Shown here piece after piece: positions 1 to 37,012 of a DNA stretch of 37,012 nucleotides. The position numbers and the translations under genes were made by a program. The stretch is taken from positions 1 to 37,012 of the forward strand of contig RFNG01000149.1 of assembly GCA_009927275.1 (NCBI GenBank), read 5' to 3'. The notes under the pieces are model-generated. The model did not search any database and was not told the origin of the DNA. It worked only from the letters and a program-made list of their open reading frames with translations. Position 1 is the stretch's first letter; each line of letters begins with the position of its first letter. The DNA comes from Sphingobacteriia bacterium. GTDB taxonomy: Bacteria > Bacteroidota > Bacteroidia > B-17B0 > Aurantibacillaceae.

Positions 1-777
1 AATTACAGTTACGGTTGTTAATGCTGAACACGTATTACTCGGTGAAACCGATGTTGCAGAGGTTGCGCCTCGAACCGTAAAAGTTGTTGAAGTTGTGAAA
101 TTATTAAGCACTAAAAACGAATTGTTTGATGTAAATCCATTTGGACCAAACCAAGTAAATGAGGTTACCGCACTACTGGTGTTTAAACTTAAAGTGTTAG
201 CCTGGCCCGAGCAAATACGTCCCGAATTGGTAGGTGTAACAAGACAAATCATGCCGCAATTGGTTTGACCGGCGCCCGGAGCACCTGTATTAGTTTGACT
301 AAAACTAATTTGTTGGTTTTGATTGGAAAAATTGGTAATTAGTAATATATAAAACTGACCGGGTACTGCATTTTGAACGCGAAGGGTTTCCGTTGGTGCT
401 CCTGAATAGCTGCACCCATTACTATTTGGATTTTGGTATCCCGAGCCTGGAACCTGATTGGCGCCCGTTAGGGAATTACATGCTGTAGCTAAATTTGGAA
501 AGGGCCCCCAACAAATAAAATCAATATCCCACGTAGCCGACATGGCAATTACCATAGGGCCAGACGTGGCAGCCTGAAAATAAAACCAAGCGGGATTGGG
601 CTGCGAGCCTAAACACCCATAATTGGGCCCTTGTTGCGCCGAGCCTGCATTTACACCTGCAGGAAACTGCATATTTTGCCCCGTGCAAAAAGGGGTTGCG
701 TTATTGCAGGTATTGTTTTGTCCAACCGCAATGAGTAATGTAAACCAAGAAATGCAAAAAAATAAAAACGATCTCAT
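1..777 (-). CDS. Secreted cell-surface protein, 3' end outside window (Bacteroidota gliding/T9SS-associated type)
   Basis: This reading frame is open from an ATG at 777 down to base 1 (259 codons), so the carboxyl end lies beyond the left edge. Residues 1-20 form a signal peptide (basic start MRS, hydrophobic FLFFCISWFTLLIAVG, then Q). The mature part begins NNTCNNATPFCTGQ and contains GPNYGCLGSQPNPAWFYF. This pattern is typical of an amino-terminal domain in large Bacteroidota surface proteins that usually end in a gliding-motility-associated or type IX secretion domain. From about residue 165 an Ig/PKD-like section begins (RICSGQANTLSLNTS). I infer an adhesin or surface protein exported across the outer membrane. 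The type IX signal itself would lie outside the window. It is 85 bp downstream of ftsX and is probably a separate unit. Confidence 0.75.
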   Translation of the reverse strand, partial: MRSFLFFCISWFTLLIAVGQNNTCNNATPFCTGQNMQFPAGVNAGSAQQGPNYGCLGSQPNPAWFYFQAATSGPMVIAMSATWDIDFICWGPFPNLATACNSLTGANQVPGSGYQNPNSNGCSYSGAPTETLRVQNAVPGQFYILLITNFSNQNQQISFSQTNTGAPGAGQTNCGMICLVTPTNSGRICSGQANTLSLNTSSAVTSFTWFGPNGFTSNNSFLVLNNFTTSTTFTVRGATSATSVSPSNTCSALTTVTVI

Positions 778-862
778 TTGGTATCAAAATATACGCATTT
801 ACCTTTTAAATTTTATACTATTCACTTTTTTTTAAGTGCTTTTTAAAAACTATAAAGATTGA

Positions 863-1705
863 TTAGCCTTGTTTGCGTGAAAGAAACCGAAAAACAGCGC
901 TTAAAGTACTTAAGCCGACCATGCAAACAGATAATAATAAAATAGCAAAACCAATTATTAAAATGGTGGTTAATGGCAATGCAGACTCTAAAAACGGAAA
1001 CATTCTGTTTAAAAAATATTGAGTTGCAAATAACCAAGCTAGAGCCAATCCCCATGCGCATAGGCCCTCTAAAAGGCTTTTTCTTAAAAACGGTTTACTG
1101 ATATAAAGACGCGTTGCGCCAATGAGGTGCATGGTTCTCACATCTTCACTATTTTCAACTATGGATAATTGAATTGTAGAACTAATCAGGTTTAAAGCAA
1201 TAATAATTAGAATTGAACCTAAAAAAAACAAAGCATAGCTGAGGTATTTAATATTAAGATTTAAGCGGTCAATAAAATCGCGCTCAAACATCACTTCAGA
1301 AACCCCATGCCAAGCTGAAATAGTACGCTGCAGGCTAGCTAAAATGGACGATTCTGTTGCATTTTCGGCGAGTCGAATTTCAAAAACATGATACAAGGGA
1401 TTTTCATCTAAAAAAGCTAGAACATCTTCACCAAGATCATGTTTTAGTTGTTTGGCAGCAACTTCTTTAGACACACTAAATACGGTGTCAATTTGAGGCA
1501 GTTGATTTAGCGATTTAAAAATTGTGTGCAATTCAGAAGTTGAGGTTTTTGAATCAACAAAAACCTGCATGCGTATATCTTGTTTTACGGCTTGCTTAAC
1601 ATAACGTGCGTATGAAAAAACCACCGCTGTTAAACCTAATATAAATAAAATTAAACTTAAACTCCAGCTTGTTTTCCAAGAAATTTTGAGTTTGTAAGCG
1701 CTCAT
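863..1705 (-). CDS. ftsX: Cell-division ABC-like permease FtsX
   Basis: This 280-residue protein has the FtsX layout. There is a short cytoplasmic start and one membrane segment (about 15-33). An extracytoplasmic domain (about 38-155) follows, containing the FtsX-like run FSVSKEVAAKQLKHDLGEDV. Three further membrane segments lie at about 158-180, 215-233 and 245-268. The cytoplasmic loop MHLIGATRLYISKPFLRKS matches the family's M-LVGAT---I--PF signature. FtsX pairs with the ATPase FtsE and controls peptidoglycan hydrolases at the septum. No ftsE is in this window, as is usual in Bacteroidota. It starts at an ATG 73 bp after uppP on the same strand and is probably co-transcribed with it. The family call is secure. 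Partner hydrolases cannot be read from here. Confidence 0.93.
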   Translation of the reverse strand: MSAYKLKISWKTSWSLSLILFILGLTAVVFSYARYVKQAVKQDIRMQVFVDSKTSTSELHTIFKSLNQLPQIDTVFSVSKEVAAKQLKHDLGEDVLAFLDENPLYHVFEIRLAENATESSILASLQRTISAWHGVSEVMFERDFIDRLNLNIKYLSYALFFLGSILIIIALNLISSTIQLSIVENSEDVRTMHLIGATRLYISKPFLRKSLLEGLCAWGLALAWLFATQYFLNRMFPFLESALPLTTILIIGFAILLLSVCMVGLSTLSAVFRFLSRKQG

Positions 1706-1778
1706 ACTGCAAGTTAAACGAAATGAATTTAGCCCAAACGGCCTTGTTTTAAATTAAATAAACAATGAAGTGTTAACG

Positions 1779-2579
1779 CTAGTGTAGTAAAAAAAGCATA
1801 ATAAGCCCAACACTTATTCTGTACCAACCCCAAATTTGTAGTCCGTAGCGGGTTAACAGGCGAATAAAATATTTTACTGCAATAAGAGCAATACCAAACG
1901 CAATCAAATTACCTAACATAAAAATTATTAAATTATAATGAGATTCGGTTATTAAATGGAAGCCCTTTATAAGTGCACCGTCTTGATGCCATGATTTAAT
2001 AAATAAACTGTAAAAAGTTACTGCTAGCAATGTGGGTACTGCCAGAAAAAAACTAAATTCTGCAGCCTGTTGTCGTGACAGGCCCTGTTGCATACCCCCA
2101 ATTAAACATGCTGCGGCTCTGCTTGTACCGGGCATTAAAGCCAAGCATTGCCAAAGACCAATTTTAAAAGCTTTTAAGCGCGTTACAGGTACAGTGGGCT
2201 GTTCCGGTTTTACAGGAAATATACGATGTAAAAAAATAAATACGATACCGCCGATAATAAGTGCAATGGCTATGGGTACGGGTTTTTCCAAAACTTGGTC
2301 AATTGCATCATCAAACAGTGCTCCTAACAGCAATGCTGGTATAACACCTATGGCAAGTGGAATATATACAGACAGGCTACTAAAAAAGTACGATTTATAT
2401 AATACCACAACCGCCAAAATGGCGCCAAATTGAATGGAGACCTGAAACATTTTAACAAAACCGTCGTCTTGTATGCCAAAAAAAGTGCTCGTAAAAATCA
2501 TATGGGCCGTTGAGGATACAGGTAAAAATTCAGTAAGCCCTTCGATAATTGCAATGCAAACAGCCTCTAAATACGACAT
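1779..2579 (-). CDS. uppP: Undecaprenyl-diphosphatase UppP/BacA
   Basis: UppP dephosphorylates undecaprenyl diphosphate to regenerate the lipid carrier for peptidoglycan and other surface glycans. The 266-residue polytopic membrane protein has both active-site motifs. The first is EGLTEFLPVSSTAH at 13-26, whose E13, E17 and H26 correspond to E. coli E17, E21 and H30. The second is MPGTSRAAACLIGG at 149-162, whose S153 and R154 correspond to S173 and R174. The second motif usually reads SRS-A/G-A-T/S; here it is SRAAAC, so two small hydroxyl residues are replaced. AAEFSFFLAVP at 172-182 is also a family hallmark. It sits 8 bp downstream of the DUF3098 gene in the same operon. It is functionally linked to the wecA gene in this window, which uses the same carrier. 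Confidence 0.95.
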   Translation of the reverse strand: MSYLEAVCIAIIEGLTEFLPVSSTAHMIFTSTFFGIQDDGFVKMFQVSIQFGAILAVVVLYKSYFFSSLSVYIPLAIGVIPALLLGALFDDAIDQVLEKPVPIAIALIIGGIVFIFLHRIFPVKPEQPTVPVTRLKAFKIGLWQCLALMPGTSRAAACLIGGMQQGLSRQQAAEFSFFLAVPTLLAVTFYSLFIKSWHQDGALIKGFHLITESHYNLIIFMLGNLIAFGIALIAVKYFIRLLTRYGLQIWGWYRISVGLIMLFLLH

Positions 2580-2587
2580 TTAAAAAA

Positions 2588-2842
2588 CTAGTGTTTATTA
2601 GATTCTGAATGAGATTGCCGGTACATAATACCAAATAAAATGGTTACAAAGCCAAGTAAGCAAAGAAGGGGCGCTATGGTTATACGTTGTGTACTGAATA
2701 TCTCAGGATTAAACACTTGGGGATCATCACTGCCGCCACCCATCATGGAGACGTATCCTAAAACCACCAAAAGTGTACCGGCTATTAACAGTATATAATT
2801 TTGTTTTGAAAAGTATGAATTCACTAAGCAAATATAATGCAT
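2588..2842 (-). CDS. DUF3098 family small membrane protein
   Basis: This 84-residue protein has two membrane segments (about 14-32 and 56-74) joined by the family-specific loop [20 protein letters not shown]. That loop is diagnostic of DUF3098, a Bacteroidota protein usually encoded beside ftsX and uppP. I chose the ATG at 2842. The frame is open further upstream, to an ATG at 2881 and a TTG at 2884, but the added residues look non-native and would overlap the divergent gmd gene. The function is unknown; conserved linkage suggests a role in division or cell-wall synthesis. Only 30 bp separate this start from the gmd start, so the two promoters must overlap. Confidence 0.85.
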
Positions 2843-2856
2843 TATGCCGAATGTAA

Positions 2857-2864
2857 TATCTTTA
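2857..2864 (+). promoter_or_regulatory. Possible -7 promoter element for gmd operon
   Basis: TATCTTTA is one base from the Bacteroidota -7 consensus TAnnTTTG and lies 8 bp before the chosen gmd ATG. I see no clear TTTG about 20 bp upstream. If real, the leader would be only a few bases, and the longer gmd reading frame starting at 2837 would be untranslated. Confidence 0.35.
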
Positions 2865-2872
2865 CACCTGAT

Positions 2873-3967
2873 ATGACACATCAAAAAACGGCTCTCATTA
2901 CCGGAGTTACAGGTCAGGATGGGGCCTATTTAGCTGAATTACTTCTTGAAAAAGGATATCAGGTTCACGGAATTAAACGACGCAGTTCACTTTTTAATAC
3001 CGAACGAATTGATCATCTGTATCAGGATAAACATGAAAAGCGTGTTAATTTTAAATTGCATTACGGAGATTTAACGGACAGCACCAATTTAATTCGAATT
3101 GTACAGGAAGTTCAGCCACATGAAATATATAATTTGGCAGCACAAAGCCATGTTAAGGTTAGTTTTGAAACACCGGAATATACTGCAAATGCCGATGCCC
3201 TTGGCACACTTAGACTGCTTGAGGCCATTCGGATTTTAAAATTAGAACAGCACACTAAATTTTATCAGGCCTCAACAAGTGAATTATATGGCTTGGTGCA
3301 GGAGGTACCTCAGTCTGAAACCACACCTTTTTATCCGCGTAGTCCCTATGGCGTTGCAAAATTATATGCATACTGGATTACAAAAAATTACCGCGAAAGC
3401 TATGGCATGTTTGCATGTAATGGCATTTTATTTAATCATGAAAGTCCTTTACGTGGTGAAACGTTTGTTACCCGAAAAATTACAAGAGCGGTTGCTAAAA
3501 TTCATCTTGGACTTCAAGATCGATTGTTTGTTGGAAATTTGGATGCAGAACGTGATTGGGGACATGCACAGGATTATGTTAAAGGCATGTGGTTAATGAT
3601 GCAACACCCGCAACCCGATGATTTTGTATTGGCTACCGGACGTAAAATAAGCGTTCGTAATTTTATAGAATTGGCATTTAAAGAAACAGGAGTTCAAATA
3701 GAATGGAATGGAAACGGCGTGCAAGAAAAAGGCTTTGATTCCAAAAGCGGAATGTGTCGAATTGAAGTGGATCCCTTGTACTTTAGACCTGCTGAAGTAG
3801 ATTTGTTAATTGGAAATGCCGAAAAAGCTAAACGCCTTTTAGGCTGGGAGGCCAAATGTACAGTAGAAGAATTGTGCCGTGATATGGTACAATCTGATAT
3901 TATTAAATTTAAACGTGATAAATATTTACTAGATGGTGGGCATCAGGTAGTACAACCAAATGAATAG
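2873..3967 (+). CDS. gmd: GDP-mannose 4,6-dehydratase
   Basis: Gmd converts GDP-D-mannose to GDP-4-keto-6-deoxy-mannose, the first committed step to GDP-L-fucose. The 364-residue protein is an extended short-chain dehydrogenase. Its NADP-binding motif GVTGQDG is at 11-17, and NLAAQSHV follows. The active-site motif STSELYG has T135 and E137, and YGVAK has Y159 and K163. These match E. coli T132, E134, Y156 and K160 with a constant offset. [10 protein letters not shown] is the family's substrate-side motif. I chose the ATG at 2873 because it gives [11 protein letters not shown], the normal family start. An upstream ATG at 2837 would add 12 residues. The gene is followed after 2 bp by fcl, which carries out the next step. 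Confidence 0.97.
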
Positions 3968-3969
3968 GC

Positions 3970-4911
3970 ATGAATTTTAATTCACGAATTTATGTTGCAG
4001 GACATACCGGCATGGTGGGTTCTGCTATAATACGCGCCCTAGAAGCTCAAGGCTGCAGCCATATTATAAAGGCATCATCAAGCAGTGTGGATTTACGCAA
4101 TCAACATCAGGTTCAGCATTTATTTAACACACATAAGCCCGAATATGTATTTCTTGCTGCGGCAAAAGTAGGGGGCATTCATGCCAATAACACCTTGCGT
4201 GCAGATTTTTTGTATGATAATTTGATGATTCAATCAAATGTGATACACGAAGCTTACCGAAATAATGTAAAGAAACTATTATTTTTAGGTTCATCCTGTA
4301 TTTATCCAAAACAGGCTCCACAGCCCTTGCGTGAAGAATATCTCTTAACGGCTGCACTTGAACCCACAAATGAGCCTTACGCATTAGCTAAAATTGCAGG
4401 CATTAAGCTTTGTGAAAATTATCGTTTACAATACGGATGTGATTTTATTTCCGTGATGCCGGCTAATTTGTATGGACCTAATGATACATACCATTTGCAG
4501 CATGCACACGTATTACCTACACTTATCAGAAAATGTCATGAAGCCAAGATTAAGCAACAAAACACCATAGAATTATGGGGTAGCGGAACGCCCATGCGTG
4601 AGTTTTTACATGTAGACGATTTGGCACAAGCCTGTTTATTTTTAATGCAGCAATATTCAAATGTTCAGCATATTAATGTGGGTACGGGCATAGAAATTAG
4701 TATAGCTGAACTGGCGCAAACGGTTGCCAACATCGTGGGCTATACAGGTTCTTTTTATTATAATTCTAATATGCCGGATGGTACCATGCGAAAGGTAATG
4801 GATAGTTCAAAGCTTCAATCGTTGGGTTGGCATGCTCAAATTTCCTTATCCGAGGGCATTAAAAATGTGTATGACCAATACATTAAAGGCGAAGCAGTAA
4901 AAGCCATGTAA
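3970..4911 (+). CDS. fcl: GDP-L-fucose synthase
   Basis: Fcl (WcaG) epimerises and reduces GDP-4-keto-6-deoxymannose to GDP-L-fucose with NADPH. The 313-residue protein shows the nucleotide motif GHTGMVG at 11-17. The active-site residues are S108/S109 and C110 (GSSCIYP), and Y137 and K141 (EPYALAK). They align with E. coli S107, C109, Y136 and K140. LYGPNDTYHLQHAHVLP carries the expected histidine, and WGSGTPMREFLHVDDLA is a further family hallmark. It starts 2 bp after gmd. Its TAA stop overlaps the next gene's ATG by one base (TAATG), so translation is probably coupled. With gmd it makes the whole route from GDP-mannose to GDP-fucose. Confidence 0.97.
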   Translation: MNFNSRIYVAGHTGMVGSAIIRALEAQGCSHIIKASSSSVDLRNQHQVQHLFNTHKPEYVFLAAAKVGGIHANNTLRADFLYDNLMIQSNVIHEAYRNNVKKLLFLGSSCIYPKQAPQPLREEYLLTAALEPTNEPYALAKIAGIKLCENYRLQYGCDFISVMPANLYGPNDTYHLQHAHVLPTLIRKCHEAKIKQQNTIELWGSGTPMREFLHVDDLAQACLFLMQQYSNVQHINVGTGIEISIAELAQTVANIVGYTGSFYYNSNMPDGTMRKVMDSSKLQSLGWHAQISLSEGIKNVYDQYIKGEAVKAM

Positions 4912-6359
4912 TGCAAAGGGCGCGTTTAATTATACTTTTTATTTTTTGGCAAGGTATAATTTGGTCACAATCTTTATGTTTTCCAGAACAGGATGTTATG
5001 GCTCATGTTTATAACAGTTCGGAGGTTTCACAGGCTTCAATGCGGCCAATTTTTAATACGCAGGGGTTAAAAACACAAATTCTAAAGCCAACAATCTCAG
5101 ATCGTTTATGGAACACGCAGGCGCTGTCTATTTCAGATAGCTTACAAGGATTTTGGATGCGTGCAGACTTGGATATGAATTTACAGCTGGGAAAATCACT
5201 AACAGATACGGGTATTTTTTATACAAATGGTCGTGGCTTATGGGTACGCTGCGGAATTGGCAAAAACGTTCGTTTTGAAACCATTTTTTCTGAGTATCAG
5301 GCGCGTCCGGATTATGCGCAGGCAGGGTATTACGCAGGTGGAACCGTGCCCGGTTTTGGACGATGGAAAACCTTTGGCACGCAAGCCTATGATTTTGCAG
5401 CTTCAATGGGTGTTTTGGCCATTCAGGTAAGGCCCCGCATGCACATTTCTTTAGGCCAGGGAAAACATCATGTGGGCTATGGTTACCGCTCTATGCTTTG
5501 GAGCGATTATATGCCCGGATATCCATTTGCTCGTATACAGTTAAATTCAAAACATAATGTTTTAAAATACGAAATGCTTTGGGCCGCGCTAAGTGCTTTT
5601 CCTCAAAAAGCAACACACCGCAGTACAGAAGCCCTGTTTTTAAAAAGTGCTGCTGCTTTTCAGCTTTTGGAGTGGCAGCCAATAAAAACCTTTAGGTTTT
5701 GTTTTTTTCAAGGTATTTCCAGCAGGGCTTCGGGATTTGAAAACAAACCCCGACTAAATGTATCATTTGCAAATCCGGTACTCTTTTTAAATGCATTGGC
5801 CTTTGGGCTTTCGGACACCCTTAATAATGTTACACTGGGAGCTCAAGGGCATTGGCAAGCTTCTTCAAATCTTTCTTTTTATGCCCAAACGCAATTTGAT
5901 AAATCGATTGATAATGCAAAAGCATCTGTTTTCGCATATCAGGCAGGCATGCATTTTTATTACAAAAGTCAGCAAACACTTTTACACGTGCAGTTTGAGT
6001 GGAATGCCCTTTCAAATAAATTGCATCAAAATGAAGTTCCTAGGCATTATGCCATGCGCTGGTCAACCCTACAGGGTCCCGGTCAAGAAATGCTTTGCCG
6101 TTTTCAATGGCGTTATAAAAGATTACTTGTAACGGCTCATACTGCACAAAGCTTCACGATACAAAATGCGTTTACAACTGATGCGCGTTCTAAGTCCTAT
6201 TTGATAAATACCGAATGGGGCTGTTTATTAAATCCTGAACGCAGATGGATTTTAGCGGCCGGATTTCAGAACCTAACACACTTAAATGCTAGTAATAACG
6301 CATACTTATATGTATCTTTGAAATCCCAGTTGTATAATTGGTATAACGATATACGATGA
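4911..6359 (+). CDS. RemB/Wzi-like outer-membrane beta-barrel protein
   Basis: This is a 482-residue protein with a signal peptide (LIILFIFWQGIIWSQS, about 6-21) and no internal membrane helices. Its long alternating aromatic and polar stretches suggest a beta-barrel. The segment GQGKHHVGYGYRSMLWSD, followed by PFARI, resembles the GxGKNFIGDGYRSLLLSD signature that I recall from gliding-motility protein RemB and Wzi-like proteins of Bacteroidota. Early residues ASMRPIF also fit that group. It overlaps fcl by one base and the next gene wecA by four (ATGA). That places it firmly in a surface-glycan operon, so a role in retaining or exporting a fucose-containing glycan is a reasonable inference. 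The exact family assignment is moderate; the outer-membrane barrel call is better supported. Confidence 0.6.
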   Translation: MQRARLIILFIFWQGIIWSQSLCFPEQDVMAHVYNSSEVSQASMRPIFNTQGLKTQILKPTISDRLWNTQALSISDSLQGFWMRADLDMNLQLGKSLTDTGIFYTNGRGLWVRCGIGKNVRFETIFSEYQARPDYAQAGYYAGGTVPGFGRWKTFGTQAYDFAASMGVLAIQVRPRMHISLGQGKHHVGYGYRSMLWSDYMPGYPFARIQLNSKHNVLKYEMLWAALSAFPQKATHRSTEALFLKSAAAFQLLEWQPIKTFRFCFFQGISSRASGFENKPRLNVSFANPVLFLNALAFGLSDTLNNVTLGAQGHWQASSNLSFYAQTQFDKSIDNAKASVFAYQAGMHFYYKSQQTLLHVQFEWNALSNKLHQNEVPRHYAMRWSTLQGPGQEMLCRFQWRYKRLLVTAHTAQSFTIQNAFTTDARSKSYLINTEWGCLLNPERRWILAAGFQNLTHLNASNNAYLYVSLKSQLYNWYNDIR

Positions 6360-7432
6360 GCCTGCTGATTATAGTTTTTTTTACAGCATTTGTTGTTGTA
6401 TTGTATTCTACGCCATCGTTAATAAAAGTTGCGGTTTTAAAACGTCTCATTGATCATCCCAGTGAAGACCGTAAAATACATACACGTTCGGTGCCCACCA
6501 TTGGAGGTATTATAATTTTTGCGGCAACCATTTTTGCCTTTTGCATGTGGTATGGTATTCAGTACTTTAAGGATGCCTCATCGATGATAAAATCGGTAAA
6601 TGAATTTAAGTTAATAATTGCCACCAGCCTGGTGTTATTTTTTGTAGGCATTAAAGATGACATAATTGGTACAGCACCAGTAAAAAAACTTTTTGCACAT
6701 ATTTTAGTGGCATTGATTTTAGTGCTGATGGGAGACATTCGAATAAGCAGTTTACACGGAATTTTTGAAACGTATGTTATACCGTATTGGGCCAGTGTAT
6801 TTCTATCCATTTTTACCTACGTAGTGGTGGTTAATTCATTTAATTTAATAGATGGTGTTGACGGCCTGGCGGCAGGTATTGGATTTATTTCAAGCGTATG
6901 TTTTGGCGCATGGTTTATAGCGGCGGGAGATTATCCCTATGCCGCACTTTCATTTTCGTTAGCCGGTGCATTGTTGGGGTTTTTAGTTTTTAATTTTGCT
7001 CCAGCTAAAATTTTTATGGGAGATTCCGGTTCACTTATTATCGGACTTTTCATTTGTATTTTAGCCATTAAACTTATTGAATTTCCCACACAGCAACTCA
7101 ATGTGTTTTGGCTGAGGGTAAGTAAACCTGTATTTGTTATAGCGATTTTAGCGTATCCGCTTTTAGATACACTGAGGTCTTTTATGATACGTACATTTAA
7201 GGGGATATCACCTTTTATGGCAGATCGTAATCACATACATCATAAACTTTTAAACAGCGGATTTTCACATCGTAAAACAGCCATAATAATTTATTTGTTT
7301 TCAGTTTTTAATTTAATACTGGCATTATGTTCTTATTATTTACCATTTCCTACCATTTCATTAGTTTTTATACTTTTATTTGCCCTTGGGTTTTTAATTT
7401 TTGTGTTACGAAAAAATGAATCTGCACATTAA
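6356..7432 (+). CDS. wecA: WecA/TagO-family undecaprenyl-phosphate sugar-1-phosphate transferase
   Basis: This integral membrane enzyme transfers a UDP-sugar phosphate, usually GlcNAc-1-phosphate, to undecaprenyl phosphate. That starts a lipid-linked glycan on the cytoplasmic face. The 358-residue protein has about ten hydrophobic segments and the family motifs in order: DHPSEDRKIHTRSVPTIGG (33-51), FNLIDGVDGLAAG (about 161-173), the Mg-binding FMGDSGS (about 219-225) and HIHHKLL (about 293-299), the cytoplasmic histidine loop of the WecA branch. MraY is excluded by the HIHH motif and the operon context. It overlaps the barrel gene by ATGA and tolC by 17 bp. It competes for the carrier that UppP regenerates. 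The sugar specificity cannot be read from sequence. Confidence 0.9.
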   Translation: MSLLIIVFFTAFVVVLYSTPSLIKVAVLKRLIDHPSEDRKIHTRSVPTIGGIIIFAATIFAFCMWYGIQYFKDASSMIKSVNEFKLIIATSLVLFFVGIKDDIIGTAPVKKLFAHILVALILVLMGDIRISSLHGIFETYVIPYWASVFLSIFTYVVVVNSFNLIDGVDGLAAGIGFISSVCFGAWFIAAGDYPYAALSFSLAGALLGFLVFNFAPAKIFMGDSGSLIIGLFICILAIKLIEFPTQQLNVFWLRVSKPVFVIAILAYPLLDTLRSFMIRTFKGISPFMADRNHIHHKLLNSGFSHRKTAIIIYLFSVFNLILALCSYYLPFPTISLVFILLFALGFLIFVLRKNESAH

Positions 7433-8852
7433 AAACACGATAATTATAAACCGCTTTTTTTTCTGTTTTTATCTATTAATAATTACAATTCCGCAAAACT
7501 TCAAGGCGCAGCATAAATACACCTTAGATGAATGTACAACCTTAGCATTAAAAAATAATATTTCAATACAACAAGCCTTGTTAAATGTAGAAAATGCAGA
7601 GCTTACTTATCGCCAAACGCAGGCTGCAATTTTACCCAGCTTAAATGCAGGCGCTAACCATGCCTATAATTTTGGAAAATCCATAGACCGCTTTACGAAT
7701 ACGTTTGCAAACACATGGGTGTTGTCTCAAAACTTTTTTTTAGGCTCAGGCTTTACGCTATGGAGCGGATTTATGCAATGGCATGCCATTCGGTCACAAG
7801 ATTTTTTACAACGCAGCCAAAAGGAGCGTTTGGCGCAACAACAACGTGAACTTAAGCTGGCTGTAACCACAGCCTTTTTAAATTTATTATTAGCCACAGA
7901 GCTTGAAGCTGTTGCCGTGCAGCAAGCGGAGGCCTCTAAATTGCAGTTTGAACGCAGCAAAAAACTTGTTGATCTTGGTCAGTTGTCAGCATCGGTACAA
8001 TTTGAAATGCAGGCCCAGTGGGCTAATGATAAAATGCAACAAGTTGTTGCTCAAAACTCAACCCGACTAGCACAATTAACATTAGCACAACTTGTAAATG
8101 AACCTAATGTATTTTATATTGAAATTCAAACTCCAGCAGCCATAAAGGACCCTCCGGCATTACCTAAAACCCAAATCCAACTGGAAGACGTTGTGGTTCA
8201 GCAAAATGCTTATAAGGCTTTACAATGGCAAGTTTTAAGCGCCGAACAAAATTTAAAAATGTCAAAAGGCCGATTGTCACCAAGTATAACGGCTAATGCC
8301 GCTTTAGGTTCTGGAACCTCAGGATTGTATAAAAATATTATAAGCCAATCAATTACCGGAGAACAACCTATAGGCTATCTTAAATCGGGCGAAATTGTGT
8401 ATACACCCAAATTTTCGTACAAATCAGAACCGGTTCCTTTTAAAGATCAAATTTCTGAAAATTTAAACCGAAGTGTTGGACTTTCAATAAACTGGCCCTT
8501 GTTTAACGGCTTACAAACGCAAACGGCAATTAAACAAGCCAAAATTGGTTTACAATTGGCACAATTAAATTTAGAATTGCAACGACAAACTCTTTTAAAA
8601 GAATGGATACAAGCCGAATGTAATGCTACCGGCGCATATCAAAAACTTTTGGCAACCATAGAGCAAGAAGCAGCCGTAACCGAAGCATTTCGAATTAGTG
8701 AACAAAAATTTGCGCAAGGCGCATTAAGTGTTTATGAATTTAACATTCAAAAATCAAAATACTTTATTACACGTAGTAGTACACTACAAGCCCGTTACGA
8801 ATATGAGTTTAGGATTAAGATAATGGATTTTTATATTGCCCAAAGCCATTAG
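7416..8852 (+). CDS. TolC-family outer-membrane channel protein
   Basis: This 478-residue protein has a signal peptide (FFFCFYLLIITIPQNFKAQ), then the typical TolC opening YTLDECTTLALKNN. Two copies of the outer-membrane-factor fold follow: beta-rich pieces at about 50-90 and 280-340, and long heptad-like helices at about 125-200 and 370-440. TolC-type trimers form the outer-membrane exit of type I secretion and efflux systems. The ATG at 7416 is preferred over an in-frame ATG at 7401; both overlap the end of wecA. No inner-membrane transporter or adaptor gene is adjacent, so the partner pump is elsewhere. The position at the end of the glycan operon suggests, but does not show, a role in surface-polymer export. 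Its stop overlaps the convergent dedA stop. Confidence 0.88.
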   Translation: MNLHIKNTIIINRFFFCFYLLIITIPQNFKAQHKYTLDECTTLALKNNISIQQALLNVENAELTYRQTQAAILPSLNAGANHAYNFGKSIDRFTNTFANTWVLSQNFFLGSGFTLWSGFMQWHAIRSQDFLQRSQKERLAQQQRELKLAVTTAFLNLLLATELEAVAVQQAEASKLQFERSKKLVDLGQLSASVQFEMQAQWANDKMQQVVAQNSTRLAQLTLAQLVNEPNVFYIEIQTPAAIKDPPALPKTQIQLEDVVVQQNAYKALQWQVLSAEQNLKMSKGRLSPSITANAALGSGTSGLYKNIISQSITGEQPIGYLKSGEIVYTPKFSYKSEPVPFKDQISENLNRSVGLSINWPLFNGLQTQTAIKQAKIGLQLAQLNLELQRQTLLKEWIQAECNATGAYQKLLATIEQEAAVTEAFRISEQKFAQGALSVYEFNIQKSKYFITRSSTLQARYEYEFRIKIMDFYIAQSH

Positions 8853-9466
8853 TTGGACTTAATAAATGCCCGTATAACGGGAATAGCAGTTAAAATAATA
8901 AGGCTCATAAATATCCAATGCATGTACTGAATTAATTCAGGAAAAAGACTAACCGAATAATATCCAATGGCAGACAAACTAAAAATCCAAAGGCAAGCGC
9001 CAATGCAATTGTAAAATGCAAACGCTTTTAATGGCACCTGAATAACGCCTGCTAAAATAGGTGCAAATGTTCGTAAAACCGGAATAAACCGCGCAATCAA
9101 AAGTGTCTTATGTCCACCGTAACGCTTATAATAGGTCTCAGCCATTGTTAAATGTTTAGGCTTAAAAAAACGCGACTCTTGTTTTTGAAATAATGATTTA
9201 CCGGAGAGGTAACCAAATGCATATCCTACAAAATTACCTGCAATAGCACACAAAGAAAGCACTACAACCATTGTTTCAAAATGCAATGTAATCCATTCAG
9301 GGTGTGTTTTACACAGTATTCCCGAAAGTAAAACAAGGTTATCTCCCGGTAAAAAAAAACCAAAAAATATTCCTGTTTCAGCAAAAATCACAAGCGCCAG
9401 CAACACAATGCCTCCATATTGAATAATGGATTCAGGATTTGTGAGTGTTTTTATTGCATCCCACAT
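8849..9466 (-). CDS. DedA/SNARE-associated (VTT domain) membrane protein
   Basis: This 205-residue DedA-family protein has about five hydrophobic segments. Motifs seen are ETGIFFGFFLPGDNLV (about 30-45), GNFVGYAFGYLSGK (about 77-90), and the re-entrant arginine motif ARFIPVLRTFAPILAG (about 124-139). Members of this family include transporters that flip undecaprenyl phosphate or phospholipids between membrane leaflets; which substrate applies here is not known. Its ATG directly abuts the stop codon of the upstream ABC ATPase gene with no bases between, so translation probably relies on coupling. The stop codon TAA is read from the same four bases (TTAG, 8849-8852) as the tolC TAG on the other strand. 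Confidence 0.9.
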   Translation of the reverse strand: MWDAIKTLTNPESIIQYGGIVLLALVIFAETGIFFGFFLPGDNLVLLSGILCKTHPEWITLHFETMVVVLSLCAIAGNFVGYAFGYLSGKSLFQKQESRFFKPKHLTMAETYYKRYGGHKTLLIARFIPVLRTFAPILAGVIQVPLKAFAFYNCIGACLWIFSLSAIGYYSVSLFPELIQYMHWIFMSLIILTAIPVIRAFIKSN

Positions 9467-11179
9467 TTAAAAAGGTTCAAATGTTGGTACCGCTTGCAAT
9501 AAGGCTTGGGTGTATGCATGTTGTGGATTTTGTAATACCGAATCAGTGGCCCCCGATTCAATTATTTCGCCAGCTTTCATTACTAAAATGCTTTCACACA
9601 TATACCGCACAACATGAATATCATGACTTATAAATATACATGAAAACCCTAGGGTTGACTTTAAATCGTTTATTAAGTTTAAAATTTGTGCCTGAATACT
9701 AACATCCAAAGCGCTAACACTTTCATCGCATACTAATACTTTTGGGTTTATACATAAGGCTCTGGCTATACTCACGCGTTGGCGTTGACCCCCGCTAAAC
9801 TCATGAGGTAAACGTAAATAACTTGAAGCATGCAAGCCCACCGCTTCAAGCCAAAACGTTGCACGTTGTTTAATTAAGCGTTCATTGGTTTCCATTTGAT
9901 GCACGCGCAATGCTTCTGCAATAGCTTCGCCAACAGGCATCAAGGGATTAAGCGAAGCAAAGGGATCTTGAAATACAAGCTGTATAAATTTTCGAGAAGG
10001 CAAAACGTTAAATTGTTCGGTGCGGCTTTCGCCAATGTGTTTATAAGTTAACTGACCTGCAAATGCAGGCATTAACTGTAACAGGGTACGGGCCAGTGTG
10101 CTTTTGCCACAACCGCTTTCACCAATTATACCTAAGGTTTCATGCGGTTTAAGTGAAAATGAAACACCGTTTATAAGTGTTTTATAAGTTTTTATTCCGC
10201 CATACCAAAAGCGTTTTTCGGGCACTTTTACAACTAAATCGGCAACATCAATTTGTGCCTTAAATTTATCCGAATGTACCCCAAGAGGTAATTTGCTTAC
10301 ACTTTTTTCAGATTCGGCAGGCGTGCTTATAAAATCCTGTAACACCGGTAAACGTTCTGGCCGGCTATGGAGCGGCGGCCTGCACATCAGCAGGGCTTTG
10401 GTATACGGGTGCTGGGGCGATTTAAAAACCCGGTTTATGTTTCCGTATTCTAAACAGGCACCATGCCGCATCACCATTACGGTATCTGCAAATTCATACA
10501 GCATTCGTAAATCGTGCGTAATAATTAAAATACCCATGCCCCGTTTTTTTTGAATGGATTTTAATAATTGCAAAATTTCAAATTGTACCGTGGGATCAAG
10601 AGCAGTAGTGGGTTCATCAGCAATGAGCAACTGCGGATTGCAGGCAATTGCCATGGCAATCATTACACGTTGTTTTTGGCCTCCGGAAAGTTGATGCGGA
10701 TAGCGGCGGTAAACCGATTCCGGATCGGGAAGCAATACCTCTTGAAATAATTTTAAACAGGTGTAAAATGCTTCGGATGCATTTAGTTTTAAACGCTTTC
10801 GTAAAATGTCTGAAAGCTGAAAACCGCAAGTTAAAACCGGATTAAGTGCCGATAAGGGTTCCTGAAAAATGATGCCTATTTCAAGACTGCGAATACGTTC
10901 AAGGGTTTTTTGTTGAGGCTGATGCAGCGTGGTAAACGAACCGTTTTTTAATCGAAACCGGATTTCTCCAGCCGTAATTTTTAATGGAGGATTGGGCAAT
11001 AGGCCTAAAATGGAGAGTGCGGTTATAGATTTTCCAGATCCGCTTTCACCAACTAAAGCTAATGTTTCACCCGAAGCAATTGAAAAGCTAATATTTTTTA
11101 CAATCGAATTGACAGTGTGTGCTTGTCGAAGCGAGATGTCAAGGGCTTTTACTTCTAAAACCTTTTCGGCAGAATTCAC
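9467..11179 (-). CDS. Fused dipeptide/oligopeptide ABC transporter ATPase (DppD-DppF type)
   Basis: Two complete ABC ATPases lie in one 570-residue chain. Half 1 has Walker A GESGSGKS (44-51), signature LSGGQ (164-168), Walker B LLIADEP with E189, and H-loop TH at 221-222. Half 2 has Walker A GESGCGKS (353-360), signature FSGGQ (461-465) and Walker B VLVCDES with E486. Each half ends in the peptide-transporter tail (HPYTKALL at 257-264; HAYTQALL near the end). This marks the Opp/Dpp import group. Bacteroidota commonly carry this fused form. The start is a GTG at 11179: no ATG is available upstream before an in-frame stop at 11198. It follows mazG by 11 bp. No permease or binding-protein gene is in the window. 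Confidence 0.93.
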   Translation of the reverse strand: MNSAEKVLEVKALDISLRQAHTVNSIVKNISFSIASGETLALVGESGSGKSITALSILGLLPNPPLKITAGEIRFRLKNGSFTTLHQPQQKTLERIRSLEIGIIFQEPLSALNPVLTCGFQLSDILRKRLKLNASEAFYTCLKLFQEVLLPDPESVYRRYPHQLSGGQKQRVMIAMAIACNPQLLIADEPTTALDPTVQFEILQLLKSIQKKRGMGILIITHDLRMLYEFADTVMVMRHGACLEYGNINRVFKSPQHPYTKALLMCRPPLHSRPERLPVLQDFISTPAESEKSVSKLPLGVHSDKFKAQIDVADLVVKVPEKRFWYGGIKTYKTLINGVSFSLKPHETLGIIGESGCGKSTLARTLLQLMPAFAGQLTYKHIGESRTEQFNVLPSRKFIQLVFQDPFASLNPLMPVGEAIAEALRVHQMETNERLIKQRATFWLEAVGLHASSYLRLPHEFSGGQRQRVSIARALCINPKVLVCDESVSALDVSIQAQILNLINDLKSTLGFSCIFISHDIHVVRYMCESILVMKAGEIIESGATDSVLQNPQHAYTQALLQAVPTFEPF

Positions 11180-11190
11180 GTAAAGTAGGT

Positions 11191-11523
11191 TTAGCGTTTA
11201 ATAAGCTTTAAATTGTTTTTGTGGCGTTTTTTATCTCGACGTGTTTTTTTTAACAAATTAGCTTGCAATGCTTTCGTTAAATCTATTTGTGTTTGATTGG
11301 CAATGCATATCAAAACAAAAATAACATCAGCCAATTCATCGGCAAGTAATTTTTTTGGTGCCCCTTTTTTGTAACTCTGTTCTCCGTAACGGCGTGAAAT
11401 GATGCGTGCAACCTCTCCAACCTCTTCGGTAAGTATGGCTAAATTGGTTAGAGGATCAAAATAGCGTATGCCATAATTTTTAATCCAGTTGTCAATTGTT
11501 TTTTGAAGTTGCTTTACAGTCAT
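11191..11523 (-). CDS. MazG-like nucleotide pyrophosphohydrolase
   Basis: This 110-residue all-alpha protein carries the metal-binding motifs of the MazG / all-alpha NTP pyrophosphatase superfamily: LTEEVGEVAR with E33, E34 and E37, and DELADVIF with E63 and D66. These enzymes hydrolyse (d)NTPs to the monophosphate and pyrophosphate, probably for pool sanitation. The single short domain resembles YpjD-type enzymes, not the duplicated E. coli MazG. The lysine-rich tail (KKTRRDKKRHKNNLKLIKR) is a local extension. Its ATG overlaps the mscS stop codon (ATGA on the minus strand). The exact substrate is not predictable. Confidence 0.88.
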   Translation of the reverse strand: MTVKQLQKTIDNWIKNYGIRYFDPLTNLAILTEEVGEVARIISRRYGEQSYKKGAPKKLLADELADVIFVLICIANQTQIDLTKALQANLLKKTRRDKKRHKNNLKLIKR

Positions 11524-12386
11524 GGTTTTTCAGAATGAACAATGCGTTGCGGAATACCAAATGTTAGGCCTTGCGTTTTAAAAGTATGCAAGAGGCCATT
11601 CATTAAAACACTTTCATCTTCATTAATACTCCGTGCATTTACAAAGGCTCTTATGTGTAACACGACCTGACCATCAATTAGTTTTCCAAAATACACCTGT
11701 GGTATAGGCGTTTTATGCACTATGGATTGAGCGTTTAAAAAATTTAGCGCACTTGTTGAAATGGTTTCAAAATTGGAGTAGATTGGAAAATAAAATACAA
11801 GATCTGTTCTAAGTTGACCCGCACGGGTATGATTAATTACGGTTCCATTTGATAATGGACCATTTGCCAAAATAACCGTTTTAAAATGGGGTGTTAAAAT
11901 AATGGTGTTAAAAATCTGAATTTCCTTAACCTCACCGCTTTGATTTTGCGCCTCAATAACATCTCCAACTTTAAAGGGCTTAAATAATAATATCAGCACA
12001 CCGCCTGCAAAATTGGATAATGCGCCCTGCAGGGCCAAGCCAATAGCCAATCCGGCTGCACCTAAAATGGTTACTATGCCGGCCGTATTTAATCCCATGA
12101 TGCCCGCTCCAGTAATAACAAAGCAAGTTTTTAATAAGGCACTGCTTAAACTTCGTAAAAACGATTGCAAGCCAGGTTCAGTATCGCGCCTAGCCATTAA
12201 CCGTTCAATAACGCCAACTAGTTTAGTGCTTAGCTTCCACCCGATCAGTATAAAACAAATCCCAATAATCCATAGGGGTAACGAATCTATTAGAGCATCG
12301 CCCAAATCTTTTAAATACAAAACAATACCATCTTTGCTTATGGTAATATTTTTACCCACGGGCATAGGAATAACCGGTTTAGACAT
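11520..12386 (-). CDS. mscS: MscS-family small-conductance mechanosensitive channel
   Basis: This 288-residue protein has about three membrane segments. The pore-lining TM3 region is ILGAAGLAIGLALQGALSNF, followed by GGVLILLFKPFKVGDVIE, the classic MscS signature. The beta and alpha/beta vestibule domain then extends to the end. It relieves turgor after osmotic down-shock in the inner membrane. I chose the ATG at 12386 (MSKPVIP). The longer frame to 12413 would run through an exact -7 promoter motif (12395-12402). It heads the operon mscS-mazG-ABC ATPase-dedA, with overlaps or minimal gaps throughout. Confidence 0.93.
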   Translation of the reverse strand: MSKPVIPMPVGKNITISKDGIVLYLKDLGDALIDSLPLWIIGICFILIGWKLSTKLVGVIERLMARRDTEPGLQSFLRSLSSALLKTCFVITGAGIMGLNTAGIVTILGAAGLAIGLALQGALSNFAGGVLILLFKPFKVGDVIEAQNQSGEVKEIQIFNTIILTPHFKTVILANGPLSNGTVINHTRAGQLRTDLVFYFPIYSNFETISTSALNFLNAQSIVHKTPIPQVYFGKLIDGQVVLHIRAFVNARSINEDESVLMNGLLHTFKTQGLTFGIPQRIVHSEKP

Positions 12387-12394
12387 GTTAAGTA

Positions 12395-12402
12395 CAAATC
12401 TA
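12395..12402 (-). promoter_or_regulatory. -7 promoter element for mscS operon
   Basis: On the minus strand this reads TAGATTTG, an exact match to the Bacteroidota -7 consensus TAnnTTTG, placed 8 bp before the mscS ATG. The upstream -33 TTTG element is not clear. The position supports the shorter mscS start. Confidence 0.5.
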
Positions 12403-12467
12403 AAACATTTCAAGCATTTTAAACTTAATGTAGCCCCTGAGCGTTAAATTTACTGCACGTTTATTGT

Positions 12468-14288
12468 ATGTCATACGCCAGTTTAGAATCCGCATTACTT
12501 GATCTTGAAAAGCAAGGCCAACTTAAACGCATAAGCCACGAAGTAGATCCGTATTTAGAACTTTCGGCCATTCAACTTGAGAATTTTAAAAACCATGGTC
12601 CTGTACTGTTATTTGAAAATGTAAAAGGTACGCCTTACCGGGTTGTTTCTAATGTTTTTGGTTCACCCGAAAGAACAGAATGGATGTTTCGCGCATCCTT
12701 AAAATCGGTAAAACGATTAATTGCACTACGTAAAAATCCCCTGGATGCTCTAAAACAACCCTTTCAGTCGGCGACTTTGCTAAAACATGCCTTTAATGCA
12801 TTGCCTAAAGCCGTTTCGTTAAATCATTTCAATGAAATTTCCATAAACCAATTACCACACATACAGCATTGGCCCATGGACGGAGGTGCATTTATAACGT
12901 TACCTCAGGTGTATTCTGAAGATCCGTTTAAGCCGGGTTTAGCCCATTCAAATTTAGGTATGTACCGTATTCAATTGAGCGGAAATATGTACACACCAAA
13001 TATTGAAATGGGATTACATTACCAATTGCACCGCGGCATAGGAATTCATCAAACACAAGCTAAAGCTCGAAATGAGCCTTTACGGGTTAGTATTTTTATT
13101 GGTGGACCACCGGCCCATACAATGGCTGCGGTTATGCCTCTGCCAGAAGGTATGAGTGAGCTGGCATTTGCAGGAGTATTGGGCAATCGCCGATTTCGTT
13201 ACAATTACATAGATGGATTTTGTATTTCAGCAGATGCTGATTTTGTTATCACGGGATTTGTAAATGCACAAGAAATAAAACCAGAAGGTCCATTTGGAGA
13301 TCATTTAGGGTATTACAGTCTAAAACATCCTTTTCCGGTAATGCGGGTTCACAAAGTATATGCCAAGCCCAGAGCCATTTGGCCATTTACGGTTGTTGGC
13401 AGACCACCCCAAGAGGATACCAGCTTTGGCGTATTTATACATCATTTAACAGGATCAGCCATTTCACAAGAAATACCGGGTGTTAGTGAAGTACATGCAG
13501 TTGATGCTGCCGGGGTGCACCCCTTATTATTTGCTGTTGGAAGTGAACGCTATACACCATATCTTGAAGATACAAGGCCTGCAGAACTGCTTACGCAAGC
13601 CAATCGTATTTTGGGTACAGGTCAGTTAAGTTTGGCTAAACATTTATTTATTGCCGCAAAAGACACTCATGCCAACGCTGAATTAAGCTGTAAAGACCCC
13701 CAAGTTTTTTTAACCCATATATGGGAGCGTATAGACCCACATCGCGATTTACATTTTTATACTCAAACCTCCATGGACACTTTAGATTACTCTGGAGAGT
13801 CATTAAATGCCGGAAGTAAACTGGTAATTGCCGCAAATGGACCCAAAATTAGGTCGCTTTGCACATCCGTTCCGGATCTGTTTCATACGCAAAATGTTTT
13901 TTCTACATGTACTTTAATTATGCCCGGGGTAGTAATGCTTTGTGCAGAAACAGTTGACCTGGCTTCGGCATTGCAATTTTTAGAACAGCATCAAGAACAG
14001 TTAAAAGGTTTGGCACAAATTGTTTTGTATAATAATCACATGTTGGCTGATTCGGCCACTTTAATGCAAGATTATTTGTGGATTACCTATACGCGAACCA
14101 ATCCCAGTCATGATATATACGGAATGTCAGCTCGATTTGTAAATAAACACTGGACCTGTGAATTGCCAATAGTTTATGATGCTCGAATAAAACCGCATCA
14201 TGCACCTTTACTTGAAATGCCTGAACCATACCGTTTAAAAGCCCAAAGTATTTTGCAAAATACTGATAAACAACACATTAAAATTTAA
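12468..14288 (+). CDS. UbiD-family prenyl-FMN-dependent decarboxylase (possible menaquinone-pathway enzyme)
   Basis: This 606-residue protein belongs to the UbiD family of reversible (de)carboxylases that use prenylated FMN made by UbiX. Key motifs are visible: SNLGMYRIQLSGNMYTP, and the catalytic loop KPEGPFGDHLGYYS with E273 and D278. These correspond to the E-x4-E/D pair in Fdc1 (E277/E282) and E. coli UbiD. WPFTVVGRPPQEDTSFG lies downstream. Its length of about 600 is greater than the roughly 490 of ubiquinone UbiD and resembles the proteins annotated as menaquinone biosynthesis decarboxylase. No ubiX or other quinone gene is adjacent, so the substrate is inferred only. The first ATG at 12468 matches the family start. 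It is divergent from mscS, with 81 bp between. Confidence 0.9.
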   Translation: MSYASLESALLDLEKQGQLKRISHEVDPYLELSAIQLENFKNHGPVLLFENVKGTPYRVVSNVFGSPERTEWMFRASLKSVKRLIALRKNPLDALKQPFQSATLLKHAFNALPKAVSLNHFNEISINQLPHIQHWPMDGGAFITLPQVYSEDPFKPGLAHSNLGMYRIQLSGNMYTPNIEMGLHYQLHRGIGIHQTQAKARNEPLRVSIFIGGPPAHTMAAVMPLPEGMSELAFAGVLGNRRFRYNYIDGFCISADADFVITGFVNAQEIKPEGPFGDHLGYYSLKHPFPVMRVHKVYAKPRAIWPFTVVGRPPQEDTSFGVFIHHLTGSAISQEIPGVSEVHAVDAAGVHPLLFAVGSERYTPYLEDTRPAELLTQANRILGTGQLSLAKHLFIAAKDTHANAELSCKDPQVFLTHIWERIDPHRDLHFYTQTSMDTLDYSGESLNAGSKLVIAANGPKIRSLCTSVPDLFHTQNVFSTCTLIMPGVVMLCAETVDLASALQFLEQHQEQLKGLAQIVLYNNHMLADSATLMQDYLWITYTRTNPSHDIYGMSARFVNKHWTCELPIVYDARIKPHHAPLLEMPEPYRLKAQSILQNTDKQHIKI

Positions 14289-14316
14289 ATTTTTTCTGTT
14301 TACCTGTTTTAATGGC

Positions 14317-14346
14317 ATTGTAATTTAAAATAAAAGCGTATCTTTG
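14317..14346 (+). promoter_or_regulatory. Promoter for rpmI-rplT
   Basis: ATTG at 14317-14320 and TATCTTTG at 14339-14346 are separated by 18 bp. They closely fit the Bacteroidota sigma-A pattern TTTG - about 19-20 bp - TAnnTTTG, with the -7 element exact. The predicted start site is near 14352. This places the promoter inside the longer rpmI reading frame that begins at 14344, so the true rpmI start is the ATG at 14368. Confidence 0.75.
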
Positions 14347-14367
14347 CCATCCCTAATTTTTTGGAAT

Positions 14368-14562
14368 ATGCCGAAGATGAAAACAAATTCTAGTGCTAAA
14401 AAACGTTTTAGCATTACAGGAACAGGAAAAATTAAACGCAAACATGCTTATAAGCGTCATATTTTAACAAAAAAAGCAAAAGATCGTAAACGCGCACTAA
14501 CGCAAGACGGTCTTGTATGCAAGGCTGATACGCCAAATGTTAAGTTTATGCTTGCAATATAA
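14368..14562 (+). CDS. rpmI: 50S ribosomal protein L35
   Basis: This small basic protein of 64 residues starts [22 protein letters not shown], the standard L35 amino end, and has the [14 protein letters not shown] core. It is a component of the large ribosomal subunit. The start at 14368 is chosen by family length and because an exact promoter -7 motif sits at 14339-14346; an in-frame ATG at 14344 would be upstream of or at the transcription start. rplT follows after 83 bp. The usual upstream partner infC is absent: the neighbour is the UbiD-family gene, which ends 79 bp earlier. Confidence 0.97.
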
Positions 14563-14645
14563 ATTCTTTTAATTGGTAAACCATGTGTAACCCGGTTGTT
14601 AGTTTAAAAGTTCTGTAAAGACACTCTCAACCAAAATCTAAATCT

Positions 14646-14990
14646 ATGCCACGTTCAGTAAATCATGTTGCCAGCAGGGCACGCCGAAAAAAAATCCTAC
14701 GTTTAACCAAAGGTTATTGGGGAGCACGAGGAAATGTATTAACGATTGCTAAAAATACCTTAGAAAAGGGTTTAACCTATGCATACCGTGACCGTAAAAA
14801 CAAAAAACGTTCTATGCGCGCACTTTGGATACAGCGTATAAATGCGGGTGTTCGTGAACACGGTATGAGTTATTCTGAATTTATAGGAAAATTAAATACT
14901 AAAGGTTTACAGCTTAATCGTAAGGTATTAGCTGATTTAGCACTTAATCACTCAGAGGCTTTTAAAGCTATCGTAAACCAGGTTAAGTAG
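14646..14990 (+). CDS. rplT: 50S ribosomal protein L20
   Basis: This 114-residue basic protein starts [19 protein letters not shown] and contains [20 protein letters not shown] and [20 protein letters not shown]. These are all diagnostic of L20, a primary-binding protein in 50S assembly that represses its own operon in several bacteria. It is co-directional with rpmI, and both are driven by the promoter at 14317-14346. The 83-bp spacer contains short complementary pieces that could form alternative pairings (see findings). No terminator with a T-tract is obvious directly after the gene. Confidence 0.97.
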
Positions 14991-15093
14991 TTTTAAATTA
15001 ACTTAATTTGTTTTCTGAAAATTGTTGTTTTGTACTATTAACCAAGTACTATATTAAATTTTATTGTGTAAATATTACTACGTTTTTACATAA

Positions 15094-15129
15094 ATAAATG
15101 AAATGGGTTAAATCGCTTAATTCATTTAT
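15094..15129. repeat. 9-bp perfect inverted repeat downstream of rplT
   Basis: ATAAATGAA at 15094-15102 is the exact reverse complement of TTCATTTAT at 15121-15129, with an 18-base loop. There is no T-tract after it on the plus strand, so it is not a standard intrinsic terminator. It could stabilise the 3' end of the rpmI-rplT transcript or be a protein-binding palindrome. Confidence 0.45.
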
Positions 15130-15136
15130 GATATTT

Positions 15137-15166
15137 AAAAAGGGGGAATTTGTTTTTTAAAATCCC
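15137..15166 (-). terminator. Probable intrinsic terminator of the orphan gene
   Basis: Read on the minus strand, GGGA-T-TTT pairs with AAA-T-TCCC around a 7-base loop (stem arms 15144-15151 and 15159-15166, with one T-T mismatch). Two C residues and a run of five T follow (15141-15137). It lies 54 bp after the stop codon of the orphan gene at 15221. Confidence 0.45.
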
Positions 15167-15220
15167 GCTTATAAAAATTACCCAGCATTAAATATTTAAT
15201 GTAGTATTTTAAAATAAAAA

Positions 15221-15652
15221 TTAGGCTTTTAAACTATCTAATTCTTTTTGAGATAATGAGTTTATGCCTTTATACTTAATTTTTTCAAGAATATCATCAA
15301 TACCAATCAAATTTAAAACCACATCATTAACATATACTAAAAACTCAGAATCTAATTCAAATGGGTATTCTCCAAAATAAATGGATTTTGTTATATCTCT
15401 TATTTCATAAATAATATTGTATTGGTGTATTACATCAGTAATATACTTTAAAGCTATTTCATCAATAACTATTATAATACTGTTTTTATTATTTGGATCA
15501 TAAATTACTCTACAATATTGGATACTGTCCTGAACTTCTTCGGGCATGTGTTGAAGATTTTCATCTGATGAAAAATAATTATCTAATACTTCTAAATCGT
15601 CTTGTGAGTTAAACACAGTAAACAAAAACGGAATTTTTTTTTCGTTGCTCAT
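15221..15652 (-). CDS. Hypothetical protein, AT-rich orphan with DUF6576-like C-terminal motif
   Basis: I do not recognise this 143-residue acidic cytoplasmic-looking protein. It has no signal peptide and no membrane segment. The carboxyl end, about 120-143 (IDDILEKIKYKGINSLSQKE), resembles the short DxILDKIxxxGxxSLTxxE motif found at the ends of many Bacteroidota proteins, for example rhomboids and the DUF6576 tail. The ATG at 15652 is chosen over one at 15685, which would add 11 residues. Base composition is unlike its neighbours: 14 G+C in 15301-15360, against 28 in 16981-17040 within sufB. It stands alone between two non-coding stretches of about 230 bp. Recent acquisition or relaxed selection is possible, but no mobile-element gene is nearby. 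Confidence 0.65.
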   Translation of the reverse strand: MSNEKKIPFLFTVFNSQDDLEVLDNYFSSDENLQHMPEEVQDSIQYCRVIYDPNNKNSIIIVIDEIALKYITDVIHQYNIIYEIRDITKSIYFGEYPFELDSEFLVYVNDVVLNLIGIDDILEKIKYKGINSLSQKELDSLKA

Positions 15653-15685
15653 AACCTTTATTTCTAATGAAAATTGGCGAATCAA

Positions 15686-15911
15686 ATAATGTGTAAATTA
15701 TTCGTAAACATTAAGGTATTTCTATTAATATCGATTAAAATATCATTTGTAAGAAATAAAATGCAATAAATTATATCATTTTAACTAAAACAAAAAATCT
15801 AACCTGATTTGTATTTGTTAGTATACCATAAATAGGGTATTTTTGTATAAAATTAGAAACATTCTAAATAAGCCAATTAATTAAAAATATATAACTGAAA
15901 TACAACAAGTT
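15686..15911. other. AT-rich intergenic region containing the suf promoter
   Basis: No coding potential is seen. The left part should hold the orphan gene's promoter, which I could not locate. The right part holds a strong promoter for the suf operon at 15814-15845 and a leader of about 60 bp. A short palindrome overlaps the promoter. Confidence 0.6.
15814..15845 (+). promoter_or_regulatory. Promoter of the suf operon with overlapping palindrome
   Basis: TTTG at 15814-15817, a 20-bp spacer and TATTTTTG at 15838-15845 match the Bacteroidota TTTG / TAnnTTTG promoter exactly. The palindrome ATACC-8 bp-GGTAT at 15823-15840 covers the spacer and the first bases of the -7 element, where a repressor could bind. 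It does not match the longer E. coli IscR type 1 site in spacing. The predicted start is near 15852, about 60 bp before sufA. Confidence 0.7.
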
Positions 15912-16238
15912 ATGATTAGCATTTCGCAAGAAGCCTTAGTTCACGCACAGCAGTTAATGCGTGATGAACAATGTCCGGATGGAACTTTTATTAGGGTGGG
16001 GGTTGAAGGTGGTGGTTGTTCGGGTTTAAGCTACAAACTCACCTTTGATCAAACACTTCAAGATGGTGATCAGCAATTTGAAGACAAAGGGCTTAAAATT
16101 GTATGCGACCGAAAGAGTTTTTTATACTTAGTTGGCACTGAATTGCAGTACAGTGGTGGATTAAACGGAAAAGGTTTTGTTTTTAATAATCCCAATGCAT
16201 CACGCACCTGCGGCTGTGGGGAAAGTTTTTCGCTTTAA
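15912..16238 (+). CDS. sufA: SufA/IscA-type iron-sulfur carrier protein
   Basis: This 108-residue A-type carrier has the three invariant cysteines: C36 in GGGCSGLSY, and C100 and C102 in TCGCGESF at the carboxyl end. A-type carriers receive a cluster from the SufBCD scaffold and pass it to client proteins. It is the first gene of the operon, begins about 60 bp after the predicted transcription start, and ends 2 bp before sufB. The ErpA or SufA subtype cannot be told from sequence alone; the operon position favours SufA. Confidence 0.95.
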
Positions 16239-16240
16239 AC

Positions 16241-17695
16241 ATGAGCCAAGATGTATTAGAGTCGCATGTAAACAGCGAATACAAATGGGGATTCAGCTCT
16301 GATGTAGATGCAGAAACCTTTCCCAAGGGTTTAAATGAGAGTGTGGTGCGCGCACTCAGTGCAAAAAAACAAGAACCGCTATGGTTGTTAGAATACCGAC
16401 TCAAGGCTTACCGCCAGTGGTTAAACATGAGCCCCCCCCATCATTGGGCTAATTTTAAATATCCCCAAATAGATTTTCAAAACATCAGTTATTATTCAGC
16501 ACCAAAAAAATTACCCAGTTTAAAAAGTTTAGACGAGGCAGACCCCGAACTTTTAAAAACATTTGAAAAACTTGGTATTTCACTTGAAGAACAAAAACGC
16601 CTTACGGGGGTAGAATCGCAAATAGCTGTAGATGCTGTATTTGATAGTGTTTCAGTAAAAACTACGTTTCGTGAAACCTTAGCTGAAAAAGGGATAATAT
16701 TTTGTTCGTTTTCAGAGGCCGTACAAGAGCATCCGGAACTTATAAAAACATATTTGGGTTCTGTAGTGCCGGCATCCGATAATTATTTTTCTGCTTTAAA
16801 TGCTGCGGTATTTAGTGATGGCTCCTTTTGTTATATACCCAAAGGTGTAAGGTGCCCCATGGAATTGTCCACGTATTTTAGGATAAATGCTCAAGGCACC
16901 GGACAATTTGAACGCACATTAATAGTTGCCGATGAAGACAGCTACGTATCCTACCTTGAAGGGTGTACAGCACCCCGACGTGACGAACATCAATTGCATG
17001 CAGCCGTTGTAGAAATTGTTGCCCATACCCGTGCTGAAGTTAAATACAGTACGGTTCAAAATTGGTACCCGGGCGATGCCGATGGCAAAGGAGGGATATT
17101 TAATTTTGTTACTAAACGTGGAATTTGTTTGGGAGATCATGCTAAAATCAGCTGGACGCAGGTTGAAACGGGATCTGCCATTACGTGGAAATATCCATCC
17201 GTAATTTTAAAAGGTCATAACAGTATTGGTGAATTTTATTCAGTGGCAGTAACCAATAACCATCAGCAAGCCGATACAGGTACTAAGATGATTCATATTG
17301 GAAAGCATACGCGAAGCACCATTATTTCAAAAGGTATAAGTGCAGGTAAAAGCCATAACAGTTACCGCGGTTTAGTTCAGGTGCGTCGCGGTGCTTCACA
17401 GGCCCGCAACTTTACACAATGCGATAGTTTACTTATGGGAGATCAGTGCGGTGCGCACACATTTCCGTATATAGAGCTAAAAGATTCATCCGCAATTGCT
17501 GAACATGAAGCCACTACAAGTAAAATTGGTGAAGATCAGTTGTTTTATTGCCGCCAAAGGGGTTTAGATCCGGAGCAGGCTGTAGCGCTGATTGTAAATG
17601 GGTATTGTAAAGATGTGCTTAATAAATTGCCAATGGAATTTGCCGTTGAGGCCCAAAAATTATTATCAATTAGTTTAGAAGGCAGTGTGGGCTAA
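16241..17695 (+). CDS. sufB: Fe-S cluster scaffold protein SufB
   Basis: This full-length SufB has 484 residues. It has YSAPKK and the amino domain, [40 protein letters not shown], and the conserved core [12 protein letters not shown], followed by [17 protein letters not shown]. SufB is the scaffold subunit of the SufBC2D complex that assembles clusters from SufS/SufE sulfur. The TQCD cysteine and the EHEATTSK glutamate are the conserved assembly residues. It is 2 bp after sufA. Its last 11 bp overlap the start of an unexpected membrane glycosyltransferase gene in place of sufC. Confidence 0.97.
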
Positions 17696-19397
17696 TTTAT
17701 CATATGCAAAATTGCCTGCATCCGTAATACTTAGTATTTCGTTGGGTATGATTTGGATTTTAACCTTTCAAAAGTACCCTTTAAATGTACTTTCAGGTGA
17801 TGCGGCCGATTTTTACGCACCTTTAAAATCAATATTTATACAGGGCGATTTTTTACACCAAGAGGGAACATCCAATCTTATTTTACATGGCAGGGATGGC
17901 ACGTATAATGTTCATACTGTTGGATTGGCAATTTTATGGTTGCCATTTTTTGCCTTGGCATCAGGGTTTAGTTATTTATTGCAATCGCCTTTAAACGGCG
18001 ATTCAATAGTTTATCAAGTTTCAGTTATCATTGCAGCAACATGTGCATTATGGTTTGGCATTTTGGCCACTTATAAATTATTACAAGGTTTAAATTTTTC
18101 AGAATTTACGTGTAAGGCTACGTGTGTGTGTTTAATTATGGCCACACACCTAATGTATTATACCTGGGCCGAGCCCGGCCTGTCGCACGTATATGCGTTT
18201 GCCCTTATAGCATGGGTATTGTTTATCAGTTATAAGTTAGCTTTTGATTATACTGCACATTTGATTATTTATTGGTTTTTTGTTTTAGCCGTTCTTGTTT
18301 TGTTAAGACCTTTTCACATATTATGGGCGTTTACACCTTTTTTTTGGAATACGTCACCGGCATATATTCGGAAGCTTTTTTTTAACCGGCATGCACTGAT
18401 GGGTTTACTGGTGTTTATAATTGTAGTTTCAATTCAGGCTTTGGTGTGGTACCTGCAAACCGGAAGTATTTTTAAAGACACCTATCCAGCAGACGGATTT
18501 TATTTTTCAAATCCGCAGCTATTTAAATTTTTATTTCATCCACAGGCCGGATGGTTATTATACATTCCTTTTATGGGTGTATGTTTTTTGGGCTGGCTGG
18601 CGCTTGTATTTAAAGATTTAAAACAGTTTGGAATTGCCTTTTTGTTTTTACTGCTTTCCATATACATTCTGGCTTCTTTTTGGGCATACAATTATTTTGA
18701 CGGTTGGGGTGTTCGAATAATGGTAGATTACGCACCACTTATGGCTATTGGTGGTGCAAAGATATTAGACGGGCTGGCTTTTTATTTTAAAAAAATGATG
18801 TGGCGGCGCCTCCTGTTGCTGCCTTTTATAACCTGGAATATTTTATTTACATACCAAGCGCAGGCTGGAATTATACCCCGAACCGGAATGACAGTTTCAC
18901 AATTTAAATATGTATTTGCAAAAACACAATCCAAATTTGCAAATACGCTTGGCGGTTGGCATGAACCAACGCCGTATTTAAAAAATAAAGCTAAAGCACT
19001 TTTTGCCGACTCATTGCAGCCGGCCTCAAACGAACGTTTAAATTTCTGGGAGTATACACCTGCAATAAGCCATGAATTACGTGACGCCTCAAACCGTTTA
19101 GTTATAAATTTTAATATTGCACGAACCGAACCTGTTTGTGGCAATAGCAACAAAGCATTGCTTTGTGTCGTGGTAAAACGTCCCGGAGTACCCTCTCCAG
19201 TGTATTACACGCAAACATTTCTTAATGAAATTCCCAACGATAGCACATTTAAATTCTATCAATATTCACAATCGTTTTGTGGTGCCTTTAATTCCGGCGA
19301 TTGCGTTTCAGCGTATGTGTGGAATTTTGAACATAAGCGCTTTGTTGTTACTAAATTTAAGATTCAAATTTTTTCCTATGCCTATGACATCTCCTAA
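17685..19397 (+). CDS. GT-C fold membrane glycosyltransferase (RgtA/B/C/D-like), inside suf operon
   Basis: This 570-residue polytopic protein has ten or more hydrophobic segments over residues 10-385, then a mostly soluble end (about 420-570). The first loop has an acidic pair (GDAADFYAP; then QGDFLHQEG), as in lipid-phosphosugar GT-C enzymes. [56 protein letters not shown] and [11 protein letters not shown] follow. This series matches a broad bacterial family with RgtA/B/C/D-like glycosyltransferase domains. Such enzymes use polyprenyl-phosphate sugars at the outer face of the inner membrane. The GTG start overlaps sufB by 11 bp; an in-frame TTG at 17697 is an alternative. The end overlaps sufC by 20 bp. 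No link of this family to Fe-S assembly is known to me. Acceptor and sugar are unknown. Confidence 0.82.
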
Positions 19398-20157
19398 CCC
19401 TCCTTTTTTACTTTCAGTAAATCAATTACATGCCGGCATTGAAGACAAGCCAATTTTAAAAGGCATTGAACTTAAAATTAAACCTGGTGAAGTACACGCT
19501 ATTATGGGCCCCAATGGTTCTGGAAAGTCAACATTGTCAAGTGTTTTGGCGGGTCACCCCCAATACACTGTAACCCGGGGCGAGGTTTGGTTTAACGGAA
19601 AATCGTTACTAGAAATGGAACCCGAAGTCCGTGCCCGTGAGGGATTGTTTTTAGCATTTCAATATCCTGTAGAACTGCCAGGCGTTAGCATGACTAATTT
19701 TATGAAAACCGCGCTTCAAGAACAATACCTTCACCAGGAGCGCGAACCCTTAAATGCAAAATCGTATTTGGCCTATCAAAAGCAAAAGCAAGCTGAGGTG
19801 CAATTAGATTCCCGTTTAGGCAGCCGTTCTGTTAATGAAGGATTTAGCGGGGGTGAAAAGAAACGTAATGAATTATATCAAATGGCCATGTTGCAGCCAA
19901 AACTAGCTATATTGGATGAAACCGATTCGGGCTTAGATATTGATGCCTTAAAAATTGTGGCACAGGGTGTTAATGCCTTACGTTCTCCAGACCGTTCGTT
20001 TTTAGTAATAACCCATTATCAACGCCTATTAGAATATATTGTACCAGACGTGGTACATGTTTTGTATAATGGCGTAATTGTTCAAAGTGGTGATGCTGCT
20101 TTAGCTCTAGAACTGGAAAAACATGGATATGATCCAATAAAAGCACGTTTTCAATGA
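19378..20157 (+). CDS. sufC: Fe-S cluster assembly ATPase SufC
   Basis: SufC is the ABC-type ATPase of the SufBCD scaffold. The 259-residue protein shows Walker A GPNGSGKS (44-51), the SufC-specific signature GFSGGEKKRNE, Walker B LAILDETDSGLD, and the H-loop ITHYQRLL. The start is at MPMTSP (19378) or the second ATG at 19384. A longer in-frame reading from 19225 was rejected because the extra residues are just the glycosyltransferase gene read in another frame. It overlaps that gene by 20 bp and sufD by ATGA, so the operon is translationally continuous in spite of the insertion. Confidence 0.97.
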   Translation: MPMTSPNPPFLLSVNQLHAGIEDKPILKGIELKIKPGEVHAIMGPNGSGKSTLSSVLAGHPQYTVTRGEVWFNGKSLLEMEPEVRAREGLFLAFQYPVELPGVSMTNFMKTALQEQYLHQEREPLNAKSYLAYQKQKQAEVQLDSRLGSRSVNEGFSGGEKKRNELYQMAMLQPKLAILDETDSGLDIDALKIVAQGVNALRSPDRSFLVITHYQRLLEYIVPDVVHVLYNGVIVQSGDAALALELEKHGYDPIKARFQ

Positions 20158-21407
20158 GTTTAACTGTTTTAGATTCTTCACAACGTTTAACGGATGTGCT
20201 TCAAAACGAACATCGTAAGGTAATGTATGTGCAAGATTCTATCTTAAGCACCTGCCTTCAGGTTATCAGCCATGATGGCTTACCCACTGCCAAAAATGAA
20301 TGGTACAAATATTGCCCGCTGGCTCAATTATTGCGTATTCCGTTAACAGAACTTAGGCAAGAATTTAAAGCACCTATACTGGATGCTACAGCGTTAAGGT
20401 CAGACCTTGAACTGCACATATTAAACGGTATTTTACAAATTCCAAATGCATTACCTGAAGGCATTGCCATATATAATTTTTCAGATCCCCTTGCCACTCC
20501 CTTAAATTTAAACACAAATCCATCGTATTTAGAAGCACTTAATATTGCTTACGCTCACGATGCATATCAAATACATATTTTACCCAATGCCCCCGAAAAT
20601 GTACGTATACATGTGAGGTTTGCTCAAGAGGGCCAATCATCAACCTGGGTAAATACACGTTTACAATTACATATAGCCTCGGGAAAACGAATTCAGTGTG
20701 TTGAAGAATTTTGTTCCATACAAGGTGCCCATGCCGTTTTAAATTATTTTTCAGATTACATTTTGCATAACAATGCCGAATTACATCATACGATAATTCA
20801 AGAAAGTGGTGCTCAAGGATATCACATACAACACCGCAACGTTATACTTAACGAACAAGCAAATTACCAAGCCCTAACTTTTGTAGCCGGTGTCTCACTT
20901 GGACGCTTTGATCATGTTTTATGCTTTAAAGGCCATTCAGCCTCTGGAACCCTACGCGGATTAAGCCTGGTAAACCCGCAAGAATGCATTGATCATCATA
21001 CGCGAATGCAACATGAGGTGGCACATACACAAAGTAATCAAATGTATAAAAGCCTGGTTGCGAATAAAGGTACAGCAGTATTTAACGGTGTAATTCATGT
21101 ATTACCTCATGCTCAAAAAACAGATGCATATCAAAGTAGTAAAAACATGTTACTGGGAGAAGATGCGCAATGTTTTACCAAGCCACAACTTGAAATTTTT
21201 GCAAACGATGTTAAATGTTCACACGGTACATCCACCGGCCACATGGACCCTCAAGCTTTATTTTATTTACAAAGCAGAGGTATAGGTAAAAAAGAGGCGC
21301 AGCGCTTGCTACAAGATGCTTTTGCTTTAGAACTTATTAGACAGCATGATGCAACAGAAATTGCTGATTACCTTGAACATAAATTGAATTCACAATGGCT
21401 TCAATAA
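20154..21407 (+). CDS. sufD: Fe-S cluster assembly protein SufD
   Basis: This 417-residue SufB paralogue completes the SufBC2D scaffold. The carboxyl half has the family's beta-helix run and FANDVKCSHGTSTGHMDPQ, which holds the conserved Cys-Ser-His corresponding to E. coli C358/H360. FYLQSRGI and KEAQRLL follow. The amino third is divergent, as is usual for SufD. It begins by ATGA overlap with sufC and overlaps sufS by 13 bp. Confidence 0.95.
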   Translation: MSLTVLDSSQRLTDVLQNEHRKVMYVQDSILSTCLQVISHDGLPTAKNEWYKYCPLAQLLRIPLTELRQEFKAPILDATALRSDLELHILNGILQIPNALPEGIAIYNFSDPLATPLNLNTNPSYLEALNIAYAHDAYQIHILPNAPENVRIHVRFAQEGQSSTWVNTRLQLHIASGKRIQCVEEFCSIQGAHAVLNYFSDYILHNNAELHHTIIQESGAQGYHIQHRNVILNEQANYQALTFVAGVSLGRFDHVLCFKGHSASGTLRGLSLVNPQECIDHHTRMQHEVAHTQSNQMYKSLVANKGTAVFNGVIHVLPHAQKTDAYQSSKNMLLGEDAQCFTKPQLEIFANDVKCSHGTSTGHMDPQALFYLQSRGIGKKEAQRLLQDAFALELIRQHDATEIADYLEHKLNSQWLQ

Positions 21408-22624
21408 ACGATATACGCGCTGCTTTTCCATATTTTTCGCAAGGCCCAGGCGCTACCGGTTATGTGTATTTGGATAATGCAGCTACCACTCAAAAACCAT
21501 TTGCAGTGTTAGAGGCCATGAATCAGTTTTATATACATTCATGTGCAAATATTCATCGCGGGGTTCACCGATTGAGTCAATCGGCCAGTATTGCATTTGA
21601 AGATGCGCGCGGAACTACCGCACAGTATTTTGGAGTAAATAATCCGCAGCAGATTATTTTTACATCAGGCGCAACAGAAAGTATTAATTTACTGGCACAG
21701 GGTCTTGCAAAATCACATTTAAAACCGGGTGATTCCATTATGTTGAGTGTACTGGAACATCATGCTAATTTTTTACCCTGGCAGGAATGGGCACATGCAC
21801 ATCAGGGCACATTAAAGACCCTGCCGCTTACTTCAGATTTTGAAATCCATTGGCCTGAGCTTGAATCGCACTTTAAATCGGGTATTGCACTACTAAGCAT
21901 AACGGCTGTTTCAAACACTTTGGGTATTCGGTTGCCGCTTGAGCAAATTATAAATATGGCCAAACGTTATGGCGTACCGGTATGTATTGATGCTGCACAG
22001 TTAGCTGCACACCAATACATGAACTTGGATACATTACAGCCCGATTTTTTAGTTTGTAGTGCTCATAAATTATATGGTCCAACAGGAACAGGTATACTGT
22101 ATTTAGCCCCATCATGGTTAAATTCCTTACCCATAAGTAAAACCGGAGGAGGCGCCATAAGCAAGGTAAGCTGGGAAAAAACCGAATATGTTGATGGCGC
22201 TTTGCGTTATGAGGCCGGTACCCCAAATATAGCCGGCGTTTTAGGTTTTGCTGCGGCTTTAAAAAAGTTGCAGCAATGGGATTTAGCAACTTGCGAAAAA
22301 CACGAACAGCAATGCTTAAACTATTTAGAACAGCAACTTATCCAAATACCAGAAATCATAGTTTATGCTCAGGGTAAGCCTAAAATAGGTTCCTTATCCT
22401 TTAATGTAAAAGGACATCATGCTTTTGACGTTGGAAGTTTTTTAGATCGTTATCAAATTGCAGTTCGAACCGGTCACCATTGCACCCAACCACTAATGAC
22501 GCACCTTAATGTTTCGGGAACCATCAGAGTTTCTGTAGGAATTTATACGAGTCAGGATGATATTAATGCTTTTATTAATGCTCTAAAAAAAACCTTGGTT
22601 CATTTACTAAAATACCATGCCTGA
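21395..22624 (+). CDS. sufS: Cysteine desulfurase SufS
   Basis: This PLP enzyme takes sulfur from cysteine as a persulfide and hands it to SufE. The 409-residue protein is a group II (SufS/CsdA) desulfurase. YLDNAATTQKP lies near the start, HHANFLPWQEWA and IDAAQLAAHQ follow, and the PLP lysine is in VCSAHKLYGPTGTG. The active cysteine is in VRTGHHCTQPLM, the short-loop group II form. It overlaps sufD by 13 bp and sufE by 8 bp. Confidence 0.97.
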   Translation: MASINDIRAAFPYFSQGPGATGYVYLDNAATTQKPFAVLEAMNQFYIHSCANIHRGVHRLSQSASIAFEDARGTTAQYFGVNNPQQIIFTSGATESINLLAQGLAKSHLKPGDSIMLSVLEHHANFLPWQEWAHAHQGTLKTLPLTSDFEIHWPELESHFKSGIALLSITAVSNTLGIRLPLEQIINMAKRYGVPVCIDAAQLAAHQYMNLDTLQPDFLVCSAHKLYGPTGTGILYLAPSWLNSLPISKTGGGAISKVSWEKTEYVDGALRYEAGTPNIAGVLGFAAALKKLQQWDLATCEKHEQQCLNYLEQQLIQIPEIIVYAQGKPKIGSLSFNVKGHHAFDVGSFLDRYQIAVRTGHHCTQPLMTHLNVSGTIRVSVGIYTSQDDINAFINALKKTLVHLLKYHA

Positions 22625-23027
22625 AACACCGGAATTAATTGCCGAAACTATTGTACAGGAGTTTTCAGAATTTGGAGACGACTGGACTTTGAAATATGAG
22701 TTTTTAATGGAACAGGCGATACATTTAGAGCCTTTTCCAGATACGTACCGATTGGATGCGTTTTTGATTCCCGGCTGTCAGAGCCAGGTTTGGTTAGCTG
22801 TTGAACGTACAGAAAATCGGTATCATTTTTTTGCCGATAGCGATGCACTCATTACAAAGGGGATGATTGCCTTGTTATTACGTGTAGTACAAGATCAAAC
22901 CGCGGCTGCCATTTCTGCCACATCTTTTGACTACATTACTAAAATTGGATTTCACAACCAATTGAGTCCAACCCGCGCTAATGGACTACGAAGTATGATA
23001 CAGCGTATAAAACAAACTGTTGTTTAA
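22617..23027 (+). CDS. sufE: Cysteine desulfuration protein SufE
   Basis: SufE accepts the persulfide from SufS and carries it to SufB. The 136-residue protein has the acceptor cysteine in FLIPGCQSQVWLA and the family pieces YEFLMEQA, ITKGMIALLLRV and LSPTRANGLRSM. It overlaps sufS by 8 bp and ends one base before the ATG of the DUF59 gene. Confidence 0.96.
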   Translation: MPETPELIAETIVQEFSEFGDDWTLKYEFLMEQAIHLEPFPDTYRLDAFLIPGCQSQVWLAVERTENRYHFFADSDALITKGMIALLLRVVQDQTAAAISATSFDYITKIGFHNQLSPTRANGLRSMIQRIKQTVV

Positions 23028-23028
23028 C

Positions 23029-23358
23029 ATGCCAGCAATAATAATAACGGAGCACACCGACATAATGCAACGGGTTATTGATGAAATAAAAACCTGTTTT
23101 GATCCAGAAATTCCGGTTGATATTTGGGAGCTGGGCTTAATATACGAGCTGCATTTAAATAATGATTTTAATTTAGAAGTTGTAATGACGCTAACGTCAC
23201 CTAATTGTCCTGCAGCCGAAACATTACCTGCCGAGGTAGAACAAAAATTAAAACTGCTACAAAATATTGCATCGGTAAATTTAAAGTTAACGTTTGAGCC
23301 CCCTTGGGAAAAAGAAATGATGAGCGAAGTTGCCCAGCTTGAACTTGGATTTATGTAA
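23029..23358 (+). CDS. sufT: SufT-like DUF59 (MIP18 family) Fe-S assembly factor
   Basis: This 109-residue DUF59 protein has DPEIPVDIWELGLIYEL and the conserved cysteine motif TSPNCPAAETLP. Stand-alone DUF59 proteins (SufT) assist Fe-S protein maturation and are commonly placed at the end of suf operons. I chose the ATG at 23029; the frame can be extended to a TTG at 23020 inside sufE, but this adds only three residues. The amino end (PAIIITEHTDI) is a short extension before the domain. It is the last gene of the operon and ends 25 bp from a convergent gene. I see no strong terminator between them. Confidence 0.9.
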   Translation: MPAIIITEHTDIMQRVIDEIKTCFDPEIPVDIWELGLIYELHLNNDFNLEVVMTLTSPNCPAAETLPAEVEQKLKLLQNIASVNLKLTFEPPWEKEMMSEVAQLELGFM

Positions 23359-23383
23359 GCTTATTCACAAAATAAAATTGTAT

Positions 23384-23968
23384 TTACTGAATTTTATAAA
23401 AAACGCCTTTTTGTAAAAAACCTAAATACATAGAATTTACGCTTAAATCATTATTAATATTTGGAGCTTTATCTATATCCATTTCTAATAATGGACCACC
23501 TCGCAATTCAAATTCCGCTCGATTTTTAAATATGCATAAGGATGCGCTCATCCATTGCGAACCAACTGTGTAAAAATCAAGTAAACAGTTATCGTATTGT
23601 TTCATTTTAATTTTAATGCCGGCGCCTTCATCAATTATAAAATTGTATTTATGTTTAGGATCGGCATGAATGGTATAATCTTTAACAATTTCAGGACGGT
23701 TTGGCGCATCATAGGTCATTATATACCGGGTACGCAAGTCGTCTATTCGGCTTAAGGTTAAACGTACATTTACCGAATCGATTTTAGCATTATATAGTTT
23801 TAAAATCCCGGTATAATTACCTAACCATGAGGTTTCAAAATTCTGCGCGCATATATAGTTTGAAATTGTAAAAAGTAAAAACAAACAGCAGACATAAGTT
23901 ATTTTATTAATTTTAAAGATGAAATTATTTAAAATTTGGATTTTACCTTCGCTGGTTTTTGGCTGCAT
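23384..23968 (-). CDS. Secreted lipocalin-like hypothetical protein, start uncertain
   Basis: I do not recognise this protein by name. A signal sequence (KINKITYVCCLFLLFTISNYICAQ, about residues 19-42 counted from the ATG at 23968) precedes a beta-rich domain of about 150 residues beginning NFETSWLGNYTGILKLYN. The look is that of small secreted lipocalin-like or beta-barrel proteins common in Bacteroidota. The only ATG, at 23968, leaves an unusually long 18-residue segment before the signal core. It would also overlap the divergent gene starting at 23919 by 50 bp. A non-ATG start (for example ATT) nearer the hydrophobic core is possible. The gene is convergent with the suf operon. Confidence 0.6.
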   Translation of the reverse strand: MQPKTSEGKIQILNNFIFKINKITYVCCLFLLFTISNYICAQNFETSWLGNYTGILKLYNAKIDSVNVRLTLSRIDDLRTRYIMTYDAPNRPEIVKDYTIHADPKHKYNFIIDEGAGIKIKMKQYDNCLLDFYTVGSQWMSASLCIFKNRAEFELRGGPLLEMDIDKAPNINNDLSVNSMYLGFLQKGVFYKIQ

Positions 23969-24473
23969 ACTTTTTTTCTGGCAATTTTTATCTTTTGCAG
24001 CTTTAAATTTACACGAAAATGCCCAACAATATACTCCGCTACAAGATAGTATATGTAAGGTTTTGCAAACTTTTAACTTAAAAGAAGGGGGCTATATGTT
24101 GCCGCAACCGCAACCCGGATTAAGCCCTGAGGCTTGGGAATCACAAAATGCAATATTAAGCCAAAACCCATGGATTCGTATGAATTATTACACCAGCCGG
24201 AATGTATCCATGATTAAACCACTGTTGCTGGGATTTTTATCAGATTTAATTTTAGGTATTATTATTTTATGGATATTACATCAGTGCGCTAAGGAATCAA
24301 AATTAAAACACATTTTAATTTCTACTGTAATTGGCATAATTGCATTTATATATATCCCACTAACGAATCATATTTGGTTTCCAAGTTTTGATATTTGGGC
24401 CTATGCAATAGATGCTATTATACCTTTTGCCGCAATTGGATTGGTATATAGTGCATTTAAAATTAAAACATAA
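23919..24473 (+). CDS. Hypothetical inner-membrane protein with four membrane segments
   Basis: I do not recognise this 184-residue protein. It has one membrane segment at the start (about 7-28), a periplasmic-looking stretch of about 65 residues (VLQTFNLKEGGYMLPQPQPG), and three more membrane segments (about 99-118, 129-149, 158-178). There are no catalytic motifs I can name. Its start is shared with, or overlaps, the divergent secreted gene on the minus strand. It ends just before a strong hairpin (24476-24499) that separates it from the convergent rhodopsin gene. Confidence 0.65.
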   Translation: MKLFKIWILPSLVFGCILFFWQFLSFAALNLHENAQQYTPLQDSICKVLQTFNLKEGGYMLPQPQPGLSPEAWESQNAILSQNPWIRMNYYTSRNVSMIKPLLLGFLSDLILGIIILWILHQCAKESKLKHILISTVIGIIAFIYIPLTNHIWFPSFDIWAYAIDAIIPFAAIGLVYSAFKIKT

Positions 24474-24500
24474 AAAAAGGGAAGCATTTGCCTCCCTTTA
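24471..24500. terminator. Bidirectional intrinsic terminator between membrane gene and rhodopsin
   Basis: AAAGGGA at 24476-24482 pairs with TCCCTTT at 24493-24499. An inner GC/GC pair and a 4-base loop (ATTT) lie between them. On the minus strand the stem is followed by a run of seven T, giving a textbook terminator for the rhodopsin transcript. On the plus strand a T-rich stretch follows (GGTTTTAAATTTTT), so it may also end the convergent transcript. Confidence 0.85.
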
Positions 24501-24520
24501 TAGGTTTTAAATTTTTAAGA

Positions 24521-25237
24521 TTAGTTTGAAGTACGGCTTAAACTGTAAATAACCAATCCAAAACCAATCTTGTTGATAGCATCGGCAATATTGTAAACAA
24601 TATCCATTGCATGTGAAGCCGCCGCAGGATCACTTACAAGTTGTAATCCAAATAATCCGCCAGGGGTTCCTAAAATATATCCAAGAGGATAAATAGCCCA
24701 GCCTACTAATACAAACCATGAAAGTACGCGGTTTGCTTTAGCCACATCTGCGCCGGCTTGTTGCGCCAATTTAGACACCTCACCAAACCAAATTAAATAT
24801 ACAATATAAAAGTATGCTGCACCTGATATAACACCCCACATTACACTACTATCACGATCAATGGTTTCTCCAAAATATCCCGTTACCAACATCACAATAG
24901 ATGCCGCAATTAAATTACGTAGCAAACTGATTTTTGCACCAGCCTTTTTAGTGATTAAATAAAATTCAACGCACATTAACGGCACGGTTAAAATCCAGTC
25001 TACATATCTAAAAAATGTAGGTGATTCGCCGGTTTCTAAATTGTATCCGCGCATATAATAATAATGCACAGCTGCAATAAAGGTGATTAAACCTGAAACC
25101 AATACCGAAGTACGCCATTTTGCAGGTGTGGTATTGAGTTCAAAGAAAAAGAACACAGAGGCGGCCATCATAGCCATCGTTCCAATAAAGAACGTAAACG
25201 CGACATAATTATCGCTTGCAATTTTTAAACTTTCCAT
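24521..25237 (-). CDS. Proteorhodopsin, green-tuned proton pump
   Basis: This 238-residue seven-helix microbial rhodopsin carries a retinal on K223 (ADAINKIGFG in helix G). Helix C is RYVDWILTVPLMCVEFYL: D80 is the proton acceptor (PR D97), T84 matches T101, and E91 is the proton donor (PR E108). This is the DTE motif of outward proton pumps. M88 is at the spectral tuning position 105, and Met or Leu there means green absorption. H58 matches PR H75, which stabilises the acceptor. G135 in helix E aligns with BR W138 / XR G156, leaving the opening through which a carotenoid antenna can bind. It is monocistronic: a terminator follows, and no blh or carotenoid genes are in the window. The start codon lies in an inverted repeat (25235-25273). 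Confidence 0.97.
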   Translation of the reverse strand: MESLKIASDNYVAFTFFIGTMAMMAASVFFFFELNTTPAKWRTSVLVSGLITFIAAVHYYYMRGYNLETGESPTFFRYVDWILTVPLMCVEFYLITKKAGAKISLLRNLIAASIVMLVTGYFGETIDRDSSVMWGVISGAAYFYIVYLIWFGEVSKLAQQAGADVAKANRVLSWFVLVGWAIYPLGYILGTPGGLFGLQLVSDPAAASHAMDIVYNIADAINKIGFGLVIYSLSRTSN

Positions 25238-25273
25238 AGTTTTGTTTTTTTGGTTTATAATAATAAAACTATG
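25235..25273 (-). promoter_or_regulatory. Inverted repeat pairing the rhodopsin start codon with its leader
   Basis: CATAGTTTT (25235-25243 on the plus strand) and AAAACTATG (25265-25273) are perfect 9-base reverse complements separated by 21 bases. In the rhodopsin mRNA the stem would be CAUAGUUUU with AAAACUAUG, where the final AUG is the start codon at 25237-25235. It could be an RNA switch or thermometer, or a DNA operator with half-sites 30 bp apart (about three helical turns). Confidence 0.5.
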
Positions 25274-25363
25274 CAGATAAAGTATTGTTTAAAATTTTAT
25301 AATAAAGATTAAACATTTAAACAGAGCAAATAAATAAATAATTGATAATCAGTATTTTAAATT

Positions 25364-25798
25364 TTATTCTAGTTTAGATTCTAACTGTTTAAAATGATTT
25401 TGACCGGGATATGTAATGGTATAATAAGCTTTTTTAAATAGCCAGCCCGATTCATCAAATAGCGTTATAAAAATTGTTTTATCCGTTCCGGGACTATATT
25501 CGGTATGATAATTGTAAACCGTAGAACTGGTTAAATCGGGTTTTTGATACCAGTAAAAACCCGATTCAAAGGTGCTTAAAAATTTTCCGTTTACAAACAT
25601 TTTAACCTGATGAATACTATCTCGCTGCATATCATCTGAAAAATCTTTTAACCAAAAAATTTTCACATCAGCACTGTATTGGCAGCTCCCGTCATCTTTT
25701 TTAGCTTGTTCAGAAAAATTATCAGCTTTTGTATCGGTACATCCCGGTTTGGTACATGAACTTAAAAACCATACACAAATAAATAGTGCCAAACGCAT
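25364..25798 (-). CDS. Lipoprotein with GCTD...DGSC motif
   Basis: This 144-residue protein has a lipoprotein signal (MRLALFICVWFLSSC, lipid-modified C15). Directly after it is the motif GCTD-x4-AxNF-x9-DGSCQY, which closely matches the GCTDPxAxNYNxxAxxDDGSCxY repeat seen in many aquatic Bacteroidota surface proteins. The rest (about 45-140) is a beta-rich domain with no known motif. The function is unknown; the location is the outer membrane or cell surface. It lies 22 bp after kbl, and a short hairpin sits in that gap. It is followed by 126 bp before the rhodopsin start. Confidence 0.75.
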   Translation of the reverse strand: MRLALFICVWFLSSCTKPGCTDTKADNFSEQAKKDDGSCQYSADVKIFWLKDFSDDMQRDSIHQVKMFVNGKFLSTFESGFYWYQKPDLTSSTVYNYHTEYSPGTDKTIFITLFDESGWLFKKAYYTITYPGQNHFKQLESKLE

Positions 25799-25803
25799 AC
25801 TTA

Positions 25804-25822
25804 AATGTATAAAAAATACATT
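25804..25822. repeat. 7-bp inverted repeat between kbl and lipoprotein gene
   Basis: AATGTAT (25804-25810) and ATACATT (25816-25822) are perfect reverse complements around five A. The element overlaps the kbl stop codon and lies 5 bp before the lipoprotein ATG on the minus strand. It has no T-tail. The minus-strand right arm also reads TACATTTA, close to a -7 promoter motif, so a promoter is an alternative reading. Confidence 0.35.
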
Positions 25823-27008
25823 AGCGAATTACACCAAGTGATTTTCCAACTTTTGTAAAGGCTTCAAGGGCTTTATCCAAATGTAATTTATCATGTGCTG
25901 CACTCAATTGAACCCGAATGCGGGCTTTATCTTTAGGTACAACCGGATAAAAGAAGCCAATAACATAAATACCCTCTTCAAGTAAATGGGCAGCAAAACG
26001 CTGCGCCAGTTTGGCATCGTACAGCATAATAGGTACAATGGCACTTTCACCGTCTTTAATATCAAAACCTGCCGCTTTAATACCAGATTTAAAGTACTTT
26101 ATATTCCAATCCAGTTTATCGCGTAATTCGGTTGAATTTGTAAGTAAATCAAATACAGCGATACTGGCGCCAACAATACTTGGTGCTAAAGAATTGCTAA
26201 ATAAATATGGGCGCGAACGTTGTCGCAAAAGTTCTATGATTTCTTTACGTCCACTGGTAAAGCCCCCCATGGCGCCTCCTAAAGCTTTACCTAGAGTGCC
26301 AGTAATAATATCCACACGACCCATTACATTTTTGGCTTCGATGGTTCCACGGCCTGTTGCTCCAATAAATCCGGTAGCATGACATTCGTCTACCATAACC
26401 AGGGCATTATATTGTTTTGCCAAATCGCAAATGGCATCCAGTGGTGCCACAAAACCATCCATACTAAAAACACCATCCGTTACAATTATTCGATGACGCA
26501 AATGCATACTGTTTTTCAACTGTTTTTCGAGATCTTGCATGTCACAGTTATTGTATCTAAAGCGTTGGGCCTTACAAAGTCTTACGCCATCAATAATACT
26601 GGCATGATTTAATGCATCGCTGATAATCGCATCCTGTTCATCAAACAAAGGTTCAAATACACCCCCGTTTGCATCAAATGCTGCGGCATACAAAATGGTG
26701 TCTTCGGTATTTAAAAAGTTTGAAATTTTTTGCTCTAAGGTTTTATGAATGTCTTGAGTGCCACATATAAAACGTACACTGCTCATACCAAAGCCATGGC
26801 TGTCGAGCGCGGCTTTAGCGCCCGCTATAACGTTGGGATGGCTGGACAGTCCTAAATAATTATTTGCACAAAACACAACCACATCTTTACCGTTTACCTT
26901 AACAACCGCGTCCATTGGACTGGTAATGATACGTTCCTTTTTATACAAACCCTGAGCCTCAATATCGGTTAACAGGGTTTGCAGTTGAGATTTTAAATTA
27001 GTGTACAT
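25821..27008 (-). CDS. kbl: 2-amino-3-ketobutyrate CoA ligase (glycine C-acetyltransferase)
   Basis: This PLP enzyme cleaves 2-amino-3-ketobutyrate with CoA to glycine and acetyl-CoA, the second step of threonine breakdown after threonine dehydrogenase. The 395-residue alpha-oxoamine synthase has FCANNYLGLSSHP, GFGMSSVRFICGTQ, DGVFSMDGFVAPL, VDECHATGFIG and the PLP lysine in TGTLGKALGGAMGG. SVRFICGTQ (with ICGT) is typical of Kbl and argues against BioF or serine palmitoyltransferase. No tdh is in this window. It overlaps the upstream lipoprotein gene by 11 bp. Confidence 0.95.
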   Translation of the reverse strand: MYTNLKSQLQTLLTDIEAQGLYKKERIITSPMDAVVKVNGKDVVVFCANNYLGLSSHPNVIAGAKAALDSHGFGMSSVRFICGTQDIHKTLEQKISNFLNTEDTILYAAAFDANGGVFEPLFDEQDAIISDALNHASIIDGVRLCKAQRFRYNNCDMQDLEKQLKNSMHLRHRIIVTDGVFSMDGFVAPLDAICDLAKQYNALVMVDECHATGFIGATGRGTIEAKNVMGRVDIITGTLGKALGGAMGGFTSGRKEIIELLRQRSRPYLFSNSLAPSIVGASIAVFDLLTNSTELRDKLDWNIKYFKSGIKAAGFDIKDGESAIVPIMLYDAKLAQRFAAHLLEEGIYVIGFFYPVVPKDKARIRVQLSAAHDKLHLDKALEAFTKVGKSLGVIR

Positions 27009-27495
27009 AGTTAGATTTTTTTATAAAAGTAAAACTTCCCATGGGAAATGCATCCCAATATTGTTTACATCGTAATTCAGCGTGAAGGGTATCCGGGTGG
27101 GTTTGAGGCATAAGCCAAAGTTCAATAAATTTAGCATTTAGCGGGTCGTTTGCAAAAAGCTTTGTTACGTTTCCGCATGAAACAATATAGGAAATACCAC
27201 TTACCCGATGTGGTAAGCCCTGATTTTGAAATATTGTTTCTGTTTTAAAGCTGCCCAATCCAATTAAACCTGTAATGGTTTTAGGTAATTTAAAATCTAA
27301 TTGTATATATATAGAATCTGAAGTAAATCTAAACTTGGAATGAAGCGTATCACGGTCGCGTACGTTAACTAAAGCCCTTTCGCTTTTCCAAGAGCCAATT
27401 AAGGTATCGGGTAAATATTTTAGCTGTGTTTCACAACTTTGTAGCATCATGCTTAATACTAAGAAGATCCACTTAAACCTGTGCATCATAAACAT
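26998..27495 (-). CDS. Lipoprotein, lipocalin-like hypothetical
   Basis: This protein of up to 165 residues has a lipoprotein signal (FKWIFLVLSMMLQSC, lipid-modified C23 from the first ATG). The domain begins LIGSWKSERALVNVRDRDTL, resembling the opening GxW of lipocalin-like domains. The remainder is predicted beta-rich. ATG codons at 27495, 27489 and 27486 are all possible; the last gives the shortest normal signal. It overlaps the upstream PH-like gene by 23 bp and kbl by 11 bp, so it is made with them. The function is unknown. Confidence 0.7.
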   Translation of the reverse strand: MFMMHRFKWIFLVLSMMLQSCETQLKYLPDTLIGSWKSERALVNVRDRDTLHSKFRFTSDSIYIQLDFKLPKTITGLIGLGSFKTETIFQNQGLPHRVSGISYIVSCGNVTKLFANDPLNAKFIELWLMPQTHPDTLHAELRCKQYWDAFPMGSFTFIKKSNYVH

Positions 27496-27985
27496 AGGTT
27501 TTTAAAAATGTATTAAGCGCATTTTTATTTTGAGTGCCTATTAAAACCTTATCTCCAGAGTTAAGTGTTATTTGTAAACCATAACGCCCATTGAGATTAT
27601 ATACTAAACCGTAGCGTTTAGAAATATGATAGCCATAGCTCCAAAATTGGTAGGTTATTAGTTTAATAGAAACAATACGATCCCATGCCGTAAAATTTAA
27701 GGCTTTATCCGGAAAATTAAATCCGTAAAAAACACCGGCATTAGTAATTTTAATACTGAGCGTTAAATGTTTAAAAAGTAAAATTACACCACACAAAACA
27801 AAACTACCAATAGCAAAACACCAGGCTGTTGAAAGGGGATGATTTCCAATAGTTGTTTTACATATCCACTGAACAAACCCAATAAAAAAAAACAAAGCAG
27901 GAACAGCTAAGCCTAAAATCCAATGCCACCACGATTGTAGTTTTTGAATTTCAGTGTATTCTGCTTTAAAATTAGTGCACGTCAT
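27473..27985 (-). CDS. Membrane-anchored PH-like domain protein
   Basis: This 170-residue protein has two membrane segments (about 22-44 and 52-70) followed by a beta-rich domain with WDRIVSIKLITYQFWSYGYH, YNLNGRYGLQITLNSGDKVL and IGTQNKNALNTFL. The YGLQI-L-sGdKvLIGTQ-pe-L pattern is that of a small family of bacterial and archaeal membrane proteins with a PH-like fold. No enzymatic function is known. It overlaps the purL end by 14 bp, which is unusual company for a nucleotide synthesis gene. Confidence 0.6.
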   Translation of the reverse strand: MTCTNFKAEYTEIQKLQSWWHWILGLAVPALFFFIGFVQWICKTTIGNHPLSTAWCFAIGSFVLCGVILLFKHLTLSIKITNAGVFYGFNFPDKALNFTAWDRIVSIKLITYQFWSYGYHISKRYGLVYNLNGRYGLQITLNSGDKVLIGTQNKNALNTFLKTYVYDAQV

Positions 27986-30206
27986 TTAAAATACTGGGCA
28001 AAGCATTTTCATACAATAATTTAAAATGATCCAGAGCGGGATAGGGTGTTTTATTAATTGTAATTTGAGTATCGGCATTAACCTGACCTAAACAAAAACT
28101 AGGCACCTCATGTTGCTGCATAAGTAATTCAAACGAAGACGCATGTTCAGGTTTAACACTAATTATACAACGTCCTTGCGATTCACCAAATAAGGCTGCA
28201 TCAGCCCGCAGTGAAGGGGGTAGTGAAATGGTAAACCCTTTAGATTCTGTAAATGCCGATTCGAGTAATGCCAGAAACAAGCCACCGTCACTTAAATCCT
28301 GAGCCGATTGTACCCATGATTGACGTATGGCTTCTTGAATAGCTTTGTGTAAACGGCATTCCTCATCTAAATTAAAATACGGCGCCGGACTTTCTTTAAT
28401 GCCTAAATATGCGTATAAGTACTCTGACGATGCTATATCATTTACCAAATGTCCTACAAGGAAAATTAGATCCCCACTTGATTTAAACGCAATTCCGGTA
28501 TGCCATTGAGTATTTTCAATAAGGCCAATCATGCCAATGGTTGGAGTCGGAAATACCGGACCTTCAAAACTGGATTGGTTGTAAAAACTTACATTTCCAC
28601 CGGTAACAGGTGTTTGCAGGGCAGTGCAGGCTTTACTCATACCTTTTATTGAACTTACAAATTGCCAATATACTTCGGGATTATAAGGGTTACCAAAATT
28701 GAGGCAATTGGTTACTGCACTGGCAATACCACCGCTGCAAGCAATATTGCGTGCAGCCTCACAAACGGCAATAGCACAGCCCGTTTCGGGATCGGCATGT
28801 ACATAGCGGCTGTTACAATCTACCGACATTGCCAGGGCTTTTGAATGCCCTTTGATATTAACTACAGCAGCTGCAGAGGGTTTATTGGTTGATTTATTTA
28901 CCGTGCCCACCATACTGTCATAATGCTCATATACCCAACGTTTGCTCGCTAAATTAGGATGCGAAGCCAAAAATTCCATAATAGGCAATAGCTGTTCGGG
29001 TTCGGCAACCGATTCAATATTAAATTGCTGATAGCGTTTAAAATACTCCGGTTCATGATACGCTCGTTCATATACAGGTGCACCTCCTCCTAAAACAAGT
29101 ACATCGGCAGGTATATCGGCAACCAGTTCATCATGCATATAATATTTAAGGCGATTGCCTTTAGTAACAACACCAATTTGAGCACAATGTAAATCCCATT
29201 TATTAAAAACGCGTTCAACCTCAGCCTCACGACCCCGTTCAACGACCACCAGCATGCGTTCTTGAGATTCTGAAAGCAGAATTTCAAATGGATGCATCCC
29301 GCTTTGGCGCGTTGGAACCTTGTGCAACCAAATGTCCATACCGTGTTGACCTTTAGCACTCATTTCTGAAGTTGAACAGGTGATGCCTGCAGCGCCCATG
29401 TCTTGCATCCCAATTACGGCTCCGGTTTTAATAACTTCTAAACTGGCTTCCAACAACAGTTTTTCTTGAAAGGGATCCCCTACCTGAACAGCTGGTAAAT
29501 CTTTGGCTGATTCTTCAGTAATATCTTTACTAGCAAAAGATGCGCCTGCAATACCATCTTTACCGGTAGAAGAACCAACAATAAATACAGGATTTCCTGC
29601 ACCATAGGCAATAGCGCTAACGGTTTCTCCTTTTTTTACCAATCCCACACTCATGGCATTTACCAAGGGATTGGTTTGAAAACTCGAATCGAAAAACACT
29701 TCACCGCCAACAGTTGGAATACCAAAAGCATTTCCATAATCTCCAATACCCTTCACCACGCCTTTTAATAACCATTGTGTTTTGGAATGTTTCGGATCTC
29801 CAAATCGTAATGCATTCATTTGTGCAATGGGTCGGGCACCCATGGTAAATATATCGCGGTTTATACCTCCAACACCCGTAGCCGCACCTTGATACGGTTC
29901 TAAGGCACTCGGATGGTTATGCGATTCAATTTTAAAAGCACAGCCCAGGCCATCACCTATGTCAACTAAACCGGCATTTTCTTCTCCGGCTTTAGCCAAC
30001 ATATGAGGACCATCTTTAGGTAGTGTTTTAAGCCATCGGATGGAATTTTTATACGAGCAATGTTCGCTCCACATTACAGAAAACACAGATAATTCGGTAA
30101 AATTTGGGGTTCGTCCCAAAATGGAGATTATACGTTCAAATTCCTCGGGTAATAAGCCCAAATTTTGGGCATCTTTTGCTTCGGCAAGCTGTTTGGAATA
30201 ACTCAT
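27972..30206 (-). CDS. purL: Phosphoribosylformylglycinamidine synthase subunit PurL
   Basis: PurL makes FGAM from FGAR, ATP and ammonia in purine synthesis. The 744-residue protein is the small-type PurL that works with separate PurQ and PurS subunits. Motifs include SVMWSEHCSYKNS, FKIESHNHPSALEPYQGAATG, GGEVFFDSSF, MQDMGAAGI, CNSRYVHADPETG and QDLSDGGL. The start at 30206 (MSYSKQLAEA) is preferred over an ATG at 30260. An exact -7 promoter element (TACATTTG on the minus strand, 30217-30224) lies inside the longer reading, and the extra residues are not family-like. It is the first gene of a four- or five-gene transcript. Confidence 0.96.
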   Translation of the reverse strand: MSYSKQLAEAKDAQNLGLLPEEFERIISILGRTPNFTELSVFSVMWSEHCSYKNSIRWLKTLPKDGPHMLAKAGEENAGLVDIGDGLGCAFKIESHNHPSALEPYQGAATGVGGINRDIFTMGARPIAQMNALRFGDPKHSKTQWLLKGVVKGIGDYGNAFGIPTVGGEVFFDSSFQTNPLVNAMSVGLVKKGETVSAIAYGAGNPVFIVGSSTGKDGIAGASFASKDITEESAKDLPAVQVGDPFQEKLLLEASLEVIKTGAVIGMQDMGAAGITCSTSEMSAKGQHGMDIWLHKVPTRQSGMHPFEILLSESQERMLVVVERGREAEVERVFNKWDLHCAQIGVVTKGNRLKYYMHDELVADIPADVLVLGGGAPVYERAYHEPEYFKRYQQFNIESVAEPEQLLPIMEFLASHPNLASKRWVYEHYDSMVGTVNKSTNKPSAAAVVNIKGHSKALAMSVDCNSRYVHADPETGCAIAVCEAARNIACSGGIASAVTNCLNFGNPYNPEVYWQFVSSIKGMSKACTALQTPVTGGNVSFYNQSSFEGPVFPTPTIGMIGLIENTQWHTGIAFKSSGDLIFLVGHLVNDIASSEYLYAYLGIKESPAPYFNLDEECRLHKAIQEAIRQSWVQSAQDLSDGGLFLALLESAFTESKGFTISLPPSLRADAALFGESQGRCIISVKPEHASSFELLMQQHEVPSFCLGQVNADTQITINKTPYPALDHFKLLYENALPSILNDVH

Positions 30207-30216
30207 AATGCTTTTA

Positions 30217-30224
30217 CAAATGTA
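30217..30224 (-). promoter_or_regulatory. -7 promoter element for purL
   Basis: The minus strand reads TACATTTG, an exact TAnnTTTG, ending 10 bp before the purL ATG. The -33 element is not clear. It supports the short purL start. On the opposite strand, TACATTTA (30303-30310), 8 bp before the 1500-residue gene's ATG, is a near match for the divergent promoter. Confidence 0.5.
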
Positions 30225-30318
30225 TAGTACGGCGCCCTTAAGTGTTACCTGAGTTATCATCTTTTTTTAAAAACATTATCGAAATTCCTTAGAATTAATT
30301 AATACATTTAAATCAAGC

Positions 30319-33300
30319 ATGAAAAAGCACTTTTGTACATATATATTTTGCATGATTATGTCGGTGTGCTGGGCTCAAAAGTTTGAGGCATTTTCAACCG
30401 ACACCCTAAAATTTATTGAAGAATTTGAGGCTAATGTAATCCAAGAATCTCCTAATAAGCAAGAGGCTACACAACGAGTAAATGCATTTAAATCATTTTG
30501 GCTTGAAGGCACGATTAGTACCACGGATAAAGATTGGTTTATGGAAGCCATAAATTCTATGCGTGCTAATAAACTTAGAACACACCCGCATTTTATATTG
30601 TTAGCGGAAGCATTACAGTCTTGTTTAACATCCCAATCCCAACTATCTCAGCAGCAAATTAGGGCATGGAAAACAACGGTTGATAAATTAATTTCAAAAA
30701 AGCAGTCACGCCCGTTAACAGCCGTATTAGAATGTTCAAATACCCTATTTAAAGACGGTATTTTATATGCAGAGGGTGCTTTTAGGTATCTGGTTTACGG
30801 CAATTCATTTGTTTTTCATTTTGATTCTGTGCCGGGTGTACATATTACACAGGCAGCCCTGAGTGGAAAAAATAATAGCGAAGACAGCATTCATGTACAA
30901 CAAGCGGATGTGTGGTTTTATCCGCTGAATTCAAAATTTAAAGGTATAGCGGGACGGTTACCTTGGAATAAAAGTGGTAATGATAAAGCCTATGCCGATT
31001 TGTATCGATATACCATTGACGCGCGTTCTGGAAATTTAACTGCAGACTCTGCATATTTTCAAGGAAACAGCTATGTAAAAACGCGTCAACCGGGTAAAAT
31101 AATTGATAAAATTATACATGAAAATCAGGTTTTAACCTATCCCAGGTTTGAAAGCAACAGTAAACGCGTACAATTGAATTCTATTTATCCCGAAGTAGAC
31201 TATGAGGGCGGCTTTACTATCAGGGGCGATAACTTTGTGGGATTTGGTACGGCCTTACAACCCAGCGCAATAGTTTTAAAACGACAAAACAAGCCATTTA
31301 TACGGGTAATATCTAAGAATTTAAGCATGAGCCCAAATGCTATTTTAGCAGCATCTTCAGCCATACGAATTTATTTAGACGGCGATAGTATTTACCATCC
31401 GGATTCAAAGTTTACATACCTTTTAAATCAAGATCAGGTTTCAATATACAGAGGTGACGACGGACTTCAAAAAAGTCCCTTTCAAAACACCTATCATAAA
31501 TTGGCCGTATATGTAGAGCAAATTTTGTGGAATAAAAAAACAGACACATTAGCATTTAACTTTTTAACTCGAAAATCAGAAACGGAAGCTTTTTTTGAAT
31601 CCCATGATTTTTTTAGTAAAGACCGTGCAGAGTACTTAAAATTTGGTGAAGCAAAACACCCGGTATTTCAGTTGTTTAAACTTTATAACGATTTAGGTAA
31701 ATCTATGGAAATACCCCTTCAGTCCTTTTGCCGTCAGATGTTGGCACTGCCCCAAGACCTAAGACCATTATTATTTAAAATGGCCATTGCAGGTTTAATT
31801 GATTATAACGTAGATACCGATGAAATTAAAATTAAACAAAAGCTTTTGGATGTTGTGGATGTTATAAATAAAAAACGTGATTCCGATAACATTTCTATTC
31901 ATTCAGTTTTTCCGGCACAGGACAACGCTGTTATGAATTTAAAAAATAAAGATTTAACCATTCGGGGTGTTAAATTTATTGTGCTCAGTGATTCTCAGCG
32001 CGTTTTTGTATTTCCTAAAGGAAATCAGGTTACACTTAAAAAAAACAGAGACATGCAATTTGATGGAGTTGTTTCATCGGGAAAATTTGAATTTATTGGA
32101 AAAGCGTTTCAGTTTTCATATGCCGACTTTAAAATGGGCATGCAAAATTTAGATTCAATCCGCATTTTTATTGAAAAAAAACAAAATGGCGCAACGGCAT
32201 CCTCGTTTTCAAAACTTCAAACCCTTATTGAAAATTGCAGTGGTGAATTGCGTATAGATGGACCTACAAATAAATCAGGCCGTTTACAGGCCGATGGATT
32301 TCCAATGTTTAAAAGCAATAAAGAGAGTTTTGCGTATTACGACAGTAAAAAAACATACCGTGGTGTTTATGACCGTTCTAAAGTGTTTTTTAAACTGGAT
32401 CCGTTTACGATTCAAAATCTCGATAATTTTAAAAATGAAAAAATTCTTTTTTCCGGAATTTTCAATTCTGGTGGTATTGTACCGCAAATCAAAGATACCT
32501 TGCGTATAATGCCCGATCTTTCTTTAGGATTTATTAAGCAAACACCACCAGGAGGCTACCCAATGTACGGCGGCAAAGCTACGTTTGAAAACGAATTACG
32601 TTTAAGTAACAGTGGTTTAATGGGAAATGGCTTGTTTACATTTAGCCAGAGTAAATCGCAGGTTAAAAACTTTATTTTTTTTCCGGACAGTGCCTCAGGA
32701 TATGCTTTAACGTATGATGTTAATGAATTAAAAGCACCTGAATTTCCAGTAGTGCATGGCGACACAGTAAAATTGCGGTATCAACTGTTTGAAAACACCT
32801 TATTGGCATACCATCAAAAAACACCCTTTCGGGCCTATAAAGAAAATGTTAAACTCTTTGGCCGATTAGATTTAACCATGCAGCATCTAACCGGTTCTGG
32901 ACGCGTTTCTTTTGTTAGCGCAGACTTGATTTCAACTCGGTTTAATTTTTTAAGACGTACTTTTAATGCCGATACTGCAAATTTTCAATTAAAGGCTGTT
33001 GATGAAGAAGGCCTTAGCTTCAGTACGGTAAATTTAAAATCTAAAATTGATTTTGATAAAATGGTGGGTGAATTTATAAACAATGGAAAGGGCTCATTTG
33101 TACGCTTTGATAAAAATCAATACATCGCCAGTATGGATCGTTTTAAATGGTCTATTGATAAAGATGAATTAGAACTGGGAGATAGTAAAAAACGTACTCT
33201 AACAGCAGAGGAGGAAGAATCCGGTGTTAACCTTGAAGGCCCAGAATTTATTAGCGTGCATCCCAAACAAGATTCATTACGTTTTTTTGCACCAGGAGCA

Positions 33301-34821
33301 AAATACCAAATACGTAAATACATTATTAATTGTTTTAATGTGCCTTTTATAGATGTTGCCGATGCGCGTTTAATACCTCATAATGGGGATGTAACCATTT
33401 ATAAAAACGCCAAACTTGATACGCTAGAAAACGCTACCCTAATTGCCAATACGGTTACCAAATATCATAAAATCACAAAAGTTAAAGCCGAGGTTTTTGG
33501 CCGTAGGGATTATTTAGCCTCTGGGGATTATCAATATATTGACGAAAATAAAAAACCCTATCAAATTCATTTTGCAAAAATTAAACCGGACACCTCCGGG
33601 CAAACCGTTTCAGAAGGCGATATTCCTGAACGGGCACAGTTTAAATTCAATGATTTTTTCAGTTTTGCAGGCAATGTTATTTTATATGCAGCCCAACCTT
33701 ACCTTACGTTTAAAGGTGGCACTAAAATTGTACATAACTGTAAAGATGTACCCAAATCGTATCTAAATTTTGAGGGGGAGATAAATCCTAATAATATTCA
33801 AATCCCCATCCCTAAAATTGCCAAAGACATGAACGCGCAACCTGTTGGCACTGGTTTTGTTTTACAGCCCGACTCTGGAAAAATATTACATGCATTTGTA
33901 AGTTTAATGGACGATGCACCCAAACAATCGCTTTTTACAGGCGAGGGGCTTATGATTTTTGACCGAAAAATTAAAGCCTACCAAATTTCAAATGCAGATA
34001 AATTACAGGAGCGAAACATGCCGGGTACATTTATTGAGTTAAATACCAAAACCTGTAAATTAAATGGAGAGGGGCTTTGGGATTTAAGTAAAAATCTGGG
34101 TCAGGTTAAATTACAAACATTTGGTGTTTTTAAGTCAAATCCCACAACCGATAGTTTAACCATGCAGGCCATGATGGTTTTGGATTTTTTCTTTGATAAC
34201 GGGGTGTTAAAGCGGATGTTTAAAGACTTTGAAAACAAAATGCCGTCCATGAAACCCTCTTCCACAGATGCCGAGGTCTTAACACATGGATTAACCGATA
34301 TTTTGGGAAAAGAACGTGCAGATAAAGCCTTGTCAGATTTAAGTTTATACGGGAATTATAAAAAATTTCCTGATGAACTAAATAAAAGTTTGGTGTTAAG
34401 TGATATTCAGTTAAGGTATGTTCCCGAAGCGCAAGCCTTTGCCAGTTCGGGGATGTTTAGCATTGCAAACATTTTAAAAAACGAAGTGTTTCGATACGTT
34501 AAAGGGGTAATTACCATACGTAAATTAAAAACGGGTGATTTACTGGATATATATATTGAGCCTAGCGCCAATACCTGGTATTACTTCAGCTATTCAAAAG
34601 GCGTAATGCTGGCCGTAAGTAGTAATACCGAGTTTAACAATGAATTAGATCAAGTAAAAGCAAAAAATAAAAAACAAAATGTTACAGAGGGGCCCTCATT
34701 TCGTTTTGACCTTACAAAGCCTATTAAAAAAGATCAGTATTTAAATCGGATAGCGCAGTTGGGATTATATGGAAATCGTATTTCAGATGATACAGGATCT
34801 GAAGATGCTTCTGATGACTAG
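30319..34821 (+). CDS. Very large secreted protein of unknown function (1500 residues)
   Basis: I do not recognise this protein. Residues 1-19 form a signal peptide (MKKHFCTYIFCMIMSVCWA, then QKF). After an alpha-helical first part (about 28-130), the chain is overwhelmingly beta-rich to the end, with recurring short elements such as YEGGFTIRGDNF, FEFIGKAFQFSYADF, LRIDGPTNKSGRLQADG, LFGRLDLTMQHLTGSGRV and YLASGDYQYID. This suggests many stacked beta units, somewhat like LptA/OstA or AsmA-type lipid-transfer or structural proteins; that comparison is only by appearance. There is no transmembrane helix after the signal and no type IX sorting domain at the acidic end (DDTGSEDASDD). It is likely periplasmic or attached to the envelope. 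It is followed 37 bp later by the S46 peptidase. Confidence 0.85.
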   Translation: MKKHFCTYIFCMIMSVCWAQKFEAFSTDTLKFIEEFEANVIQESPNKQEATQRVNAFKSFWLEGTISTTDKDWFMEAINSMRANKLRTHPHFILLAEALQSCLTSQSQLSQQQIRAWKTTVDKLISKKQSRPLTAVLECSNTLFKDGILYAEGAFRYLVYGNSFVFHFDSVPGVHITQAALSGKNNSEDSIHVQQADVWFYPLNSKFKGIAGRLPWNKSGNDKAYADLYRYTIDARSGNLTADSAYFQGNSYVKTRQPGKIIDKIIHENQVLTYPRFESNSKRVQLNSIYPEVDYEGGFTIRGDNFVGFGTALQPSAIVLKRQNKPFIRVISKNLSMSPNAILAASSAIRIYLDGDSIYHPDSKFTYLLNQDQVSIYRGDDGLQKSPFQNTYHKLAVYVEQILWNKKTDTLAFNFLTRKSETEAFFESHDFFSKDRAEYLKFGEAKHPVFQLFKLYNDLGKSMEIPLQSFCRQMLALPQDLRPLLFKMAIAGLIDYNVDTDEIKIKQKLLDVVDVINKKRDSDNISIHSVFPAQDNAVMNLKNKDLTIRGVKFIVLSDSQRVFVFPKGNQVTLKKNRDMQFDGVVSSGKFEFIGKAFQFSYADFKMGMQNLDSIRIFIEKKQNGATASSFSKLQTLIENCSGELRIDGPTNKSGRLQADGFPMFKSNKESFAYYDSKKTYRGVYDRSKVFFKLDPFTIQNLDNFKNEKILFSGIFNSGGIVPQIKDTLRIMPDLSLGFIKQTPPGGYPMYGGKATFENELRLSNSGLMGNGLFTFSQSKSQVKNFIFFPDSASGYALTYDVNELKAPEFPVVHGDTVKLRYQLFENTLLAYHQKTPFRAYKENVKLFGRLDLTMQHLTGSGRVSFVSADLISTRFNFLRRTFNADTANFQLKAVDEEGLSFSTVNLKSKIDFDKMVGEFINNGKGSFVRFDKNQYIASMDRFKWSIDKDELELGDSKKRTLTAEEEESGVNLEGPEFISVHPKQDSLRFFAPGAKYQIRKYIINCFNVPFIDVADARLIPHNGDVTIYKNAKLDTLENATLIANTVTKYHKITKVKAEVFGRRDYLASGDYQYIDENKKPYQIHFAKIKPDTSGQTVSEGDIPERAQFKFNDFFSFAGNVILYAAQPYLTFKGGTKIVHNCKDVPKSYLNFEGEINPNNIQIPIPKIAKDMNAQPVGTGFVLQPDSGKILHAFVSLMDDAPKQSLFTGEGLMIFDRKIKAYQISNADKLQERNMPGTFIELNTKTCKLNGEGLWDLSKNLGQVKLQTFGVFKSNPTTDSLTMQAMMVLDFFFDNGVLKRMFKDFENKMPSMKPSSTDAEVLTHGLTDILGKERADKALSDLSLYGNYKKFPDELNKSLVLSDIQLRYVPEAQAFASSGMFSIANILKNEVFRYVKGVITIRKLKTGDLLDIYIEPSANTWYYFSYSKGVMLAVSSNTEFNNELDQVKAKNKKQNVTEGPSFRFDLTKPIKKDQYLNRIAQLGLYGNRISDDTGSEDASDD

Positions 34822-34840
34822 ATTTTACCAAACCCTTTGT

Positions 34841-34848
34841 TATTTTTG
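34841..34848 (+). promoter_or_regulatory. -7 promoter element for S46 peptidase gene
   Basis: TATTTTTG is an exact TAnnTTTG match, 10 bp before the ATG at 34859, in the 37-bp gap after the giant gene. No TTTG is present at the expected upstream distance, so co-transcription with the upstream gene is also possible. Confidence 0.45.
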
Positions 34849-34858
34849 TACCCTGAAT

Positions 34859-37012
34859 ATGAAAACCATGAAACATATTATTACTGTACTGCTGATATGC
34901 AGTTTAATGATTCCTCAATTACTTATTGCCGATGAAGGCATGTGGCTTGTGCATTTAATAGGCGCTAAAACATTTGCTCAAATGCAAAAACGCGGTTTAA
35001 AACTCAGCAAAGAACAGCTTTACGACATCAACAAAAGCAGTATAAAAGATGCCATAGCAATTTTTGGTGGCGGATGTACCTCCGAGATGGTAAGTGCACA
35101 AGGATTGCTTTTTACCAATCACCATTGCGGATATGACGCTATTGCCGCAGCCAGTTCAGTGGAACATAATTATTTAAAAGATGGATTTTGGGCTAAATCT
35201 AAAGATCAAGAAATTCCCTGCCCCGGATTAAGCGTACAATTTTTAATTAAAATTGAAGATGTAACAACTGCGGTTAATGAAAAGTTAAAAGGGCTAGCTC
35301 CAAAATTATATACATCTAAACTACCCGGAATTTTAACCGAAATGCAAAATGCGGCTCAGGACGGGACACCCTACGAAGTTCGCATTTCTGCGTTTTTTAA
35401 AGGAAATCAGTTTTTAAAATTTACCTATTTACGCTACAAAGATGTACGATTGGTAGGAACACCTCCAGAAAGTATTGGAAAATTTGGCGGTGATACCGAC
35501 AACTGGGAATGGCCTCGCCACACAGGTGATTTTTCAATTTTTAGGGTGTATATGTCACCCGACGGAAATGCGTCTGAATATAATATGGCCAACATTCCTT
35601 TTGTTCCTAAACATGTTTTGCCGGTTTCTATAAAAGGTCTTAATGATGGTGATTACGCCATGATATATGGGTATCCGGGTTCAACCAACCGCTACGAAAC
35701 CTCATACGGTGTTCAGCTTAAAACCGACATTGAAAACCCTACACTGGTAGCCCTTCGTGATGCACGACTAAAATTTATGTATAACGAAATGATAAAAGAT
35801 CCAAAAGTTAAAATTCAGTTGGCTAGCTCTTATGCCGGAATAGCAAACTATTGGAAATTTTTTGACGGAGAAAGCAAGCAATTACTCAAACACAAGGTTT
35901 TTGAAACCAAACAAATGGAAGAAGCACGGTTTGAAAAGTGGGCGAGCGGAAAAACCCTGTATGACAGTTTATTTATAAAACTCCAGCAGGTTTACCAAGA
36001 CTGGAGGCCGTTTGCAAAAAGCCAGGTATTTTTTAGAGAAGGCATCATGGGATCACCCTTAATCGCCTTTGCCGCAGGTTTAAAATCTTTTGACATGATG
36101 ATGTCTAACCCCAATGCAACCGAAGCAGAAAAAGCAGCCGCGCGTAAGCAAATTGCTTCTGGATACGAACGTTTCATTGCCGGTGAAAATACAGCATCTG
36201 ATAAAAAAATACTTGCCTATATGCTTAAAGAATTTGTTTACAGTATTGAAGGGAAGCAAACACCGGGCAGTTTTTATCAAATGCTAAAAAGCACCTATGG
36301 ACCTTTGCAGGATGAAGAAACTTATAATCGGTTTGTAAAAAATGTTTTTGATCAAACCCTCTTGCTTAATAAAGAGTCATTTACCAATTGGCTTTCAAAA
36401 CCAGATACAATGACATTACATAAAGACCCGGCCTATAAAACTGCACGTATTTTTTTAGATCATTACCAGCAAACGGTTGAACCTTTTTTCAAATCATTTT
36501 CAGCCGCTAGTTACGGTTTAAATCATTTGTACCAAAAAGGTATTTTAGAACAAAAAAAGGGACAAGAATATTATCCCGACGCCAACTTTACAATGCGTAT
36601 TTCATACGGCAACGTAAAATCCTACACTCCAAAAGATGCAGTGCGCTATGCTGAAGTTTGTACAACGCGTGGTATTTTAGAAAAATACAAACCCGGAGAT
36701 TATGAATTTGATGCACCTTCTAAGCTTATTGATTTAATTCAAAAACGTGATTTTGGGCCCTATGCAGACCCTAAACATAAAGATGTTGTTGTTAGTTTTA
36801 TTACTACAAATGATATTACAGGGGGCAATTCAGGCTCACCGGTATTAAACGCCAAAGGTGAGCTTATTGGTTTGGCATTTGATGGCAATTACGAGGCACT
36901 CAGTCACAAAATTGCATTTGATGCCGACTTAAATCGTACCATTTGCCTGGATGTTAGGTATTTACTTTTTGTAGTTGATAAACTTGGTGGAGCTACAAAT
37001 ATTATTAACGAA
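34859..37012 (+). CDS. S46 family dipeptidyl-peptidase (DPP7-like), 3' end outside window
   Basis: The frame is open for 718 codons to the window's last base, close to the usual family length of about 710-720. A signal peptide (IITVLLICSLMIPQLLIA) leads to DEGMWLVHLIGA. The catalytic parts are visible: the histidine in TNHHCGY (H89), an aspartate in WPRHTGDFSIFR (D224) and serine 658 in GGNSGSPVL. S46 enzymes are periplasmic serine peptidases of asaccharolytic and aquatic Bacteroidota that release dipeptides. The residue 18 after the serine, which sets P1 preference (Arg in DPP11, Gly in DPP7), is Gly676 in AFDGNYEAL. This predicts DPP7-type preference for hydrophobic P1 residues. A second ATG at 34868 is possible. 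Confidence 0.93.
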   Translation, partial: MKTMKHIITVLLICSLMIPQLLIADEGMWLVHLIGAKTFAQMQKRGLKLSKEQLYDINKSSIKDAIAIFGGGCTSEMVSAQGLLFTNHHCGYDAIAAASSVEHNYLKDGFWAKSKDQEIPCPGLSVQFLIKIEDVTTAVNEKLKGLAPKLYTSKLPGILTEMQNAAQDGTPYEVRISAFFKGNQFLKFTYLRYKDVRLVGTPPESIGKFGGDTDNWEWPRHTGDFSIFRVYMSPDGNASEYNMANIPFVPKHVLPVSIKGLNDGDYAMIYGYPGSTNRYETSYGVQLKTDIENPTLVALRDARLKFMYNEMIKDPKVKIQLASSYAGIANYWKFFDGESKQLLKHKVFETKQMEEARFEKWASGKTLYDSLFIKLQQVYQDWRPFAKSQVFFREGIMGSPLIAFAAGLKSFDMMMSNPNATEAEKAAARKQIASGYERFIAGENTASDKKILAYMLKEFVYSIEGKQTPGSFYQMLKSTYGPLQDEETYNRFVKNVFDQTLLLNKESFTNWLSKPDTMTLHKDPAYKTARIFLDHYQQTVEPFFKSFSAASYGLNHLYQKGILEQKKGQEYYPDANFTMRISYGNVKSYTPKDAVRYAEVCTTRGILEKYKPGDYEFDAPSKLIDLIQKRDFGPYADPKHKDVVVSFITTNDITGGNSGSPVLNAKGELIGLAFDGNYEALSHKIAFDADLNRTICLDVRYLLFVVDKLGGATNIINE

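Follow-up and report, generated by a model that had tools for sequence, protein, structure and literature searches.

Enzymes of the GT-C superfamily, among them ArnT, ALG12, and PglB/AglB, have their catalytic place at an invariant Asp directly after the first membrane helix. Mosaic operons with inserted or displaced genes are known, as are polysaccharide loci that are exchanged through conserved flanking genes. The suf operon in the window analyzed here (the whole stretch of 37,012 nt) can be compared with each of these. As in mosaic operons, an unrelated gene, that of a predicted GT-C-type membrane glycosyltransferase (GT), is inserted into a conserved operon and has a discordant tree; unlike in them, one junction of a core operon has been filled repeatedly, with the same cargo recurring across genera. 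As in exchanged polysaccharide loci, the position of a putative glycan gene is held by conserved neighbors, but in the suf case this is a single gene in a housekeeping operon, and exchange may have gone through the flanks. The GT itself is like the GT-C enzymes in its predicted membrane fold and in an invariant Asp behind the first helix; unlike them, it is too distant for a Pfam match and has a C-terminal beta domain of its own. No description of a sufB-GT-sufC arrangement was found in the open literature at the level of titles and abstract openings. A search combining LA_3751, Leptospira, and glycosyltransferase found no paper in the open literature covered, and the available parts of the matches listed for S23, GxxExxY, mosaic operons, and operon insertion held nothing specific.

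The window corresponds to contig 12 in a 165-contig genome assembly of 2.29 Mb. It contains a complete suf operon (15912-23358; Table 1) in the order A-B-[GT]-C-D-S-E-T, as the initial annotation had it, with sufA, sufD, sufS, sufE, and sufT identified by Pfam and with SufB, SufC, SufD, SufS, and SufE encoded in one direction. Only SufB, SufC, SufD, and SufT were also run against NCBIfam; the first three scored above their cut-offs, and SufT below its own (TIGR02945, 125.3 bits vs. 143.4). The GT gene was likewise found as described, an intact frame of 570 codons between sufB and sufC that overlaps the first by 11 bp and the second by 20 bp. The latter figure is counted from ATG 19378, the sufC start that fits its homologues; a second ATG lies at 19384, and the ORF listed at 19225-20157 is simply the longest frame of sufC. 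The idea that such tight overlaps mark a special coupling was not borne out. In this compact operon the later suf genes overlap too (by 4, 13, 8, and 8 bp), so those around the GT are not special, and relatives mostly have short spacers there instead. Further along the window, a 238-aa frame on the minus strand (24521-25237) resembles a microbial rhodopsin by eye.

Table 1. Genes of the suf operon in the window, the candidate catalytic motif of the GT, and second GT-C genes at the sufB-sufC junction of other loci.
Feature	Coordinates	Strand	Remarks
sufA-type carrier gene	15912..16238	+	First gene of the operon; Pfam
sufB	16241..17695	+	Upstream neighbor of GT; final 11 bp shared with GT start; Pfam and NCBIfam
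GT-C-type membrane glycosyltransferase gene (GT; predicted)	17685..19397	+	GTG start; 570 aa; no internal stop
GDAADFY, codons 38-44 of GT	17796..17816	+	Right behind the first helix; consensus GDAKDYY; candidate catalytic loop
sufC	19378..20157	+	Downstream neighbor of GT; opening 20 bp shared with GT end; Pfam and NCBIfam
sufD	20154..21407	+	Pfam and NCBIfam
sufS (cysteine desulfurase)	21395..22624	+	Pfam
sufE	22617..23027	+	Pfam
sufT-like	23020..23358	+	TTG start; Pfam FeS_assembly_P above cut-off, NCBIfam below
Second GT-C gene	L226 1838-3277; L227 4434-5873	sufB direction	sufB-sufC junction
Second GT-C gene, PMT_2 family	L059 5329-6789	-	sufB-sufC junction

The GT appears to have some 10-11 membrane helices in its N-terminal part (residues ~9-410), followed by a C-terminal beta domain (~430-565). 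In a 20-row alignment of its family 53 columns are invariant, with G38, D39, and Y44 of the motif in Table 1 unchanged in 20/20 rows. D39 fits the conserved acidic residue expected in the first outer loop of a GT-C enzyme, where it would have a catalytic role. At the level of sequence families the relationship is faint. The window protein matched no Pfam family at E <= 0.1 and does not reach the gathering cut-off of PMT_2, which is taken here to correspond to the label "RgtA/B/C/D-like". Five of the 20 alignment rows, all of them relatives, match PMT_2 weakly; eight match DUF6541, and 17 match NF047440 (LA_3751/LA_3752 putative glycosyltransferases) at E <= 0.01. The window GT resembles this last family weakly over residues 115-392, but with 16.7 bits against a cut-off of 200 it is not a member. 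At the sequence level, the family profile matched no PDB chain at E <= 1.

The fold was compared on an AlphaFold2 model (pLDDT 79, pTM 0.80). Aligned with VIA-align, this predicted structure gave Z scores of 20-25 to known GT-C enzymes over residues ~5-400: 25.5 to ALG12 (rmsd 3.6, 342 aligned), 21.1 to ArnT (rmsd 4.1, 344 aligned), and about 22 to archaeal and yeast oligosaccharyltransferases. The C-terminal part resembles jelly-roll-type beta domains (Z about 9), matches that may reflect only a common arrangement. On the predicted structure, the best reading of the window protein is a GT-C glycosyltransferase. Of the earlier designation as an "RgtA/B/C/D-like GT-C" protein, the GT-C fold is thus upheld by the model, and the more specific label has indirect support from the weak PMT_2 matches of relatives.

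Some indication of function comes from homologues outside suf operons. In G051, a genome from the class sample described below, the homologue (L232 6594-8339, minus strand) lies among Glycos_transf_2, asparagine-synthase-type, and Glycos_transf_1 genes, which points to glycan assembly for this GT relative rather than to Fe-S chemistry. The surroundings as a whole resemble a polysaccharide cluster. Three neighborhoods of more distant homologues were also scanned, and one of them (L236) has an adjacent polysaccharide-synthesis protein. The other two have none: the neighbors at L233 are Lgt, radical-SAM, and DUF6798 proteins, and L239, the window genome's own GT paralogue, is next to a TonB-dependent receptor.

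The arrangement recurs in related genomes. A profile search of 87 genomes of the order found the GT family in 32, in every case adjoining sufB and/or sufC. Full-length matches of at least 596 bits account for 31 of these, the next score being 313 bits, and a fragment at a contig end (G013) for the other. In 27 carriers the gene is between sufB and sufC on one contig; five are cut by a contig end and touch one or the other, with a piece of the other flank visible in two (G025 and G077). Two carriers (G077 and G081) have a second gene of ~1.4 kb between GT and sufC. Away from suf, the search found no full-score member of the family within the order. For the wider class an even sample of 395 genomes was surveyed. 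Here the same arrangement was seen once beyond the order, in G429, and G051 has its close homologue away from suf. Of 20 homologue loci checked outside the order one is beside suf, a count that covers about 1.5 kb on each side and leaves out 23 further match rows. Genome records were also scanned with two peptide patterns of the family, and 24 of the 25 loci found are beside suf; all 25 records are labeled as MAGs, almost all of them carry the name Bacteroidetes or that of a member group, and many apparently duplicate the genomes searched by profile.

The sufB-sufC junction is not reserved for this gene. Among 82 loci of the order it is occupied by the GT in 32, by an S23/four-helix-bundle gene in 15, and by some other gene in five; it is empty in 28 and could not be read in two. 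Among the 80 readable genomes, sufB and sufC are adjacent in 28 and separated by non-GT cargo in 20. The five other occupants comprise one gene each of the ORF6N and RhuM+Fic types, a hydrolase of the BD-FAE type carrying a secretion-tail domain (two genomes), and a GT-C gene of the PMT_2 family (G022). This second kind of GT-C gene is the sole occupant in G022 and follows the window-type GT in G077 and G081, and a profile comparison detected no relation between the two families (probability 1%). Outside the order, a GxxExxY/PDDEXK_3 gene was found at the junction; 19 of the 20 class loci inspected there could be read, and seven of these had an occupant, which in G429 is the GT.

Other junctions of the operon are filled less often. 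By genomes, sufB-sufC is occupied in 48/77 (nearer 49/77 on a recount, G077 being occupied with 3163 bp), compared to 17/75 for sufA-sufB, 7/72 for sufC-sufD, 4/63 for sufD-sufS, 2/40 for sufS-sufE, and 6/33 for sufE-sufT; the sufC-sufD and sufD-sufS values are nearer 6/72 and 3/63, since the large gaps of G087 and G090, respectively, are unconfirmed by the other count. With GT carriers removed, occupancy of sufB-sufC is 20/48. These are counts of genomes and not of independent events, with the other suf junctions as the only control. Of 105 frames called in suf junctions just two, both short and doubtful, are opposed to the operon direction.

Across this order, S23, Fic, RhuM, ORF6N, and nucleotidyltransferase-like genes recur as interruptions of the suf operon (for example at L066, L065, L062, and L178). 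S23 genes number 113 in 40 genus genomes, at least 14 of them within suf junctions, against an expectation of ~0.3 that is estimated from the operon's share of the genome and applies to related, not independent, genomes. By this estimate S23 (PF05635) genes look roughly 50 times over-represented in the operon, a figure that includes shared descent. In an S23 tree viewed by eye, with support unstated, copies from the same junction of different genera cluster, such as the sufA-sufB copies of genera g1 and g33. At ten loci the sufA-sufB junction holds a ~156-aa frame (e.g., L070 1020-1490, in sufB direction) that looks nucleotidyltransferase-like by eye and has no match in Pfam or NCBIfam.

Taken together, these distributions are read, with moderate confidence, as those of a glycan-assembly passenger that occupies an insertion-prone position in the core suf operon and has been kept there mainly by descent with some exchange. 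The empty or unrelated junctions in 48/80 genomes of the order favor such a passenger. On its predicted fold, the GT would be an integral-membrane enzyme moving a sugar from a polyprenyl-phosphate donor, most likely to a glycan or lipid of the cell envelope at the outer face of the inner membrane. Its orientation and spacing make transcription and translation together with suf probable, and it would take no part in Fe-S assembly. Its fixed position would go back mainly to an old insertion that has since been inherited and repeatedly lost again. The discordant tree indicates that, at least once, a copy from a different genus was acquired at this junction or replaced the resident one, for which recombination within the conserved neighboring genes is a plausible route. 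Two features of the distribution count against a passenger. The restriction of the GT to suf at full score within the order would not be needed if the passenger were purely neutral, and the use of one junction by two GT-C families without detectable sequence relation might point to a function that favors this site.

How far descent alone would suffice can be judged from the trees. GT carriers are scattered over many branches of the suf tree (101 genomes; SufC fragments of < 180 aa were omitted, leaving SufA and SufB alone in those cases), on which GT presence requires 15 parsimony changes vs. a mean of 27.8 in 500 shuffles (minimum 21). Presence is thus clustered, yet with repeated gain or loss. 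Clustering of this kind fits purely vertical inheritance, in which a single insertion older than the order was followed by many losses and refillings and the tree conflicts stem from old paralogues or fast evolution; so does the GT tree, to the extent that it mostly follows genera. Imposing the suf topology on the GT is nevertheless rejected (898 log units worse, AU p 2e-57), and a further case against descent alone is G090 of genus g33, whose GT groups, at 100% support, with those of the g1 genomes G035 and G062. A tree that keeps it within g33 is 181 log units worse (AU p 1.4e-8). For G090, these comparisons give good support to an exchange of the GT across genera without a change of junction, and an old duplication with loss may be an alternative; full-score paralogues elsewhere in the order, which old duplications might have left, are missing from the profile search. 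The flanks are more accommodating to descent: neither sliding-window identity nor a comparison of the 150 bp at each end of sufB and sufC revealed a clear donor or recombination tract in G090 or G429.

G429 and G051 differ in this respect. With outgroups included and each tested apart from the other, a position outside the order is allowed for the GT of G429 (22 log units, AU p 0.15), which groups with genus g30 (92%), and rejected for that of G051 (108 log units, AU p 0.002), which pairs with G060 (100%). The first result is in keeping with vertical inheritance and the second is against it. The G429 gene may have been inherited from before the order or transferred, and the G051 copy, by its tree position a relative of that in G060, is at another place. 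All in all, descent with no exchange is considered unlikely, if the most serious of the alternatives to a passenger that was sometimes exchanged.

Whichever way it arrived, the GT gene seems to have been maintained. In six pairs (G019-G021, G006-G019, G006-G021, G074-G075, G007-G025, and G012-G034) its dN/dS is about 0.05-0.11, compared to 0 to about 0.016 for SufB; the ratios are rough in the four pairs with dS of at least 0.9, and four further pairs were dropped because dS of the GT was saturated, among them G077-G081, for which the SufB value is also an artefact. By these estimates the gene is held by purifying selection while evolving much faster than suf. Its GC content (37.5%) and GC3 (32.9%) are like those of its neighbors and give no sign of recent arrival. 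With its presence in 32/87 genomes, this agrees with the initial view of a stable insertion that is neither recent nor accidental.

Signals of expression were sought over 15600-20300 by simple consensus matches, which are not decisive. Promoter-like sites are at chance level (14 vs. 15.5), the best on the plus strand (11 of 12) being inside the GT at 17882-17909. Terminator-like sites exceed shuffles (10 vs. 4.4, sd 2.1), and six of them are plus-strand sites within the GT frame: 17926, 17952, 18536, and an overlapping trio at 18800-18823. Given these internal sites, a single message for the whole suf operon is not certain.

The GT may gain a regulatory benefit from suf control. The stronger proposal is a functional coupling, in which the gene has been retained so that envelope glycan synthesis tracks iron or redox status with the suf promoter as sensor. 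That all 32 carriers within the order, and G429 from a different one, have it in the same position would be explained in this way, along with the purifying selection and the presence of a second GT-C family at the junction in three genomes; 28 genomes of the order do with sufB and sufC adjacent and 20 with unrelated genes between them, and the glycan role of the GT is itself a prediction. A special link of the GT to Suf, as first envisaged, is weakened by these empty or differently filled junctions and by the overlaps found throughout the operon, and coupling of this sort is regarded as unlikely.

A recent accident or an assembly join at the GT borders, which the 165 contigs of the window genome might bring to mind, is ruled out by the same arrangement in 32 genomes of the order, with intact frames and with identical gene order both in a 4.6 Mb genome on a single contig (G001) and in a two-contig genome (G030).

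A glycan-assembly passenger kept mainly by descent remains the preferred reading. Another reading, quite unlikely as matters stand, would make the sufB-sufC junction of these Bacteroidota a standing exchange slot, through whose conserved flanks different lineages would trade expressed cargo, envelope glycosyltransferases being favored, so that surface glycan traits would vary from lineage to lineage and be expressed under suf control. More generally, the locus cautions against inferring function from operon membership, since a gene long kept within a core operon has relatives in which the same slot is empty or holds something unrelated. If the slot is truly exchanged through its flanks, it would offer a testable route for the spread of single genes among uncultured lineages, with a promoter already in place.
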